A DNA stretch of 64,000 nucleotides. Source: Psychroflexus maritimus. GTDB lineage: Bacteria; Bacteroidota; Bacteroidia; Flavobacteriales; Flavobacteriaceae. The notes below the pieces were generated by a model, which was given only the letters and a program-made list of their open reading frames with translations, did no database searches and had not been told where the DNA came from. The stretch lies in the NCBI RefSeq assembly GCF_011089875.1, contig NZ_JAANAS010000094.1:1-64000 (forward strand), in the 5' to 3' direction. Position numbers and translations under genes: made by a program. This document shows, piece by piece, positions 1-64,000 of this stretch (its first letter is position 1; every line of letters begins with the position of its first letter).

Positions 1-1521
<1,521 letters not shown>

Positions 1522-1602
1522 TATAATCTTTAATATTCTAACAAATAAGAAAGTTGACTTCTCAGGGAACATGCGCTAAATAATCTTAACGCTTTAATTC
1601 AT

Positions 1603-1650
1603 AACTTGTTTTACCAAGTTGTGCTGTCAATTCAATATGTCAATGAACTT
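1603..1650 (-). promoter_or_regulatory. rRNA leader: boxA-like motif and small hairpin
   Basis: In the transcribed leader between the rRNA promoters and 16S, the minus strand reads GTTCATTGACATATTGAA (within 1631-1650), which resembles the conserved leader motif seen before 16S in flavobacterial rRNA operons. It is followed by an inverted repeat AACTTG/CAAGTT (1603-1620). Such elements are usually linked to antitermination or to 16S 5' processing. The assignment rests on motif resemblance only. Confidence 0.35.
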
Positions 1651-1755
1651 CGTTTGAAATTCTAAGAAAGATTTCTATTTAAAAAAAACTTCCTGCTTTT
1701 CGCTGATTTAAAAACCTCTCAATTCCTAAACCTCGTGTCGCCCTCAAAGCGGGTG

Positions 1756-1785
1756 CAAAAGTAATACTAATTTTTAATCTAACAA
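1756..1785 (-). promoter_or_regulatory. rRNA operon promoter P1 (proximal)
   Basis: On the minus strand, TTG (1785-1783) is followed by a 19-nt spacer and TACTTTTG (1763-1756), an exact match to the Bacteroidota -7 consensus TAnnTTTG. The -7 box is followed directly by CACCCGC, an element also found at P2 and, as CACTCGC, at the rpsA and tRNA-His promoters. Confidence 0.8.
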
Positions 1786-1848
1786 GTCTTTTTTTGAAAA
1801 AAATTAAACTAATCTTAAAAGAACTTTTACTCAATTTATTTGCGGGTG

Positions 1849-1880
1849 CAAAACTACAACCTTTTTAAACCCTAAACAAA
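1849..1880 (-). promoter_or_regulatory. rRNA operon promoter P2 (middle)
   Basis: On the minus strand, TTTG (1880-1877), a 20-nt spacer and TAGTTTTG (1856-1849) match the Bacteroidota consensus, again followed directly by CACCCGC. It lies about 93 bp upstream of P1 in the same orientation, as expected for tandem rRNA promoters. Confidence 0.75.
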
Positions 1881-1949
1881 TTTTGTGAAGATTATTTTTA
1901 AGTTAATTTTACGCTATTTCTCAATGAACTTTTACCACTTTCGGGACAG

Positions 1950-1981
1950 CAAAAATACTACCTTTTTTACACATCTTCCAA
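1950..1981 (-). promoter_or_regulatory. rRNA operon promoter P3 (distal)
   Basis: On the minus strand, TTG (1981-1979), a 21-nt spacer and TATTTTTG (1957-1950) match the consensus. The sequence after the box is CTGTCCCG rather than CACCCGC, so it belongs only loosely to the P1/P2 type. Spacing to P2 is about 101 bp. Confidence 0.6.
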
Positions 1982-2104
1982 CTGTTTCTACAAAAAAATA
2001 TAAACTTATTTTTTAAGCATTGAAAATTAATGGGTTGGGAAGGAAAATTAAATCAAACATAAGTCCATAAAATTTGGTTAACGCCAATATCATACAACTA
2101 ATTT

Positions 2105-2500
2105 TACCCCCCCCCATTTGAAAATGGGGGCTATTGAATTTTATTTTTTATAAACTCTAGGATGTATCCGACTCCAGAGGAGTCAAATGTTTATAGATAT
2201 CCAACACCCATTGAAAAGCGCCCCTGTAGGGGTCGCACATATTATTGGATTCAAATTTCACCCCATTTTGATTATGGAGGCTGTTGAATTATTTTTATTG
2301 TCGGCGTAAAATTTCTATGAATTCAATAGAAACAGGATTATCCCGTTTGTAAAATGCAAATTCAAAAACGGGGCTTTAGCCCAAATTATCACAGGGCTGT
2401 TTTTAAATTATTTGGGTTAGGCTTATTAGACTCCTACAGAGTTGTTGGAAAAGGTTACATTTTATTTCTATACACATTTGACCCCGATGGGGTCGATTTG
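2105..2500. repeat. cluster of REP-like short palindromes in intergenic DNA
   Basis: This stretch lacks a credible gene but holds at least five short palindromes: CCCCCATTT-GA-AAATGGGGG (2111-2130), GACTCC-AGA-GGAGTC (2170-2184), CCCC-TGTA-GGGG (2221-2232), GGGCT-TT-AGCCC (2371-2382) and GACCCC-GAT-GGGGTC (2480-2494). The second and last are copies of one unit in opposite orientation: GACYCC-NNN-GGRGTC followed by AAATGT(T/G)TATAGA. The unit near 2221 and the degenerate GACTCCTACAGAGTT near 2429 look like decayed relatives. A second imperfect copy of the first palindrome with its flank lies near 2259-2300. This pattern resembles REP/REPIN elements mobilised by RAYT transposases; no such transposase gene is in the window. 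From 1982 to 2104 I see nothing identifiable. Confidence 0.6.
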
Positions 2501-2521
2501 AACTCAATGAGGTGATTTTTA

Positions 2522-2774
2522 GTACACGACAAAAATCACTTAACAAACTAAATATCAGTAAGATAAGTTGAATTTTTATCGGTTTTTATCTGGTTAACTA
2601 GCTGTATTTCAGCTTATTAAAGCATTATTGCTTAAGTAATGGCTTTAAAAATTAAAAAACACAGAAGAAGAGCAATATAAGTGTTTAGATATGGTCTTTG
2701 ATTATTTATCAAGATGCTTGTTATCAGGAACTAACAAATACAATATTAATCTAAATCAATTTTTTGTCGTGTAC
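2522..2774. mobile_element. putative MITE-like element, 14-bp terminal inverted repeats
   Basis: The left end GTACACGACAAAAA (2522-2535) is repeated exactly in inverted orientation at the right end (2761-2774). Both ends are flanked by the trinucleotide TTA (2519-2521 and 2775-2777), as expected for a 3-bp target duplication. The 225-bp interior carries no credible reading frame. A 3-bp TNA-type duplication is known for part of the IS5 family, but I do not recognise these termini, so the parent element is unknown. Whether it moved can be judged only from other copies in the genome. Confidence 0.5.
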
Positions 2775-2821
2775 TTAGCAATAACTGATATTAGGTCTTC
2801 TAAATCAACAAATTTAGAACT

Positions 2822-2850
2822 AAAAAAAGGAGCTATTAGCTCCTTTTTTT
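2822..2850 (-). terminator. intrinsic terminator after the gyrA-TPR genes
   Basis: Seven A, the palindrome GGAGCTATTAGCTCC (2829-2843) and seven T form a symmetrical terminator usable from both strands. It lies 38 bp beyond the stop of the TPR gene on the minus strand. Confidence 0.85.
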
Positions 2851-2887
2851 ATCAACAAGTACTTCTAACTAAAATAGTTACTTATTA

Positions 2888-4153
2888 CTATTCTGTGAGT
2901 TTTTTCAACTGTACTCTAAGTTTTTCAGCTTCACTATCATTACCTAATTGATAGTGAATATTCATCATAGTTCTTATAGCATCAACATTTTCAGGTTGTA
3001 TTTCTATAACTTTTTCTAGATGAGGTCTTGCTTCAATATAATACTGTTTGCGCTTCTCCTTTAATTCTTCATATTTTTTATTATCAGCAGCCGACATTCC
3101 TAATTGATTCATTTGATTAACAATTGGCTCTTCTTTTTTTAATATTGAAGCGGCAATATTTAAGTGAGGTTCAATCATATCTTCATCTAATTCAATTGCT
3201 TTTTTATAGTATTCAATTGCGCCCTCAACGTCTCCAGCTTGATCAGCTGTTATTCCTAGATTTAAAAAGAGTATAGGATCTTCAGGTCTTAATTTAGTGA
3301 TTTCTTTCATTATTTCCTGATACTTAGCTAAATTATCTAATTGGTAATACAAATCTGCCTCAGCTTGCATAAGTTGCACATCATCAGGATTAGATTCTTT
3401 TGCTCTTTCTATAGCTTTAATCGCTTTTTCTTTCTCCCCTTTTTGAATATAAATTAAGGAAATGTTTTTAGCTATTTCTCCTTTTTTACTTTGTGTTTCT
3501 TCATCGGTGGGATTTATATAATCTCCAGATTGTACAGATAAGTCTCTGTAAGTTTTCGTTTCAAAACGCTGTTTTTCCTTAGTTTCTTTATTTACTGCAA
3601 AATAAGTTGTAGCCTTACCTGTAAAACCTAAGTCTTGTAGTTCTTTATAATAATCTAAAGAGATATCATATTCTTTAGCTGTAACGGCATTACCTGCGGC
3701 ATAATAAAGATATAGCGTATCATTTTTATTCAGCTCATAAGATGCTAGCATTTTCTCAGAAGCAAGCATGTGTTTCCCTTCATTTTGGTTTTGAATAGCT
3801 TGCTCAACCATTGCACCTTGCGTCTTCTGTAGTCCCTCTATAGCATCATTGTCTTCTTTATCTAATTTTTTTGCACTTTCAAAAGCTTTACCTGAGTTAA
3901 TCAAATCTTCTAAGCTTGTATTTAAGCCATCATTCTTTCCTCGTAAAGCTTCTCCTTTTGCAATATAAAAGCGAATCTTCCATCTAGTATTTAATTCGTC
4001 TAATTGTTGTTCTGCTAATTGAATTTCACTTTTAGCTTCATCAAAATTTTCTTTCTCTATAGCTTTCTCTGCATTTTTAACTTCTTTCTTTTGTGCAAAA
4101 ATTCCAAAAGAAATAAACATTACAGCTAACAAAAACATTTTCTTATTAATCAT
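2888..4153 (-). CDS. periplasmic tetratricopeptide repeat protein
   Basis: The 421-aa product starts with a signal peptide (residues 1-20, ending at FGIFA-Q) and has no further membrane segment, so it should be exported. Residues about 220-345 contain TPR units with the usual alternation of small and aromatic residues (YIQKGEKEKAIKAIERA and IEYYKKAIEL), and a further partial unit lies near the C terminus. A second helix-rich region spans residues 30-150. TPR proteins act as assembly scaffolds; no enzymatic motif is visible. It lies 48 bp downstream of gyrA on the same strand and shares its terminator, an order I recall from other flavobacteria, but its role is unknown. ATG start with no alternative nearby. 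Confidence 0.85.
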   Translation of the reverse strand: MINKKMFLLAVMFISFGIFAQKKEVKNAEKAIEKENFDEAKSEIQLAEQQLDELNTRWKIRFYIAKGEALRGKNDGLNTSLEDLINSGKAFESAKKLDKEDNDAIEGLQKTQGAMVEQAIQNQNEGKHMLASEKMLASYELNKNDTLYLYYAAGNAVTAKEYDISLDYYKELQDLGFTGKATTYFAVNKETKEKQRFETKTYRDLSVQSGDYINPTDEETQSKKGEIAKNISLIYIQKGEKEKAIKAIERAKESNPDDVQLMQAEADLYYQLDNLAKYQEIMKEITKLRPEDPILFLNLGITADQAGDVEGAIEYYKKAIELDEDMIEPHLNIAASILKKEEPIVNQMNQLGMSAADNKKYEELKEKRKQYYIEARPHLEKVIEIQPENVDAIRTMMNIHYQLGNDSEAEKLRVQLKKLTE

Positions 4154-4201
4154 TTTGTTTGTTTTAATATTTAGGGTAATAATATAAATTTACTTGTTTT
4201 A

Positions 4202-6742
4202 TTATTTATCGTTAACAGAATTTTGTGGTTGATCTGGAGATTCATCATCTTGGGGCTCACTACCATCATTTAATTGGTCTTCATCAATAGCTATTTTAGC
4301 TACGGCTGCAATAGAATCACCATCTTTTAGATTAACTAATCTTACACCTTGAGTGTTTCTACCCATGGTTCTAATTTGGTCTAGAGATAAACGAATAGCT
4401 ACTCCAGATTTCTTAATTATCATTAATTCATCAGTATCATTTACCGCTTTAACAGCTACAAGATTTCCTGTTTTTTCTGTAATTGAAATAGTTTTTACGC
4501 CTTTTCCACCACGATTAGTTATTCTGTAAACAGCCTCTTCGGTTTCGGGGTCATCTACATAAGTTCTTTTCCCATATCCATTTTCAGAGACCACTAAAAC
4601 CGTTTCTTCTTTAGGTTCATTAATAATTACTAAATCTACTACTTCGTCTAAAGGTCCTCCCAAAGTAATTCCTCTAACACCTGAAGCCCCTCTTCCCATT
4701 GGTCGAGTTTTGCTTTCTTCAAATCGAATGGCTTTACCAGACTTTAAGGCTAACATGACTTCAGATTCTCCGGTGGTTAATTTAGCGGTAAGCAGCTCGT
4801 CTCCTTCTTTAATAGTAATTGCATTAATTCCATTAGACCTAGGTCTTGAATATTGCTCTAGTGAAGTTTTTTTAACTTGGCCTTTTTTAGTTGCCATTAA
4901 AACATAATTACTATTAACGTAGTCTTCGTCTTTTAAATCTTGGGTACAAATAACCGCATTAATTTTATCGTCTGGGGCAATACTAATCAAATTCTGAATA
5001 GCTCTTCCTTTAGAGGCTTTACTTCCTTCAGGAATTTCATACACCCGCATCCAAAAACATTTTCCATTTTGTGTAAAGAACAACATATATTGGTGGTTAG
5101 TTCCTACAAAAAGGTATTCAGAAAAATCTTCATCTCTAGTTGTTGTAGCTTTTTGTCCTACCCCTCCTCTACTTTGGGTTTTGTATTCAGAAAGCGGTGT
5201 TCGTTTAATGTAACCTGCATGCGAGATTGTAATTACAACAGCTTCATCTGGAATCATATCTTCCATACTAAGTGTACCGCCAGAATAATCAATTTCACAC
5301 CTGCGGTCGTCGCCGTATTTTTCTTTAATTTCTAATAATTCATCAGAAATAATTTGCATTCTGCGGTCTTCATTAGATAAGATATCTTTTAAATCGGCAA
5401 TGGTTTCCATCAATTCTTCATACTCAGATCGAAGCTTATCTTGCTCAAGACCTGTTAATTGACGAAGGCGCATTTCTACAATAGCTTTCGCTTGAATTTC
5501 AGTTAACTCAAAACGCTCTATTAATTTAGTTCTTGCTTCATCTGCATTTGAAGAAGCTCTAATAATCTTGATGACTTCATCTATATTATCTGAAGCAATA
5601 ATTAAACCTTCTAATATATGAGCGCGTTCTTCAGCTTTGCGAAGTAAGTATTTAGTTCTCCTAACTACTACATCATGGCGATGTTCAACAAAGTGAACAA
5701 TTAAATCTTTAAGGTTCAGCATCTCTGGACGCCCATTCACCAAGGCAATATTATTGATACTGAATGAAGATTGTAATGCGGTGTGCTTATAAAGGGTATT
5801 TAAAACCACATTTGGAACAGCATCTTTTTTGAGGAAGTAAACAATTCGCATTCCGTTTCTATCAGATTCATCACGGATAAGTGAAATACCTTCAATTTTC
5901 TTATCGTTAATCATGTCGGCCGTTTTCTTAATCATATCGGCTTTATTAACTTGATAAGGAATTTCAGTAACTATGATGCATTCTTTTCCATTCACTTCTT
6001 CAAAATTAGCTTTGGCACGCATTACTACACGACCTCTACCTGTTTTGTAAGCTTCACGAACTCCGTCATAACCGTAAATAGTTCCTCCTGTTGGAAAATC
6101 TGGCGCCGTAATGTGTTGCATCAACTCCTCTACTTCAATAGCTCGGTTATTGATGTAAGCGGTAATTCCATTCACCACTTCGGTTAAGTTGTGTGGTGCC
6201 ATATTAGTTGCCATTCCAACGGCAATTCCGCTAGCTCCATTAACTAAAAGATTAGGAACACGAGTAGGAAGAACAGTGGGTTCTTCTAAGGTATCGTCAA
6301 AATTAAGCGAGTAATCAACAGTTTCTTTATCTATATCAGAGAGCATTTCCTCGCTTATTTTCTTCATTCTAGCCTCTGTATAACGCATTGCCGCGGGGCT
6401 ATCACCATCTACCGAACCAAAGTTACCTTGGCCATCTACTAATTGATAACGCATACTCCATTCTTGAGCCATACGCACCATTGTATCATATACAGAAGTA
6501 TCTCCATGTGGGTGGTATTTACCAAGCACCTCACCTACAATTCTTGCTGATTTTTTATGAGATTTATTTGAAAGAACCCCTAATTCATTCATTCCAAACA
6601 AGACCCTCCTATGCACAGGTTTTAAGCCATCACGCACATCAGGAAGTGCTCTTGATACAATTACAGACATTGAATAATCAATGTACGCAGTTTTCATTTC
6701 ATCCTCAATATTGATAGGAATCAACTGTTCTCCATCTGCCAT
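4202..6742 (-). CDS. gyrA: DNA gyrase subunit A
   Basis: GyrA carries the breakage-reunion site of gyrase, which introduces negative supercoils together with GyrB. The 846-aa length is normal. The N-terminal region holds the quinolone-determining stretch [12 protein letters not shown] (Thr82 and Asp86 at E. coli positions 83 and 87) and the catalytic tyrosine Y121 in [10 protein letters not shown]. The C-terminal half contains the repeated blades of the DNA-wrapping beta-pinwheel. The GyrA-box that normally reads QRRGGKG is QSRGGVG here (about residues 523-529). The tail is acidic and Gln/Pro rich. ParC is the main alternative, but length, wrapping domain and the downstream TPR gene favour GyrA. 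ATG start with an AT-rich leader and no Shine-Dalgarno sequence. Confidence 0.95.
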
Positions 6743-6972
6743 AAATTAAGTTTTAAATTAATTTTGTTCAAATGGCTAATTTACATTTTTTTTTTAAATT
6801 ACACTTATAAAAAAACAACTAGTTTTTAACAATAAAAGCCCTTTAGATAACTGCTTTTAACACCAATTATTGAAGGAGTGAAAATCAACCCAATCAATCA
6901 AATAAATCAAATTATTTAAGTTTAAAAAATTAAATAGATTTAGCTATATTAGCCCGAAATTTTAAATTTTCT

Positions 6973-7653
6973 ATGGAACAGCCTATCCTCTTTTTAGACA
7001 ATGCAAAAATCTATCAACGTGATAGTTTAATATTATCCGACGTAAATATCCAAATTAATAAAGGTGAATTCGTTTATTTAATAGGGAAAACGGGGACAGG
7101 AAAAAGTAGTTTTATGAAAACTCTTTATGGCGATTTACCGCTTAAAGAAGGCCAAGGAAACATTGTTGAGTTTGATTTAAGAAAATTAAAAAATAAAGAA
7201 ATTCCTTTTCTAAGAAGAAAGCTTGGGGTGGTTTTTCAAGATTTCAAACTCCTGAATGATAGAAACGTAAAAGAAAACCTCATTTTTGTATTAAAAGCCA
7301 CCGGCTGGAAGGACAAATCTAAAATGGAAACAAGAGTTGAAGAGGTACTAAACAAGGTTGGAATGAAAACTAAGAATTTTAAATTTCCTTACCAACTCTC
7401 GGGTGGGGAACAACAGCGTATAGCTATTGCGCGGGCATTACTAAACGACCCTGAACTTATATTAGCCGATGAACCTACAGGCAACCTTGACCCGCAAACC
7501 TCTGTTGAGGTAATGGAAGTGCTGCAACAAATTAACAAAAACGGAAATACCATCTTAATGGCTACTCATGATTATGCGTTATTGCTTAAATACCCTTCCA
7601 AAACCTTAAAGTGTGATGGACAAAAAGTTTTTGAAGTAGTTCAAAAGAAATAA
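6973..7653 (+). CDS. ftsE: cell division ATP-binding protein FtsE
   Basis: This is a 226-aa ABC ATPase of the FtsE/LolD type. Visible motifs are Walker [10 protein letters not shown] (38-46), Q-loop FQDF near 88-91, signature LSGGEQQR (142-149), Walker B LILADEP (162-168) and the H-loop histidine 199. FtsE works with the membrane protein FtsX at the division site, where the pair controls septal peptidoglycan hydrolases. No ftsX lies next to it here, which is common in Bacteroidota; FtsE is preferred over LolD because of overall length and the start [14 protein letters not shown]. It is divergent from gyrA, with a 230-bp AT-rich gap in which TATATTAG (near 6943) is the only weak -7 candidate. 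Confidence 0.85.
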
Positions 7654-7689
7654 GCTTATACTAAGTTTCTGAAAAGAATAAAAGCTACT

Positions 7690-7714
7690 TTTACCTAAAA
7701 AAAAGTTAGGTTTT
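7690..7714 (+). terminator. possible weak terminator after ftsE
   Basis: ACCTAA (7693-7698) and TTAGGT (7706-7711) can form a short A/T-rich hairpin followed by TTT, 40 bp beyond the ftsE stop. The stem is weak. Confidence 0.4.
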
Positions 7715-7747
7715 AACAACTTCAACAAAACAAAAAAACAAATGATT

Positions 7748-7755
7748 TATCTTTG
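7748..7755 (+). promoter_or_regulatory. candidate -7 box for the DCC-family gene
   Basis: TATCTTTG matches the Bacteroidota -7 consensus exactly and lies about 65 bp before the first start codon. No convincing TTG is found about 19 nt upstream. Confidence 0.45.
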
Positions 7756-7819
7756 TGCGTAACACGAAAAAATTAGGTTATATTTTAAATAATAAAAACG
7801 ATAGCTTGGTTTAAGTGTA

Positions 7820-8278
7820 ATGAAAAACATTGATAAAACAAAATTTATAAATTGGTATTTAATGGACTTACCTAAAGGAAAACAAATTGTATTATTTGAT
7901 GGAGTATGTAACTTTTGTAACGACTCGGTAAGGTTTATCATAAAAAGAGACCAGAACGATTTATTTAGGTTTGCCTCATTACAATCTAATCTGGGAAAAA
8001 AGCTAACGCAAGAAAGAAATATTGATACCAGCAAAATCGATTCTATTGTTCTTATTGATCCAGGGAAAGCTTATTATTTAAAATCGACTGCAGCTTTAGA
8101 AATTTCTAAAAAATTATCTGGAATTTGGCCTGTTCTTGGAATCTTTCTTCACCTCCCTGAAGGACTTAGAAACTGGATTTATGACATTATTGCTAAAAAT
8201 AGGTACCAATGGTTTGGGAAAATGGAAGCTTGCCCAATGCCAACCACTGAAGAGCGTGAAAAGTTTTTAGCCACTTAA
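7820..8278 (+). CDS. DCC-family (DUF393) thiol-disulfide oxidoreductase-like protein
   Basis: The 152-aa product has the family hallmark near its N terminus: LFDGVCNFC, with D27 and the cysteine pair C30 and C33, followed by an alpha/beta core and the late motif FGKMEACPMP. DUF393 proteins have a thioredoxin-like fold and are predicted redox proteins; substrates are not established. There is no signal peptide, so it should be cytoplasmic. Two ATG starts are possible: position 7820, or 7862 (MDLPKGKQ), which would place the motif at residue 13 and is closer to the usual family start. It stands alone, between ftsE and the convergent tRNA-His gene. Confidence 0.8.
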   Translation: MKNIDKTKFINWYLMDLPKGKQIVLFDGVCNFCNDSVRFIIKRDQNDLFRFASLQSNLGKKLTQERNIDTSKIDSIVLIDPGKAYYLKSTAALEISKKLSGIWPVLGIFLHLPEGLRNWIYDIIAKNRYQWFGKMEACPMPTTEEREKFLAT

Positions 8279-8374
8279 AGCTAGAACTTTCTATATAAAG
8301 CTTTTAATAAACTGATTCTGAAGCTTTTTACTTGACCCTTGATTTGGTAACAAAGTAGTTGTTGCAGAAAACAA

Positions 8375-8402
8375 AAAAGGCCATCAATGCAGACGACCTT
8401 TT
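8375..8402 (-). terminator. terminator after tRNA-His
   Basis: On the minus strand AAAAGGTC (8402-8395) and GGCCTTTT (8382-8375) form an eight-pair stem with one G-U pair and a 12-nt loop, followed by more T. It starts 9 bp past the tRNA 3' end. Confidence 0.6.
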
Positions 8403-8410
8403 AAGTTTTA

Positions 8411-8486
<76 letters not shown>

Positions 8487-8511
8487 GTTTAAGCATTACT
8501 AAATGCGAGTG

Positions 8512-8540
8512 CAAATTTAACCTTTATTTTCTTATTGCAA
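8512..8540 (-). promoter_or_regulatory. tRNA-His promoter
   Basis: On the minus strand TTG (8540-8538), an 18-nt spacer and TAAATTTG (8519-8512) match the Bacteroidota consensus and are followed directly by CACTCGC, the element shared with the rRNA and rpsA promoters. The tRNA begins about 25 nt downstream. Confidence 0.7.
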
Positions 8541-8553
8541 AATAATTTTTCAA

Positions 8554-9270
8554 CTAAATTAAATCAAAAATTGAATCCACTGCAGGGTAGCGTTCAACAG
8601 TAAAACCTTCAGCAAAATCTACGTTGATAAGTCGCCCCAAATTCCTTGCTCTATAAGTGACACTATCTAAGAAGTTTGCGCTAGAAATAGGGGTCTTAGG
8701 TGCATTGCTTTTAGGTGAATAGAATTGCGATTCATAAGCTTTTACACTAGCTAATTTTTTTTCCATATATCCAGAAACATCTACCACCACATCTGGTTCT
8801 ATTTCTTTCCATTGTATGTAGTGATAAACCAACTTAGGCCGCCAAGCTTCCTGCGTTTGATTTTCAAAGCTAGTTTCAAGCTTTCTTAAGCCACTTAAAA
8901 AGCAGGCATCACTCACCAATTGACTTGCTTTAGCATGATCTATATGCCGATCTTCAATAGCATTACAAAATACAATTTCGGGTTGAAATCGTCTAATCTG
9001 TTCAATAATTCTTAGTTGATGTGGTTCATCATTTTGAACAAAAGCATCTCTAAACTGAAGGTTTACGCGAGTTTCTGCACCTAAAATTTCTGCTGCTTTA
9101 AGGGCTTCTTGCTTTCTTATTTGTTTACTTCCTCGCGTACCCATTTCTCCTTGCGTTAAATCTACTAAAGCAATTTTTTTTCCTTTACTTACTTCTTTAG
9201 CAAGCACGCCAGAACAACTCAATTCAATGTCGTCTGGATGGGCACCAAAAGCCAAAATATCAACTTTCAT
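8554..9270 (-). CDS. bshB1: bacillithiol biosynthesis deacetylase BshB1
   Basis: BshB1 removes the acetyl group from N-acetylglucosaminyl-L-malate, the second step of bacillithiol synthesis. The 238-aa product belongs to the PIG-L/LmbE zinc deacetylase family: it has the metal-binding motif AHPDD (H11, D13, D14) near the N terminus, the flavobacterial/Bacillus BshB1 block LTQGEMGTRGS, and the later EDRHIDH motif that supplies further metal and catalytic residues. Length matches BshB1 rather than the longer mycothiol MshB. No other bsh gene is adjacent. ATG start followed immediately by the MKVDILAFGAHPDD opening typical of the family. The 146 bp to the next gene hold only AT-rich sequence. 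Confidence 0.92.
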   Translation of the reverse strand: MKVDILAFGAHPDDIELSCSGVLAKEVSKGKKIALVDLTQGEMGTRGSKQIRKQEALKAAEILGAETRVNLQFRDAFVQNDEPHQLRIIEQIRRFQPEIVFCNAIEDRHIDHAKASQLVSDACFLSGLRKLETSFENQTQEAWRPKLVYHYIQWKEIEPDVVVDVSGYMEKKLASVKAYESQFYSPKSNAPKTPISSANFLDSVTYRARNLGRLINVDFAEGFTVERYPAVDSIFDLI

Positions 9271-9416
9271 TTATTTTTTTTTTAGCAATTTTAGAAAGGC
9301 TTTAAAGTTATTTACGAGATTTAAAGCTTATTCTTTTTATTGCGAATTCTTACTAGTTTAAAAACCTTACAAATAAAAACTATCTTTAAAAACAAGCAAA
9401 ACCTGTTTTGAATAGC

Positions 9417-10895
9417 TTATGATTTAACTTGCTGAGCTAACCTCTTTATTTTTATCCCAAAAGCGGCAAAAATCAAAGTCATAAATGGCGAAACATAATT
9501 AAAAATAGCATAGAAAAAGAATTCTCCAACACCTACTCCTAGTACTCCACTATGATAAGCTCCGCAAGTATTCCAAGGAATAAGCACAGAAGTAACGGTT
9601 CCCGCATCTTCTAGTGTTCGGCTTAAGTTTTCTGGAGCTAATCCTTTTTCTTCATAGGCTTTAGCAAACATTTTACCAGGAACAACAATAGCTAAATACT
9701 GATCTGAAGCCGATATGTTAAGCGCTAAACAACTGGCAACAGTACTCGCAAATAAGCCAAAAACAGAAGAAAAGAGCTTTAAGAGGGCATCGCTAATTTT
9801 GGTTAATGCGCCAATAGCATCCATCACACCACCAAAAACCATTGCACAAATAATTAGCCAAATTGTACCCAACATACCTGCCATTCCTGATGAAGAAAAT
9901 AGCTTTTCTAAACTTGTAAGTTCGGTTGGAATTACTACATCGGTAGTTATAGAATTAATTATTCCTTTATACATGCTATTTATATCCTTTTCTCCGCCAC
10001 CTGCCAAACTAACTAAATCCGGTTGAAAAATTAAAGCAAAAACAGCAGCAAAAAGAGTTCCTAAGAGTAGAGCTATGAGTGGTGGTGTTTTTTTTACAAT
10101 TAAAAAAATTACTAAAGCGGGAATCAAAAAAAGAATTGGACTAATGTAAAATTTACTTTCAATGGCCTTAAGTATGGTAGCTGGATTAGTTTGTCCTTCG
10201 GTTGTTTGCGTAAAACCAATAATTGTAAAAACAATTAGCGCAACCAAAATACTTGGTATTGTTGTCCAAGTCATATACCTAATATGCGTAAATAAATCGG
10301 TACCTGCCATAGCTGGAGCCAAGTTAGTTGTGTCGCTTAATGGCGAAAGTTTATCACCAAAGTAAGCTCCAGAAAGAATAGCTCCAGCTGTCATACCTAA
10401 AGAAATATCCAAAGCTTGTGCTATACCAATTAACGCAATTCCTACCGTTGCTGTAGTTGTCCAGCTAGAACCAATAGAAACCGAAAGCAAAGCACAAATA
10501 ATAACACAAGCTACTAAGAAAATACTTGGATTTAAAATTTGTAAGCCGTAGTAAATCATAGTAGGAATAACCCCACTTATTAACCAAGTACCAGATAAAG
10601 CTCCTACCATTAATAAGATAAGTAATGCTGTGGAAGTCGATTTTATATTTTGCGAAACTTCCGCCACCATAGTTTTATAAGGTACTTTGTGAAAAAAACC
10701 AACAACTACTGCTACTGCAGCCCCCATTAAAAGGATAAACTGATTGGATCCATCAAGCGCTTCATCACCAAATACAAACACATTGTAAGCCAACATGCCT
10801 ACCAATAAAATTACAGGAAGAATAGCATAAAAAATACTTAGCTTGGGATTATTTATAATGTCTTGATTTTTTTCATCGGAAGTTTGACTATCCAT
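9417..10895 (-). CDS. nhaC: NhaC-family Na+/H+ antiporter
   Basis: This 492-aa inner-membrane protein has about 11-12 hydrophobic segments across its length and the NhaC family's conserved core, including GSSWTTTATVG, SGAYFGDKLSPLSDTTNL and, near the C terminus, LIPWNTCGAYHSGVLGVG. NhaC carriers exchange external protons for cytoplasmic sodium, or amino-acid-linked substrates in some relatives, which fits a salt-living organism. It is transcribed alone: bshB1 lies 146 bp downstream and the transketolase terminator upstream. A TAGATTTG box (10932-10925, minus strand) is a candidate -7 element 30 bp before the ATG, but without a well-placed TTG. Confidence 0.88.
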   Translation of the reverse strand: MDSQTSDEKNQDIINNPKLSIFYAILPVILLVGMLAYNVFVFGDEALDGSNQFILLMGAAVAVVVGFFHKVPYKTMVAEVSQNIKSTSTALLILLMVGALSGTWLISGVIPTMIYYGLQILNPSIFLVACVIICALLSVSIGSSWTTTATVGIALIGIAQALDISLGMTAGAILSGAYFGDKLSPLSDTTNLAPAMAGTDLFTHIRYMTWTTIPSILVALIVFTIIGFTQTTEGQTNPATILKAIESKFYISPILFLIPALVIFLIVKKTPPLIALLLGTLFAAVFALIFQPDLVSLAGGGEKDINSMYKGIINSITTDVVIPTELTSLEKLFSSSGMAGMLGTIWLIICAMVFGGVMDAIGALTKISDALLKLFSSVFGLFASTVASCLALNISASDQYLAIVVPGKMFAKAYEEKGLAPENLSRTLEDAGTVTSVLIPWNTCGAYHSGVLGVGVGEFFFYAIFNYVSPFMTLIFAAFGIKIKRLAQQVKS

Positions 10896-10984
10896 AGGTA
10901 TTATTGTTCTGTTCTATTCTCTTACAAATCTACATTATTTTTGCAAATACAAAATTTTGTAAACAGCAAATTCTTTTTATAAAT

Positions 10985-11018
10985 AAAAAAGCCTGAAGTT
11001 AGTTCTTCAGGCTTTTTT
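10985..11018 (-). terminator. intrinsic terminator after the transketolase genes
   Basis: AAAAAAGCCTGAAG (10985-10998) and CTTCAGGCTTTTTT (11005-11018) form a perfect stem with a 6-nt loop, usable in both directions. It begins 21 bp past the stop of the C-terminal transketolase gene. Confidence 0.9.
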
Positions 11019-11038
11019 GTTAGTGACAAAAAAAACTG

Positions 11039-11992
11039 TTATTTCTTAGCCATAACTTTTTCAACCTTTTGTAAAATTGATTTAGCATTTAAGCCATATT
11101 TTTCCATTAACTCAGCTGGGGTACCACTTTCACCAAAAGTATCTTGCGTAGCCACAAACTCTTGAGGAGTTGGGTGGTGTTGAGCTAATGTCCTTGCTAC
11201 ACTTTCGCCTAAACCACCTAAGTAATTATGTTCTTCAGCAGTTACTACACAGCCTGTTTTTTTAGCTGAATTAATAATTGCTTCTTCATCTAAAGGTTTA
11301 ATGGTATGAATATTAATTACTTCAGCAGAAATTCCTTTTTCATGAAGTGATTTGGCTGCTTCTAAAGCTTCCCAAACCAAATGGCCTGTAGCAATTATTG
11401 AAACATCTGTTCCATCCTGTAAATGAACTGCTTTTCCTATTTCAAAAGTTTGATTTTCTGGCGTAAAATTAGCTACTTTTGGTCTTCCAAAACGCAAGTA
11501 AACTGGTCCGTTATGTTCGGCTATTGCCAATGTTGCTGCTTTTGTTTGATTAAAATCACAAGTATTAATTACGGTCATACCTGGCAACATTTTCATCAAA
11601 CCTAAATCTTCTAAAATTTGGTGAGTAGCTCCATCTTCGCCTAGCGTAATTCCTGCATGCGATGCACAAATTTTTACATTTTTCCCTGAATACGCTACAC
11701 TTTGTCTAATTTGGTCATAAACGCGACCGGTAGAAAAATTAGCAAAAGTTCCTGTAAATGGAATCTTCCCACCAATAGTCATTCCTGCTGCTAATCCAAT
11801 CATATTGGCTTCTGCAATTCCTACTTGAAAAAATCGTTCTGGATGATTGGCTTTAAATTCATCCATTTTAAGTGACCCTGTTAAATCGGCACATAGGGCA
11901 ACAACATCAGGATTAGTTTTACCTAACTCTGTTAACCCTGCTCCAAAACCACTTCTTGTATCTTTACTTCCTGTATTTTCGTATGTTTTCAT
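11039..11992 (-). CDS. transketolase, C-terminal subunit
   Basis: The 317-aa product covers the pyrimidine-binding and C-terminal domains of transketolase. Visible features are the pyrimidine-domain residues in FFQVGIAEANMIGLAAG (containing the catalytic Glu), the block SHAGITLGEDGATHQ and the C-terminal domain with SIIATGHLVWEALEAA. It pairs with the N-terminal half encoded 106 bp upstream to make one thiamine-diphosphate enzyme of the non-oxidative pentose phosphate pathway. Split transketolases are common in Bacteroidota, Firmicutes and archaea, so this is not a frameshifted gene: both halves have complete ends and their own ATG. Relatives include the DXS C-terminal half, but the full domain set and the partner argue for transketolase. 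Confidence 0.92.
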   Translation of the reverse strand: MKTYENTGSKDTRSGFGAGLTELGKTNPDVVALCADLTGSLKMDEFKANHPERFFQVGIAEANMIGLAAGMTIGGKIPFTGTFANFSTGRVYDQIRQSVAYSGKNVKICASHAGITLGEDGATHQILEDLGLMKMLPGMTVINTCDFNQTKAATLAIAEHNGPVYLRFGRPKVANFTPENQTFEIGKAVHLQDGTDVSIIATGHLVWEALEAAKSLHEKGISAEVINIHTIKPLDEEAIINSAKKTGCVVTAEEHNYLGGLGESVARTLAQHHPTPQEFVATQDTFGESGTPAELMEKYGLNAKSILQKVEKVMAKK

Positions 11993-12098
11993 CTTTTTTA
12001 CTGAGTTTTTAAAACTGATGTAAGACTAATAATCATTCTAATTGTTTAGAGAAATCATTTCTATGTATTGCATCAGTTTAAATTTCTGGGGTGAATAA

Positions 12099-12944
12099 TT
12101 AATAGTCGCCTAAAGTTTCAGGATTTTGCGCTAATGCAATTTCTAACTGCTCATCGTTCGGGGCTTTACCATGCCAAGCATGAGTATTCATCATAAAATC
12201 AACACCATTTCCCATTTCGGTATGCATCAAAATAACAATAGGTTTATTTTTTCCTGTTTTGGATTTCGCTTCTTTAAAAGCAAGCCTCAAGGCGTCAATA
12301 TCATTCCCTTTTTCAACTTCTAGAACTTCCCAATCAAAAGCTTCAAACTTCTTGCGTAAATTTCCTAAAGGAAGAACATCATCGGTTGCTCCATCAATTT
12401 GCTTTTTGTTGTAATCAACGGTAGCAATCAAGTTATCAACACCGTGTGAACCTGCGTACATAATAGCTTCCCAGTTTTGTCCTTCTTGTAATTCTCCATC
12501 TCCGTGAAGAGAATAAATCAAATGCTCATCTCCATTTAACTTTTTAGTTAAAGCGGCACCTAAAGCAACCGACATCCCTTGTCCTAGAGAACCTGAAGCA
12601 ATTCTAATTCCTGGTAAACCTTCATGAGTTGTGGGGTGACCTTGCAAACGCGTATTAATTTTCCTAAAGGTTTTTAACTCCTCTACTGGAAAATAACCCG
12701 ATCTAGCTAAAACGCTGTAAAATACTGGTGAAATATGACCATTAGACAAAAAGAATAAATCTTCTTCCTTTCCATCCATTGTAAAATTTGCAGAGGCTTT
12801 CATTACCTCTTGATAAAGCACGCTAAAAAATTCAGCACAGCCTAAAGAACCTCCGGGGTGTCCTGAGTTAACTGCATGTACTTGTCTTAAAATGTCACGC
12901 CTAACTTGCGAAACAAAATCGTTTAATTGTTGTGTTGAAGACAT
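12099..12944 (-). CDS. transketolase, N-terminal subunit
   Basis: The 281-aa product is the thiamine-diphosphate-binding half of a split transketolase. It shows VNSGHPGGSLGCAEFF, GHISPVFYSVLA, the LGQGMSVALGAAL block and the diphosphate-binding motif HGDGELQEGQNWEA with the downstream VDYNKKQIDG. The C-terminal end (MNTHAWHGKAPNDEQL) corresponds to the usual end of this domain. The C-terminal subunit follows 106 bp downstream, probably on the same mRNA, which ends at the terminator near 11000. A TATTTTTG box (12973-12966, minus strand) lies 22 bp before the ATG and is a likely -7 element. Confidence 0.93.
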   Translation of the reverse strand: MSSTQQLNDFVSQVRRDILRQVHAVNSGHPGGSLGCAEFFSVLYQEVMKASANFTMDGKEEDLFFLSNGHISPVFYSVLARSGYFPVEELKTFRKINTRLQGHPTTHEGLPGIRIASGSLGQGMSVALGAALTKKLNGDEHLIYSLHGDGELQEGQNWEAIMYAGSHGVDNLIATVDYNKKQIDGATDDVLPLGNLRKKFEAFDWEVLEVEKGNDIDALRLAFKEAKSKTGKNKPIVILMHTEMGNGVDFMMNTHAWHGKAPNDEQLEIALAQNPETLGDY

Positions 12945-13029
12945 TTAAATTGTATTTAATTTGCGCAAAAATAACCTTTTTAAATACAAAAGCCATATAG
13001 ATTTTAAACTTATCTTAGGCTTATTCTAC

Positions 13030-14040
13030 TTAAAAGTTTAATTCCCAAGTAATTCCACTAACATCGGTTAATCGTATTTTGTCTGTCGCTTGAATTATCT
13101 TTTTTGGAAGTGGCCATTGAATGACTGCTTTACCTCCTAAAGGAATAACCAAAGCCTGACTTTCAGGTCTGATTTTTGAAATGTAATGATTATCGATTTT
13201 TAGTAAATTAGCGCTTTTAAACTCCTCATTTTTAATTGTACTTAACTCTTGATTATTTTGATCTAATGCTTGTATTTTAATTAAAAATGAACCATAAACA
13301 TCTACCCCTTCTACTCTAAATAATTCAAAGCTTAAGGCGTTTTTTTCTTTGTTAGGCTGACTTAATTCTAATTTAGGTTTTACAGATTTATTATGTAAAT
13401 CACCCCAAACTCCGCCGTGAAAATATTGATTGGTAAACAAAGATAAACCTAAAACAAAAACTGCTAAACCTACACTAATCTTCCTTATTTTATTGGGATT
13501 TAAGGCTAAAACACCCGAAGAAATCCAATTGAAAAACGAGTTTTTATTTAATCGATTGGCAAAGAAATAATGATCTAAGGAAACCTTGCCTCCACCCGAC
13601 CAAAAAAGGCTTAATCCGCCTGCTAATCCTAAAATTCCTATTTGCCATTCATCCAAACAAGTAGTTCCAATCCAACCGGCCGAAAGTAAAATTCCTAAGG
13701 CTAAATTAATAACCACAAAACTACTTAGCCTTGTAAATAGGCCAAGCATTAAAAATAGGCCAAAAACTCCTTCCACAATAGTAAATACAAACATTACCCA
13801 CCAAAGAATTTCTGGATTAAACAGTAAATATTCTATAAACCATTGAATCCCTAATGCGTTGGGTAAAAAATGATTGAATTTATGTCCTACGTAACCAGCT
13901 AACTCAGGGTCTAATTTATCGGCTAGAATCATTCTGCGCCATAAGGCTGAAAAATAAGTCCATCCTATAACTAATCGAAAACTTAGCGTGAATAAAGCCG
14001 AAGTATCAATATCTGATTTTTTTATATAAGGTAATTGCAT
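13030..14040 (-). CDS. DoxD/DoxA-like fused membrane protein (TQO-type)
   Basis: The 336-aa product begins at the ATG at 14040 (MQLPYIKKSD); the reading frame extends to a TTG at 14082 but that leader adds no conserved sequence. Residues about 15-165 contain four membrane segments of the DoxX/DoxD type. After another membrane segment (about 185-205), a non-cytoplasmic beta-rich domain fills the rest, as in the DoxA subunit. In Acidianus, DoxD and DoxA form thiosulfate:quinone oxidoreductase; fused DoxDA proteins are known from Bacteroides. Whether this one oxidises thiosulfate is untested, and no other sulfur gene is close. A small lipoprotein gene lies 85 bp upstream on the same strand and may be co-transcribed. 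Confidence 0.7.
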   Translation of the reverse strand: MQLPYIKKSDIDTSALFTLSFRLVIGWTYFSALWRRMILADKLDPELAGYVGHKFNHFLPNALGIQWFIEYLLFNPEILWWVMFVFTIVEGVFGLFLMLGLFTRLSSFVVINLALGILLSAGWIGTTCLDEWQIGILGLAGGLSLFWSGGGKVSLDHYFFANRLNKNSFFNWISSGVLALNPNKIRKISVGLAVFVLGLSLFTNQYFHGGVWGDLHNKSVKPKLELSQPNKEKNALSFELFRVEGVDVYGSFLIKIQALDQNNQELSTIKNEEFKSANLLKIDNHYISKIRPESQALVIPLGGKAVIQWPLPKKIIQATDKIRLTDVSGITWELNF

Positions 14041-14124
14041 AATTGTAAATTTTAAAAGTTTGATTGATAAATAATAAAACAACTAAGCTTGTTTGTGCTT
14101 GTTGTCAGCTGAAAATCAAATCAA

Positions 14125-14517
14125 TTATGCGGGAATTTTAAGTCGTTGGTAACAAATATAAAAAGGAGGTGAATTAATTTTTATTGAACCTTTGTTAAAT
14201 AGGCGGATAAAATTTTCTTCTAAAAATTGGTGAGCTATAAAATTTAAGGTGTTTTGCTGAAATTTTTCTTCTACATCTTTATCAGACTGAACCTCAACAA
14301 CTTCCTGAAAAGGAAAAGTTTTAGAAATTTCTGAACATGAAGAGTAAGCTAGGCTAGCTTTTGAAACATTTAGTGTCTTTTGAAAAGGAATCTCCCAAAA
14401 TGCATCTAATGCCTTTCTTGTTGGGCAAGAAGAAAGTAAAATTATGCCAGCCCAAAATACGGCGAAGAATATTTTTTTGAATGATTTATTGTAATGAATC
14501 ATAAGTTTAAATGCCAT
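14125..14517 (-). CDS. small predicted lipoprotein of unknown function
   Basis: I do not recognise this 130-aa product. It has a positively charged N terminus, a hydrophobic stretch (FFAVFWAGIILL) and a lipobox ending in LLSSC, so it should be a lipoprotein. Two ATG starts are possible: 14517, or 14502 (MIHYNKSF), which makes a more normal signal length. The mature part has two further cysteines, one in AYSSCSE and one in the C-terminal ICYQRLKIPA. Its position directly upstream of the DoxDA-like gene, same strand, suggests a shared role in a periplasmic redox process, but this is inference from context only. Confidence 0.5.
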   Translation of the reverse strand: MAFKLMIHYNKSFKKIFFAVFWAGIILLSSCPTRKALDAFWEIPFQKTLNVSKASLAYSSCSEISKTFPFQEVVEVQSDKDVEEKFQQNTLNFIAHQFLEENFIRLFNKGSIKINSPPFYICYQRLKIPA

Positions 14518-14739
14518 GAATTGCGAACTTAAATTAACCTGAACAAAAGCAAACTGTGTTTAACAAAACAATAAATTCAAAACTCAGATAAATCGTATAA
14601 ATTTATTTTCTTACGTGCTAAAAACAAAAAATAAAATTGATAAACATTACATCAAGCTATGCACGCATAATAATAAGTCAAACCTGCTATATTTTACTTC
14701 TATTTTCATAAATTGCTCGAAACTAAAAAAACACATATC

Positions 14740-15618
14740 ATGAATTATACAGACAAGATGCTAAGAGATGATGCCTTAAGAACAAAAAAAATAATTGTTA
14801 CTGGAGGTGGAAGTGGTTTAGGAAAATCGATGACAAAATACTTTCTAGAACTAGGTGCCGAAGTTGTCATTACTTCAAGAAATTTAGAAAAACTAGAAAA
14901 AACAGCTCAAGAACTTACTGAAGCAACAGGTAGTAAATGCTTTGCTGTACCATGTGATGTTAGAAATTATGAGGAAGTAGAGAAGATGATTAAAGAATCT
15001 CATAAACATTTAGGAGAGGTAGATATTCTTTTAAATAATGCCGCTGGTAATTTCATCTCACCCACAGAGCGCTTATCATCAAACGCGTTTGATACCATCA
15101 TAGATATTGTTTTAAAGGGGAGCAAAAACTGCACCTTAGCTCTTGGTAAATATTGGATCAACGAAAAACAAAAAAACAAAACTGTTTTAAATATTGTAAC
15201 TACCTATGCTTGGACAGGCTCTGCCTACGTTGTTCCTAGCGCAACAGCTAAGGCTGGTGTATTAGCGATGACTAGGTCCTTAGCCGTAGAGTGGGCTAAA
15301 TATGGTATCCGCTTCAATGCCATTGCTCCCGGTCCTTTTCCAACTAAAGGGGCTTGGGACAGACTGCTTCCAGGCGATTTAAAAGACAAATTTGATTTAG
15401 CTAAAAAAGTACCTTTAAAACGTGTAGGAGATCACCAGGAACTTGCTAATCTAGCCGCTTATTTAATCTCCGATTTTGCCCATTATTTAAATGGGGAGGT
15501 GGTTACCATAGACGGTGGCGAATGGCTAAAAGGAGCTGGTCAATTTAATCTTTTAGAAATGGTAACTCCCGAAATGTGGGATATGTTAGAAGCTATGATT
15601 AAATCAAAAAAATCCTAA
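14740..15618 (+). CDS. 2,4-dienoyl-CoA reductase-like SDR oxidoreductase
   Basis: The 292-aa product from the ATG at 14740 is a short-chain dehydrogenase with the NAD(P)-binding motif TGGGSGLG. It matches the DECR branch closely: NNAAGNFISPTERLS, then TYAWTGSAYVVPSATAKAG, where Tyr, Ser and Lys correspond to human DECR1 Tyr199, Ser210 and Lys214. In this branch the usual YxxxK tyrosine is replaced by serine (SxxxK). DECR enzymes reduce 2,4-dienoyl-CoA with NADPH during beta-oxidation of polyunsaturated fatty acids. A TTG 27 bp upstream is in frame but adds no conserved residues. Single gene; no fatty-acid genes nearby. Confidence 0.85.
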   Translation: MNYTDKMLRDDALRTKKIIVTGGGSGLGKSMTKYFLELGAEVVITSRNLEKLEKTAQELTEATGSKCFAVPCDVRNYEEVEKMIKESHKHLGEVDILLNNAAGNFISPTERLSSNAFDTIIDIVLKGSKNCTLALGKYWINEKQKNKTVLNIVTTYAWTGSAYVVPSATAKAGVLAMTRSLAVEWAKYGIRFNAIAPGPFPTKGAWDRLLPGDLKDKFDLAKKVPLKRVGDHQELANLAAYLISDFAHYLNGEVVTIDGGEWLKGAGQFNLLEMVTPEMWDMLEAMIKSKKS

Positions 15619-15635
15619 ATAACTCAATTTATGAG

Positions 15636-15666
15636 TTTGAAATTAAATGAAATTTAAGTATTTTGG
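15636..15666 (+). promoter_or_regulatory. promoter of the 15690 lipoprotein gene
   Basis: TTTG (15636-15639), a 19-nt spacer and TATTTTGG (15659-15666) closely resemble the Bacteroidota promoter. The TTG codon at 15663 that could extend the gene lies inside the -7 box, which supports the ATG at 15690 as the start. Confidence 0.6.
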
Positions 15667-15689
15667 TTTCCAAATTAAAAATTTCAAAA

Positions 15690-16592
15690 ATGAAAAAATA
15701 TTTGTGTACACTTAGTTTATTAAGTATCCTCTTTTTAGCTGGCTGTAGTAGCGATGATGATGAGGCTAATCAAAATCCTGATCCCGACCCAAATCCTGTT
15801 GCATCAAGTCTTATGATAACAGGTTCTGCCGAAGAAATTGAGGTAGGACAAGACATTACTTTTACCGTTATAGATGACTTAGATGAAGATAGAACAAATG
15901 AAGCTACGATAAATGTAAACGATGCTCCTATTGAAACTAATCTTTTTACATCAAACGAAACCGGAAACTATACTGCCACCGCTTCGTTAGAAGATTTAAC
16001 TAGCAATTCTTTCAACTTTACAGTAACAGAACCTACTGATTTTAGAACACATAATTTTGATCAAACATTAGTCGTTTATCAAGGCTATTTAAATGAAGAC
16101 GATGAGGAAATAAGCATTGATGGTTATGTGTATATAATTCTAGCTTACGATGGCCAAAGTATTCTTGAAAATCAAAATGCACCAGAACAATCTGAAGACT
16201 TGCTTGGTTTCATTATAGTTACCCAAGAAGATGAAAATGGTATTCCCTACTTACCTGGAGAGTCTATTGAAACGGAAGAGCTGGTAAATTCATTTTTATT
16301 GAAAGAAAACGGTGGAGAAGAAACTGATTATACAAACCATTTTGAACAAGGTAATTACAACATTAATTACGAAGAAGTCCTAATCACCTCAGAAATGGAA
16401 GGAAGTGCAAGTTATGAGTTAGCACTTGTCTTTAATGAAACTGAAAGTTATACAGGCACTTTTGATGGTGATTTTGTGTTTATAGACTTAAGCGACATGG
16501 GAGGTGGTGATCCAGAAGAGCGTTTAATAATGAATGAAACTGAATTAAATCAATACACTTTAGACAAGTTAAAAGCTTGCTTTAAAAAATAG
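15690..16592 (+). CDS. surface lipoprotein with N-terminal Ig-like domain
   Basis: The 300-aa product has a signal peptide ending in FLAGC (Cys19) followed by SSDDDE, the acidic stretch after the lipidated cysteine that marks surface export in Bacteroidota. A Pro/Asp/Asn-rich linker leads to an Ig-like domain (about residues 38-115: VGQDITFTVIDDLDED to LTSNSFNFTV). The remainder is a beta-rich, acidic domain that I do not recognise. The Ig-like part is clearly homologous to the lipoprotein at 52613-53473, while the C-terminal parts differ. Start chosen at the ATG at 15690 because the upstream TTG overlaps the promoter. A strong terminator follows. Function unknown; a surface location is inferred. 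Confidence 0.75.
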   Translation: MKKYLCTLSLLSILFLAGCSSDDDEANQNPDPDPNPVASSLMITGSAEEIEVGQDITFTVIDDLDEDRTNEATINVNDAPIETNLFTSNETGNYTATASLEDLTSNSFNFTVTEPTDFRTHNFDQTLVVYQGYLNEDDEEISIDGYVYIILAYDGQSILENQNAPEQSEDLLGFIIVTQEDENGIPYLPGESIETEELVNSFLLKENGGEETDYTNHFEQGNYNINYEEVLITSEMEGSASYELALVFNETESYTGTFDGDFVFIDLSDMGGGDPEERLIMNETELNQYTLDKLKACFKK

Positions 16593-16607
16593 TTTCATAC
16601 AAATGGC

Positions 16608-16660
16608 AAAAAACCGATGTATCTAGGCAAGTGCTTAAATTAGATACATCGGTTTTATTA
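16608..16660 (+). terminator. intrinsic terminator after the lipoprotein gene
   Basis: AAAACCGATGTATCTA (16610-16625) and TAGATACATCGGTTTT (16641-16656) form a perfect 16-bp stem with a 15-nt loop. It starts 16 bp past the stop codon. Confidence 0.85.
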
Positions 16661-16725
16661 TTTAATAAAGAAAGCTCTTCAAACAAATTAAGGAAGAAAT
16701 GCATAGCACTTAATTTATTACTTAG

Positions 16726-16733
16726 TACTTTTG
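16726..16733 (+). promoter_or_regulatory. -7 box for the 16756 lipoprotein gene
   Basis: TACTTTTG is an exact -7 consensus. By the spacing seen at the SRP RNA gene, transcription would begin near 16738, on the first in-frame ATG; this favours the second ATG (16756) as the real start. Confidence 0.5.
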
Positions 16734-16755
16734 AGAAATGAATTCAAATATAGCT

Positions 16756-17517
16756 ATGATTAAACAACTATTATTCATCACTTTTATTTTAATCGGTTTA
16801 GCCTCTTGTGAAAATTCTGAAAACCTGAATGTTAACTCTATTATAGATGAAGCCATTTTTCAATCAGGCACTCATCATTTTGCCAACGCTAGAGTAAAAT
16901 TCGATTTTAGAGGTATTACCTATACAAGTCATGGAAAGTGTGGGAAGTTTGTGTTTAAAAGAGAATTTTCAAAAGACAGTGCGTTTATTGAGGATGAATT
17001 TAATCAAAAGAGATTACGTAGAAAAGTAAACCATCAGCAAGTTACTTTGGTAGATAGTTTAGCTAATTTATATGCAGAGTCGATCAACTCTGTTTTTTAT
17101 TTTGTTCAACTTCCCTACCGATTAAATGATAAAGCCACCCAAAAAAAACTAATAGGTACAGAAAACATTAAAGGAAAAGACTACCATAAAATTAAAGTTA
17201 GTTTTGAAGAAGAAGGAGGCGGAGAAGATTTTGAAGACACTTACATCTACTGGATTAATAAAACAAGTTTTAAAGTCGATTATCTAGCCTATTCTTTTTT
17301 AATAAATGGAGGTGGCGTAAGGTTTAGAGAAGCTGTAAACTTTAAGGAAGTAAATCATATTCAATTTGCTGATTATAGAAATTACAAGCCTAATAAAAAT
17401 GAAAAAGTTAAGGTAGAAAACCTAGGAAAACTTTATGAAAATGAAAAATTAAAACTAGTTTCTACAATAAAGAAAACCAAGATTGAGGTAGAACTTTTAG
17501 AAAATGGTTGTGAATAA
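16756..17517 (+). CDS. lipoprotein of unknown function (DUF6503-like)
   Basis: The 253-aa product from the ATG at 16756 has a signal peptide ending in IGLASC (Cys18), so it should be a lipoprotein. The mature part begins with an IIDEAIFQSGTHHF segment and is beta-rich; it resembles a flavobacterial family that I recall as DUF6503, sometimes mislabelled as deoxyribose-phosphate aldolase, although there are no aldolase motifs here. The layout (a strand-rich scaffold, the KDYHKIKVSF and DTYIYWINKTSFKVDYLAY segments) recalls the outer-membrane LolA/LppX-like lipid-binding folds, but that is a guess. An ATG at 16738 is in frame but probably coincides with the transcription start. Single gene, convergent with the T9SS operon. 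Confidence 0.6.
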   Translation: MIKQLLFITFILIGLASCENSENLNVNSIIDEAIFQSGTHHFANARVKFDFRGITYTSHGKCGKFVFKREFSKDSAFIEDEFNQKRLRRKVNHQQVTLVDSLANLYAESINSVFYFVQLPYRLNDKATQKKLIGTENIKGKDYHKIKVSFEEEGGGEDFEDTYIYWINKTSFKVDYLAYSFLINGGGVRFREAVNFKEVNHIQFADYRNYKPNKNEKVKVENLGKLYENEKLKLVSTIKKTKIEVELLENGCE

Positions 17518-17626
17518 AAAAAAATAGAGTAAATGCCTACAAGACTGTTTTTAAATACAACTGAAAAGAGAAGTAAAGTCTTAGGTATTTATAAAAATTT
17601 TTAGCCGTCTTTTTAAATTGAAATTA

Positions 17627-19582
17627 TTAGTGCATTCCAATTATTATAAATTCACTACGACGATTTTCTTGATGCTCTTCTTCTGAGCAAGGCACGTCAT
17701 CTTGACAATGATTTATTAATTGATACTCGCCATAACCTTTAGCGGTGATTCGTTCAGGATTAATGCCCTGATTGACAATCCACTGGCGTGTAGATTGAGC
17801 TCTATTTTCAGAAAGTGTTTCATTATACGCTTTAGAAGCCCGTGAATCGGTATGTGAGCCAATTTCAATTTTAATATCTGGGTATTTATTCATTATATCA
17901 ACTACTTTTTGAAGCTCAATCTCAGCATCTGGACGAATATCCCACTGGTCTAAATCGAAATATATTTCTTTAATTTTTAGAATTTTAGCTAAATCTTCAC
18001 CCTCCTTAATATTTTTCTTTCGTTGGTCTAATGGCATTCGTAATGTTTCTAAACCAGATTCATTTTTTAGAGCTATTGATTGTTCTTTAACTTCATAATC
18101 AGGATGAATAGCACGAACATAAAATTGGTCTCCACAAGAAGCTGTTTCTAAGAAATATTCACCTTTTGAATTGGTTTTACCTACCTCAAGTTGTTTTTTA
18201 TTCGCATCAAAAACTAAAACTCTTGTGTTAGGTAGAATTTCTTCAGTTTGGCGGTCAACTACTTTTACTCTCAGGTTTTTTCTACACCCAAATTGAATTT
18301 TCTCTCTTAGTTTAATTCGGTATATATTATCGCTTTTATATTTTCCTTTAGCACGATTTGATGTAAAAAAACCTGTGCGATTCTCATCTAAAATTAAGGC
18401 AAAATCATCTAGTTGACTATTTAGTGGCTTTCCTAAATTCATTAGCTGAAAGATTCCTTGTTCAGATTTTTTAGCGGCAAACAAATCTAATCCACCAAGA
18501 CCAGGATGACCATCTGAAGAAAAATATAAGATTTCATCAAATGCTATAAAAGGAAAACTTTCTCTTCCTTCGGTATTAATTTCTGGACCTAAATTTTCTG
18601 GTTCTCCTAAATTTCCATCTTCTAAAATTTCGACCTTATATAAATCAGATTTTCCAAAACCACCAGGCCGATTCGATGCAAAATACAAGAATTTTTCATT
18701 TGGAGAAAGTGCTGGGTGAGCGGTGCTAAATTCGTCTGAATTGATAGTAAGTTCTTCTATATTTGCCCATTGATTATTAATTAATTCAGCTTTAAAAACT
18801 TTCAACAAAACAACACCTTCTTTATTTCTTCCCACCAACTTATTGTGGTAATTGTTTCTTGTGAAATACATAGTTTTTCCGTCTTTAGTAAAGGCTGGAG
18901 TAGATTCATGATAAGAAGACACTAATTCTTCAGCAAAAAGACGCGGATTTTTAAGACGTTTATTTCGGCCTTCTATATCGGCTACATAAAACTTGGTAAA
19001 AGGCCGATTATTCCACTTATGAATTCGTTTTTTATACCAACCCGTATCTCTAGCTGAAGTAAAAACAACCTGGTCTTTATAATAAGCCGGTCCATAATCT
19101 GACTCCGTTGAATTTACCCTTACAAAGCCTACCTCAAATAAACCGGAATTAGCTTCTATAATTTGTTGATAATCTTTTTGTTCTATGGCTCGTATGCCTC
19201 GTGAATCAGATTGATCTAAAAGGTGAAATTCGTTGAGTAATTTTTCTGCTTCGGTATAGCGTTTTACAGATTTTAAGGTATGCGCGTACCTAAAATAATC
19301 TTCTTTGGTTAATTCTATCTTATCTTTACGTCTAAAAACCCTTCGGTAATAAGGAAATGCTTTTTTGTATTCGGCTTGCTTATAATAAGCTTCTGCATTT
19401 GTTTTGAGCCAATTTAATGGTACTTTTCCTTTGTGGATTAGCTTTTCAAAAACTTCAGTAGCATCTGCAAATTCAAGTGCTTCATAATGGTCAAAAGCCT
19501 TTTTCTCCATTACTTTCTGCGCTTTAACTTGTACAGAAAAAAGAAGTAAAATTAAGACCAATATGTTGAAACTTTTTTTCAT
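17627..19582 (-). CDS. OmpA-family protein with TPR and PD40 repeats (PorE-like)
   Basis: The 651-aa product has a signal peptide (1-21), helical TPR-like repeats (about 25-145), a WD40-like PD40 beta-propeller region (about 155-430, with YFTRNNYH, LYFASNRPGGFGKSDLY and YFSSDGHPGLGGLDLF), a carboxypeptidase-regulatory-like domain (about 445-520) and a C-terminal OmpA peptidoglycan-binding domain (about 540-648, with SHTDSRAS and NETLSENRAQ). This order is that of Porphyromonas PorE, a type IX secretion component that anchors the machinery to peptidoglycan. Flavobacteria have several such paralogues, so the exact role is open. It is the last gene of the operon, starting directly after the PorP-like stop codon. 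Confidence 0.85.
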   Translation of the reverse strand: MKKSFNILVLILLLFSVQVKAQKVMEKKAFDHYEALEFADATEVFEKLIHKGKVPLNWLKTNAEAYYKQAEYKKAFPYYRRVFRRKDKIELTKEDYFRYAHTLKSVKRYTEAEKLLNEFHLLDQSDSRGIRAIEQKDYQQIIEANSGLFEVGFVRVNSTESDYGPAYYKDQVVFTSARDTGWYKKRIHKWNNRPFTKFYVADIEGRNKRLKNPRLFAEELVSSYHESTPAFTKDGKTMYFTRNNYHNKLVGRNKEGVVLLKVFKAELINNQWANIEELTINSDEFSTAHPALSPNEKFLYFASNRPGGFGKSDLYKVEILEDGNLGEPENLGPEINTEGRESFPFIAFDEILYFSSDGHPGLGGLDLFAAKKSEQGIFQLMNLGKPLNSQLDDFALILDENRTGFFTSNRAKGKYKSDNIYRIKLREKIQFGCRKNLRVKVVDRQTEEILPNTRVLVFDANKKQLEVGKTNSKGEYFLETASCGDQFYVRAIHPDYEVKEQSIALKNESGLETLRMPLDQRKKNIKEGEDLAKILKIKEIYFDLDQWDIRPDAEIELQKVVDIMNKYPDIKIEIGSHTDSRASKAYNETLSENRAQSTRQWIVNQGINPERITAKGYGEYQLINHCQDDVPCSEEEHQENRRSEFIIIGMH

Positions 19583-20536
19583 TTAAAAAAACCGGGGTGA
19601 TATAATTTTTCCTTCTTTATTTAATAATTCAAATCTAATAAAAAGTTCATGACTTCCTGAGTTATACTTTTTTAATGGCGTAGTTTCGATGTCGTAAGCA
19701 TAACCAACAAAAAAACGATCATTAATCTGCCAGCCAGCTAAAGCTGAAAAAGCAGCACTCCAACGGTAGGCGGTTCCTAGAACAAACTCATCAAACAATC
19801 TAAAATTAGCTGAAACATCTACTTGTATTGGCGCTCCTTCTTGAATTTTTGTCATTATAGCAGGTTTAAAATCTAGCGCAGGAGACAACTCAAAAACATA
19901 ACCTCCAATGGCGTAGAAAGTCATTCGTTCTGGCCGCACAGCTAGCGATTCGTCATTGCTTAAAAGTTGACGGTCAAAAAACATAGGAACCGATAGACCA
20001 ATGTAAGCTTTTTCTGAATGCAAATATAAACCTGCACCAAGATTAGCACTAAACTCACTATTTACAGGCTGCAATAATGGATCGGCAGGGATTTCAGGAT
20101 TTAACCTACCGGGACTTAAGCTGAATAATTGAGCGGTAGTCTTTACCCCCATAGAAAGCTGATAATCTTGGTTTAACTGAAGTGAATATGACAAATCTAC
20201 TGAAATTAAATTTTCATCTATAGGGCCAATTCTATCATTTACTACACTCAACCCAAGACCTAATTTTGACTCCTTTAAAGGTGTATGAATTGCAAAATTA
20301 TTAGTTACCGGAGCATTACTCATTCCCACCCATTGATTTCGATGTAAAGCAAAAGCACTTAACATTCCACGAGAACCAGCATAAGCTGGATTTATACTCA
20401 TGGTATTGTACATGTATTGCGTATATTGTGGCTGTTGTTGTGCCGATAACTTTAAATTGAAACCAAACAACAGTAAAACTAAACACAAAATTTGTGTTGA
20501 TTTAAAATTCTTTATATACGGTATAACTTCAATCAA
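19583..20536 (-). CDS. PorP/SprF-family type IX secretion membrane protein
   Basis: The 317-aa product has a signal peptide (cleavage after LSA, about residue 32) and the PorP/SprF hallmark QQPQYTQYMYNTMSINPAYAGSRG directly after it (given here only as the start QQPQYTQYMY and the core NPAYAG). The rest is a beta-barrel pattern ending in aromatic-rich FELLNKEGKIISPRFF. PorP/SprF proteins sit in the outer membrane and are needed to secrete or anchor particular type B cargo; in F. johnsoniae SprF serves SprB. The only usable start is a TTG (20536-20534) that overlaps the TGA of the cargo gene (TTGA), so translation is probably coupled. Confidence 0.9.
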   Translation of the reverse strand: MIEVIPYIKNFKSTQILCLVLLLFGFNLKLSAQQQPQYTQYMYNTMSINPAYAGSRGMLSAFALHRNQWVGMSNAPVTNNFAIHTPLKESKLGLGLSVVNDRIGPIDENLISVDLSYSLQLNQDYQLSMGVKTTAQLFSLSPGRLNPEIPADPLLQPVNSEFSANLGAGLYLHSEKAYIGLSVPMFFDRQLLSNDESLAVRPERMTFYAIGGYVFELSPALDFKPAIMTKIQEGAPIQVDVSANFRLFDEFVLGTAYRWSAAFSALAGWQINDRFFVGYAYDIETTPLKKYNSGSHELFIRFELLNKEGKIISPRFF

Positions 20537-22479
20537 TTTCCTGTGTTAATGTACAAGTCGCCTTGTTTTTTTTGTTTTGCACCTTCTCTATCCAAATATT
20601 CTAAAATATAAAAATAAACTCCTGAAGGTAACCTAGAGTCCTTTCCAATAGTTGCTCGCCCGGTTGATTTTCCATCAAAAACTACCTGTTGATTATCGTA
20701 GTTTTTTTCATCATAAATCTTCACTCCATAACGGTTAAAAATCTGCAATCTATTTTCTGGAAAACACTCAATTCCTTGTATTTTAAAAACATCGTTTATT
20801 CCATCATTATTAGGAGTAATGGCGTTAAACACTTCTAAATTACACTCAGAAAACTCAACGCGTGTGGGTCGGTCATCAAAAAAATTATCAAAATCCGAAG
20901 CATCGCTTACTTGAATATCTAGGGGTGAAAAAGCAAAAATTTGTGCTTGATTAATTACTTCACCACGGTCTAGGTCAATTTGTTGAATGGGGTAATTAGC
21001 AAAAAAAGAAGCGGTATCAGTTTGCCCAACTTGAAGAAAATCAATTTCACCATAAATTTCAATAAAGTCTAATTCATCGTTTAATTCTAAGTCGTATAAA
21101 TCTACATTTCCAGTGTTTTTCACCTCAAAATCATAAACTAAAACTTCATTTAGTTCAGGAGCATAGGGAATATCAGGATTAACTCGAGCCGATTTTATAA
21201 GAGATATGGCTGGATTTTGGGGTAAAATAACAGCCGTACATTCGGGGCAACTTTGCAAATAAAACGGATTATTCTGTGGAATTGGCGTGGGATCAACTGA
21301 AAGCACATTTAAGCTTTGAGAAGATTCTGTAATTGCAGTGGCTTCAGCTTGATTATAAACAACTCCAGTATTAATATCTTCTTGAGTGATGGCATAAAAA
21401 GCTTCAACCGTAAGCGATTCGCCAGACAACAAGCTAGTATTTTCAAGAGGTGGTATTTGTAATTCTTCAGGAAAGCTAAAATCATCAATTTCAATAGAAG
21501 TAAGAAGCTGTTCTCCTAAATTACTCAAAACAAATTCAAATTTAAGTAAATCACCTGGAGTTAGGTATTCTTCATTTTGCATTTCAAAGATTTCACCATC
21601 TTTTGAAAAACTTAAATCAGCTTCCCCAAAGTCGGTAATTAAAGGGTCAAAGATAACACCAGAATCATACGCGGCATCAGCTACATCGGCAATGGCTATT
21701 TTAATAGTATAAGTTTCTCCAAACTGAAGACCTGAAATTTGCGATTCTATAATTTCAGTAATTCCATTGTATTCTGCATGAACAGGAAATGGTCCAGGTT
21801 GCGGATTGGTATTTGAGGAGCCATCATTTACATGGCCATTATTGATGTACAGGTTGGTTTGCGACAAATCTGCTGGAGAGCCATCGCTATTTGAACCTAA
21901 AACACCACCGTTCACAAAATTGACTGCCGTAGGATTACCCGAAGTTGGAATGGTAGCTACATTTGTTGCATCCTCAAAACCAGGGCCAGAAACAAAAATT
22001 GCAAAGACGTCATTAAATTGACTTCCTACCCAATTGGGATATTCTTCTGAACCAAATTGGTAGCGAAATTTAATCTGATTAACTGTTGGACTTTGAATTT
22101 CAACATCAAATTGATAAATTACCACATCAAAAACAGCTAACGAATCAATGTTTCTTAAATCGTCATCTAAGTAAGGTGTATGTATATTGCTTGTAACTGC
22201 TTGCGAATTATTATTACTAAGATCAAATTCAATATTCCCTGTAGAAAAAGCAATTCCTTGATCAATTGAAAGGTTGGCACCATTTACTCCATCGCTAATT
22301 AGAGCTAACTGTTCATCGCGGTTTCCACTAATTAAAACAGAGTTAGAAATTTGTATTCCTTCAGTTTGAAAAAAATTATCAATTGCTTCATTTGTTGGGC
22401 CTAATTCAAAAGTTGATTGAGCCTGCAGCTCTAGAGCAAGACAAAGAAGTGTTATGAAAAAGAAAGTAATTTTATTCAT
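20533..22479 (-). CDS. secreted adhesin-like protein with T9SS type B C-terminal domain
   Basis: The 648-aa product, read from the ATG at 22479, has a signal peptide (1-20). Residues about 22-285 form a choice-of-anchor-L type domain (FRYQFGSEEYPNWVGSQFND and FDPLITDFGEADL are its landmarks). A middle region carries two CARDB/DUF11-like repeats (ADLSFSKDG... and AISLIKSARV...). The last 95 residues are the gliding-motility C-terminal domain (CHU_C, T9SS type B signal): NAITPNNDGINDVFKIQGI, IFNRYGVKIYD, LPSGVYFYIL. Such proteins are exported by the type IX system and stay at the surface or are released. The PorP/SprF partner follows immediately, as for SprB-SprF. An upstream in-frame TTG at 22488 is unlikely as a start. 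Confidence 0.88.
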   Translation of the reverse strand: MNKITFFFITLLCLALELQAQSTFELGPTNEAIDNFFQTEGIQISNSVLISGNRDEQLALISDGVNGANLSIDQGIAFSTGNIEFDLSNNNSQAVTSNIHTPYLDDDLRNIDSLAVFDVVIYQFDVEIQSPTVNQIKFRYQFGSEEYPNWVGSQFNDVFAIFVSGPGFEDATNVATIPTSGNPTAVNFVNGGVLGSNSDGSPADLSQTNLYINNGHVNDGSSNTNPQPGPFPVHAEYNGITEIIESQISGLQFGETYTIKIAIADVADAAYDSGVIFDPLITDFGEADLSFSKDGEIFEMQNEEYLTPGDLLKFEFVLSNLGEQLLTSIEIDDFSFPEELQIPPLENTSLLSGESLTVEAFYAITQEDINTGVVYNQAEATAITESSQSLNVLSVDPTPIPQNNPFYLQSCPECTAVILPQNPAISLIKSARVNPDIPYAPELNEVLVYDFEVKNTGNVDLYDLELNDELDFIEIYGEIDFLQVGQTDTASFFANYPIQQIDLDRGEVINQAQIFAFSPLDIQVSDASDFDNFFDDRPTRVEFSECNLEVFNAITPNNDGINDVFKIQGIECFPENRLQIFNRYGVKIYDEKNYDNQQVVFDGKSTGRATIGKDSRLPSGVYFYILEYLDREGAKQKKQGDLYINTGN

Positions 22480-22638
22480 ACTATTCAAAATTCAATACAA
22501 ACATAATTAAATCACAAAAGTATTTCGGTAAAAGCTTGATGTTTTTTTAAGTATAATAATTAAATCTTGAGAAAATACGAAAAAAGCAATAGGTTTTGTT
22601 AAGTTTTCTTAAAGGATTTCAATAAAATAAATAATAGC

Positions 22639-22668
22639 TTGGTTTTCAATATTTAAACTGTAGTTTTG
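22639..22668 (+). promoter_or_regulatory. promoter of the FKBP gene
   Basis: TTG (22639-22641), a 19-nt spacer and TAGTTTTG (22661-22668) are an exact match to the Bacteroidota consensus. The start codon lies 50 bp downstream. Confidence 0.75.
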
Positions 22669-22718
22669 CAAGGAATTTCAGTAATAACTGAATATTTTAA
22701 ACATTGAAAAATTAATTT

Positions 22719-23147
22719 ATGAGTCAAGTTAAAGAAAAAGACACAGTTAAAGTACATTACACGGGAAAACTTTCAGACGGGCAAGTTTTTGATAGTTCAC
22801 TTGAGCGTGAGCCATTAGAATTTACCTTAGGTGAAGGAATGTTAATTCCAGGCTTTGAAAAAGCGGTTATCGACATGAAAGTTAGCGAAAAAAAGACGGT
22901 AAGCATTCCTAAAGATGAAGCTTATGGAGAAAAATTAGATGATTTATTTCAAAAAGTTGATAAAGCTCAATTACCTGAAGAAATTAAGCCGGAAGTTGGA
23001 ATGGGCTTAGTTTCTAAAAACCCTGATGGTTCTGAAAGACAATTGAGAGTGGCAGCAGTAAACGATGACCATATTATTGTTGATGCCAATCACCCATTAG
23101 CAGGACATGATTTAGTATTTGATTTAGAATTAGTTGAAATCAAGTAA
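22719..23147 (+). CDS. FKBP-type peptidyl-prolyl isomerase (SlyD-like)
   Basis: The 142-aa product has the FKBP core split by an insert-in-flap domain, as in SlyD: VKVHYTGKLSDGQVFDSS, then LGEGMLIPGFEKAV, the insert (about residues 70-120, AYGEKLDDLFQKV to the VVDANHPLAGHDLVF-like block) and the closing strand FDLELVEIK. It lacks the His-rich metal-binding tail of E. coli SlyD and any signal peptide, so it should act in the cytoplasm as a folding catalyst and chaperone. It is a single gene with a consensus promoter and a strong terminator shared with the convergent fasciclin gene. Confidence 0.9.
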   Translation: MSQVKEKDTVKVHYTGKLSDGQVFDSSLEREPLEFTLGEGMLIPGFEKAVIDMKVSEKKTVSIPKDEAYGEKLDDLFQKVDKAQLPEEIKPEVGMGLVSKNPDGSERQLRVAAVNDDHIIVDANHPLAGHDLVFDLELVEIK

Positions 23148-23167
23148 TTTTAATTACAAATCAATAT

Positions 23168-23207
23168 AAAAAAATCCCGAGTAATAATTAGTTACTCGGG
23201 ATTTTTT
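23168..23207. terminator. bidirectional terminator between FKBP and fasciclin genes
   Basis: AAAATCCCGAGTAA (23171-23184) and TTACTCGGGATTTT (23192-23205) form a perfect stem with a 7-nt loop, flanked by A and T runs. It serves the FKBP gene on the plus strand and the fasciclin gene on the minus strand. Confidence 0.9.
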
Positions 23208-23226
23208 AATTCAATAAAACAAATTA

Positions 23227-23736
23227 CTAAGGTAATAAGACCGTGTCTATAACATGTATAACACCATTAGTTGCGTTTAAGTTGGCAGCTACTACAGTAG
23301 CCACATTTCCTTTTGCATCTGCTATCTTAACTAAATCTCCTTCTAAGGAAAAATTTAAAGATTCTCCACCAACAGTTTCAACAGAAGCAGAACCGCCCCC
23401 ATCTTTAATGGCTTTAACAACATCTTTAGCATTTAGTTTTCCAGCAATAACATGGAAATTTAAAACCATTTGAAGCTTATATTTGTTATCGGGCTTTAAA
23501 AGGTAATCAACTGTACCCGCTGGTAAAGCTTCAAAAGCAGCATTTGTTGGAGCAAATACCGTAAAAGGCCCTTCAGCTTGAAGTGTTTCAACTAAATCAC
23601 CAGCTTTTACAGCGGTAACTAAAGTAGTATGGTCTTCAGAAGCCATTACTGTTTCAACAATATTTTTGTTTTGGCTGAAACCAAAACTAACTACTAATAC
23701 AATTAGCAAACTTGATAGTACATTTTTAATCATCAT
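23227..23736 (-). CDS. secreted fasciclin-domain protein
   Basis: The 169-aa product from the ATG at 23736 (MMIKNVLSS; another ATG follows directly) has a signal peptide ending in SFGFSQ and a single fasciclin (FAS1) domain: TTLVTAVKAGDLVETLQ, GPFTVFAPTNAAFEALPAG, then LNFHVIAGKL and the closing ATNGVIHVIDTVLLP. FAS1 domains mediate cell adhesion or ligand binding. There is no lipobox or anchor, so it should be periplasmic or secreted. A TTG codon at 23757 is in frame but probably not used. Single gene, downstream of the ccoG operon by 120 bp and with its own upstream gap. Confidence 0.88.
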   Translation of the reverse strand: MMIKNVLSSLLIVLVVSFGFSQNKNIVETVMASEDHTTLVTAVKAGDLVETLQAEGPFTVFAPTNAAFEALPAGTVDYLLKPDNKYKLQMVLNFHVIAGKLNAKDVVKAIKDGGGSASVETVGGESLNFSLEGDLVKIADAKGNVATVVAANLNATNGVIHVIDTVLLP

Positions 23737-23880
23737 AACTTTTTTATTTTCAAACAAAGATTGGACTATTTCTCAAAGACACTAAGTGAATTGATAAAGA
23801 ATTAACTATTTTAACCTAGAGTAAATAATTGTTTTACTTAAAATCTACAATTTCACAAAAGTAAGTTTGAATAAAAAGCA

Positions 23881-25299
23881 TTAATTAAAGCTCCTAGGTC
23901 CCATAAAATTAGCTGTAGTTGTTTCAATTAATTCATCTCTATTATATATTCCTATTTTAAGCTTTGTTTTATTTCCCTCTAACTCATGAGGGTGAACATT
24001 AATAAACAAACTACCTTCGCTCATGCCCTGCTCTGGAACACTTTCATAATCATTTTTAACTAATTTCACTTCTCCAGTATGAGAAATTAATCGAAAATTT
24101 AAAGAGTCTATTTGACGTGTTGTTTTATTAACCAATTTATAGGTATATACATTCCTTAACGCGCCGTCATTCATAGTTTCGTATAAATTACCAGGAAGTC
24201 TTAAAATTCTAGCTTCAACATCACTTCTAATGAACAACAAGCCCACCAATATCCCTGTTAAGATAGTTAATACAGCAGCATAAGCCTTCATTCTTGCGGT
24301 TAGCTGGAACTTTTTACCCTTACTAATGTTATCTTCAGAAGCATACCTAATTAAGCCTTTAGGTTTATTGATACTTTCCATTATGTGGTCACATTCATCA
24401 ATACAAGCAGTGCAATTTACACATTCTAATTGTGTTCCATTACGAATATCAATACCCGTTGGACAAACATGAACACATTGAAAACAATCAATACAATCTC
24501 CATGGCCTAAGGCTTCACGGTCTTCATTTTTTCTAAATTTCTTTCTTCCATTTTCTGCTTCACCCCTAACGTGGTCATAAGCTACAACAACCGATTTTTC
24601 GTCAAGTAAAACACTTTGCATTCTTCCGTAAGGACAAGCTATAATACAAACTTGCTCTCTAAACCAAGCAAAAACAAAATAAAAAACACCTGTGAAAATT
24701 ACCAGCGGAATAAACGTACCTAAATTCTCTGAAGGCTTGGAAGTAATGTTTTCTATAAGTCGATCACTACCAATTAAGTAAGCTAAAAAAACATTTGAAA
24801 TAATAAATGAAATTAAAGCAAAAATAAACCACTTAATACTTCTTTTAGTGATTTTTTCTTTATTCCATTCCATTTTATCCAACTTGCGTTGTTTATTTCT
24901 ATCCCCTTCAATAGCATATTCAATTCTTCTAAATACCATTTCCATAAAGATAGTTTGCGGACAAATCCATCCACAAAATATCCTTCCAAAAGCAACTGTA
25001 AAAAGAGCTATAAAAACCACTAAGATAATCATGGAAATAACAAACAAGTAAAAGTCTTGTGGCCAAAATGGAAATCCAAATATATTGAACCTACGCTCTA
25101 AGACGTTGAACATCAAAAACTGATTTCCATTAATTTTAATAAATGGCGATAAGAGTAAGAAAGTTAATAAAAAATAGCTAACCCATTTCCTATAATCATA
25201 GAATTTACCAGAAGGTTTTTTAGGGTAAACCCAAGCGCGTTTACCATCGTCATCCATGGTTCCTATGCGGTCTCTAAAATTATCTTGATCTTGTTGCAT
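23881..25299 (-). CDS. ccoG: cytochrome c oxidase accessory protein CcoG
   Basis: CcoG is a membrane iron-sulfur protein that helps supply copper to cbb3 oxidase, probably by reducing it. The 472-aa product from the ATG at 25299 has about five membrane segments, the polyferredoxin-like CGWICPQTIFMEMVFRRIE and CIIACPYGRMQ motifs, and two 4Fe-4S clusters (CIDCFQCVHVCP and CVNCTACIDECDH). The FixG C-terminal Ig-like domain fills the last 120 residues. An upstream TTG (25335) is in frame but the ATG gives the usual MQQDQDNFRDRIG opening. It is the last gene of the cbb3 operon. The ccoH gene that often follows is missing: the next gene is the fasciclin gene. Confidence 0.93.
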   Translation of the reverse strand: MQQDQDNFRDRIGTMDDDGKRAWVYPKKPSGKFYDYRKWVSYFLLTFLLLSPFIKINGNQFLMFNVLERRFNIFGFPFWPQDFYLFVISMIILVVFIALFTVAFGRIFCGWICPQTIFMEMVFRRIEYAIEGDRNKQRKLDKMEWNKEKITKRSIKWFIFALISFIISNVFLAYLIGSDRLIENITSKPSENLGTFIPLVIFTGVFYFVFAWFREQVCIIACPYGRMQSVLLDEKSVVVAYDHVRGEAENGRKKFRKNEDREALGHGDCIDCFQCVHVCPTGIDIRNGTQLECVNCTACIDECDHIMESINKPKGLIRYASEDNISKGKKFQLTARMKAYAAVLTILTGILVGLLFIRSDVEARILRLPGNLYETMNDGALRNVYTYKLVNKTTRQIDSLNFRLISHTGEVKLVKNDYESVPEQGMSEGSLFINVHPHELEGNKTKLKIGIYNRDELIETTTANFMGPRSFN

Positions 25300-25371
25300 G
25301 ATTGTTATTATTGAAAAGGCTATGACTAAGAGCAAATCTCATTCCGTCACAGCCTTTATTTATTGAATCAT

Positions 25372-26256
25372 TTATTTTTCTTCTTCCCAAACATCACCCT
25401 GAGGAGCTTTTCCATCGGTAGGTTCATTTTCTTGCAGAGTAAGTGCGTAAGAAGCTACTTGTTGCATTTCTTTTGCAGATAAATCAGATTTCCAAGCTAC
25501 CATTCCTTTGCCAGGTCTTCCTCCTTCACTAATGGTTTTAAAAACATTTTTAATGCCACCGCCTAAAATCCAATACTCATCAGTAAGGTTAGGCCCTATT
25601 CCTCCACCACCGTCAGCTCTGTGACATGCTACACAGTTAGCGGTATAGATTTTTTCTCCTTTTTTTAAATCGGAAGCCTCTTCTAAAAATGTTACATTAT
25701 CTACATTAATAATATCTTCAGCGGTTGCTAAGTAAGCTTCAATTTCTTCTTGAGCCGAAGCTACTTCACGTTCGTATTCTTCAGCTTGAGTGTAATCTCC
25801 AACAACATGGAATCTTACTAAATAAATTATTCCAAATACAATGGTAGCGTAAAATCCATATAGCCACCAGGGCGGAAGTCTATTATCTAATTCTTTAATT
25901 CCATCGTAATCATGGTCTAAAATAATTTCATGTTCTTCTTCAATTTCTTTAGACTTAGTCATACTTTGCATCAGGCTGTTCCAACGTTTCTCTAGGTTTG
26001 AAACTCGGTTTGTTTCAGCCTGGTGATAACGCTTTTTGCCATCCTCTGAAAGAGATTGATAAAGAACATTTTTTAAGGAGGCAATAGAAGCTTCAACAGC
26101 TATGGCAAAAATTAATACAATACCAACAAACACTCCTGCAAAAGGATATTCTAAAACAGCCCATTGCCCAGGTTCTGTTTCCATTAAGTATTCTGTACCT
26201 GCTAGAGCAATTGCCACAAGAACTATAACTCTTAAATATGATGAAAATGTTTTCAT
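25372..26256 (-). CDS. ccoP: cbb3-type cytochrome c oxidase subunit III, CcoP
   Basis: The 294-aa product has two N-terminal membrane segments (about 8-24 and 38-58), the cbb3 N-terminal FixP region with LPPWWLYGFYATIVFG (about 127-142), and one C-terminal cytochrome c domain with the heme site CVACH (208-212) and a late GKGMVAW axial-methionine motif. Proteobacterial CcoP has two heme domains; the single-heme form is the usual one in Bacteroidota. It passes electrons to CcoO/CcoN in the inner membrane. It overlaps the upstream ccoQ gene by 4 bp and ends 72 bp before ccoG. Confidence 0.93.
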   Translation of the reverse strand: MKTFSSYLRVIVLVAIALAGTEYLMETEPGQWAVLEYPFAGVFVGIVLIFAIAVEASIASLKNVLYQSLSEDGKKRYHQAETNRVSNLEKRWNSLMQSMTKSKEIEEEHEIILDHDYDGIKELDNRLPPWWLYGFYATIVFGIIYLVRFHVVGDYTQAEEYEREVASAQEEIEAYLATAEDIINVDNVTFLEEASDLKKGEKIYTANCVACHRADGGGGIGPNLTDEYWILGGGIKNVFKTISEGGRPGKGMVAWKSDLSAKEMQQVASYALTLQENEPTDGKAPQGDVWEEEK

Positions 26257-26444
26257 TGTTCTTTGTTGTTTAAAGGTTCTTCATCGGTTAAAGGTATCTC
26301 ACTTACCTGTTCTATGTATTCTTTTTTTGCGGTTAAAACCCACCAAAACAGAATAACAAAAAAGCTAAAGAAGATGAGCAAGGAGAAGATGGGATATATT
26401 TCAATCCCTTCTATTCCTTCTAAATATTGTTTTGCAAATTTCAT
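26253..26444 (-). CDS. ccoQ: cbb3-type oxidase small subunit, CcoQ-like
   Basis: A 63-aa protein with a single central membrane segment (about residues 18-38, IFSLLIFFSFFVILFWWVL) followed by a charged acidic tail. Position between ccoNO and ccoP, size and topology identify it as the CcoQ/FixQ-type subunit, which stabilises the oxidase. The stop overlaps the ccoP start (ATGA), so the two are translationally coupled. The small-subunit sequence is poorly conserved, so the call leans on context. Confidence 0.85.
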   Translation of the reverse strand: MKFAKQYLEGIEGIEIYPIFSLLIFFSFFVILFWWVLTAKKEYIEQVSEIPLTDEEPLNNKEQ

Positions 26445-26456
26445 TGTGCTTTGATT

Positions 26457-28655
26457 TTAGTTAGAAGCTTGACTTGCTTCCGGTTCAACTATTTTAATAT
26501 CTGTACCTAATCGTTGAAGGTAAGCAATAAGTGCTGTGATTTCGCGATTTTTCATTTCTACAAACTCAAGTCCGTTTTCTTCTGCGTATTTCTTATCTGC
26601 TTCATAAGACTTCACAAAATCTGGGTCATTGTACAAGTTTTGTTCAATTTGAGTTCCTTGTTCAAGCATGTTTTTCTGAACGTTTTCAATATCTTCATCA
26701 GAATAAGGAACGCCTAACTTAACCATTGTTTTTAATTTATCTTCGGTATTAGACTTATCTAATTCATTAGCAATAAGCCATTGATAAGCAGGCATAATAG
26801 AACCAGAACTCGTACTTTGCGGATCATACATATGGTTAAAGTGCCAGTTATCTGAGTACTTTCCGCCTATTCTTAATAAATCTGGACCTGTTCGTTTACT
26901 TCCCCACAAGAAAGGACGGTCATATACATATTCACCACCTTTAGCATATTCACCATAACGTTCAACTTCAGAACGAAATGGTCTAATCATTTGTGAATGG
27001 CATCCCACACATCCTTCTCTAATGTAAATATCTCTTCCTTCTAACTCTAAGGGAGTATAAGGCTTGACACTTGAAATTGTAGGAACATTAGATTTCACAA
27101 GTAAGGTGGGTATAATCTGGACAATTCCACCAATTAAAATAGCGATGGTTGCCAAAATTGTTAGTTGAACAGGTTTTCTTTCTAACCAAGAATGAAAAGC
27201 TTCGCCAGCAATTCTTCCGCTTTTAATTCTTTTTAGTGGAGCTGCTTCTGCCAGTTCGTCTTCAACGCTAGATCCTGCTTTAATGGTCATAACTACGTTG
27301 TACAGCAACATAAACATTCCGAAGATATACAATGAACCACCAATAGCTCTCATCCAATACATGGGCATAATTTCTGAAACGGTTTCTAAAAAGTTACCGT
27401 AAACCAAAGTTCCATCAGGATTAAAATCTTTCCACATTAAAGCCTGAACAAACCCAGCTACATACATAGGAAGTGCATAAAGAACGATACCTAAAGTACC
27501 TATCCAGAAGTGAGCGTTAGCCAATGAAACTGAATGAAGTTTGGTTTTAAACAACTTTGGAATTAAGAAGTAAATCATACCAAAGGTTAAGAACCCATTC
27601 CAAGCTAAAGCACCAACGTGGACGTGCGCTATAATCCAATCAGTAAAATGCGCAATAGCATTTACATTTTTAAGCGAAAGCATTGGTCCTTCAAAAGTAG
27701 CCATACCATAGCCGGTAATAGCAACAACCATAAATTTAAGTACGGGACTAGTTCTTACTTTATCCCAGGCTCCACGAAGTGTTAGGAGTCCGTTAATCAT
27801 TCCACCCCAAGAAGGCATTATTAGCATAACTGAGAATGTTACCCCTAAATTCTGTGCCCAATCTGGTAAAGCAGAATAGAGTAAATGGTGAGGACCTGCC
27901 CAGATGTAAATAAAAATTAAAGACCAAAAGTGAATAATTGATAGTTTATAAGAGTAAACTGGCCGATTGGCTGCTTTTGGAACAAAATAATACATTAAAC
28001 CTAAAAACGGAGTAGTTAAGAAAAAGGCTACTGCATTATGACCATACCACCATTGTACTAAAGCGTCTTGAACTCCTGCGTATGCAGAATACGATTTTAA
28101 AGCGGTAACAGGTAATGCCAACGAATTAAAAATATGTAACACTGCTACCGTAACAAAAGTGGCTAAATAAAACCAAATAGCTACATATAAGTGGCGTTGT
28201 CTTCGTTTAAGGATTGTTCCTATTAAGTTCCAACCAAATGCTACCCAAACTACAGCAATAGCAATATCAATAGGCCATTCTAGCTCAGCGTATTCTTTAG
28301 AACTTGTAAACCCTAAAGGTAAGGTAATTGCAGCAGCAACAATAATTAACTGCCATCCCCAAAAGTTTAAGTTACTTAGTGCATCGCTAAACATTCTTGC
28401 TTTAAGTAAACGCTGCGAGGAGTAGTAAACTCCAGCAAAAATGGCATTTCCTACAAAGGCAAAAATAACCGCGTTAGTATGCAAGGGCCTTAAGCGTCCA
28501 AAGCTTAACCAAGAAATCCCATCAGTTACCTGTGGGAAAATAAACATAAAGGCTAAAAGCAGCCCGACAGACATTCCAACAACCCCCCAAAATATAGTGG
28601 CGTAGAGGAATTTTTTTACGATTTTATTGTCGTAATGAAATTGTTGTACTTCCAT
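26457..28655 (-). CDS. ccoNO: cbb3-type cytochrome c oxidase, fused CcoN-CcoO
   Basis: This 732-aa product is the fusion of the catalytic subunit and the mono-heme subunit. Residues 1 to about 470 form the 12-helix CcoN core with heme and copper histidines in LRPLHTNAVIFAFVGN, WWYGHNAVAF and HFTDWIIAHVHVGALAWNG. After a further membrane helix, the CcoO part carries the heme c motif CVGCH in YIREGCVGCHSQMIRP and GPDLLRIGGKYSD. The enzyme is a high-affinity proton-pumping oxidase used at low oxygen. Fusion of N and O is typical of Bacteroidota. Twelve base pairs separate it from ccoQ and 5 from the ccoS gene upstream, so all are one operon. Confidence 0.96.
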   Translation of the reverse strand: MEVQQFHYDNKIVKKFLYATIFWGVVGMSVGLLLAFMFIFPQVTDGISWLSFGRLRPLHTNAVIFAFVGNAIFAGVYYSSQRLLKARMFSDALSNLNFWGWQLIIVAAAITLPLGFTSSKEYAELEWPIDIAIAVVWVAFGWNLIGTILKRRQRHLYVAIWFYLATFVTVAVLHIFNSLALPVTALKSYSAYAGVQDALVQWWYGHNAVAFFLTTPFLGLMYYFVPKAANRPVYSYKLSIIHFWSLIFIYIWAGPHHLLYSALPDWAQNLGVTFSVMLIMPSWGGMINGLLTLRGAWDKVRTSPVLKFMVVAITGYGMATFEGPMLSLKNVNAIAHFTDWIIAHVHVGALAWNGFLTFGMIYFLIPKLFKTKLHSVSLANAHFWIGTLGIVLYALPMYVAGFVQALMWKDFNPDGTLVYGNFLETVSEIMPMYWMRAIGGSLYIFGMFMLLYNVVMTIKAGSSVEDELAEAAPLKRIKSGRIAGEAFHSWLERKPVQLTILATIAILIGGIVQIIPTLLVKSNVPTISSVKPYTPLELEGRDIYIREGCVGCHSQMIRPFRSEVERYGEYAKGGEYVYDRPFLWGSKRTGPDLLRIGGKYSDNWHFNHMYDPQSTSSGSIMPAYQWLIANELDKSNTEDKLKTMVKLGVPYSDEDIENVQKNMLEQGTQIEQNLYNDPDFVKSYEADKKYAEENGLEFVEMKNREITALIAYLQRLGTDIKIVEPEASQASN

Positions 28656-28660
28656 AGAAA

Positions 28661-28849
28661 TTACTTGTTTTGATCGTTTGTTTTTGAATTTTCTGAATCC
28701 GATTTCACCAACTCATCATCAAAAAGCATTCTCACTGAAGGTGTATAACTATCATCATACTGCCCATTTCTTACAGATACTATAAATACCACCAAAAAAA
28801 TTAGCGCTACAATAATACTTATTGCTAAAAGTCCGTAAATCACATTCAT
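28661..28849 (-). CDS. ccoS: cbb3-type oxidase assembly protein CcoS
   Basis: A 62-aa protein read from the ATG at 28849 (MNVIYGLLAISIIVALIFLV). It has one N-terminal membrane segment and the family's short tail with GQYDD and the downstream SVRMLFDDE motif. CcoS is needed for correct cofactor insertion into cbb3 oxidase. It is the first gene of the operon; the copper ATPase ccoI that often precedes it is not here. A TTG at 28867 extends the frame but overlaps the -7 box of the promoter, so the ATG is preferred. Confidence 0.9.
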   Translation of the reverse strand: MNVIYGLLAISIIVALIFLVVFIVSVRNGQYDDSYTPSVRMLFDDELVKSDSENSKTNDQNK

Positions 28850-28864
28850 GAATTCTATTTTGAA

Positions 28865-28908
28865 CAAATGTAAATGAGAAGGAAAGTTTAAAAAATGACC
28901 TAAATCAT
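28865..28908 (-). promoter_or_regulatory. cbb3 operon promoter with CRP/FNR-type palindrome
   Basis: On the minus strand TACATTTG (28872-28865) is an exact -7 box, with ccoS 16 bp beyond. No TTG is found at the -33 position; instead the palindrome ATGA-CCTAAA-TCAT (28895-28908) is centred about 41 bp upstream of the predicted transcription start. The TGA-N6-TCA pattern is that of the CRP/FNR family, and -41.5 is the classical position of an activator that replaces the -35 contact. Confidence 0.5.
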
Positions 28909-29012
28909 ATTTGTGAATATATGTTAAAATAAAAGTTTAAATTTCATAATTGGTAATTAAACACTTACTTGCATTTGTTTAACTATTGAAACAATAATTA
29001 TATTTACTTTTT

Positions 29013-30662
29013 ATGAAACCTCTTGTAATCCTAAGTCTTTTACTCAGCTTTTCACTTCAAGCCCAATTACTCAAAGACAATTCAAATTTCAAAGAAAAAG
29101 ACAGCTTAAGAGGTGGGTTACGGTTTGAAAGAACTTGCTTTGACGTTTTGCATTACAACTTAGACATCAAAATTGATCCAGACCAAAAATATATTTCAGG
29201 AAGTAATACCATTACTTTTAAAGTGATTAAACCTACTGCTAAAATTCAATTGGACCTTTACAAAAATATGCGCATAGATTCAATTGTTTACCAATCTAAA
29301 AAATTGAAGTACAAAAGACGATTTAATGCGGTTTTTGTTGAATTTCAGAAAGAATTCAACAAAGCCGACACGGCTAAAGTTGAAGTTTTTTACCAAGGAC
29401 ATCCTACAGAAGCCAAGCGCGCCCCTTGGGATGGGGGATTTGACTTCAGTAAAGATGAAGAAGGAAATCATTTTATTGGTGTAGCCGTTCAAGGTGATGG
29501 TGCTAGTTTATGGTATCCTAATAAAGACCATTTAAGCGATGAACCTGACTTGGGCGCAGCTATTAAAGTTAGTGTTCCTAACGGATTAATGAATGTTTCT
29601 AATGGAAGACTGATTGAAGAAATTCCTTTAGAAAATAACTATACAAAATGGCACTGGGAAGTTACAAAACCTATTAACAACTACAATATTACCATAAACA
29701 TTGGAAAATATGTTAATTTTAAAGACCAATACAAAAACTTGGATTTAGATTATTATGTATTAGAAAATCATCTTGAAGTTGCCAAAATACATTTTGAACA
29801 AGTACACGAAATGATGGATTGCTTTTATGAAAAATTTGGCGATTATCCTTTTATTGAAGACAGCTTCAAACTTGTTGAAACTCCTTATTTAGGCATGGAG
29901 CACCAGAGTTGTGTAGCTTATGGAAATCAGTATAATTTTGGCTATATGGGGAATGATTTATCAGGAACAGGTAAAGGATTAGACTGGGATTTTATTATTA
30001 TTCACGAATCTGCTCATGAATGGTTTGGGAATAGCGTTTCTGTAGCAGATATTGCCGATTTATGGGTGCATGAAGGTTTTACTACTTATGCTGAAGGTGT
30101 TTTTATTGAATGTAAAAACGGTTACGATGATGCTATGGAATACCTTTATGGAATCCGAAGAAATATAGAAAACAAACGCCCCTTAATTGGAGCCTACGGG
30201 GTAAATCATTCGGGACCTGGAGACGTTTATTATAAAGGAGCTAATATGATTAATACACTTCGTTCAATTGTTAACGATGATAAATTATGGTGGAAAACAC
30301 TTAAAAATTTCGCTGAAAGTTTTAAACACCAAATCACTAACACTAATGAAGTAATTGACTTTTTTAATCGTGAATTGAAACAGGATTATTCTTCATTTTT
30401 TGACCAATACCTAAATTATAATGACATTCCTGTTTTACAAATTAGGAGAAAAGGAAAAAACAAAGTTCAAATGAAATGGAAAGCCCATGCCAAACAATTT
30501 GAAATGCCCATATTTGTAAGCTTTATTGAAGACAAAGAAGTTTATCAAATTAACTTAGATAGAAACTGGACAACTACACAATTAAAAATGAAAGATTTAC
30601 AGAACTTGAGAATTGACAATTACACAAGTTATTTTACTATAGAGTACATCGATGAACAATAA
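29013..30662 (+). CDS. M1-family zinc aminopeptidase, exported
   Basis: The 549-aa product has a signal peptide (1-17, cleaved near LQA-Q). Its N-terminal domain is the M1 beta-saddle; the catalytic domain holds the substrate-binding GMEHQS (294-299, equivalent to GAMEN) and the zinc site HESAHEW (331-337) with the third ligand E354 in WVHEGF. M1 enzymes remove N-terminal residues from peptides. The length fits the short M1 proteins common in Bacteroidota, lacking the large C-terminal helical domain. Divergent from the cbb3 operon; TTTG (28974-28977), 21 nt, TATATTTA (28999-29006) is a weak promoter candidate just before the ATG. Confidence 0.9.
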   Translation: MKPLVILSLLLSFSLQAQLLKDNSNFKEKDSLRGGLRFERTCFDVLHYNLDIKIDPDQKYISGSNTITFKVIKPTAKIQLDLYKNMRIDSIVYQSKKLKYKRRFNAVFVEFQKEFNKADTAKVEVFYQGHPTEAKRAPWDGGFDFSKDEEGNHFIGVAVQGDGASLWYPNKDHLSDEPDLGAAIKVSVPNGLMNVSNGRLIEEIPLENNYTKWHWEVTKPINNYNITINIGKYVNFKDQYKNLDLDYYVLENHLEVAKIHFEQVHEMMDCFYEKFGDYPFIEDSFKLVETPYLGMEHQSCVAYGNQYNFGYMGNDLSGTGKGLDWDFIIIHESAHEWFGNSVSVADIADLWVHEGFTTYAEGVFIECKNGYDDAMEYLYGIRRNIENKRPLIGAYGVNHSGPGDVYYKGANMINTLRSIVNDDKLWWKTLKNFAESFKHQITNTNEVIDFFNRELKQDYSSFFDQYLNYNDIPVLQIRRKGKNKVQMKWKAHAKQFEMPIFVSFIEDKEVYQINLDRNWTTTQLKMKDLQNLRIDNYTSYFTIEYIDEQ

Positions 30663-30667
30663 AACAT

Positions 30668-31891
30668 TTAAGCTAGCTCTTGAATACCAAACTTCTGCAA
30701 ATCTCTCCAAAAGTTAGGATAAGACTTTTCTACAACTTCAGGTGCTTCTATTTTAACTGAAGTTTTAAATGCTACCAAAGCAAAGGCCATAGCCATTCTA
30801 TGGTCCTGATAAGTCCTAATAAGTTGATTAGGTTGTAAGCTTGTAGGGCTTGTAAATTTTAAAGTATCAACTGTTGTTTTTACTTGAGCTCCTAGTTTTT
30901 CCATTTCAGACTTTAAAGCTTCAATGCGATCAGTTTCTTTAATTTTTAAAGTAGATAATCCTTTAATATCCATCTTTATTCCAAGTACTAAACCAAGCAC
31001 TGCAAAGGTTTGAGCTAAATCTGGTGTTTGAATTAAATCAAGTTGTAGATGTTTAGGGAAGGCTACATTTTCTTTCTCAAGAATCAATTCATTTTCATAA
31101 TATGAAGTAATGATGCCAAATTGTTTAAAAAATTTGACTACATAAGCATCACCTTGTTTTGAGTTTTGAAAGTACAAACTTAGCCTAAGTTTTTGCATTG
31201 AGCTCAATAAAAATGCGACATAAATATAAGAAGCCGAAGTCCAATCAGATTCAATGGTAATTTGTTTTGATGATACTGATTTAGATGAAAAAACACGAAT
31301 CACTTGATTGTTGAATTTTACATCAAAACCAGCTTGCTTCATAAGTTGGCTAGTCATTGTTAGATAAGGAAATGATGTGATTTTACCAATTAAATTGATT
31401 TTTAATCCATTGTTTAATTTTGGAGCAATTAGCATTAAAGCTGTGATGTATTGACTGCTAACGGAAGCTTTCAAGTAAACTTCACCTTTAGTTATAACTG
31501 AAGGTTCAATCTTCAATGGAGGATAACCTTGGTTGTTTAAATAAGTTATTTTTGCACCAAGACTTTGCAGCGCATCTACTAAAACTTCAATAGGTCTTTG
31601 GTGCATTCTATTACTTCCTTGAAGTATAACCGGTGTTTTTGTGTTTAGGGCAAGATAAGCAGTTAAGAAGCGCATTGCTGTTCCCGCATGCCCTACATCT
31701 ATTATTCTTTCTTTGCTTAAAAGCACCTCTTGTAAAACTAAAGTATCTCTAGAATTTGATAAATTCTGAAGACTTATTTCAGGGTATAAGCTTTGCAAAA
31801 TAAGAAGTCGATTACTTTCACTTTTTGAACCAGAGATTTTAAGTGAATCTGAAGATTTTATTCGACTAGGAGCAAAACTTAATTGTATCAT
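30668..31891 (-). CDS. aroA: 3-phosphoshikimate 1-carboxyvinyltransferase (EPSP synthase)
   Basis: AroA joins shikimate-3-phosphate and phosphoenolpyruvate in the sixth step of the chorismate pathway. The 407-aa product has the N-terminal GSKSESNR (K23, S24, R28), the GHAGTAMRFLTA motif that replaces the canonical LGNAGTAMRPL, VSSQYITALMLIAP, and the C-terminal KETDRIEALKSEMEKLG and TYQDHRMAMAFAL. Length is slightly short of the 427 aa of E. coli, as usual in flavobacteria. Its ATG overlaps the stop of the small membrane protein gene upstream (ATGA). It ends 5 bp from the convergent M1 peptidase gene. Confidence 0.92.
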   Translation of the reverse strand: MIQLSFAPSRIKSSDSLKISGSKSESNRLLILQSLYPEISLQNLSNSRDTLVLQEVLLSKERIIDVGHAGTAMRFLTAYLALNTKTPVILQGSNRMHQRPIEVLVDALQSLGAKITYLNNQGYPPLKIEPSVITKGEVYLKASVSSQYITALMLIAPKLNNGLKINLIGKITSFPYLTMTSQLMKQAGFDVKFNNQVIRVFSSKSVSSKQITIESDWTSASYIYVAFLLSSMQKLRLSLYFQNSKQGDAYVVKFFKQFGIITSYYENELILEKENVAFPKHLQLDLIQTPDLAQTFAVLGLVLGIKMDIKGLSTLKIKETDRIEALKSEMEKLGAQVKTTVDTLKFTSPTSLQPNQLIRTYQDHRMAMAFALVAFKTSVKIEAPEVVEKSYPNFWRDLQKFGIQELA

Positions 31892-32139
31892 TTATTTTGT
31901 TTAATCTTCGATCTAAATTTAAAGAAAGTAACAATAAAGCCATAAACAAATCCACTTCCTATATTAGCCACAAAAAAACGCAACAAATTACTCCTTTGAA
32001 ATCTCTTTTCGGCATATAAGCTTAGGTCAAAACTATACCCCATGCCAACATCAACAAGGTTGTAAATAACAATAAAAGCCAATGCTAAATAAAAAACTGA
32101 TTTCCAAAATCCGGATGTATTTACAATTTTTGAAAACAT
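31888..32139 (-). CDS. small membrane protein of unknown function
   Basis: I do not recognise this 83-aa product. It has two hydrophobic segments, about residues 13-32 (VFYLALAFIVIYNLVDVGMG) and 50-70 (FVANIGSGFVYGFIVTFFKF), joined by a charged loop, and a basic C-terminal tail. Both ends are tightly coupled: its ATG follows directly on the stop of the pyrophosphohydrolase gene, and its stop overlaps the aroA start by 4 bp, so it is certainly translated as part of this operon if the flanking genes are. Confidence 0.6.
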   Translation of the reverse strand: MFSKIVNTSGFWKSVFYLALAFIVIYNLVDVGMGYSFDLSLYAEKRFQRSNLLRFFVANIGSGFVYGFIVTFFKFRSKIKQNK

Positions 32140-32466
32140 TTATTTTAATTTTGGGTTATTTTGATGCCTGTTATGATCGCGTTTAGTTTTTAAGTCCAAT
32201 TTTTTATTGAATGCTTCTTGAAGGTCAACCCCTGTTTGATTAGCTAAGCAAAGACAAACAAAAACAACATCGGCTAACTCTTCACCTAAATCTTTATTTT
32301 TATCAGATTCCTTTTCAGATTGTTCTCCGTATCTTCTGGCTATTATTCTTGCTACTTCGCCTACTTCTTCAGTAAGTTGAGCCATGTTAGTAAGTTCGTT
32401 AAAATACCTAACGCCATGATTTTTTATCCATTCATCAACGGCTTTCTGAGCATTTTCTATCTGCAT
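32140..32466 (-). CDS. MazG-like nucleotide pyrophosphohydrolase
   Basis: A 108-aa all-helical protein with the MazG/dUTPase-like metal site: TEEVGEVARI (first ExxE pair) and GEELADVVF (second, ExxD), with a conserved KEESDKNKDLGEE-type acidic stretch between. Enzymes of this family hydrolyse nucleoside triphosphates to monophosphates and pyrophosphate, often to clear abnormal nucleotides. It opens the aroA operon. TATCTTTG (32492-32485, minus strand) lies 19 bp before the ATG and is a good -7 box. Distinct from the full two-domain MazG at 44475-45263. Confidence 0.82.
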   Translation of the reverse strand: MQIENAQKAVDEWIKNHGVRYFNELTNMAQLTEEVGEVARIIARRYGEQSEKESDKNKDLGEELADVVFVCLCLANQTGVDLQEAFNKKLDLKTKRDHNRHQNNPKLK

Positions 32467-32515
32467 AATTACAATTTTAAGTTACAAAGATAAGTTTAGT
32501 GAATAAAAATATAAG

Positions 32516-32746
32516 TTAATCGTCAAAAAAACCACTAACCACATTCTTGATTCCAAGAAAAATAAGCCAAATAGTAAAGAAAATTAAAATGAGTGCTACT
32601 ATTAATACAGGAACAAATAGAGGTTTATCTTGGTTGTTAAAAGCACTAAACAGAATAGCAGGCGCAATAAAGATTAGCGGTAGAGAACCAGCTAAAATTC
32701 GTACACCTTTCATTAGTTTCTCTTTGTTTGTATGCTTTCTACCCAT
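32516..32746 (-). CDS. DUF6095-type small membrane protein
   Basis: A 76-aa protein with two membrane segments (about residues 15-34 and 44-68) between a basic N terminus (MGRKHTNKEKLMKG) and an acidic end. I recall it as the DUF6095 family, found beside murQ in flavobacteria; function unknown. It is the last gene of the receptor-DUF4249-murQ operon: its ATG overlaps the end of murQ by 8 bp. Confidence 0.7.
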   Translation of the reverse strand: MGRKHTNKEKLMKGVRILAGSLPLIFIAPAILFSAFNNQDKPLFVPVLIVALILIFFTIWLIFLGIKNVVSGFFDD

Positions 32747-33548
32747 GTCCTAAAACATTTCGAACACTCTTGTGTGTGCGGAGTAAATTCGCTGCCTCCT
32801 CGTTAGAAATATTCTTTTCCTTTTGAATCATTTTAACGCCTCTTTGAAAAAGTTTTTCGTTATTTAATTGCATATCAACCATCTTATTTCCTTTTACTTT
32901 GCCTAACTGAATCATAAGCGTTGTTGAAATCTTATTCAAAATCATTTTCTGAGCTGTTCCTGCTTTCATTCTCGAACTTCCTGTTAAGAACTCTGGTCCT
33001 ACAACAACCTCCACAGGATATTGAGCAGCTATAGCTAATGGGCTTTGAGGGTTACAAGTGATAGCGCCTGTTGTTATGTTATTTCTTCTAGCTTCATTAA
33101 TTCCACCAAGAACATAAGGTGTTGTACCAGAAGCAGCAATTCCAATCAAACAATCATTTTCACCAATATTGTAAGTGCTTAAATCTTTCCAAGCTTGAGT
33201 GGTTGAATCTTCAGCATTTTCTACAGCATCTCTCAAAGCTACATCTCCTCCGGCTATTAGCCCTAAAACTTTATTTTTATCTACACCAAATGTTGGTGGA
33301 CATTCGCTGGCATCAAGTACTCCTAGCCTTCCACTAGTACCCGCTCCAATATAGAAAAGCCTACCTCCCAATTTCATCTTGGGTAAGATAGCGTTTATTA
33401 ATTGATTAATGCTTGGTAAAACTTGTTGAACAGCATTAGCTACCTTTTGGTCTTCTTGATTAATAGCGTATGTACATTTTTCAACACTCATTTTTTCTAA
33501 ATCAGTGTAATTGGAATCACTTTCGGTAATTTTATTAAAATCAGTCAT
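32739..33548 (-). CDS. murQ: N-acetylmuramic acid 6-phosphate etherase
   Basis: MurQ cleaves the lactyl ether of MurNAc-6-phosphate to give GlcNAc-6-phosphate and D-lactate, a step in recycling or using peptidoglycan. The 269-aa product is a SIS-domain enzyme with GAGTSGRLGVLDASECPPTFG (residues 68-88, catalytic Glu82) and the second block ASGTTPYVLGG, then GSSRMKAGTAQKM. It lacks about 30 C-terminal residues of the E. coli form, as usual in flavobacteria. It overlaps the DUF4249 gene upstream and the DUF6095 gene downstream by 8 bp each. No MurK, AnmK or MurP is nearby, so the source of its substrate is not shown. Confidence 0.93.
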   Translation of the reverse strand: MTDFNKITESDSNYTDLEKMSVEKCTYAINQEDQKVANAVQQVLPSINQLINAILPKMKLGGRLFYIGAGTSGRLGVLDASECPPTFGVDKNKVLGLIAGGDVALRDAVENAEDSTTQAWKDLSTYNIGENDCLIGIAASGTTPYVLGGINEARRNNITTGAITCNPQSPLAIAAQYPVEVVVGPEFLTGSSRMKAGTAQKMILNKISTTLMIQLGKVKGNKMVDMQLNNEKLFQRGVKMIQKEKNISNEEAANLLRTHKSVRNVLGHG

Positions 33549-34368
33549 TTTCTGGTTCTATAGTTATACTAACTTCATCGTATTCAGAAATACTAAAATA
33601 GCCAAAAACAAAATCATCTGGATTAGATTCATTAATAATATTTCCACGAACTGTAGATGGCTGCGCTTGAAAAGGACCACCAGCAGCTCCTACTTGCGCC
33701 AACAAACGTTGTAAATAATTATAATAGCCTTCAGATATTTTGTGTAATTGGATGAGGACTGTTTCTCCTTCAACTAAGTCCTCATCACTAAAAGTCACCG
33801 AATTTGTATTCCCACTTATAAATTCGTCATCAAGTACGGTAAAGTTTGGAAAGGCTAAAAAATCAGTCAAAAATTTGAACAAATAAAAGTTATTTCCAGT
33901 TCCATCATCGGTAAAAAAAGCCCTTACTTGAAACTCATCATTACTAAATCCAGAACCAAATGATTGTTCTACTTCGTCAATTTCTATTCCCTCTTCAAGC
34001 CGCTCTTGTGCAGAAAAAAACTGATTATCAATTTCAATTTCAAGGAAATAATTAGTTTGTTGCTCAAGAAAAAGATTGAAACAAACGTACTCACCAGGAT
34101 TTTCAATTTCTGTAAATTCAAACTCCTGTCCTTGTTCGTTAATAACTCTAACACTTGCACCTTCTAAAGGTTGGGGTTCATCTTCAAAAAAATCACGAGT
34201 TCTTGAAATAGTTATGGTTTGGTTTTGAACACCTTGGTCTATAGGCTGAACTAAAGTTGCATCAATAACTATTCTTGGAGTAGCTTCTTCTAAGTCAACT
34301 TCAACAGGATCTAAACATGAATTTAGACTTAAAATTAATAGGAGTATAAAAAATACATTTGTTTTCAT
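33541..34368 (-). CDS. DUF4249 lipoprotein, partner of the TonB receptor
   Basis: The 275-aa product has a signal peptide ending in LSLNSC (Cys18) followed by LDPVEVDL, the typical DUF4249 opening, then a beta-rich region with ATPRIVIDATL and GASVRVINEQG (carboxypeptidase-regulatory-like fold). DUF4249 proteins are outer-membrane lipoproteins almost always encoded beside a TonB-dependent receptor, as here (2-bp gap). They are presumed to help capture ligand, by analogy with SusD, but with a different fold. The gene overlaps murQ by 8 bp. Start ATG. Confidence 0.88.
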   Translation of the reverse strand: MKTNVFFILLLILSLNSCLDPVEVDLEEATPRIVIDATLVQPIDQGVQNQTITISRTRDFFEDEPQPLEGASVRVINEQGQEFEFTEIENPGEYVCFNLFLEQQTNYFLEIEIDNQFFSAQERLEEGIEIDEVEQSFGSGFSNDEFQVRAFFTDDGTGNNFYLFKFLTDFLAFPNFTVLDDEFISGNTNSVTFSDEDLVEGETVLIQLHKISEGYYNYLQRLLAQVGAAGGPFQAQPSTVRGNIINESNPDDFVFGYFSISEYDEVSITIEPEND

Positions 34369-34370
34369 AA

Positions 34371-36755
34371 CTAAAATTTTATGTTATAAGATAAAGCAGG
34401 AACAATTCCAAAAATAGCCAATCTTACAGCTTCATTTTGACCCGACTGTTGGTCTTGTCTAAAGATAATTGAATTTGCATTCATTCGGTTATAAGCATTG
34501 TAAATACTAAAGTTCCAATAAGCTTTCCAACTTTTATCCTTATATTTTCTCGGGTAATGATTAACTCCGAAGTCTAGCCTGTGAAAAGTTGGTAATCTAT
34601 TTAAGTTTCTTCCTTCAAAAACAGGAATAGTTAAATCTTGAAATTGATATTGTCCTACTGGAAAGTTAACCGGTTGTCCTGTTTGTGCAATGAAATTAAG
34701 GTTAAACTCCCACCTATCATCTAATTCATAACTGGCCACTACAGAAACATCGTGGGTTTTGTCGAAATTATTTAAATACCATTTGCCATTATTAATTCCT
34801 GGTTCGTCTGGAGTTCTACCAGGCGTTCTTTGTTCTGACCTTGACAAGGTATAGGCAATCCAACCTGTGAGTTTTCCAGTGTTCTTTTTAAAAAGAAATT
34901 CCCAGCCGTAAGCTCTTCCTTCACCCATTAAAATATCACGCTCTATAAATTCGTTAGCTATTAAATTCGCTCCATCTATAAAGTCTATTGTATTATCAAT
35001 TTTTCGATAAAACAATTCTGTTTCAACAGAAAATTTATCCTCCTTAAGATTTGAAAAATAGCCAACAGCAATTTGATCTAAAATTTGAGGATCTATAAAT
35101 TGTCCGCTTGGCGTCCACACATCTAGGGGGGTTGGTGAGGAAGAATTTGTAATTAAATGGAGGTTTTGAACCATTCTATTGTAACCTAACTTAACCGAAT
35201 GATTATCATTAAAAGCATAAGCCAATGAAACTCTAGGCTCAAAATTAATAAATGAGTTTAAGACTTCACTTCTTGAAGCACTGATAACATCAATGGGGTC
35301 GGCTTGTTCATAAATACCAAAGTTAGAATTATAAAGAACAGGTAGATCATTTTCATAGACATTTATTTTTCTTTGCCCTTGTCTTAAAAAAGCGCTTAAT
35401 CTAAATCCATACCTCATGGATAAGCGATTGGTAAGTTCTTGATCTACATCAAAAAAAACGGCATTTTCGTTAGCGTAATTTTTTGTGAGTTGTCTTGATA
35501 GTATTCCTGAAGTTGCTGCATTAGGCCTTATATTACCAGGATTAAATTCATGTAAAAAACTTTCTATACCAAAATCAAAACTAACTTCGTTATTCAGCAA
35601 ATAATTAAATGCATATTTATAATTTAAATTTCTAACTCCACTATCAAATTCGAAGCCTACTGAATCAAGATTTAAATTGTAAAAATAATCATTGACAATA
35701 AACGACATATTAGAAAATAGATTTTCATTAAAGGTGTGAGACCACCGCGCACTAACAAAAGTGGTTCCAAATGTATTTTCAAAGTTCTCATTAATACTAA
35801 TTACATCTCTTCCGTAGTATGCCGATAAACTTAGGTTGTTATTTTTATCTATTCGATGATTAAGCTTGGCATTTAAGTCATAAAAATAAGCAGAATTTGG
35901 ATTATCTGCTAACTGAAGAAACAAATGAGCATAAGAACTACGTCCTGAAACTAAATAAGTGGTTTTTCCTTTATTTATTGGACCTTCAAGTAGTAGCTTA
36001 CTAGATACTACTCCTATGCTCCCCTCGCCAGAAAATTTATTCGAATTACCTGAACGTTGTTGAATATCTAAAACCGAAGAAACTCTGCCTCCATAATTAG
36101 CAGGAATCCCACCCTTGTACAGAGTAAGATTTTTGATAGCATCAGGATTAAAAATTGAAAATAAGCCAAACAAATGTGAAGAATTAAAAATTGTAGCCTC
36201 ATCAACTAGAATCAAATTTTGGTCGGCACCTCCCCCTCTTACATTAAATCCACTAGCGCCTTCTCCTGCACTTGATACGCCAGGCAACTGAATGAGCGAG
36301 CGAATTACATCAGGTTCTCCTAAAACAACTGGAACTTTTTTAATGGTTTCAGAAGTAAGACTATTGGCAGACATTTGGGTACTCCTTACGTCGGTTTTTT
36401 CTATTTTTGTTCGAACAATTACATCTTCTAATTGCTCTTGGCTGTCGGCTAATTGAACAGTGATAGATCTATTTTCGTTCAAATTTATATTGATTTCTTT
36501 AGTTTCAAAAGATAGACTTTGAAACCTAAGAATATATTGACCTTTTTCTAATTTGATTTCAAAATTGCCTTCAAAATCAGTAACCGTGCCAATATTAGTT
36601 CCTTTGATTGTTATGTTTACATCAGGAAGCTCAAAACCTGATTGATCAGAAACCGTTCCACTAAGCCTAAACTCTTGAGCAAAAATGAAGAAGTGAAAAA
36701 AAAGTAAAATGAGGGTTATAGGTATTTTCAATGGTTTGTTTTTATTTTTTGCCAA
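34371..36755 (-). CDS. TonB-dependent outer-membrane receptor
   Basis: The 794-aa product has a hydrophobic signal segment (about 12-26, ending FAQ), a carboxypeptidase-regulatory-like domain (about 28-112: LSGTVSDQSGFELPDVNI), a plug domain (about 120-240, including VPVVLGEPDVIRSLIQLPG and GFNVRGGGADQNLILVDEA) and a 22-strand barrel ending in the aromatic YNIKF. It imports a ligand across the outer membrane using TonB energy. There is no ATG in frame: TTG at 36755 or TTG at 36731 (giving MKIPITLILLFF) must serve as the start. TAGATTTG (36774-36767) is a candidate -7 box. The linked murQ hints that the ligand is a muropeptide, which is inference. Confidence 0.9.
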   Translation of the reverse strand: MAKNKNKPLKIPITLILLFFHFFIFAQEFRLSGTVSDQSGFELPDVNITIKGTNIGTVTDFEGNFEIKLEKGQYILRFQSLSFETKEININLNENRSITVQLADSQEQLEDVIVRTKIEKTDVRSTQMSANSLTSETIKKVPVVLGEPDVIRSLIQLPGVSSAGEGASGFNVRGGGADQNLILVDEATIFNSSHLFGLFSIFNPDAIKNLTLYKGGIPANYGGRVSSVLDIQQRSGNSNKFSGEGSIGVVSSKLLLEGPINKGKTTYLVSGRSSYAHLFLQLADNPNSAYFYDLNAKLNHRIDKNNNLSLSAYYGRDVISINENFENTFGTTFVSARWSHTFNENLFSNMSFIVNDYFYNLNLDSVGFEFDSGVRNLNYKYAFNYLLNNEVSFDFGIESFLHEFNPGNIRPNAATSGILSRQLTKNYANENAVFFDVDQELTNRLSMRYGFRLSAFLRQGQRKINVYENDLPVLYNSNFGIYEQADPIDVISASRSEVLNSFINFEPRVSLAYAFNDNHSVKLGYNRMVQNLHLITNSSSPTPLDVWTPSGQFIDPQILDQIAVGYFSNLKEDKFSVETELFYRKIDNTIDFIDGANLIANEFIERDILMGEGRAYGWEFLFKKNTGKLTGWIAYTLSRSEQRTPGRTPDEPGINNGKWYLNNFDKTHDVSVVASYELDDRWEFNLNFIAQTGQPVNFPVGQYQFQDLTIPVFEGRNLNRLPTFHRLDFGVNHYPRKYKDKSWKAYWNFSIYNAYNRMNANSIIFRQDQQSGQNEAVRLAIFGIVPALSYNIKF

Positions 36756-36950
36756 AAATACAATAGCAAATCTAAATAAGCCTACAAAATAATATTAATA
36801 AAATCCTTAAAAACAAAACAAAATAGATTGTTTAACCTACTAATGGTGGGAAGATAATTTTACAGTTATTTGAATTTTAAATTGCTTTCACTTAATTTTA
36901 TCATCTATATAAAACTACTTTTATACTTTTGGAAATCGAAAAATAGGTGA

Positions 36951-37376
36951 ATGAAACTATCTAAAGAAGAAATTTTAAAGCGATGTAACGCCGTTGTACC
37001 TAATACGCTTATGGAAACACTAGCAATTAAGTACATTGATGTAGGTAATGATTTTCTAACTGCCGAAATGCCTGTTAACTCAAGTGTTCATCAACCTGAT
37101 GGTGTATTGCACGGCGGCGCAATGGTAGCACTAGCAGAAAGTGTAGGTAGTGCTGCATGTTTTATTTTTTTGGATGCTGAAAATTACATAATTAGAGGAC
37201 TTGAAATTTCTGCTAATCACATTAAAAGTATCACTAAAGGTAAAGTATTTGCCAAAGCAACTTTTATTCATAAAGGAAAAACAACTCAGGTTTGGAATAT
37301 CACCCTCACCGATGAAGGAAATAACCTAATTTCAGCTTGTAAACTTACTACTATTTGCTTACCTAAAAAAAAGTAG
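36951..37376 (+). CDS. hotdog-fold thioesterase, likely DHNA-CoA thioesterase (MenI-type)
   Basis: The 141-aa product is a single hotdog domain of the PaaI/YdiI type, with HQPDGVLHGGAMVALAES containing H54 and the catalytic Glu63, equivalent to Glu63 of E. coli YdiI/EntH. The two genes that follow, menF and menD, belong to the menaquinone pathway, so this is probably the enzyme that releases 1,4-dihydroxy-2-naphthoate from its CoA ester. Specificity cannot be read from sequence, so a general acyl-CoA thioesterase is the alternative. Start ATG; TACTTTTG (36924-36931) is a good -7 box 20 bp upstream. The menF ATG follows 1 bp after its stop codon. Confidence 0.75.
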   Translation: MKLSKEEILKRCNAVVPNTLMETLAIKYIDVGNDFLTAEMPVNSSVHQPDGVLHGGAMVALAESVGSAACFIFLDAENYIIRGLEISANHIKSITKGKVFAKATFIHKGKTTQVWNITLTDEGNNLISACKLTTICLPKKK

Positions 37377-37377
37377 A

Positions 37378-38487
37378 ATGAATTTTCAAGAACTTAAAAA
37401 CAAGCTTGTAAATCAGCTAAAAAAGAATTTACCATTTGTTGTTTATCACAAGCCAAACTCACCAAATATCGTGGCTTTATTAGAAAACTCGACACAAATT
37501 TATCCTGTAGAATATTCCGAGCAGGGGTTTGCTATGATAGGTTTTAACAACCCAAAATTAGCTCATTTTATTCGTCTTTCTCAAGCAAAAAAAATAAACT
37601 CACCTTACCTTCCTAATCAGTTAGACTTTCAATCTAAAAATCAACCGATTAAAGAAAAATCTATTGCAAAGTCTAGCTACGAAAATAAAATTAAGCAAAG
37701 CATAAATTTTATTGAAAATACTAAAGTAGAAAAGGTGGTTTTTTCAAGAAAAATTGAAGTTGAAAGTCAACAAAACTTAGTTCAAGCCTTTGAAAACTTA
37801 CTTTGTTTGTATGAGGATGCGTTCACCTATTTGTGGCATCACCCTAAATTAGGTACCTGGCTTGGAGCTACTCCAGAAACTTTAGTAAGTTTAAATCGAA
37901 ATCGTTTAACAACCATGGCACTTGCTGGCACAAAATTAGCTTCTAATAAAGCTGCTGAAAATTGGGGTAGCAAGGAAAAAGAGGAACAAAATTACGTTAC
38001 AAAGGCCATTGTAAATGAGCTTAAAAAATATAGTGAAAAAATTAATATTGGTACTACCTCCTCCAAAAAAGCAGGGAAGTTATTGCATCTACATACTCCA
38101 ATTACTGCACAAATAAACCCTTCTGATTTGGCTGAAATTCTTAAATACCTCCATCCTACCCCTGCCGTTGCTGGATTCCCCAAAAAAGAAGCCGTAGATT
38201 ATATTCTAGCCAACGAAGCATACGAAAGAAAATATTACACTGGCTTTTTAGGTGAGGTTAATTTCCCACAAGAAGTAAACAAGAGAAAACATAGAAAAAA
38301 TCAGGAATTTACAGCTGTACAACCAAGGATACCACTAACCGAATTATACGTTAATTTGCGATGTATGGAATATGATAATCAGCGATATACCTTATATGTT
38401 GGTGGTGGAATTACAAAAGAAAGTAAACCAAGTGACGAATGGGAAGAGACAAAAAACAAATCGCAAACCATGTTAAATGTGCTATAA
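37378..38487 (+). CDS. menF: isochorismate synthase
   Basis: Isochorismate synthase converts chorismate to isochorismate, the first step to menaquinone. The 369-aa product holds the chorismate-binding fold: KVEKVVFSRKIEVE, ATPETLVSL, MALAGTKLAS, the KEEQNYVTKAIV segment, HLHTPITAQI, HPTPAVAGFPKKEAV, YYTGFLGEV and LYVNLRCME near the C terminus. No amidotransferase or pabB-specific features are present. Between the thioesterase and menD genes, so isochorismate for menaquinone rather than siderophores is the expected role. Respiration through the cbb3 oxidase in this window uses the quinone. Confidence 0.92.
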   Translation: MNFQELKNKLVNQLKKNLPFVVYHKPNSPNIVALLENSTQIYPVEYSEQGFAMIGFNNPKLAHFIRLSQAKKINSPYLPNQLDFQSKNQPIKEKSIAKSSYENKIKQSINFIENTKVEKVVFSRKIEVESQQNLVQAFENLLCLYEDAFTYLWHHPKLGTWLGATPETLVSLNRNRLTTMALAGTKLASNKAAENWGSKEKEEQNYVTKAIVNELKKYSEKINIGTTSSKKAGKLLHLHTPITAQINPSDLAEILKYLHPTPAVAGFPKKEAVDYILANEAYERKYYTGFLGEVNFPQEVNKRKHRKNQEFTAVQPRIPLTELYVNLRCMEYDNQRYTLYVGGGITKESKPSDEWEETKNKSQTMLNVL

Positions 38488-38537
38488 TTCTAGGCTATTG
38501 AAGTTTAACGTCTAATAGAAATAGCTAATTTTGTAGT

Positions 38538-40244
38538 ATGAATCAAGTTATTTCGTCAATTCCGCTAGCACAGACCATTGTTGAAGCTTGTGCTTATTTT
38601 GGAGTACATCATGTGGTTATTTCACCAGGTTCGAGAAATGCGCCTTTAACGCTAAGTTTTTCTAATCATCCACAAATAAAAACATACGCTGTTGTAGATG
38701 AGCGAGCAGCCGGTTTTTTTGCATTAGGTATTGCTCAACAAACGCGTAAACCTGTAGCCGTAATTTGCACTTCAGGCTCTGCTCTTCTTAACTATTATCC
38801 TGCCGTTTCAGAAGCATTTTATTCTGATGTTCCCTTAATGGTAATCTCTGCAGATCGCCCTAAACATCTTATTGACATTGGAGATGGGCAAACCATAAGA
38901 CAAGAAAAAGCTATCGACCCACATGTTACTTATTCGGCTTGTCTGAAGGAAGATGTAAGAAATGGAGATAATACAAGCGTTCAAAAATACAACGAAATTG
39001 AATTAGCTAAGGCTTTTCAACAGTGTTTGAAACGGCAAAGCCCCGTGCACATTAATGTGCCCTTTGATGAACCACTTTATCAGCAAACTAATCATACAAG
39101 TATTAATTTAGCGATTTTCAAACAATTGGAAATTAATATTCCTTCAGCAATCAATAAAGATTTAGCTAGTGCGTTTATTAAAGATTGGAATTCTTCAAAA
39201 AGTAAATTAATTCTTGTAGGTACTCATTTACCAAATACTATTAGCAAAGAAATTATTGAATTATGGGCTAATGATCCGTCGGTTCTTGTTTTAAAGGAAA
39301 CAACCTCTAATCTTGAGCATGCTAATTTTATTGATAGCATAGATGGTATTGTAGCCCCCATTGAAAAGCGAACCGATGCATCTTCTTTATTTGAAAAGCT
39401 TCAGCCAGGTATGCTTATTAGCTTTGGTGGAATGATTGTTTCCAAAAAAATAAAGGTTTTTTTACGAAAATTTCAACCCAAGCAACATTACCACATAAAC
39501 CCGCAAAAGGCTTATGCTACATTTTATAAGAAGCCTATTCATCTTAAAACCAATGCCAATCATTTTTTTAAATATGTGTTTTCAAATCTCAAGCAAGTAG
39601 ATAGTGATTATTTTGAATTTTGGAATAGGGTAAACAAACTTCAATGCAAGAAAATAGAACAGTATGTAAAAGAAATTCCTTTTTCAGATTTTAGCGTGTT
39701 TTACAAAATTTTAAAAACCATGCCTAGTCGTGAACACCTTCAACTGGCTAATAGTTCAAGTATCAGGTATGCTAACTTAATGCAACTTCCGCAAGAAACT
39801 GAAGTTTTTTGTAACCGCGGTACAAGTGGAATTGACGGCAGCACTTCTACAGCTATTGGTGCGGCTATTATTCAAAATAAACCAACGACTTTAATTACGG
39901 GCGACTTAAGTTTTTTGTACGATAGCAACGGACTCTGGAACAATTACATTCCTTCAAATTTCAAAATAATTGTAGTTAATAATTCGGGGGGAGGTATTTT
40001 TAGAATTTTACCTGGTGAAAAACATAAAAATTACTACGAAACTTACTTTGAAACTTCGCATCAGTTAGATGCTAGTTATTTGGCTAAAATGTTTGGATTT
40101 GATTATTTTACAGCGGGTACAAAAAACGAATTAAAAAATGAACTGAAACACTTTTTTAAACCTCAGCAAAAGCCTAAAATTTTAGAAGTTTTTACCCCAA
40201 GAGAAGTCAACGATCAAGTTTTATTAAATTACTTCAAAGTTTAG
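38538..40244 (+). CDS. menD: 2-succinyl-5-enolpyruvyl-6-hydroxy-3-cyclohexene-1-carboxylate synthase
   Basis: MenD is a thiamine-diphosphate enzyme that adds the succinyl semialdehyde unit from 2-oxoglutarate to isochorismate. The 568-aa product has the N-terminal HVVISPGSRNAPLTLSF, the glutamate-containing DERAAGFFALGIA, CTSGSALLNYYPAVSEA and SADRPKHLIDIGDGQTI, and the C-terminal diphosphate site GDLSFLYDSNGLWN with the NNSGGGIFRILPG follow-on. Length is normal. The gap to menF is 50 bp, so the two are probably co-transcribed. It ends 31 bp from the convergent dnaG gene; the other men genes are not in this window. Confidence 0.95.
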   Translation: MNQVISSIPLAQTIVEACAYFGVHHVVISPGSRNAPLTLSFSNHPQIKTYAVVDERAAGFFALGIAQQTRKPVAVICTSGSALLNYYPAVSEAFYSDVPLMVISADRPKHLIDIGDGQTIRQEKAIDPHVTYSACLKEDVRNGDNTSVQKYNEIELAKAFQQCLKRQSPVHINVPFDEPLYQQTNHTSINLAIFKQLEINIPSAINKDLASAFIKDWNSSKSKLILVGTHLPNTISKEIIELWANDPSVLVLKETTSNLEHANFIDSIDGIVAPIEKRTDASSLFEKLQPGMLISFGGMIVSKKIKVFLRKFQPKQHYHINPQKAYATFYKKPIHLKTNANHFFKYVFSNLKQVDSDYFEFWNRVNKLQCKKIEQYVKEIPFSDFSVFYKILKTMPSREHLQLANSSSIRYANLMQLPQETEVFCNRGTSGIDGSTSTAIGAAIIQNKPTTLITGDLSFLYDSNGLWNNYIPSNFKIIVVNNSGGGIFRILPGEKHKNYYETYFETSHQLDASYLAKMFGFDYFTAGTKNELKNELKHFFKPQQKPKILEVFTPREVNDQVLLNYFKV

Positions 40245-40275
40245 TTTTATAAAAAAATTGATTTAATCCATAGCA

Positions 40276-42246
40276 CTAAGTTACTCTGCTCAATCGTTTA
40301 GCAATTATAACTTCCAATTTTTTATATTCCATTATTTCCTTTAAAAGTTCTTGCACATTTTCAACTTTTCCGTCTTTCAAATTCGTTGTATAACTATCTA
40401 CCTTTTCGTGAATTAAGAGGCGTCTTAAGTTTAAGATACTCTGAACAACTTCAGCAGGGTCTAATTTTGTTTTATCGGTAACAATTATATTCATATCTTC
40501 CCAACGGTGAAGTTTATACTTTTCGTCTTCCATTAAAATATTGGTTACTACCTCAGCTTCTTCAGGGCTTAATTGTTGTATAAACCCTTTAGGTTCAATT
40601 TTTCCAGCGGAAGCTAACTCTACCTCTAATTTTTCTTTCAATGACTTAAAAACAGGGTTAGAGAAATCGGTTTCGTCATCCTGTAAATCTTTGAATATTT
40701 TTTCATAAACCTTAGCTTCAATTTTAATTTCATTTAAAACAATTTCATGTTCTTCATTAAGGTCAATTTCAACATCTAAAAACAAACTATCTTCATGACC
40801 ATGTTTCACCAATAAACTAATAATTTTCTGTTCTAAAACTTCCTTAGGGTTAACTTTTGGAAACTCATTAGTTGACGCATCCTCTTTTTTATGTATTTCA
40901 AATGCTTTTTGGTTTCTTTTTTTCTGTTGATTAGAATCGCGTTGATTTTTAGCATTGATTTGTGCCAGAGAAGAAAAAAGCACTTCTTCAGAGACTTGCA
41001 TGATAGAAGAACACTCTTTAATATAAATTTCTTGCTGAATAGGGTTGGGTATTTTAGCAATGCTCACTACCATATCTCTTGTTAATTCAGCTTTTTTAAC
41101 GGGGTCGTTTTTAGCTTCGGCCACCAAAAGTGAAGCCTTAAACTGAATAAAATCTTGTGCATTTTCTTCAAGATAGGCTTTTATTTCAATAGGATTATTG
41201 GCTCTTGCGAAGCTATCGGGGTCTTCGCCTTGAGGAAAAGTACAAACTTTTACATTCATTCCTTGTTCCAAAATTAAATCAATTCCTCGAAGTGAGGCGC
41301 GTAATCCAGCATCATCTCCATCAAATAAAACGGTAATGTTTTTGGTTAATCGATTAATCAATCTTATTTGGTCTGGAGTTAACGCCGTACCTGATGAAGA
41401 AACCACATTTTCTATCCCTTTTTGAGCCATCTGAATAACATCTGTATAACCTTCAACCAAATAGCAATTATCTTCTTTAGCTATACTTTGTTTAGCGTAG
41501 TAAAGTCCGTAGAGTATTTTACTTTTATTGTAAATTTCACTTTCTGGTGAATTTAAATACTTAGCTGCCTTTTTATCGGTTTTTAAAATTCTGCCTCCAA
41601 AGCCTAAAACACGACCAGAAATAGAATGTATTGGAAACATAACTCGCCCTTTAAACCGATCAAACTTTTTATCTTGTTTTACAATACTAAGTCCTGTTTT
41701 TTCTAAAAAGCTAAGTTGATATGTTTTTTGCAAAGCAGCTTTAGTAAAGTTTTCCCATTCGTCTTGAGCATAACCGAGTTCAAATTTCTTAATCGTTTCA
41801 TCGGTAAAACCACGTTCTTTAAAATAGCTGAGACCTATGGCTTTTCCTGTTGAAGTTTCTAATAATTGTTGCTGAAAATAATCTCTTGCAAATTCACTTA
41901 CTAAAAACAAACTTTCGCGTTCACTTGCCTTTTGTTTTTCTTCTGAAGATTGCTCAGTTTCTTCAATTTCAATACCATATTTTTTGGCTAAGTATTTAAT
42001 GGCTTCAGGATAAGTAAGGTGTTCGTGCTCCATCACAAAAGAAACTACATTACCTCCTTTTCCACTAGAAAAATCTTTCCAAATTTGTTTAACAGGAGAA
42101 ACCATAAAACTTGGTGAACGTTCGTCTGTAAATGGACTCAAGCCTTTAAAATTAGCTCCCGATTTTTTTAACTGTACAAAATCGCCAATCACTTCTTCAA
42201 CTCGTGCGGTGTCAAAAACTTTCTCTATGGTATTTTTACTGATCAA
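40276..42246 (-). CDS. dnaG: DNA primase, zinc-less N-terminal domain
   Basis: DnaG makes RNA primers for replication. The 656-aa product has the N-terminal module, catalytic TOPRIM core (CYLVEGYTDVIQMAQ, FDGDDAGLRASLRG) and a C-terminal DnaB-interacting region rich in helices. All four zinc ligands of the usual N-terminal ribbon are replaced: LCPFH is LSPFT (S37, T40) and CFGC is DFSS (D58, S61), while the surrounding fold (DERSPSFMVSPVKQIWKDF) is kept. I recall this as a flavobacterial trait. No ATG exists; the start is TTG at 42246, consistent with the MISK opening of relatives. TATATTTG (42268-42261) puts transcription 10 bp before it. Confidence 0.93.
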   Translation of the reverse strand: MISKNTIEKVFDTARVEEVIGDFVQLKKSGANFKGLSPFTDERSPSFMVSPVKQIWKDFSSGKGGNVVSFVMEHEHLTYPEAIKYLAKKYGIEIEETEQSSEEKQKASERESLFLVSEFARDYFQQQLLETSTGKAIGLSYFKERGFTDETIKKFELGYAQDEWENFTKAALQKTYQLSFLEKTGLSIVKQDKKFDRFKGRVMFPIHSISGRVLGFGGRILKTDKKAAKYLNSPESEIYNKSKILYGLYYAKQSIAKEDNCYLVEGYTDVIQMAQKGIENVVSSSGTALTPDQIRLINRLTKNITVLFDGDDAGLRASLRGIDLILEQGMNVKVCTFPQGEDPDSFARANNPIEIKAYLEENAQDFIQFKASLLVAEAKNDPVKKAELTRDMVVSIAKIPNPIQQEIYIKECSSIMQVSEEVLFSSLAQINAKNQRDSNQQKKRNQKAFEIHKKEDASTNEFPKVNPKEVLEQKIISLLVKHGHEDSLFLDVEIDLNEEHEIVLNEIKIEAKVYEKIFKDLQDDETDFSNPVFKSLKEKLEVELASAGKIEPKGFIQQLSPEEAEVVTNILMEDEKYKLHRWEDMNIIVTDKTKLDPAEVVQSILNLRRLLIHEKVDSYTTNLKDGKVENVQELLKEIMEYKKLEVIIAKRLSRVT

Positions 42247-42260
42247 AAACTTTTTTATTG

Positions 42261-42268
42261 CAAATATA
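42261..42268 (-). promoter_or_regulatory. -7 box of dnaG
   Basis: On the minus strand TATATTTG is an exact match to the -7 consensus. It would give a leader of about 10 nt before the TTG start codon. Confidence 0.5.
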
Positions 42269-42309
42269 AGTTTGTTTTTTAATTCTATTAGATGAATTAA
42301 GAATAAGCA

Positions 42310-42338
42310 TTTGCATCCAATTAATATATGTAACTTTG
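42310..42338 (+). promoter_or_regulatory. promoter of the RsmB/NOP methyltransferase gene
   Basis: TTTG (42310-42313), a 17-nt spacer and TAACTTTG (42331-42338) match the Bacteroidota consensus, 22 bp before the ATG. Confidence 0.6.
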
Positions 42339-42359
42339 CTGGCTAAATTAATAGAATAA

Positions 42360-43574
42360 ATGCGCTTACATAGAAATTTAGTTTTTGCCGTTATTGACAC
42401 CTTAGATCAAGTATTTAACCAAGGCAAATACGCTGATAAAGAAATCTCTAAGACCTTAAAAAAAGATGCCCGATGGGGAAGCAGAGATCGAGGATTCATT
42501 GCTGAAACCACCTACGATATTGTTAGGTGGAAAAGGCTTTATGAAGAAATTGCTGAAGTTAAAGCTCCGTATTCTAGAGCTAACTTATTTAGACTTTTTA
42601 CGGTTTGGGCTACATTAAAAGGAATAGAAATACCCGATTGGAAACAATTTGAAGACACCCCAACCCGAAGAATAAAAGGAAAATTTGACGAATATTCTAA
42701 AATTAGAAAATTAAAAAATTCTATTCCAGATTGGTTAGACCATTTAGGTAAAGAAGAATTAGGTGAAAAATGGGATGCTGAAATTGAAGCTTTAAACGAA
42801 GAAGCGCCTGTAATTTTAAGGGTAAATACACTCCAAACAGATAAAAAAACTTTACAAAGCAAGTTAGAACGTGAAGACGAAATAGCTACTAAGTTTTTAG
42901 ATGACTATCCAGACGCGCTTCAATTACTTAATCGCGCTGATGTTTTTAAAACAAAAAGCTTTAAAGAAGGATTTTTTGAAGTGCAAGATGCCTCATCTCA
43001 AAAAGTGGCTAAAGCTACTAAAGTAAAACCAGGTATGCGCGCCATTGATACCTGTGCTGGAGCTGGTGGAAAAACACTACACTTAGCGGCAATGATGGAA
43101 AACAAAGGACAAATCATTGCTTTAGACATATATTCTAACAAATTAAAAGAACTAAAGCGAAGAGCAAAACGAGCTGGTGCACACAATATTGAAACAAGGA
43201 CAATTGATAGCACAAAAGTAATTAAGAAATTACACGATAACGCAGACGTTGTTATGATTGATGCTCCTTGCTCTGGTTTGGGGGTGCTGAGAAGAAATCC
43301 AGATGCAAAATGGAAACTGCAACCAGAATTTTTAGACGAAATAAGAAAAATACAAAAAGAAATTTTACACTCCTATTCTAAAATGGTGAAAAAAGGCGGG
43401 ATTTTAGTTTACGCTACCTGTTCTATTTTGCCTTCTGAAAACGAAAAGCAAGTAGAAAAGTTTCTAGCTTCTGATGAAGGAAAAGATTTTGAACTTCAAA
43501 AAGAAGAATCTATTTTAGTCAGTGAAACAGGGCATGATGGGTTTTATTTGGCAAGAATGAAGAGACTTAGTTAG
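42360..43574 (+). CDS. RsmB/NOP-family RNA (cytosine-5) methyltransferase
   Basis: The 404-aa product has an N-terminal NusB-like helical region (about 1-130) and a C-terminal SAM-dependent methyltransferase fold: GMRAIDTCAGAGGKTLHLA (SAM binding), IALDIYSNKL, then the family's two catalytic cysteines in DAPCSGLGVLRRNPD and YATCSILPSENE. This two-cysteine chemistry makes 5-methylcytosine in RNA; most likely the target is 16S rRNA, as for RsmB. The RsmF and NOP2 subfamilies are alternatives. Start ATG with a consensus promoter directly upstream. Divergent from dnaG. Confidence 0.9.
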   Translation: MRLHRNLVFAVIDTLDQVFNQGKYADKEISKTLKKDARWGSRDRGFIAETTYDIVRWKRLYEEIAEVKAPYSRANLFRLFTVWATLKGIEIPDWKQFEDTPTRRIKGKFDEYSKIRKLKNSIPDWLDHLGKEELGEKWDAEIEALNEEAPVILRVNTLQTDKKTLQSKLEREDEIATKFLDDYPDALQLLNRADVFKTKSFKEGFFEVQDASSQKVAKATKVKPGMRAIDTCAGAGGKTLHLAAMMENKGQIIALDIYSNKLKELKRRAKRAGAHNIETRTIDSTKVIKKLHDNADVVMIDAPCSGLGVLRRNPDAKWKLQPEFLDEIRKIQKEILHSYSKMVKKGGILVYATCSILPSENEKQVEKFLASDEGKDFELQKEESILVSETGHDGFYLARMKRLS

Positions 43575-43606
43575 TCTTTTAGTTATTAGTAATAACTAAA
43601 AATGAA

Positions 43607-43825
43607 TTAAACTTTCTTTTGATCAGACCAAAGTTTCTTGAGTATAGATAAAAGGAGTCCGCCAGAAAGCATACCTAAAACATAAACAATAACAATAAGA
43701 ACAGATTGCGTTATTCTTAGTTCCCAAGTAATAAATCTGATATTGATGCTGTTCAAATTTTGAAAAATGAATACAGCAATACATGCTATAATTAAGAAAA
43801 ATAAAATTTTTTTGATAACACTCAT
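43607..43825 (-). CDS. LapA-like (DUF1049) membrane protein
   Basis: A 72-aa protein with two membrane segments (about 5-24 and 39-61) and the family pattern FQNLNSINIRFITWELRI between them, ending in a short basic tail. LapA/DUF1049 proteins are small inner-membrane proteins; in E. coli LapA partners LapB in LPS regulation, but no LapB is nearby and the role here is unknown. Single gene on the minus strand, convergent with the methyltransferase gene. Confidence 0.75.
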   Translation of the reverse strand: MSVIKKILFFLIIACIAVFIFQNLNSINIRFITWELRITQSVLIVIVYVLGMLSGGLLLSILKKLWSDQKKV

Positions 43826-43858
43826 TGTAATAGTATTTCAGGTTGGAATAACAAATAT

Positions 43859-43887
43859 AAAAAAACCGCCTTTAAAAGACGGTTTTA
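43859..43887 (-). terminator. terminator after the DUF4168 gene
   Basis: AAAACCG-C-CTTT and AAAG-A-CGGTTTT (within 43861-43886) form a stem with one internal mismatch, T-rich on the minus strand. It begins 23 bp past the stop of the DUF4168 gene. Confidence 0.65.
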
Positions 43888-43909
43888 AAATTTGTAAAAA
43901 ACTACTTAA

Positions 43910-44347
43910 TTATTGCTGAAACTTTTGCATTAATTTTTGTTGCATTTCAGGATCTGATTGTACTTTTTGATTGATCATTTGAAATTCTTCAACGCTCATT
44001 CCATATTCTTTGATTTTGGCATCCATCATTTGCTGGATTTCGTCATTCATAGCTTCCACTTTTTGTAAAGCGGATTTGTGCTTTTTCTTGTCTTCATCAG
44101 AAGCTTCTACTTCTGCATCTGGGTTTAATGAAGCTTGATGAATTTCATTAAATTTTTCAACACTTAAACCTTCATCTTCAATTACACTAACCATTTTTTG
44201 TTGAGCTTTCATGTTCTCTTGCTGTACAGCTTGAAAAGCATTGGCGAACTTGTCAAATTGTTCGTCTGTTACTTCTTGAGCCTGAGCACCAAAAGTGGTT
44301 AAAACTGCAATTGATAGAATACTTAAAATTTTCGATATACGATTCAT
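43910..44347 (-). CDS. DUF4168 periplasmic protein
   Basis: The 145-aa product has a signal peptide (1-23, AQA-Q cleavage) and two similar helical repeats: VTDEQFDKFANAFQAVQQE... GLSVEKFNEIHQASLNPD, and KVEAMNDEIQQMMDAKIKEYGMSVEEFQMINQKVQSDPE. This is the DUF4168 pattern. It is rich in Gln, Met and charged residues with no cysteine. Function unknown; the fold suggests a helical bundle in the periplasm. Single gene with its own terminator. Confidence 0.75.
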   Translation of the reverse strand: MNRISKILSILSIAVLTTFGAQAQEVTDEQFDKFANAFQAVQQENMKAQQKMVSVIEDEGLSVEKFNEIHQASLNPDAEVEASDEDKKKHKSALQKVEAMNDEIQQMMDAKIKEYGMSVEEFQMINQKVQSDPEMQQKLMQKFQQ

Positions 44348-44474
44348 AAATTTATATTTTGTACAATACTAAGAAAAATCTAGGTTTTTAATGTTGGATT
44401 AAGATTATTTTATAAAACCACCGAAGAAACAAAGTGTATTATACCAATTTAACCATCAAATGACGCTATTTAGC

Positions 44475-45263
44475 TCATTCATTTTTTTTATCGTATTTCT
44501 TGGCCTTTTCCCAATATTCATCTAATTCTGTAAGATTCATTGTTTGCATGTCTTTCTTGTCTTTAGCTACTGCGGCTTCAATATACTTAAAACGCTTGAT
44601 AAATTTTTTATTGGTTTTTTCTAAGGCATTTTCTGGATTTACATTAAGAAATCGTGCGTAATTAATTAAAGAGAACAAAATATCACCAAACTCTGCTTCT
44701 ATTTGTGCTTGGTTATTTTGTAAAACTTCATCGTGTAGTTCTTCTAACTCTTCCCTAACCTTTTCAAATACTTGGTCTTTTTTCTCCCAATCAAAACCAA
44801 CAGCGGCTACTTTATCTTGAATTCTGCTGGCTTTAACCACAGCAGGTAAAGATTTTGGCACGCCAGAAAGAACGCTTTTATTCCCTTCTTTAAGTTTCAG
44901 CTTTTCCCAATTTTCTTTGACTTCTTCCTCATTCTGCACTTCAACGTCACCATAAATATGCGGGTGACGGTCTATTAGTTTTTCTGAGATACTATGGGCC
45001 ACATCGGCTATGTCAAATGCTTTTTGCTCGGCACCAATTTTTGAATAGAAAACAATATGTAAAAGCAAATCACCTAGCTCTTTTTTAATTTCAATCAGGT
45101 TGTTATCTAATATGGCATCGGCTAATTCGTATGTTTCTTCAATAGTTAATTGCCTTAAACTTGCTAAAGTTTGCTTTCTATCCCAAGGACATTTTTCTCT
45201 TAACTCGTCCATGATGTCAAGCAAACGTTCAAAGGCTTTTAATTGTTCTTTTCTAGTGTGCAT
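44475..45263 (-). CDS. mazG: nucleoside triphosphate pyrophosphohydrolase MazG
   Basis: The 262-aa product has two tandem MazG domains: the first with CPWDRKQTLASLRQLTIEETYELADAI and ELGDLLLHIVFYSKI, the second with EELEELHDEV and EFGDILFSLINYARF. Both metal sites (ExxE and ExxD) look intact. MazG hydrolyses all nucleoside triphosphates to monophosphates and so guards the nucleotide pool and lowers (p)ppGpp precursors. The full-length form separates it from the small relative at 32140-32466. ATG start, 12 bp downstream of the THUMP methyltransferase stop, so the two are probably co-transcribed. Confidence 0.93.
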   Translation of the reverse strand: MHTRKEQLKAFERLLDIMDELREKCPWDRKQTLASLRQLTIEETYELADAILDNNLIEIKKELGDLLLHIVFYSKIGAEQKAFDIADVAHSISEKLIDRHPHIYGDVEVQNEEEVKENWEKLKLKEGNKSVLSGVPKSLPAVVKASRIQDKVAAVGFDWEKKDQVFEKVREELEELHDEVLQNNQAQIEAEFGDILFSLINYARFLNVNPENALEKTNKKFIKRFKYIEAAVAKDKKDMQTMNLTELDEYWEKAKKYDKKNE

Positions 45264-45275
45264 TAAATATAAGTT

Positions 45276-46436
45276 TTATTTTTTAGCTTTATAATCATTG
45301 AAGCTACCTCTAAAGATTTCGTATTTAAGTAACCGTGATTCAATTTTTCCATTAAATAATTTAATTCGCTTGGAAGGTTTCAGTCCTATATGTTTAATAT
45401 TTTCGCCAAAAGCTGTAATCATCCAAGCTTCAGATTGTGGATAATTATTTTTAAGTATATCACCAAGTTTTTCGTAAAAGGCATCAGCATCAAGTTCTAG
45501 TCGTTCACCATAAGGAGGATTAAAAGCCATAAAAAGCGGGCCTCTATTTTCTTTTTCACTTTTAAAAAAGTCTTTTATTTCTACTTGAATAAACTCACTT
45601 AAGTCGGCATTTTTAATGTTATCTATACTTTTCATCACGGCAGAAGGGGCTTTATCAAAGCCTTTAATTTTAAAATTAAAATCGCTTATTTTCTTAAGTG
45701 AAGATTGGTAGATTAATTGAAACAATTCTTCGTCATAATTTTTCCATTTACTAAAACCAAATTCTTTTCGGTTCAAGTTAGGAGGAATATTACATGCCAT
45801 CATTGCAGCTTCAATTAAAAAAGTACCGCTTCCACACATGGGGTCTAAAAAATCTGATTGCCCATTCCATCCTGCTAGTTTTAAAATTCCAGCGGCTAAA
45901 ACTTCATTAATTGGTGCTATATTAGTTGCACTTCTATAGGCTCTTTTAAACAGAGGTTGACCTGAAGAATCTAAAGACAGAGTACATTCGTCTTTAAATA
46001 AATGTACATTAATTTTTAAGTCAGGGTCTTTGGTATCTATATCTGGTCGTTTCCCTTTTAACTTTCGCAAACGGTCTGCAATAGCATCCTTTACCCGGAA
46101 TAAAACAAATTGCGAGTTATTAAAAACTTGCGAGTTAACCGTAGATTGAATGGCAAAAGTTTCATCCTCACCAATCCAATCTTCCCATGGAAAATTATAA
46201 ACCGAATGGTACAAATCGGCTTCATTGTTAACTGTAAATTTTTTAACAGGTAATAAGATTGAAAGCGCAGTCCTGAGGTTTAAATTAGCTTTATACAGAA
46301 AACCTAAATCTCCTACAAAACTTACGTTTCTTACTCCTTTTTTTATATCTCTTGCTCCCAATTTTAATAATTCATTTTCTAAGACTTCTTCTAGTCCGTA
46401 GAAAGTTTTGGCCAGCATATTATAATTATTTCCCAT
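45276..46436 (-). CDS. THUMP-domain rRNA guanine-N2 methyltransferase (RlmL-like)
   Basis: The 386-aa product has an N-terminal ferredoxin-like plus THUMP region (about 1-160, with LAKTFYGLEEVLENELLKLG) and a C-terminal SAM-dependent methyltransferase domain with DPMCGSGTFLIEAAMMACN and the N2-guanine methylation motif FNPPYGERLE. It corresponds to the N-terminal half of E. coli RlmKL, which makes m2G2445 in 23S rRNA. The RlmK half is absent, as usual in Bacteroidota. A second ATG at 46418 (MLAKTFYG) is possible and closer to the domain start. mazG follows 12 bp downstream. Confidence 0.88.
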   Translation of the reverse strand: MGNNYNMLAKTFYGLEEVLENELLKLGARDIKKGVRNVSFVGDLGFLYKANLNLRTALSILLPVKKFTVNNEADLYHSVYNFPWEDWIGEDETFAIQSTVNSQVFNNSQFVLFRVKDAIADRLRKLKGKRPDIDTKDPDLKINVHLFKDECTLSLDSSGQPLFKRAYRSATNIAPINEVLAAGILKLAGWNGQSDFLDPMCGSGTFLIEAAMMACNIPPNLNRKEFGFSKWKNYDEELFQLIYQSSLKKISDFNFKIKGFDKAPSAVMKSIDNIKNADLSEFIQVEIKDFFKSEKENRGPLFMAFNPPYGERLELDADAFYEKLGDILKNNYPQSEAWMITAFGENIKHIGLKPSKRIKLFNGKIESRLLKYEIFRGSFNDYKAKK

Positions 46437-46482
46437 TAAAATTTAGGTTTTAGATGACAAAAATAGATTAATTTTGCGGTTT

Positions 46483-47214
46483 ATGATGAAATCTAAAGAA
46501 AACTGGTTTAAATCGTGGTTTGATTCTCCTTATTATCACCTTCTCTATAAACATAGAAATGAAGAGGAGGCTTTGTTTTTTATAACACACTTAATCAAGC
46601 TCTTTCCTTCAAGCAAGCAATCTTTGCTAGATATGGCTTGTGGGAGAGGTCGTCATTCTAGGATGTTTCATAAAATGGGGCTAGAGGTTACAGGTGTTGA
46701 TTTATCCAAAAACAATATTGCATTTGCGCGCAAGTTTGAAGCTAAGGGCTTAAAGTTTATGCAAAAAGACATGCTTATTCCTATGCCTTCAAAATTTGAT
46801 TTAGTGACTAATCTCTTTACTAGCATGGGTTATTTCCCAAATGCTTCCGACAATTGGAAAGTTATACAAAGCATGAAAACTAACTTGAAAGTTGGAGGTT
46901 ATGGGGTGATTGATTTTTTAAATGTGAATTATGCTGAAAAGTTATTCCCTTCAAAAGAAACTAAAGAAATAGATGGAGTTCAATTTTCTATCACTAAGAC
47001 GGCAGATGATTCTTTTTTTTATAAGCATATTGAAGTTGATGACCAAGGTAAAAAATTTGAATTTATAGAGAAACTAAAAAAAATAAATCGAAGTGAATTT
47101 GAAGATTGTATTAAAAAAGAAGGGCTTGAATTAATTCATATTTTTGGTAATCACGATTTATCTGAATTTAAAAAAAACACCTCTAAGAGGTTAATTCTTA
47201 TTTTTAAAAAATGA
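46483..47214 (+). CDS. class I SAM-dependent methyltransferase
   Basis: The product, about 243 aa, has a standard methyltransferase fold: LLDMACGRGRHSRMF (SAM-binding motif I), VTGVDLSKNNIAFARK (motif II) and DLVTNLFTSMGYF (motif IV). The substrate is not evident. Two adjacent ATGs (46483, 46486) are possible. The frame opens at a TTG (46474), but that codon is part of the -7 box TAATTTTG (46469-46476), so transcription would start 1-3 nt before the ATG and leave almost no leader. Its stop overlaps the ZIP transporter start by 4 bp (ATGA), making these two an operon. Confidence 0.85.
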   Translation: MMKSKENWFKSWFDSPYYHLLYKHRNEEEALFFITHLIKLFPSSKQSLLDMACGRGRHSRMFHKMGLEVTGVDLSKNNIAFARKFEAKGLKFMQKDMLIPMPSKFDLVTNLFTSMGYFPNASDNWKVIQSMKTNLKVGGYGVIDFLNVNYAEKLFPSKETKEIDGVQFSITKTADDSFFYKHIEVDDQGKKFEFIEKLKKINRSEFEDCIKKEGLELIHIFGNHDLSEFKKNTSKRLILIFKK

Positions 47215-47888
47215 CCTATATTTTACCATTATTAGCTGTTTTACTGGGCTACCTTATTGCCTTAGCCATAAAAAAAACCACTTCGGGTATTAATTTACTT
47301 TTGGCCTTTAGTGGTGCTTTTTTACTGTCGATTACAGTTTTTGAATTTATTCCTCATGTGTATCATTCTGAAGCCAGTAATATTGGTGTTTTTGTAATGC
47401 TAGGAATTTTAATTCAATTGATGCTTGAATTTCTTTCTGGCGGTGCCGAACATGGTCATACGCATTACGACATTGAAAAATCTCACTTTCCTTGGGCACT
47501 TTTTTTTAGCTTATGTATTCATTCATTGTTAGAAGGATTCCCTATTGGACAATCGGATACTTTATTGGTGGCTGTGGTCATTCACAAAATGCCAGTGGCT
47601 ATCATTATAAGTTCTTTTCTATTAAAAACGCAACTAAAAAAATGGCAAGTTCTTGTTTTCGTTTTACTATTTGGGCTAATGACTCCTTTAGGGCATTTAT
47701 TAAGTGATTTATTAAATCAATTTAAAACCTATTTGACTTACGTTGATGCGGTAGTAGTTGGGATTTTCCTTCATATTTCAACAACAATATTATTTGAATC
47801 ACAAAAAAACCATCGATTTAACGCTTCAAAATTTATTGTGATTGTAATTGGAATTGTGGCTGCTTACTTTCTAGGTCATGCACACTAA
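47211..47888 (+). CDS. ZIP-family metal transporter
   Basis: The 225-aa product has about seven to eight membrane segments. Between segments there is a His-rich loop GGAEHGHTHYD (about residues 78-90), and the metal-binding helices carry SLCIHSLLEGFPIG and VVIHKMPVAIII, matching the HxxxEG and HKxP motifs of ZIP carriers that take up zinc or iron. It is somewhat shorter than most bacterial ZIPs but the motifs are complete. It is translationally coupled to the upstream methyltransferase gene by a 4-bp overlap. Confidence 0.85.
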   Translation: MTYILPLLAVLLGYLIALAIKKTTSGINLLLAFSGAFLLSITVFEFIPHVYHSEASNIGVFVMLGILIQLMLEFLSGGAEHGHTHYDIEKSHFPWALFFSLCIHSLLEGFPIGQSDTLLVAVVIHKMPVAIIISSFLLKTQLKKWQVLVFVLLFGLMTPLGHLLSDLLNQFKTYLTYVDAVVVGIFLHISTTILFESQKNHRFNASKFIVIVIGIVAAYFLGHAH

Positions 47889-47908
47889 ACTAAGCATTTG
47901 AAAGCTTT

Positions 47909-48211
47909 TTAGAAACGTCTTTTAATAGGTCCTGTAATATCTTCTAAGTCGTCTTTTACCTTCTTGGTTTCTTCTTCAATTTGTTTAGTTACATCAACCT
48001 TGTTAAACTCGTCTTTAAAAGGCTTGGTATGCGTTTCTGTAGATTTGGTAATTTCTGATTTTATTTCATCGGTAGCATTTCTTACCGACTTCATCGTTTG
48101 TCCTAAAGTACGAGCTATGTCTGGAATTTTGTCTGCGCCAAAAACCATTACAACAATTAATAAAATAACTGCTATTTCTGCTCCACTAATAAAATATAAG
48201 GTAAAAATCAT
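47909..48211 (-). CDS. TatA/TatE-family twin-arginine translocase subunit
   Basis: The 100-aa product has one membrane segment near the N terminus (about 9-25, IAVILLIVVMVFGADKIPD with the TatA-type hinge FGADKIPDIARTLGQ) followed by an amphipathic helix and an acidic/basic C-terminal helix. TatA-type subunits form the pore of the twin-arginine export system; TatB is possible because of the longer tail. No other tat gene is adjacent. TATCTTTG (48223-48216, minus strand) ends 4 nt before the ATG, so the mRNA may have no leader at all. Confidence 0.85.
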   Translation of the reverse strand: MIFTLYFISGAEIAVILLIVVMVFGADKIPDIARTLGQTMKSVRNATDEIKSEITKSTETHTKPFKDEFNKVDVTKQIEEETKKVKDDLEDITGPIKRRF

Positions 48212-48307
48212 ACTGCAAAGATAAGGTATTTCCTAGAATTTTATGCTTAAATTTTCTGAATACTAAAATTGAAAAAAACTTGTTTTTATTAGTAAACCAA
48301 GCAAAAA

Positions 48308-49171
48308 TTAAACATAGTTTGTAAAAATTGATGTCGCTTGATTATAGCTTGATTCAAACCTGGCCATACCAACGCCATGGTCTATTTTATGCTGATTAAA
48401 ATAAGAAATCATTTTTTCAGTGGGCATATTTCCGGTGAGTTGATCTTTAGCCATTGGGCATCCTCCAAATCCTTGAATAGCTCCATCAAATCTCCTGCAT
48501 CCAGCGGTAAAAGCAGCATTTACTTTTTCATACCAAGTGGTTGGCGTAGTGTGTAAATGAGCTCCAAATTCAATTTTAGGAAATTGGGGGATTAGGTTTT
48601 TAAAAAGGTAGTCGATGGTTTTTGCATCTGATGTTCCAACAGTATCTGATAGAGACAAAATTTGCACTCCCATTTGAGCAAGCTTTTCGGTCCATTCTGC
48701 AACTACCTCAACGCTCCAAGGATCACCATAAGGATTTCCGAAACCCATAGATAAATAGGCTACAACTTCTTTATTATGGGTTGAGGCCAAGTCAAGAATT
48801 TTCTTCAATAACTCTACCGATTCATTTATTGTTTTGTGTGTATTTCTCATTTGAAAATTTTCAGAAATAGAAAAAGGATAACCTAAGTAGTTAATCTCAG
48901 GATGTTTACAAGCCTCTTCTGCACCGCGGTAATTAGCCACTATAGCTAGTAATTTTGAATTTGTTCTAGATAAATCTAAGCGACTTAAGACTTCGGCGGA
49001 GTCTTTCATTTGAGGAATAGCTTTTGGTGAAACAAAACTTCCAAAATCTAAGGTGTCAAACCCACATTCTAACAATAGTTGGAGGTATTGCACCTTTAAA
49101 TCGGTAGGAATAAAGTTTTTTATTCCTTGCATGGCATCTCTTGGACACTCAATTAATTTCAATTTATCCAT
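48308..49171 (-). CDS. hydroxymethylglutaryl-CoA lyase-family enzyme
   Basis: The 287-aa product is a DRE-TIM metallolyase of the HMG-CoA lyase group: LIECPRDAMQGIKNF replaces the usual EVGPRDG, FGSFVSPKAIPQM carries the lyase-specific block, LSLSDTVGTS and the metal-binding HLHTT follow, and GGCPMAKDQLTGN contains the active-site cysteine of HMG-CoA lyases. HMG-CoA lyase splits HMG-CoA into acetyl-CoA and acetoacetate in leucine degradation. The altered first motif means a related aldol lyase is possible. TATCTTTG (49183-49176) ends 4 nt before the ATG, predicting a leaderless mRNA. Confidence 0.82.
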   Translation of the reverse strand: MDKLKLIECPRDAMQGIKNFIPTDLKVQYLQLLLECGFDTLDFGSFVSPKAIPQMKDSAEVLSRLDLSRTNSKLLAIVANYRGAEEACKHPEINYLGYPFSISENFQMRNTHKTINESVELLKKILDLASTHNKEVVAYLSMGFGNPYGDPWSVEVVAEWTEKLAQMGVQILSLSDTVGTSDAKTIDYLFKNLIPQFPKIEFGAHLHTTPTTWYEKVNAAFTAGCRRFDGAIQGFGGCPMAKDQLTGNMPTEKMISYFNQHKIDHGVGMARFESSYNQATSIFTNYV

Positions 49172-49227
49172 AGTTCAAAGATACGATTTTATAAAATTCG
49201 TAAAAAAACTATTTTTAAACATTTAAT

Positions 49228-49839
49228 CTATAAAAAAAGCGCAAAAGCAATCAAAACGAAAACAGCAATTTGAACCCATTTAACTATTTTTAAAACTCGT
49301 TTATTTTGTTGAATGTAGTTGGCTATTTTTCCAGCTGAAAAAGCCACAAGGGAAAAAATAAGTAAAGCTTGTAACATAAATACTAAACCCAAAACATACA
49401 ATTGAATCTCGACATAAGCCGATGTATTCCAAACAAAATTTGGAAAAAAAGCAAGAAAAAAGATACTTACTTTTGGGTTAAGAACATTCATCAAAAAGCC
49501 TCGTTTCAGAAGTTTTTTTGACGATTCGGTTGTGGTTTTTTCGTTCAAGCTTAAACTATTCTCAGAACGATAGATAGAGTAAGCAAGATAAAGCAAGTAA
49601 CCTGCTCCTAAAAGCTGAACTAAAGAAAAAAGAAATTCAGATTGATTAATTAGGGCTGCCACACCAAAGGCTACTAAAGTAGTGTGCACTAATACACCTG
49701 AAACCAAACCTAAGCTAAGCATTATACCAGCTTTCTTTCCTTTGGACATACTCTTCACTAATACATAAATGATATCTGGCCCCGGTGACAAGGTTAAAAT
49801 CACGGAAGCTATTAAAAAGGAAATTAAGTGGGGAATCAT
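49228..49839 (-). CDS. LysE/RhtB-family amino-acid exporter
   Basis: The 203-aa product has six predicted membrane segments and the family signature near the N terminus, TLSPGPDIIYVLVKSMSKGKKAG, with GLVSGVLVHTTLVAFG and GFLMNVLNPKVSIFFLAF following. LysE/RhtB carriers export amino acids; the substrate cannot be read from sequence. The downstream HMG-CoA lyase-type gene may hint at branched-chain amino acids, weakly. It starts 4 bp after the stop of the upstream methyltransferase gene on the same strand. Confidence 0.85.
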   Translation of the reverse strand: MIPHLISFLIASVILTLSPGPDIIYVLVKSMSKGKKAGIMLSLGLVSGVLVHTTLVAFGVAALINQSEFLFSLVQLLGAGYLLYLAYSIYRSENSLSLNEKTTTESSKKLLKRGFLMNVLNPKVSIFFLAFFPNFVWNTSAYVEIQLYVLGLVFMLQALLIFSLVAFSAGKIANYIQQNKRVLKIVKWVQIAVFVLIAFALFL

Positions 49840-49843
49840 AAAA

Positions 49844-50473
49844 TCAATTTGTTATTTTCTCTAGAACAATTAATCGATTGCTTTCAAAACTTACTTGAAA
49901 ACCAAAATTTTGGGCAATATATTTAAAACTATCAAAGGTGTAAATAAACACATGTGTTGGGTCTTTGATGTAGTACCAATCCTTAAAATTAGACTTTTGC
50001 TCTTCAAAAAGTTGAGTCATAACATATAATTTTCCACCTTCAAATAACAACTGATTTAATTTTGTGAATTCTTCATTGGGGTGATGAAAATGTTCAGCAA
50101 CTTCACAGCAAGCAATATAATTGTATTTTTTTTTCAAATTTTCTGCAATGGGCTGAAAAAATGGGTCATAAAGTAAAACCTGATAATTATTTTCTTTGAG
50201 CACTTTGGCAATAACTGGACCTGTTCCACATCCATAATCTAAACCTAAATGATGTGGCTTAAAATCCTGAAGAATACGATGAGTTATGGGCGAAGTAAAA
50301 TCTCTATACCGCGGATCAAAAACATCATTATTATGAGTAAGATAACGCTCTTCTTCAAGATTGGCTTCCAAAAAAGTAGAATTTTCTTTGACATAAGACA
50401 AGCAATTGGTGCATTGGTAGAAATGGGACGTCACTTTTACGGTTAGCAAAGTATTGCATAAACTACAATTCAT
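49844..50473 (-). CDS. class I SAM-dependent methyltransferase with N-terminal zinc ribbon
   Basis: The 209-aa product has a small zinc-ribbon (C3, C6, C21, C24 in MNCSLC and YQCTNC) followed by a methyltransferase fold with LGLDYGCGTGPVIAKVL (motif I), LLYDPFFQP and the CCEVAEHFHHP block. The arrangement resembles small-molecule or sugar methyltransferases, but the substrate is unknown. It is directly followed by the LysE gene (4 bp), and precedes the rpsA terminator region, so it forms a two-gene unit. Confidence 0.8.
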   Translation of the reverse strand: MNCSLCNTLLTVKVTSHFYQCTNCLSYVKENSTFLEANLEEERYLTHNNDVFDPRYRDFTSPITHRILQDFKPHHLGLDYGCGTGPVIAKVLKENNYQVLLYDPFFQPIAENLKKKYNYIACCEVAEHFHHPNEEFTKLNQLLFEGGKLYVMTQLFEEQKSNFKDWYYIKDPTHVFIYTFDSFKYIAQNFGFQVSFESNRLIVLEKITN

Positions 50474-50530
50474 AGCGTGTTTTTGAGTTCAAATTTAAGG
50501 AATAATTTTATGTGAAATTTATGAGATAAA

Positions 50531-50559
50531 AAAAACCGCTTCGGTGAGAAGCGGTTTTT
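50531..50559 (-). terminator. intrinsic terminator after rpsA
   Basis: AAAAACCGCTTC (50531-50542) and GAAGCGGTTTTT (50548-50559) form a perfect 12-bp stem with a 5-nt loop, U-rich on the minus strand, 22 bp after the rpsA stop codon. Confidence 0.9.
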
Positions 50560-50580
50560 ACAGTAACTATGTTTAGAAAA

Positions 50581-52413
50581 TTACTTTCCTTCCATTTTAT
50601 CTTTTAGAGCTTGAAGCTCTGCGTTAGCATCACCAAGAGTAGTTTTCTGACTTTCGTCTTTTGCTTTCTTAGCCGCTGTCTTCACTATTTTTTGCTCTTC
50701 TTCTTTGAACATTACAGTGTGTGAAGCAACTACACGTTTAAATTCCTTATTGAACTCAATGATTTGGAATTCTGCTTCTTCTCCTTTTTTCAACTTAGAG
50801 CCATCTTCTTTTTCTAAATGTCTTCCAGGAATAAATGCAGTAACATCTTCATTAAATTCAATAGTAGCTCCTTTATCAACCATTTCTGTTATTGCAGCAG
50901 TATGCTTAGTACCTACAGCAAATTCAGTTGCATAATCATCCCAAGGGTTTTTCTCAGTTTGTTTATGACCAAGGCTTAATTTACGACCGTTAACGTCTAA
51001 TTCAAGAACAACAACGTCTAATTTATCACCTACTTTACAGAATTCTGATGGGTGCTTGATTTTCTTAGTCCAAGATAAATCAGAAATGTAAATTAATCCA
51101 TCAATTCCTTCTTCTAATTCTACAAAAACACCAAAATTAGTAAAGTTTCTAACTTCACCTGTATGTTTAGAACCTACAGGGTACTTTTCAGTAATATCAG
51201 TCCAAGGATCTGGAGTTAATTGTTTAATTCCGAGTGACATTTTGCGATCTTCTCTATCTAGAGTAAGAACTTTAGCTTTTACTTTATCACCCACTGTCAC
51301 AAAGTCTTGAGCTGATCTTAAGTGTGTGCTCCAAGACATTTCAGAAACGTGTATTAATCCTTCAACGCCTTCTTCAACTTCAATAAATGCACCGTAATCT
51401 GCAATTACAGTAACCACGCCTTCTACTTCATCTCCTTCTTTTAATTCAGGATTTAAGGCTTCCCAAGGGTGTTTGCTCAATTGTTTTAATCCAAGTTGAA
51501 TTCTTGTTTTGTCTTCATCAAAGTCTAAAATTACCACATTAAGTGTTTGATCTAACTCAACAACTTCGTTAGGGTGGTTAATTCTTGACCATGAAAGGTC
51601 TGTAATATGAACTAATCCGTCAACTCCTCCAAGGTCAACAAATACACCGTAAGAAGTGATGTTTTTCACCACACCTTCTAGTACTTGACCTTTTTCTAAT
51701 TGACCAATAATTTCTTTTTTCTGCTCTTCAATATCAGCTTCAATAAGTGCTTTGTGCGAAACAACAACATTTTTAAATTCGTGATTAATTTTCACTACTT
51801 TAAATTCCATTGTTTTGCCAACGTAAGCATCGTAATCGCGGATTGGCTTCACATCAATTTGAGAACCAGGTAAGAAAGCTTCAATACCAAACACATCTAC
51901 AATCATACCACCTTTAGTTCTGCACTTCACAAAACCTTTTACAATAGTACCATCTTCTTGTGCATTGTTCACTCTTTCCCAAGCTTTAATTACTCGAGCT
52001 TTTCTGTGCGAAAGAATTAATTGTCCTTCAGCATCTTCTCTTACATCAATAAGTACATCTACGGTATCGCCTACTTTTAAGTCGGGATTATACCTAAACT
52101 CATTTAATGAAATAACACCTTCACTTTTTGCATTGATGTCAATGATAGCGTCTTGATCGGTAAGATTTACCACAGTGCCTTCAACCACCTCATTGTTAAG
52201 TGTTTCTACGAAGTTTTCAGCGACTAATTTTTCAAATTCATTTAACTTTTCATCCTCTACTTCCTCAATTCCTTCTTTGTAGCGATGCCAATCAAATTCT
52301 TTTAAAAATTGTTCTGGATTTTGTTGCTGCGCAGAGGCTTGCAACTTATTTTGGTTAGTTTGTTCTTGAGCTACGTCTTGCGTTTGCTCTTCTTTTTTTA
52401 CTTCTTCAGCCAT
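50581..52413 (-). CDS. rpsA: 30S ribosomal protein S1
   Basis: S1 binds single-stranded mRNA and helps load it on the ribosome. The 610-aa product has a Gln/Lys/Glu-rich N terminus and six S1 (OB-fold) domains, recognisable from their openings: GTVVNLTDQDAIIDI, GFVKCRTKGGMIVDV, GVVKNITSYGVFVDL, GVVTVIADYGAFIEV, GEVRNFTNFGVFVEL and the degenerate AAITEMVDKGATIEF. The length is that of full S1; Bacteroidota S1 has the complete set. The leader is about 111 nt and starts with a 10-bp palindrome (52515-52524). S1 takes on greater weight in an organism whose anti-Shine-Dalgarno is altered. Confidence 0.96.
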   Translation of the reverse strand: MAEEVKKEEQTQDVAQEQTNQNKLQASAQQQNPEQFLKEFDWHRYKEGIEEVEDEKLNEFEKLVAENFVETLNNEVVEGTVVNLTDQDAIIDINAKSEGVISLNEFRYNPDLKVGDTVDVLIDVREDAEGQLILSHRKARVIKAWERVNNAQEDGTIVKGFVKCRTKGGMIVDVFGIEAFLPGSQIDVKPIRDYDAYVGKTMEFKVVKINHEFKNVVVSHKALIEADIEEQKKEIIGQLEKGQVLEGVVKNITSYGVFVDLGGVDGLVHITDLSWSRINHPNEVVELDQTLNVVILDFDEDKTRIQLGLKQLSKHPWEALNPELKEGDEVEGVVTVIADYGAFIEVEEGVEGLIHVSEMSWSTHLRSAQDFVTVGDKVKAKVLTLDREDRKMSLGIKQLTPDPWTDITEKYPVGSKHTGEVRNFTNFGVFVELEEGIDGLIYISDLSWTKKIKHPSEFCKVGDKLDVVVLELDVNGRKLSLGHKQTEKNPWDDYATEFAVGTKHTAAITEMVDKGATIEFNEDVTAFIPGRHLEKEDGSKLKKGEEAEFQIIEFNKEFKRVVASHTVMFKEEEQKIVKTAAKKAKDESQKTTLGDANAELQALKDKMEGK

Positions 52414-52528
52414 TGAAGATTAAATTTGTATTCTGTACGTTCAAGGAAATTTAAGCAGAAACACACAGAAGTTGTTTTACATTAGATTACTGAAGCTCAA
52501 GCATTTCCTCTTAGCGCTTAAGCGAGTG

Positions 52529-52561
52529 CAAAAGTAATAATTTTTTTTTATCAAAAAACAA
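52529..52561 (-). promoter_or_regulatory. rpsA promoter
   Basis: On the minus strand TTG (52561-52559), a 22-nt spacer and TACTTTTG (52536-52529) resemble the Bacteroidota consensus, followed directly by CACTCGC as at the tRNA-His promoter and, with one change, at rRNA P1 and P2. The -33 spacing is at the long end. Confidence 0.65.
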
Positions 52562-52593
52562 AAAAGCCTAACAATTAACTGTTAGGCTTTTTT
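52561..52593 (-). terminator. intrinsic terminator after the surface lipoprotein gene
   Basis: AAAAAGCCTAACA (52561-52573) and TGTTAGGCTTTTT (52580-52592) form a perfect stem with a 6-nt loop. It ends the lipoprotein gene on the minus strand and overlaps the -33 region of the rpsA promoter. Confidence 0.85.
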
Positions 52594-52612
52594 AGTAACT
52601 TAACTACTTATG

Positions 52613-53473
52613 TTAGTAGGCTGATTTAATACTTTTTTTATCAATTGTTACTGCAGGACGATCTGCACCTCCATCTTCTTCAGTCTGATCTATAAAGTCG
52701 AAAACATCATCGTGTGTTGCTTCAAAACTAACATTGTTAGGTAATGTAGCGGAAATTGTGTAAGTTGTCAATCCTGTTTCAAAATCCATACTACTTAAAT
52801 CGAAGTTCAAATCTTCTGGTTGTTCGTCAGGGGTATCTTGGGTATCTTGAGTGGCATCAAAAAGAGCTTGTCCTTCATTTTCAACAAGAACCAAGATAGA
52901 TCCAAAAATAGTCGAAAATTCATTTAAGGAGTTTCCTGGCTCAGTGATAAAGTTAAGCTGAGAAAGACTTACTAATTCATCATTTTCATCAACATTAGCA
53001 GTTACCACTGCCCATTGTCCAACCATTTGCCCCTCTAAATCGAAATCTCCTAGATAAACAAATTGAGAAATACCATTTTCAATAAGCAAAGAATTTTCTT
53101 CTTCCTCTTCTTCTTCCTCTTCTTCTTCTGTTTCATTTACAACAAAACCAACCGAGTTAGATGTCAATTCATCTAAGACCGCAGTAGCTTCAAAGTTCCC
53201 TACTTCTTCGGCTACAAATGTGTTGCTTTCTAAAACATTTCCGTCAACATCTATACTTGCCATTGCAGTAACGTCCTCGCCTTCGTCTGCAATTACGGTA
53301 AAAGTGATTGATTCACCTATTTCAATTTCATTTGCCGAAGCTTCTAAACTAATTTCTGTAAATCCATCCTCACCTCCATTGTCAGGATTATCTGACCCAT
53401 TATCATCATCACTACTACAAGCAGCAAAAAATAGGAAACTGAACATACTTAATAAATAAAATACTTTTTTCAT
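52613..53473 (-). CDS. surface lipoprotein with Ig-like domain and poly-Glu linker
   Basis: The 286-aa product has a signal peptide ending in FFAAC (Cys19) followed by SSDDDNGSD, the acidic surface-export stretch of Bacteroidota lipoproteins. The Ig-like domain (about residues 41-112, IEIGESITFTVIADEGED to LTSNSVGFVV) is homologous to that of the lipoprotein at 15690-16592. It is followed by a run of 11 Glu (53128-53096) and an unrelated acidic C-terminal domain of about 160 residues that I do not recognise. Both proteins therefore share a common anchor-proximal module with variable distal domains. ATG start. Single gene with its own terminator. Function unknown. Confidence 0.75.
   Translation of the reverse strand: MKKVFYLLSMFSFLFFAACSSDDDNGSDNPDNGGEDGFTEISLEASANEIEIGESITFTVIADEGEDVTAMASIDVDGNVLESNTFVAEEVGNFEATAVLDELTSNSVGFVVNETEEEEEEEEEEENSLLIENGISQFVYLGDFDLEGQMVGQWAVVTANVDENDELVSLSQLNFITEPGNSLNEFSTIFGSILVLVENEGQALFDATQDTQDTPDEQPEDLNFDLSSMDFETGLTTYTISATLPNNVSFEATHDDVFDFIDQTEEDGGADRPAVTIDKKSIKSAY
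53096..53128 (-). repeat. trinucleotide repeat encoding 11 consecutive Glu
   Basis: An interrupted GAA/GAG microsatellite inside the surface lipoprotein gene. Length changes by whole units would shorten or lengthen the linker without breaking the frame. Confidence 0.8.
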
Positions 53474-53829
53474 TGTTAATTATTTTAATTTTTGACGAAA
53501 CTATCAAAGGAAAACTAAAGAAAAAAACCTGTGTTAAATTAAGGTTAACAGGATTTATTCAATTTAAATTATTATTTATCAAAATCTAAAATGAATTATT
53601 TTTTTTTAGGTTTATCTGATAAATCTAAAAAATTATGCAATTAAACTTAGTAACACTACTAATTTAATAATTATTTTTACTGCACAATAAGATTAATTAG
53701 TGATTTGGTTTTTGACATTGGTTAAAGGTAGAATTCTAAAAATTAACAACTTGTAAATTAAAAAGCAAGCTTTATTATAAAGTTTTGAAATTATGAAAAC
53801 CATTACTCTTTTAAAAGTTAACTTAGCTT
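53474..53829. other. intergenic region without recognised features
   Basis: About 350 bp of very AT-rich sequence between the lipoprotein start and the murA terminator. I see no reading frame with a credible start, no RNA gene and no clear promoter; the promoter of the lipoprotein gene should lie at its left end but no exact -7 box is visible. Confidence 0.5.
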
Positions 53830-53831
53830 AA

Positions 53832-53870
53832 CAAAAAAAACTACTTCTAATGAAGCAGTTTTTTTTTGTA
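53832..53870 (-). terminator. terminator after murA
   Basis: AAAAACT-A-CTTC and GAAG-C-AGTTTTT form a stem with one mismatch and a TAAT loop, flanked by long A and T runs. It begins about 25 bp past the murA stop codon. Confidence 0.65.
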
Positions 53871-53894
53871 GTTTTTTTTAAAAAGTAATGAAAA

Positions 53895-55208
53895 CTAGCT
53901 AACGCGAGTAATTTTAGCACCAATAGCTTGAAGTCTTTCATCAATATTTTCGTAACCTCGGTCAATTTGTTCAATATTATGAATAGTAGAAATTCCTTTT
54001 GCTGAAAGAGCAGCAATTAGCAAAGAAATTCCCGCTCTAATATCTGGGCTTGTCATTGTAGTAGCTTTTAACTGCGATTGAAAATCGTGGCCAATTACAG
54101 TTGCTCTATGGGGGTCACATAAAATAATTTTTGCTCCCATATCAATTAGTTTATCTACAAAAAACAACCTCGATTCAAACATTTTTTGATGTATAAGCAC
54201 GCTTCCTCTAGCTTGTGTGGCTACTACCAACATTATGCTTAGCAAATCTGGGGTAAAACCAGGCCAAGGCGCGTCGCTAATATTCATAATTGAACCATCT
54301 ATAAAACTTGCTACTTCGTAGCCATCTTTGTGAGCGGGTATATAAATATCATCTCCTTTTCTTTCTAATTGAACACCTAGTTTTCTGAAAGTATTTGGAA
54401 TTACGCCTAAATCGTCCCAACTTACGTCTTTAATGGTAAGTTCGCTTTTAGTCATGGCTGCTAAGCCTATCCAAGAGCCAATTTCGACCATGTCTGGCAA
54501 AACTCTATGCGTGCATCCTCCAAGTGATTTTACACCTACAATTTTGAGTAAATTAGAGCCAATTCCTTGAATATCTGCTCCCATGCTAACCAACATCTTA
54601 CACAATTGTTGCAAGTAAGGCTCACAGGCTGCATTGTAAATTGTTGTTTCTCCTTCAGCAAGAACAGCGGCCATCAATATATTAGCTGTACCAGTAACCG
54701 AGGCTTCTTCTAGCAACATGTATTTCCCTTTTAACCCATTAGGAGCTTCAACGCCATAAAAACGTTCTTCTTTATTGTACCTAAACTTAGCTCCTAAGTT
54801 AATAAAACCTTCAAAGTGAGTATCCAGTCGGCGTCTTCCAATTTTATCTCCTCCTGGTTTTGGGATATAACCTTTACCAAACCTACCTAACAAAGGGCCA
54901 ACAATCATAATTGATCCTCTTAAGCTAGCGCCTTCTTCTTTGAATTTTTCAGATTGAAGATAATCTAGATGTAAGTCGTCTGATTTAAAAGAAAAAGATC
55001 CTTTACCTAACTTTTGAATTTTAACGCCTAAATTTCCAAGTATTTCAATGAGTTTATTAACATCTCTAATATCTGGAATATTATCAATTTTCACTTCTTC
55101 GTTAGTTAGCAATACAGCACATAAAATTTGTAGTGCTTCATTTTTTGCTCCTTGTGGGGTAATATTACCCTTTAAAGCCTGTCCTCCTTCAATTTTAAAT
55201 GTTCCCAT
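53895..55208 (-). CDS. murA: UDP-N-acetylglucosamine 1-carboxyvinyltransferase, Cys-to-Asp active site
   Basis: MurA transfers the enolpyruvyl group of PEP to UDP-GlcNAc, the first committed step of peptidoglycan synthesis. The 437-aa product has the family opening FKIEGGQALKGNITPQGAKN (Lys22 in the KN pair), RGSIMIVGPLLGRFGKG, and YENIDERLQAIGAKI at the C terminus. The active-site loop, GGCTIG in E. coli with Cys115, reads GGDKIG here: Asp121 takes the place of the cysteine. Asp is also found in Mycobacterium and Chlamydia MurA, which are active but insensitive to fosfomycin. The gene follows the DUF4290 gene by 5 bp and has its own terminator. Confidence 0.96.
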   Translation of the reverse strand: MGTFKIEGGQALKGNITPQGAKNEALQILCAVLLTNEEVKIDNIPDIRDVNKLIEILGNLGVKIQKLGKGSFSFKSDDLHLDYLQSEKFKEEGASLRGSIMIVGPLLGRFGKGYIPKPGGDKIGRRRLDTHFEGFINLGAKFRYNKEERFYGVEAPNGLKGKYMLLEEASVTGTANILMAAVLAEGETTIYNAACEPYLQQLCKMLVSMGADIQGIGSNLLKIVGVKSLGGCTHRVLPDMVEIGSWIGLAAMTKSELTIKDVSWDDLGVIPNTFRKLGVQLERKGDDIYIPAHKDGYEVASFIDGSIMNISDAPWPGFTPDLLSIMLVVATQARGSVLIHQKMFESRLFFVDKLIDMGAKIILCDPHRATVIGHDFQSQLKATTMTSPDIRAGISLLIAALSAKGISTIHNIEQIDRGYENIDERLQAIGAKITRVS

Positions 55209-55213
55209 TTAAT

Positions 55214-55858
55214 TTATCTACGTTTACGGTTTCGGTTATTTTTATTACTCTTAGGGTGTTTTTTATGGTTGTTTTGGTGCTTTGCCTTTTTAGTTACCAA
55301 ATCTGAAGCTGCTCTAAGCTCTTTAGCATTTGAATCGATATCAATAGCTCCTCCACTTAATTCTTTAAGGTGTTTAAAAATCACATCATCCTTAACCGCG
55401 TCTCGATTCCAATTCAAGAAACATTTTTTCATGTGATTAGCTATGGCCGTTATTAGGCCATTTTTCTTATCGCCGTCTTCCATCTTTACAGCTTCATCAA
55501 TCATACGTTTGATGTTATTCCCGTAGAATCTGTATTTCGGGTAATTTTGCGGATATTCTAGTGGTTCTGGTCTTGAAAAAATAGCTTCTCTAGTAGGAAT
55601 TGGATAAGGAGAATCAACTTCAAGTTGAAAATCACTTATAATAAATAATTGATCCCATAGTTTATGCTGAAAATCCACCACGTCTCTAAGGTGTGGTGCT
55701 ATATTCCCCATAACATCTATAATTAATTCGGCTATATGATTTCTTTTTTCTCGATTTTCAACAGTAAGTGCATATTCAACCATTTTTTGAACATTTCTTC
55801 CATATTCAGGAATATGCAGTTGGTTTCTATTAGAATTGTATTGTAAATAATCTATCAA
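55214..55858 (-). CDS. DUF4290 protein
   Basis: The 214-aa product opens with MIDYLQYNSNRNQLHIPEYG, then IAPHLRDVVDFQHKLWDQLFI and the helical NHMKKCFLNWNRDAV segment, the recognisable DUF4290 family. No enzymatic motif is seen. The last 40 residues are strongly basic (Lys, Arg, His, Asn), suggesting nucleic-acid or membrane contact. It sits 5 bp upstream of murA on the same strand; this order is one I recall from other flavobacteria. The only start in range is a TTG (55858). Role unknown. Confidence 0.75.
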   Translation of the reverse strand: MIDYLQYNSNRNQLHIPEYGRNVQKMVEYALTVENREKRNHIAELIIDVMGNIAPHLRDVVDFQHKLWDQLFIISDFQLEVDSPYPIPTREAIFSRPEPLEYPQNYPKYRFYGNNIKRMIDEAVKMEDGDKKNGLITAIANHMKKCFLNWNRDAVKDDVIFKHLKELSGGAIDIDSNAKELRAASDLVTKKAKHQNNHKKHPKSNKNNRNRKRR

Positions 55859-56007
55859 AATATATGTGAATTTGAAGTTGCTCGCAAAATATAAAAAAAT
55901 CTTTTAATAATATGCATTCTTACCTAAAATGAGGAATTTATGTTTGATTAAAGTTTAATTAAAAAAAATAAGCTCCTTAAGTTCTAAAGTACTAGAAAAA
56001 GAAAAAG

Positions 56008-56295
56008 TTATAGAGAAACTACACCCGCTATATTTTCTCCTACATCTTTGTATTTTTGAATGACTTCATCAGGGTTTTTAAGCTTTACATGAATAGAAAT
56101 GCTGGTATATTTTCCTTTAGAAGATTCTTTTGTTTTGATTACCGCTCCTAAGTTGTCAAATAATTCAACTAGCTTTTTTATCTTTGAAGCTTCAGAAGGA
56201 AGAATAAACTTAAAAAGGTAAGGCGCAGGCCAATCTGAAGTAACTTTGAGTTTTTGACGTAAGCTGGCGTAAAATTCATCAGGGTCTTTATGCAT
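56008..56295 (-). CDS. DUF493 (YbeD-like) protein
   Basis: A 95-aa protein read from the ATG at 56295 (MHKDPDEFYASL), with the DUF493/YbeD fold: WPAPYLFKFILPSEASKI, then KYTSISIHVKLKNPDEVIQKYKDV. The family adopts an ACT-like ferredoxin fold of unknown function. The frame extends to a TTG at 56310, but that codon lies within the -7 box, so the ATG is chosen. The gene is divergent from the NTPase-recQ-fmt genes. Confidence 0.8.
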   Translation of the reverse strand: MHKDPDEFYASLRQKLKVTSDWPAPYLFKFILPSEASKIKKLVELFDNLGAVIKTKESSKGKYTSISIHVKLKNPDEVIQKYKDVGENIAGVVSL

Positions 56296-56307
56296 TCTTT
56301 TTTTAGG

Positions 56308-56315
56308 CAAATATA
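56308..56315 (-). promoter_or_regulatory. -7 box of the DUF493 gene
   Basis: On the minus strand TATATTTG matches the consensus and would give a leader of about 8 nt before the ATG at 56295. Confidence 0.5.
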
Positions 56316-56351
56316 AATGAAATTAAGGAATTGAAAACAATCAACAGAAGA

Positions 56352-56885
56352 ATGAATGAAAGTCGATTAAATTTGTTAATTGGTGGACCTGGCACGGGTA
56401 AATCCTCAACACTTGAGGAATTAAAAAAAAGAGGTTACCCTTGTTTTGATGAAATCTCTAGAGAGGTTACTCTTCAAGCACAAAAAGAAGGCATTGACCA
56501 ACTTTTTTTAAAGAAGCCTTTACTGTTTAGTCAGAAGCTTTTAGAAGGCAGGATTTTTCAACATCAAAAAGCAAAATCACTTAATAAAACCTGTTACATT
56601 GATAGAGGTATTCCAGATATTACAGCATATATGGATTTTTTTAATGAATCATACCCTAAAGAATTTACTATAGCCAACCAAAAACACATTTACGATCAAG
56701 TATTTTATTTTCCTATTTGGGAGCATATTTATCAACAAGACAACGAGCGTTATGAAGATCTTGAACAAGCCAAAAAAATTGACCAACAACTTCTTAAGAC
56801 TTACACAGGCTTAGGGTATAGCATTATTGAAGTTCCTAAAACAAGTATCAATGAACGCATAAAATTTATCACACAACATAATTAA
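56352..56885 (+). CDS. AAA_28-type P-loop NTPase (NadR/Ttd14-like)
   Basis: The 177-aa product from the ATG at 56352 has a P-loop GGPGTGKSS directly after the first strand and the family pattern FDEISREVT and IDRGIPDITAYMDFF. AAA_28 proteins resemble the kinase part of NadR; this one may be a nucleotide or nucleoside kinase, but the substrate is not shown. A TTG at 56331 is in frame but adds unconserved residues. Its stop overlaps the recQ start by 1 bp (TAATG), so the two are coupled. Confidence 0.75.
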   Translation: MNESRLNLLIGGPGTGKSSTLEELKKRGYPCFDEISREVTLQAQKEGIDQLFLKKPLLFSQKLLEGRIFQHQKAKSLNKTCYIDRGIPDITAYMDFFNESYPKEFTIANQKHIYDQVFYFPIWEHIYQQDNERYEDLEQAKKIDQQLLKTYTGLGYSIIEVPKTSINERIKFITQHN

Positions 56886-58780
56886 TGTCTCCAAAAGAAG
56901 TAGTAAAAAAATATTGGGGTTATGAAGACTTTAGGCACCCGCAAGACCTTGTTATAGACTCCGTCTTAAAAGGTCGGGATGTGTGTGCCTTTATTCCAAC
57001 TGGCGGAGGAAAATCACTTTGTTTTCAAGTTCCAGCTCTCTGTTTAAAAGGAGTTTGCATAGTTGTAAGTCCGTTAATTGCACTTATGCAAGACCAAGCT
57101 AATGTATTAAAAACTAAAAACATTAAAGCAGAAGTACTTCAAGGTGGGATGAGCAATAGAGAAGTAGAGATTATTTTAGATAATTGTACTTATGGTCAAG
57201 TGAAATTCCTATACTTATCGCCTGAGCGGCTTCAACAGGAGTTAGTGAGAGAGCGAATTAAACAAATGAACGTAAGCCTCTTAGCTATTGATGAAGCCCA
57301 CTGCGTATCACAATGGGGGCATGATTTTAGACCGGCATTTAAAAAAATTTCGGAAATTAGAGATTTATTTACATCACCTGTAAATTGTATTGCGCTAACT
57401 GCTACAGCTACACCACTTGTTCAAAAGGAAATTATTGAATTGTTAGAACTTAGAAGTCCACAAGTAATTAAAGTAAGTGTAGCTAGGAAAAATATAGCGA
57501 TTAAAGTTTCAGAAACATCAGATAAACGGAAAGAACTACTAACTTTTCTTGAAAATTTTAATGGAGCAGGCATCGTTTATGTTAGAAACCGAAAATCAAC
57601 CAAAGACTTAGCTCAGTTTTTAAGCTCGCATGCTATTATAAGTGAGGCTTACCATGGCGGAATGCCTTCACAAAACAGAAAAGAAGTATTAGCTAATTGG
57701 TTAAACGAGAAGACCAAAGTTGTTGTAGCCACCAACGCCTTTGGAATGGGAATTGACAAGCCAAACGTAAGAAAAGTAGTTCACTTCCATCTTCCAGAAA
57801 GTTTAGAGAGCTTTGCTCAAGAAATAGGTAGATGTGGACGTGACGGGCTATATTCGGAAGCCTTGACTGTTTACAATGAAAGTGACATTATACAAATGAA
57901 AAGGCAATTTATTGACGTACTTCCAGAAGTTAATCAAGTAAAAGAAATTTACCGAAAAATAAATGATTATTTTGGCATAGCTTATGGCGAAGGTCCAGGA
58001 AATGTATTCGATTTCAATTTTTACGATTTTTGTAAAAAATATGGCTTCCACACTAACCTAGCCTACAATACACTAGAGCTGTTAGACCGACTAAGTGTGT
58101 TAATGCTACAAAAGAATTTTCAAAAAAAGACAGCAATTAAAATTTTAGTTTCTAGTGGAAAAATTATTCAATTTGTTGAAGACAACCAACGCTATTTTGA
58201 ACTAATTCCAACTATTCTTCGCATCTACAGCGGTGTTTTTGACTATTCAGTCCAGGTTGATTTGGAGTTAATAGCTCACCGAAGTAATTTAAGTAAAAAG
58301 AAAGTAAGCTTCTTACTAAATGAACTTGCGAATCAAAAAATCATCGAAGCTAAGATAAAAAATCAAGACCTGAGTCTTTCCTTTTTAGTTCCTAAAGAAA
58401 ATGAACGAACTATTAATCCGCTTTCAAGAGAAATTAAGGCTTACAAAAAAGGAAAATTAAAACAAGCTAAGGCGGTAATTGGTTTCCTGAAAAACACAAA
58501 TCAATGTAGAAATGTTCAAATCACTAATTATTTTGGAGAAAAAGTCAAAACTGATTGTGGCATGTGCAGCGTATGTTTATCTTCACAACAATTAAGTACG
58601 TTAACTCAAAAACAAGTTTGCGTTAAAATTGTAAATGTTCTAGAAAAAGAGAGCTTAGATTTAAAAAGCTTAGAAAGATCTACACAATTAACCAAAGACC
58701 AATTAATTGATGGATTAAGAAGACTACTTGACCAAAACAAAATTGAAATATCAAGAACTAAAACCTATAAATTAAGATGA
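56885..58780 (+). CDS. recQ: ATP-dependent DNA helicase RecQ
   Basis: RecQ unwinds DNA 3' to 5' in recombination repair. The 631-aa product has all helicase motifs: TGGGKSLCFQ (I), ALTATATP (III), LAIDEAHCVSQWGHDFR (II, DEAH), YHGGMPSQNR and ATNAFGMGIDKPNVR (V), QEIGRCGRDG (VI). The RQC zinc cysteines (NQCRN and DCGMCSVC) are present and the end resembles a winged helix. A complete HRDC domain is not evident, so it is a short RecQ as is common in flavobacteria. It starts within the stop of the NTPase gene and overlaps fmt by 4 bp. Confidence 0.92.
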   Translation: MSPKEVVKKYWGYEDFRHPQDLVIDSVLKGRDVCAFIPTGGGKSLCFQVPALCLKGVCIVVSPLIALMQDQANVLKTKNIKAEVLQGGMSNREVEIILDNCTYGQVKFLYLSPERLQQELVRERIKQMNVSLLAIDEAHCVSQWGHDFRPAFKKISEIRDLFTSPVNCIALTATATPLVQKEIIELLELRSPQVIKVSVARKNIAIKVSETSDKRKELLTFLENFNGAGIVYVRNRKSTKDLAQFLSSHAIISEAYHGGMPSQNRKEVLANWLNEKTKVVVATNAFGMGIDKPNVRKVVHFHLPESLESFAQEIGRCGRDGLYSEALTVYNESDIIQMKRQFIDVLPEVNQVKEIYRKINDYFGIAYGEGPGNVFDFNFYDFCKKYGFHTNLAYNTLELLDRLSVLMLQKNFQKKTAIKILVSSGKIIQFVEDNQRYFELIPTILRIYSGVFDYSVQVDLELIAHRSNLSKKKVSFLLNELANQKIIEAKIKNQDLSLSFLVPKENERTINPLSREIKAYKKGKLKQAKAVIGFLKNTNQCRNVQITNYFGEKVKTDCGMCSVCLSSQQLSTLTQKQVCVKIVNVLEKESLDLKSLERSTQLTKDQLIDGLRRLLDQNKIEISRTKTYKLR

Positions 58781-59730
58781 ATAAATTAAGGATTTGTTTT
58801 ATGGGCACACCAGATTTTGCTGTGTCTATACTTAAAGATATCTTAGCACATAACTACGAAGTTGTTGGAGTAGTTACCGCTACAGACAAACCTGCGGGTA
58901 GAGGAAGAAAACTAAAAGCCTCTGCAGTAAAGGAATTTGCTTTAGAACAAAATCTAAATGTTTACCAACCCACCAATTTAAAGTCAGACCAATTTAAAAT
59001 TGATTTAGAAGCAATGAACCCTAATTTATTAGTAGTGGTTGCTTTTAGAATGTTACCTAAGAAAGTTTGGAGCTTTCCTAAATTTGGCACTTTTAATTTA
59101 CATGCTTCTTTATTACCGAATTATAGAGGAGCAGCACCAATTCATTGGGCTGTAATTAATAATGAAAAACAAACAGGGGTAACCACCTTTTTCTTAGATG
59201 AAAAAATTGATACAGGAGAAATCATCTTATCTAAATCACTTGAAATAAGTCCGTCTGAATCTACAGGCGAAATTTATCTAAAACTTATGAATTTAGGAGG
59301 AAAAGCGGTGGTAGAGACCTTACAAAAAATAGAACAAAAAGGGAGTAATGTAAAAACGACACCTCAAAGTTGCGAAAATGAATTTAAGGAGGCACCAAAA
59401 TTAACTAAGGAAAATACAAAGATAAATTGGCATCAAAATGGTGAAGCTATTTATAATCAAATAAGAGGCTTATCTCCTTTTCCACTTGCTTGGTCTTATT
59501 TAAAAGAAGAAAAGAAACAACTTGTATGCAAGTTTTACGCATCAGAATTCATAAAAGAAAAACACCGCTTTCCACCTGGAAAAATAATCCTTGAAAATAA
59601 GACAATCAAGATTGCCTGTCTAGATGGGTTTATTATTCCAAAAGAATTAAAGTTAGAAGGGAAAAAGAAAATGAAAGTTAAAGAGCTACTCAATGGGTAC
59701 CAATTTATGGAAACTACCCTATTTCTCTAA
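58777..59730 (+). CDS. fmt: methionyl-tRNA formyltransferase
   Basis: Fmt formylates Met-tRNA so that it can start protein synthesis. The 317-aa product has the N-terminal fold FMGTPDFAV, VTATDKPAGRGRKL, the catalytic HASLLPNYRGAAPIHWA with its His and preceding Asn, and GVTTFFLDEKIDTGEII, followed by the C-terminal OB-like domain. Length is normal. Its ATG overlaps the recQ stop by 4 bp (ATGA), giving a three-gene coupled unit with the NTPase. No def gene is nearby. Confidence 0.94.
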   Translation: MNKLRICFMGTPDFAVSILKDILAHNYEVVGVVTATDKPAGRGRKLKASAVKEFALEQNLNVYQPTNLKSDQFKIDLEAMNPNLLVVVAFRMLPKKVWSFPKFGTFNLHASLLPNYRGAAPIHWAVINNEKQTGVTTFFLDEKIDTGEIILSKSLEISPSESTGEIYLKLMNLGGKAVVETLQKIEQKGSNVKTTPQSCENEFKEAPKLTKENTKINWHQNGEAIYNQIRGLSPFPLAWSYLKEEKKQLVCKFYASEFIKEKHRFPPGKIILENKTIKIACLDGFIIPKELKLEGKKKMKVKELLNGYQFMETTLFL

Positions 59731-59769
59731 GGTGAGCAAAAGATATATTAATTAAAGAAAAGTCAACTA

Positions 59770-59804
59770 AAGTTATTAACAATTAGGCTAAGTTATTAAC
59801 AATT
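59770..59804 (+). promoter_or_regulatory. tandem repeats upstream of the HU gene
   Basis: AAGTTATTAACAATT occurs at 59770-59784 and again at 59790-59804, a 20-bp period or about two helical turns. Each copy contains the palindrome GTTATTAAC. The copies lie about 57-91 bp upstream of the predicted transcription start of the HU gene, a suitable place for a regulator binding as two dimers. Confidence 0.5.
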
Positions 59805-59827
59805 GACGCTAATTCTGTCTCAAAGCC

Positions 59828-59857
59828 TTGCATAGTATGGAATTCCGTATAAATTTG
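59828..59857 (+). promoter_or_regulatory. HU gene promoter
   Basis: TTG (59828-59830), a 19-nt spacer and TAAATTTG (59850-59857) match the Bacteroidota consensus exactly. The predicted start is near 59862, leaving a leader of about 34 nt. Confidence 0.75.
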
Positions 59858-59895
59858 CTGTAAATTAAATAGTTTAACCCTAATAATTTTAAGTT

Positions 59896-60168
59896 ATGAA
59901 CAAAACAAACTTAATTGATGCTATGGCTGAAGATGCTGGCATCTCAAAAGCTGCTGCTAAAAAAGCCCTTGAATCGTTTTTATCAAATGTAGAAGGTTCT
60001 TTAAAGAAAGAAGAGCGCGTATCTTTAGTAGGATTTGGTTCTTGGTCAGTTTCAAGAAGATCAGCTAGAGAAGGTAGAAACCCACAAACTGGTAAAACTA
60101 TCAAAATTGCAGCTAAAAACGTAGTGAAATTTAAAGCAGGTTCAGATTTACAAAAAGCAGTAAACTAA
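59896..60168 (+). CDS. HU-family DNA-binding protein
   Basis: HU bends and compacts DNA as a dimer. The 90-aa product has the N-terminal helical dimer part (NKTNLIDAMAEDAGISKAAAKKA), the beta-arm segment GFGSWSVSRRSAREGRNPQTGKTI and the closing AAKNVVKFKAGSDLQKAV. The RNPQTG arm tip is intact. ATG start with a consensus promoter and a strong terminator, so it is a single-gene unit. IHF is the other possibility, but an IHF-specific signature is not seen. Confidence 0.94.
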   Translation: MNKTNLIDAMAEDAGISKAAAKKALESFLSNVEGSLKKEERVSLVGFGSWSVSRRSAREGRNPQTGKTIKIAAKNVVKFKAGSDLQKAVN

Positions 60169-60194
60169 ACCTTTTTTTATTTCTTAGTTTAATG

Positions 60195-60218
60195 AAAGAC
60201 CCTTTGGGTCTTTTTTTT
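60195..60218 (+). terminator. terminator after the HU gene
   Basis: AAAGACCC (60195-60202), a TTT loop and GGGTCTTT (60206-60213) form an 8-bp stem ending in a T run (60211-60218). It begins 27 bp after the HU stop codon. Confidence 0.85.
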
Positions 60219-60232
60219 ATCTAATATTTTTG
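60203..60232 (+). promoter_or_regulatory. yqgE promoter, overlapping the HU terminator
   Basis: TTTG (60203-60206), an 18-nt spacer and TATTTTTG (60225-60232) match the consensus. The TTTG is formed by the loop and first stem base of the HU terminator. Confidence 0.6.
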
Positions 60233-60265
60233 CAGTGTTATATATTTTATTATTTTTAATAAAAA

Positions 60266-60832
60266 ATGGACATGAAAGTAAACGTACCTAAACAGGGTGT
60301 ATTATTAATTGCGGAACCTTCAATAATTGGAGATTTATCTTTCAATCGGTCTGTAATTCTTTTATCACATCATTCTAAAACAGGTTCAGTTGGATTTATT
60401 CTCAATAAACTTCTTAGTGTAACGCTAAATGAACTTGTACCAGAAATCAAAGTAAACTTCAAAATTTTTAATGGAGGTCCTGTAGAACAGGATAACCTTT
60501 ACTTTATTCATAAAGTACCTGAATTAATACCCAATAGCATTAGAATTGAAGAAGGGATTTTTTGGGGCGGTTCTTTTGAAAAAATAATCACGCTCATTAA
60601 TGAAGAAGAGATCAACGAAGCAGACATCAAATTCTTCTTGGGTTATTCAGGTTGGGACGCCCAACAACTTGAGGATGAACTAGAAAAAGATACTTGGGTC
60701 ATTAATACAGATTTTAATGTAAAAGAAGTAATTTCTTCTCCTGATGCCAATTATTGGAAATCAGAAATAAAAAAACTAGGTGGGGAATACCTTATTTGGT
60801 CTAATGCTCCAGAAAATCCAAATTTAAACTAG
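60266..60832 (+). CDS. YqgE/AlgH-family protein
   Basis: The 188-aa product shows the family landmarks GVLLIAEPSIIGDLSFNRSVILL, GSVGFILNKLL, FNGGPVEQDNLYFIHK and FFLGYSGWDAQQLEDEL. The family has a unique alpha/beta fold and is found across many Gram-negatives; function is unknown. ATG at 60266; a second ATG two codons on is closer to the conserved start. It stands alone behind its own promoter and ends 3 bp before the convergent lipoprotein gene. Confidence 0.88.
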   Translation: MDMKVNVPKQGVLLIAEPSIIGDLSFNRSVILLSHHSKTGSVGFILNKLLSVTLNELVPEIKVNFKIFNGGPVEQDNLYFIHKVPELIPNSIRIEEGIFWGGSFEKIITLINEEEINEADIKFFLGYSGWDAQQLEDELEKDTWVINTDFNVKEVISSPDANYWKSEIKKLGGEYLIWSNAPENPNLN

Positions 60833-60835
60833 TCG

Positions 60836-62395
60836 TTAATCTTCTGGTTGAGCTGAAGCATTGTATGCACCAGCATCAGAAGGATTAATTCTAAGGTTAC
60901 CTAAAAGGTCTAAGGGTACCAAGTTTGAAATATCATCATCTCCTATCATTGAAGCCCCTGAATCTAACTCTATTTTTAAGCTATTAGCACTAGGATTAAA
61001 AAAAAGTGGTGTTTCATTTAAAATCATCGACTCAAATAGGTTATTGTCTTCAAAGTCGTAAAGTGGATTATCTGCATAAGTATTATTAATGTCATTAAAT
61101 CTTAAAAGCGAGTTTTTAAAACTATAATTAAACGCTGCTCCTTCTGCCCTATTTAAAATCAACTCAATATTTTCAGAACCATAGATGATGCAATTAGAAA
61201 AACTAGCTTCAACTAAATCTTCAACCAAAACACCATCTGGAGTTTGAATACTATTTTCAATTAATAAAGCAGGAAATTGCCTAAATGAATTACTCCAATA
61301 ATTAGCTATTGTACAATGTCTAAAGTTATATTTTCCTCCGTATGACAAGTTAACTGAAGCCTGTCCACAATTATTAACTACCAAATTTTCTGCCTCCACA
61401 TTTCCTGTTCTAGCTAAAAGACCAACTGTAGCAGCATTATATATTTGGGTGTTTTTGATACTTAAGGTAGGTTCCTCTCCTCCATCATTAGAATCCATTA
61501 AAATACCTACTGTAGAATTTTTAATAGTAACATGATTAAAAATATGATTAGTACTTCCTGCGGTTAACCATACAGCTGCCCATTGCCCAGGAACATTCTC
61601 AAAACCAGGCTCTAATCGGTCTCCTTGAAAAACAATCTCCTTCTCTAAAAGATTTTGGTCTGCGCTTAATTCGCCTTCTGCTTTTAAACTAGCATTATTA
61701 GCTACAATGAGTCCACTATTGGCATGAAAATGAAGACGTGCACCTGGATCAATTTTCAAGGTCTCACCTGGAGGAACACCTGCAAAACCATAAATAACAT
61801 AGGGTTTTTCATTAGTAAAATGAAGATTTTCTTGATCTAAGAAGAAACCTTCAATTCTTATTTCTTCATCGTTCTCATCCAAGCCTAAAAGTAAGCTTTC
61901 CTTACTTCCATCTTCAAATCGCTGCGGAAACAAAAAAACTGCATCTTGTATCATAGCGACTAAATCTACTTTTTGCTGGTTTATATCGGTATCAAACAAA
62001 ACCTCGTCTTCATATATGAATTGCGTCTCATCGGCAGTGAGGGCATCTATATCTGCAGTTACTTCAACAAAAACAAAAATACTATCCTTGGGTAAAATCT
62101 GAATGTCATCAAAGCTTTTTCCGGGTAAACCATCTACATTTAATCTAAAAAACGACTCTTGTCCTTTTCCTAATTCAATTTTAGGAATATTAATTGTGTT
62201 GCTACTTTTATTGTAAACTTTAAACTGGTAGGTACTAGATGAGGTGTTGCTAAATACGGTGTCTAAATAAACGGTATCTTGAGAAAAGCTAAGCTGGCCA
62301 GAGTTAGGAACACTGTCAAAGTCTTCACGACAAGAAATTGAAAGCAGGACTAAAATGCTAACAATAAGGTAAAATAAATATGTTAACTTTTTCAT
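60836..62395 (-). CDS. lipoprotein with right-handed beta-helix domain
   Basis: The 519-aa product has a signal peptide ending in LLSISC (Cys22), followed by REDFDSVPNSG. Residues about 30-150 are an Ig/transthyretin-like domain (VYLDTVFSNTSSSTYQFKVYN), then a right-handed beta-helix (pectin-lyase fold) region about 200-420 with repeated short turns such as LSIKNTQIYNAATVGLLAR and HCTIANYWSNSFRQFPALL. The fold is used by polysaccharide lyases and by surface adhesins; no catalytic triad can be called. Function is unknown, and a surface or outer-membrane lipoprotein is likely. It sits 26 bp downstream of the gene at 62422 on the same strand. Confidence 0.75.
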   Translation of the reverse strand: MKKLTYLFYLIVSILVLLSISCREDFDSVPNSGQLSFSQDTVYLDTVFSNTSSSTYQFKVYNKSSNTINIPKIELGKGQESFFRLNVDGLPGKSFDDIQILPKDSIFVFVEVTADIDALTADETQFIYEDEVLFDTDINQQKVDLVAMIQDAVFLFPQRFEDGSKESLLLGLDENDEEIRIEGFFLDQENLHFTNEKPYVIYGFAGVPPGETLKIDPGARLHFHANSGLIVANNASLKAEGELSADQNLLEKEIVFQGDRLEPGFENVPGQWAAVWLTAGSTNHIFNHVTIKNSTVGILMDSNDGGEEPTLSIKNTQIYNAATVGLLARTGNVEAENLVVNNCGQASVNLSYGGKYNFRHCTIANYWSNSFRQFPALLIENSIQTPDGVLVEDLVEASFSNCIIYGSENIELILNRAEGAAFNYSFKNSLLRFNDINNTYADNPLYDFEDNNLFESMILNETPLFFNPSANSLKIELDSGASMIGDDDISNLVPLDLLGNLRINPSDAGAYNASAQPED

Positions 62396-62421
62396 GATTC
62401 TTTAACGTAATCGCTTAAGAT

Positions 62422-63462
62422 TTATTTCTTAATTATTTTTATTTCAAAAAGTTTATTCCAATTTTTTCCCGTTACAAAAAGACGCTGTGCGTTTTTATGG
62501 TAAGCAATGCCATTAAGCACGTCTAATTTTTTGTGTTGTTTGACTTGATCTTTTAGTCCTCTTAAGTCAATAATTCCCTCAACAGCTCCATTAGTAGGAT
62601 TGATAATTGCTACACCCTCTTTTTGATAAGTATTAGCGTAAATCTTACCATCTACCCACTCCAATTCGTTTAAACGCGAGGACTTTCCCTTATGAGTGGT
62701 AGGCTGTATATGAGATACAACGGAGAGTGAAGTAGGATTTATTATCCAAATTTTTTCTGAACCATCGCTTTTGTAAATAAGTTCTCCATCATTGCAAAGC
62801 CCCCAACCTTCATTACCCGTTGTGTATTCAAATTCGTCAATTCTTTCAAAAGACTGTAAATCATATATAAATCCAACACCTTCCCGCCAAGTAAGCTGAA
62901 AGATTTGGTTATTTAATATGGTCAAGCCTTCACCAAAATATTGCTTAGACAAATTAATTTGCTGAAGCACTTCCCCACTTTCTAAGTGTAGCTTTCTTAA
63001 TGAAGATTGACCATATTGGCCAGTACTTTCGTAGAGCGTATCACCATAAAATTCTAATCCTTGAGTATAGGCTTTACTATCGTGTGGAAACTCATCTATA
63101 ATTTCGTAAGAATAAATAATGGGTCTTTGATGATTTAAAATTTGAACTTCTTTACTCTGTTTCTCAGTATGGTCTTCAGCACTAATTTGAACGTTTAAAG
63201 TCCATTTCCCAAGTTTTATATCCGAAAGTGGAATTTTTACTAATGATTCTTTAAACGTGTAATCCAAATCTTGAAATGTACATTTAATTTCGTCAATTTT
63301 GTTGAATCGATTAGATGAAAATTCAATTTCCAAAGTATCATTTGAAGTTAATTCTTCGTTCAAATTTGATTTTTTTATATGGAAATATTTTTTTTCATCC
63401 TGACTACATGAAGAAGTAAAAATGAGTAAAACAATGGTAATTAAAAACTTATATAAATTCAT
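62422..63462 (-). CDS. glutaminyl-peptide cyclotransferase (plant/bacterial type)
   Basis: Glutaminyl cyclases convert N-terminal Gln to pyroglutamate, protecting secreted proteins from aminopeptidases. The 346-aa product has a signal peptide ending in FTSSC (Cys19), so it should be a lipoprotein, then an N-terminal Ig-like region (about 25-115) and a five-bladed propeller with FPHDSKAYTQGLEFYGD, LTILNNQIFQLTWREG, NEGWGLCNDG and NELEWVDGKIYANTY, matching the papaya/Bacteroidota type of cyclase. The first Ig-like part is extra compared with the family core. ATG start; the gene is upstream of the beta-helix lipoprotein and probably transcribed with it. Confidence 0.85.
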   Translation of the reverse strand: MNLYKFLITIVLLIFTSSCSQDEKKYFHIKKSNLNEELTSNDTLEIEFSSNRFNKIDEIKCTFQDLDYTFKESLVKIPLSDIKLGKWTLNVQISAEDHTEKQSKEVQILNHQRPIIYSYEIIDEFPHDSKAYTQGLEFYGDTLYESTGQYGQSSLRKLHLESGEVLQQINLSKQYFGEGLTILNNQIFQLTWREGVGFIYDLQSFERIDEFEYTTGNEGWGLCNDGELIYKSDGSEKIWIINPTSLSVVSHIQPTTHKGKSSRLNELEWVDGKIYANTYQKEGVAIINPTNGAVEGIIDLRGLKDQVKQHKKLDVLNGIAYHKNAQRLFVTGKNWNKLFEIKIIKK

Positions 63463-63515
63463 AAATACGTTAATTTATCAATTAACAAATTTAGTCATTT
63501 TATATGGAAAAAAAC

Positions 63516-63545
63516 TTGCTACACTAGACAAAGATTGTATATTTG
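63516..63545 (+). promoter_or_regulatory. SRP RNA promoter
   Basis: TTG (63516-63518), a 19-nt spacer and TATATTTG (63538-63545) match the Bacteroidota consensus. Four nt separate the box from the predicted RNA 5' end, so this site calibrates promoter-to-start spacing in this genome. Confidence 0.8.
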
Positions 63546-63549
63546 CAGC

Positions 63550-63643
63550 GGCAAGTCCCACACAACCAGCTCCTGTTGAATCCCCCAGGGCGGGAACGCA
63601 GCAAGGGTAAATGGTCGTAGCGGTGTGATGTGGGTAGCTTGCC
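63550..63643 (+). ncRNA. ffs: signal recognition particle RNA (4.5S type)
   Basis: The 94-nt sequence begins GGCAAG and ends CTTGCC, closing a single long hairpin; the opposite arms pair over most of their length (GTCCCACAC with GTGTGATGTGGG). The loop part contains CAGGGCGGGAACGCAGCA, the conserved binding site for the protein Ffh with the GGAA tetraloop. It is the small bacterial SRP RNA, which delivers membrane proteins to the inner membrane. A T-rich run follows immediately. Confidence 0.93.
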
Positions 63644-63728
63644 ATTTTTTATTATCCTTTCGTTTCAAATTTTTATTTCATACACTACTATTTATCTCCA
63701 AAATTCTTACTTTTGAAAAAAATATAAT

Positions 63729-64000
63729 TTGAAATTAACTTTACAATTAGCTGCTCTTTACAATTTACTTTGGGGTGCTTGGGTAGTATTATTTCCCGCT
63801 CATTTTTTCACATTAGTAGGAATGGAAACCCCTAATCAATTGCTTATTTGGCAAGGTATGGGAATGGTTATAGGCGTTTACGGTCTTGGTTATTGGTGGG
63901 CTTCCTATAACCCTTTACGACATTGGCCCATAGTTATGGTGGGCTTCCTTGGAAAAATATTTGGCCCTGTTGGTTTTGTTATCAATTACCTCGAAGAAAA
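63729..64000 (+). CDS. small multi-pass membrane protein, cut by the window edge
   Basis: The frame from a TTG at 63729 runs off the window with about 90 codons. It encodes hydrophobic segments ALYNLLWGAWVVLFP, GMGMVIGVYGLGYWWA and IVMVGFLGKIFGPVGFVI, with the conserved RHWPIV and WQG motifs. I recall similar four-helix flavobacterial proteins annotated as alkyl hydroperoxide reductase-like, but this piece contains no redox motif. TACTTTTG (63708-63715) is a -7 box 13 bp before the start. The upstream in-frame codons offer no ATG. Function unknown. Confidence 0.6.
   Translation, partial: MKLTLQLAALYNLLWGAWVVLFPAHFFTLVGMETPNQLLIWQGMGMVIGVYGLGYWWASYNPLRHWPIVMVGFLGKIFGPVGFVINYLEE

Follow-up and report, generated by a model that had tools for sequence, protein, structure and literature searches.

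The DNA analysed here (the window) is a stretch of 64,000 nucleotides of Psychroflexus maritimus that carries a 16S rRNA gene, a tRNA-His gene, rpsA and an SRP RNA gene, each with a candidate promoter in front (Table 1). The sequence TTTGCACYCGC occurs four times in the window, always on the minus strand (1749-1759, 1842-1852, 8505-8515 and 52522-52532); dinucleotide shuffling gives a mean of 0.05 copies and none of 100 shuffles reached at least four. At each of these sites TANN lies directly 5' of the element and a TTG is found 18 to 22 nt upstream of the resulting box, the 22 nt at rpsA being an untypical spacing. The original prediction had placed the element at both rRNA promoters as CACCCGC and at rpsA and tRNA-His as CACTCGC, and all four positions were as claimed, with an association that proved stronger than the one put forward.

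Two further sites had been overlooked. The promoter of the SRP RNA carries CAGCGGC, a GC-rich relative of CACYCGC with two mismatches, and the Rfam RF04183 match begins inside its box, while the terminal stem GGCAAG/CTTGCC, read by eye, suggests that the 5' end of this RNA lies about 4 nt past the box. The other is a box upstream of P1, which may be a further rRNA promoter and is followed by CTGTCCC, a C-rich stretch that differs from CACYCGC. The element is absent from the promoters of FKBP (box 22661, then CAAGGAA), HU (box 59850, then CTGTAAA) and yqgE (box 60225, then CAGTGTT), which bears out three of the four protein-gene examples that had been named as lacking it; the proteins S1, HU, FKBP and YqgE were named from whole-protein scans.

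Table 1. Genes and candidate promoters of the window that bear on the element.
Feature	Positions	Strand	Basis or upstream motif
rRNA P1: -7 box TAGTTTTG, then CACCCGC	1842..1856	-	TTG 20 nt upstream
rRNA P2: -7 box TACTTTTG, then CACCCGC	1749..1763	-	TTG 19 nt upstream
Possible third rRNA promoter upstream of P1 (predicted): box TATTTTTG (1957-1950), then CTGTCCC	1943..1957	-	TTG 21 nt upstream
16S rRNA gene (promoters P1 and P2)	1..1521	-	Rfam RF00177
tRNA-His promoter: TAAATTTG, then CACTCGC	8505..8519	-	TTG 18 nt upstream
tRNA-His(GTG)	8411..8485	-	ARAGORN
rpsA promoter: TACTTTTG, then CACTCGC	52522..52536	-	TTG 22 nt upstream
rpsA, 30S ribosomal protein S1	50581..52413	-	NCBIfam NF004953
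SRP RNA promoter: TATATTTG, then CAGCGGC	63538..63552	+	
SRP RNA	63550..63648	+	Rfam RF04183 match 63542-63648

The position of the element relative to the start of transcription can be predicted from F. johnsoniae, in whose probable-promoter set the box is placed at -12 to -5 and transcripts start 4 or 5 nt after it (PMC6847099). By this spacing, CACY would occupy -4 to -1 and CGC the predicted positions +1 to +3, a register which the SRP RNA fits, given that its terminal stem opens 4 nt past the box (by eye). The -33 and -7 boxes found here are those of the consensus of sigma-ABfr, the primary sigma factor of the Bacteroidota (TTG / TANNTTTG), but the consensus as given for that factor stops at the box (PMC6847099), whereas the translation promoters described here add a C-rich region. 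Similarly, the sigma-A variants SM1-3 of Flavobacterium psychrophilum are variants around TAnnTTTG, as is the case here, and may, according to their authors, have a role in the regulation of promoter activity (PMC9723704); unlike the present element, none of them appears to be tied to tRNA, rRNA or ribosomal-protein genes in the main text of that paper.

The genome of P. maritimus (2.59 Mb in 126 contigs) was searched for TANNTTTGCACYCGC, with the reversed 15-mer as a control; the pattern gave 15 matches and the control none. Searching for TTTGCACYCGC without mismatches led to the same 15 places, i.e., every exact copy has a TANN box in front of it, and allowing up to one mismatch raised the count to 60, with 37 in the control, which makes most of the one-mismatch sites background. 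All 15 exact copies stand at translation promoters, namely those of 12 tRNA units, rRNA P1, rRNA P2 and rpsA, and the proposal that the element marks the promoters of the translation machinery is thus upheld at the scale of the genome. The 12 tRNA copies lie 4 to 105 nt before units identified with ARAGORN (Met, Lys, Asp, Ser-Pro twice, Gly-Leu, Val, Gln, Phe, Leu, Asn and His).

When the 34 tRNA genes were grouped by eye into 25 units, 24 of which have a box and entered the tally (the unit at C82:102 is a tRNA-Met by ARAGORN), 12 of the 25 were found to carry the exact form and 13 to be without it. In many of the latter the box is followed by a C-rich variant, for example CAACCGC at Glu, CGATCGC at Arg, CACACCG at Thr-Tyr-Gly-Thr-tuf, or CCGTCCG or CCAACTC at others, and the Gly(TCC) and Leu(CAA) units are only weakly C-rich. 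The Ala and Ser(GGA) units have a box with no C-rich stretch after it, and Arg(TCG) has no box in the 110 nt examined, which means that the claim for stable-RNA promoters stands in its exact form for about half of the tRNA units, the others having variants or nothing.

The specificity of the element was evaluated in 877 kb of the same genome containing 1621 TANNTTTG sites, a non-random sample in which C38, C49, C82 and C93 had been picked for their copies of the element and parts of C34, C60 and C71 for near matches or for the S10 operon. The complete core, CYCGC, follows 12 of the 19 stable-RNA boxes (two of which, C49:147066 and C82:26629, are likely to be spurious second boxes), a single one of the 284 protein-gene boxes, that of rpsA, and 1 of 1221 boxes inside genes. 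When the window, where the motif had been defined, is left out, the figures become 10/17 and 0/255 for stable-RNA and protein-gene boxes, respectively (Fisher p 4e-14), and when the picked stretches are left out as well they become 10/16 and 0/224; the core is therefore not equally frequent elsewhere. The G+C content of its five positions (-2 to +3) is 0.77 at stable-RNA boxes, 0.27 at protein-gene boxes and 0.36 at boxes within genes, and a TTG is present 17-22 nt upstream of 14 of the 18 stable-RNA boxes of the sample.

The upstream half of the 11-mer behaves in a different manner. In the 57 protein-gene boxes that have a -33 TTG, the first base after the box is C in 49% and the second is A in 58%. 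Given that ordinary promoters also favour CA after the box, TTTGCA appears to be partly generic and CYCGC the specific part, and the 11-mer that had been proposed as a specific mark keeps that standing only in its CYCGC portion.

The exact element recurs in related genomes. Judged by the S1 protein, the nearest named relatives belong to Psychroflexus (87% identity, Flavobacteriaceae), and matches were found in 74 of 148 genomes of the order and in 121 of 392 of the phylum. All of the 48 genomes of the same family, the present one included, are positive, with a total of 604 matches where the reversed pattern gives 5, and family f25, of the same class, is equally rich (11 to 23 matches per genome in five genomes), whereas outside the class the counts stay at 0 to 2 per genome and resemble the control. 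The 63 matches in 56 loci of relatives are distributed as 28 before tRNAs, 10 before 16S genes, 14 before open reading frames, 6 at contig ends and 5 unclear, and the open reading frames include rpmH, prfC and typA, although most of the 14 have no shown tie to translation. In one complete relative genome (G048), all 18 copies precede a tRNA (12) or rRNA/16S (6), and in a member of f25 (G482) all six fetched copies, of 10 listed and 23 in total, precede tRNAs.

At rpsA, the form of the element varies among relatives. The 450 nt upstream of the match were compared in 80 named relatives, of which 79 have a box, and similarity to CACYCGC was 6/7 in one, 5 in 53, 4 in 21 and less in four. CACYCGC itself was found in none of the 80 within these 450 nt; CACTCCT is the commonest form (44) and the presumed +1 is C in 78 of 79. 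Thus, the claim that rpsA shares the element survives as a common theme of C-richness and fails for the exact heptamer, and the CACTCGC of the present rpsA looks to be specific to the lineage. The pattern TANNTTTGCACYCCTTTT, i.e., CACYCCTTTT, gave 48 matches in 40 of 60 genomes of the family against one in the control, and 30 of its loci comprise 22 rpsA, one tRNA-Val, two rpsP, one mnmG, two mtaB, one tig and one without a gene name, so that rpsP, mnmG, mtaB and tig add six further translation-related loci. Many of the rpsA leaders in this set (loci L301-L330) continue right past the C-rich region with AGCG (TTTTAGCGA or similar), which may point to an S1 leader element.

A comparable picture emerges at rpsL, which opens the long str-S10 gene row of this genome and for which 29 of 30 loci of the family were tallied (the own locus included, and one without a start left out). 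The nearest box is followed by C in all 29, the presumed +1 is C in 28 and +2 in 26, a pyrimidine stands at both +3 and +4 in every one of them, and one relative (L387) has CACCCGC itself. The 16S promoters were examined in 24 loci, in one of which (L333) the start was not found and three of which had fewer than 140 bases upstream; the 23 loci used yielded 37 boxes from 18 genomes of the class, the present one included, keeping only boxes with a TTG at 17-22 nt. Here -4 is C in 36 of the 37, -1 is a pyrimidine in all, 35 have C at the presumed +1, and +2 is C in 28 or G in 7, with forms such as CACCCCC and CAGCCCC elsewhere in the class.

Within the own genome, C-rich regions also stand before rplS, prs-rplY-pth, gltX, rimO and rpsL. 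Sixteen protein-gene boxes are C-rich, and seven of these belong to translation (prs with its row, gltX, rpsA, rplS, rpsL, rimO and truA), or 4 of 12 when the picked stretches are removed, against 1 of 20 sampled C-poor promoters (proS, a translation gene that lacks the C-rich stretch), the other 19 having been judged by eye and most of the gene names coming from N-terminal pieces, many below curated full-length cut-offs. The C-rich exceptions outside translation are porG (CACCCTT) and a TetR-type regulator (CCGCCCA). A C-rich region is thus shared by translation promoters across the class, and CACYCGC is the form that it takes at the stable-RNA promoters of flavobacteria. The exact 11-mer was dropped as a functional unit, given that CA is already favoured at ordinary promoters, that rpsA in relatives mostly has CACTCCT or near forms, and that 16S promoters elsewhere in the class have CACCCCC, CAGCCCC and similar forms.

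We consider it likely that CACYCGC covers the discriminator and the transcription start (about -4 to +3) at primary-sigma promoters, and that its C-rich form has been selected at the promoters of the translation machinery, coupling them to growth. In this mechanism, the box TANNTTTG would melt readily and the adjoining stretch, C-rich on the non-template strand, would be costly to open and would fail to make good contact with sigma region 1.2, with the result that open complexes at these promoters would be short-lived. Initiation would hence depend on the nucleotides that begin the transcript and on factors that act at the secondary channel of the RNA polymerase, and the rRNA, tRNA and key ribosomal-protein operons would for this reason rise and fall together with growth. 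The sigma factor has D, L and Q at the positions aligned with R99, M102 and R103 of E. coli, which are named as residues of sigma region 1.2 in that species (PMC7822876). Like the comparisons of ppGpp site 1 and DksA below, this one is relevant to whether the E. coli model can be transferred to the present lineage.

The model for this reading is E. coli, in which GC-rich discriminators lead to short-lived open complexes and are a feature of promoters sensitive to DksA and ppGpp (PMC7822876, PMC9304144). The stringent stable-RNA promoters of the rrnB P1 type are likewise GC-rich in the stretch from the -10 type box to the start point, and both systems have this stretch at rRNA, tRNA and ribosomal-protein promoters and rarely at ordinary ones. 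By the E. coli measure of a GC-rich discriminator, rpsA, rplS and rpsL are C-rich here, together with the G+C of 0.77 at stable-RNA promoters. Unlike the rrnB P1 type, however, the present promoters have an unusual primary sigma, with TANNTTTG as its box, and a non-template strand that is mostly C.

A second difference from E. coli is that the polymerase seems to be without the residues of ppGpp site 1, which we take to be the MAR end of omega together with R417, K615, D622 and their neighbours in beta'. In beta', the changes are R362K, R417K, K615P, I619E and Y626S, with D622 kept in a stretch (615-626) that aligns weakly, and the omega-like protein has no MAR start; site 1 thus looks lost. 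The key residues of the DksA/ppGpp site 2 are, we assume, R91, K94, K98 and the tip residues D74 and A76 of DksA, with N680 and K681 of beta'. The genome has one divergent DksA-like protein, in which a gapped alignment shows R91 and K94 kept, K98 replaced by D, the tip changed (D74N, A76L) and one of the four zinc cysteines left, and on the beta' side N680 is kept and K681 is replaced by Q. Given the changes at site 1 and the divergence of the DksA-like protein, a ppGpp route of the E. coli type cannot be assumed, and the signal may be ppGpp acting through the DksA-like factor, the level of nucleotides, or both.

A dependence on nucleotides would have a parallel in the GTP-sensing rRNA promoters of the Firmicutes, whose output is tied to the first nucleotide, a logic shared with the present promoters if it holds here. 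That type starts with G, whereas the presumed first base here is C in 35 of the 37 16S boxes. A GTP start on the G of CGC was considered, and G is found at that place in 7 of the 37.

A more specific version, which we regard as doubtful, is that rRNA, tRNA and ribosomal-protein transcripts start with C throughout the class, the messages within a pyrimidine run (CCYY in rpsL, often CCTTTT in rpsA), and that the translation machinery is set by the supply of CTP or by a polymerase step specific to C starts, rather than by ATP or GTP. Ribosomal-protein messages of eukaryotes begin with a 5' terminal oligopyrimidine tract, of which this would be an independently reached look-alike.

The growth-coupled discriminator must be weighed against other readings, the strongest being that the C-rich region is merely part of the strongest promoters, with fast clearance and high output and no regulatory role. 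This is rather unlikely, even though most of the carriers are probably highly expressed genes and the GC-rich discriminator of E. coli also aids promoter escape (PMC7822876), given that the region is also found at genes for translation enzymes whose expression is presumably lower (gltX and rimO here, mnmG and mtaB in relatives). The HU promoter also tells against it. HU is usually an abundant protein, and its promoter is without the element.

It is quite improbable that a dedicated DNA-binding regulator recognises CACYCGC beside the -7 box, as might be supposed from the seven nearly invariant bases common to 15 unrelated promoters of the genome. The element lies inside the region that is melted by the RNA polymerase, and the drift among CACYCGC, CACTCCT, CAGCCCC and CAACTCC fits base composition better than a protein site.

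We give very little weight to an action in the RNA, in which the CGC or pyrimidine run at the start of the transcript would set the stability, processing or translation of the message. The transcripts of rpsA and rpsL would indeed begin with C and a pyrimidine tract if they start 4 nt past the box, but conservation already sets in ahead of the presumed start, at C-4, A-3 and Y-1. The 5' leader of tRNA and rRNA transcripts, furthermore, is cut off during maturation.

Finally, common descent, recent duplication or chance, for which the shared letters alone would speak, was set aside as practically negligible in the light of the shuffles, the 15 copies against none in the reversed control, promoter flanks that by eye differ from one another all the way from -33 to the gene, and the recurrence of the association in further genomes, those of a second family of the class among them.

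The preferred reading of a growth-coupled discriminator bears on a subject that seems little described, namely how the Bacteroidota tie ribosome production to growth. A search of openly licensed papers found, among the matches listed, none that dealt with the discriminators of rRNA promoters in this phylum, and the matches listed for the letters of the element were unrelated by their titles and the beginnings of their abstracts. GC-rich stable-RNA discriminators are known from E. coli; the form, sigma context, C bias and gene list described here were not found among those matches. Since a list of predicted genes accompanies the element, and the polymerase of this lineage seems to be without ppGpp site 1, alternatives to the E. 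coli model become testable in laboratory strains. It also offers a sequence rule for predicting growth-linked promoters, which would help in choosing between constant and growth-tied expression in these bacteria.

Some tRNA units of the genome have structural features of their own. Between promoter and gene, the tRNA-Arg(TCT) unit (G000:C49:153293-153394, minus strand) has a degenerate partial copy of tRNA-Arg(TCT) and the tRNA-Asn unit (G000:C93:74785-74904, minus strand) one of tRNA-Asn (both by eye), and in both copies the anticodon arm is replaced by a TCCCG...CGGGA palindrome. Between tRNA-Lys and tRNA-Leu(GAG) (G000:C38:150361-150566), a piece resembling the 3' end of tRNA-Lys is repeated around an insert, TATCCCGTGATAG...ATACGGGA (by eye), which is perhaps of the same kind. 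At G000:C38:84462-87054, tRNAs Thr-Tyr-Gly-Thr are followed on the same strand by tuf, tRNA-Trp and nusG, an arrangement that closely resembles thrU-tyrU-glyT-thrT-tufB-secE-nusG of E. coli, with tRNA-Trp here placed after tuf.
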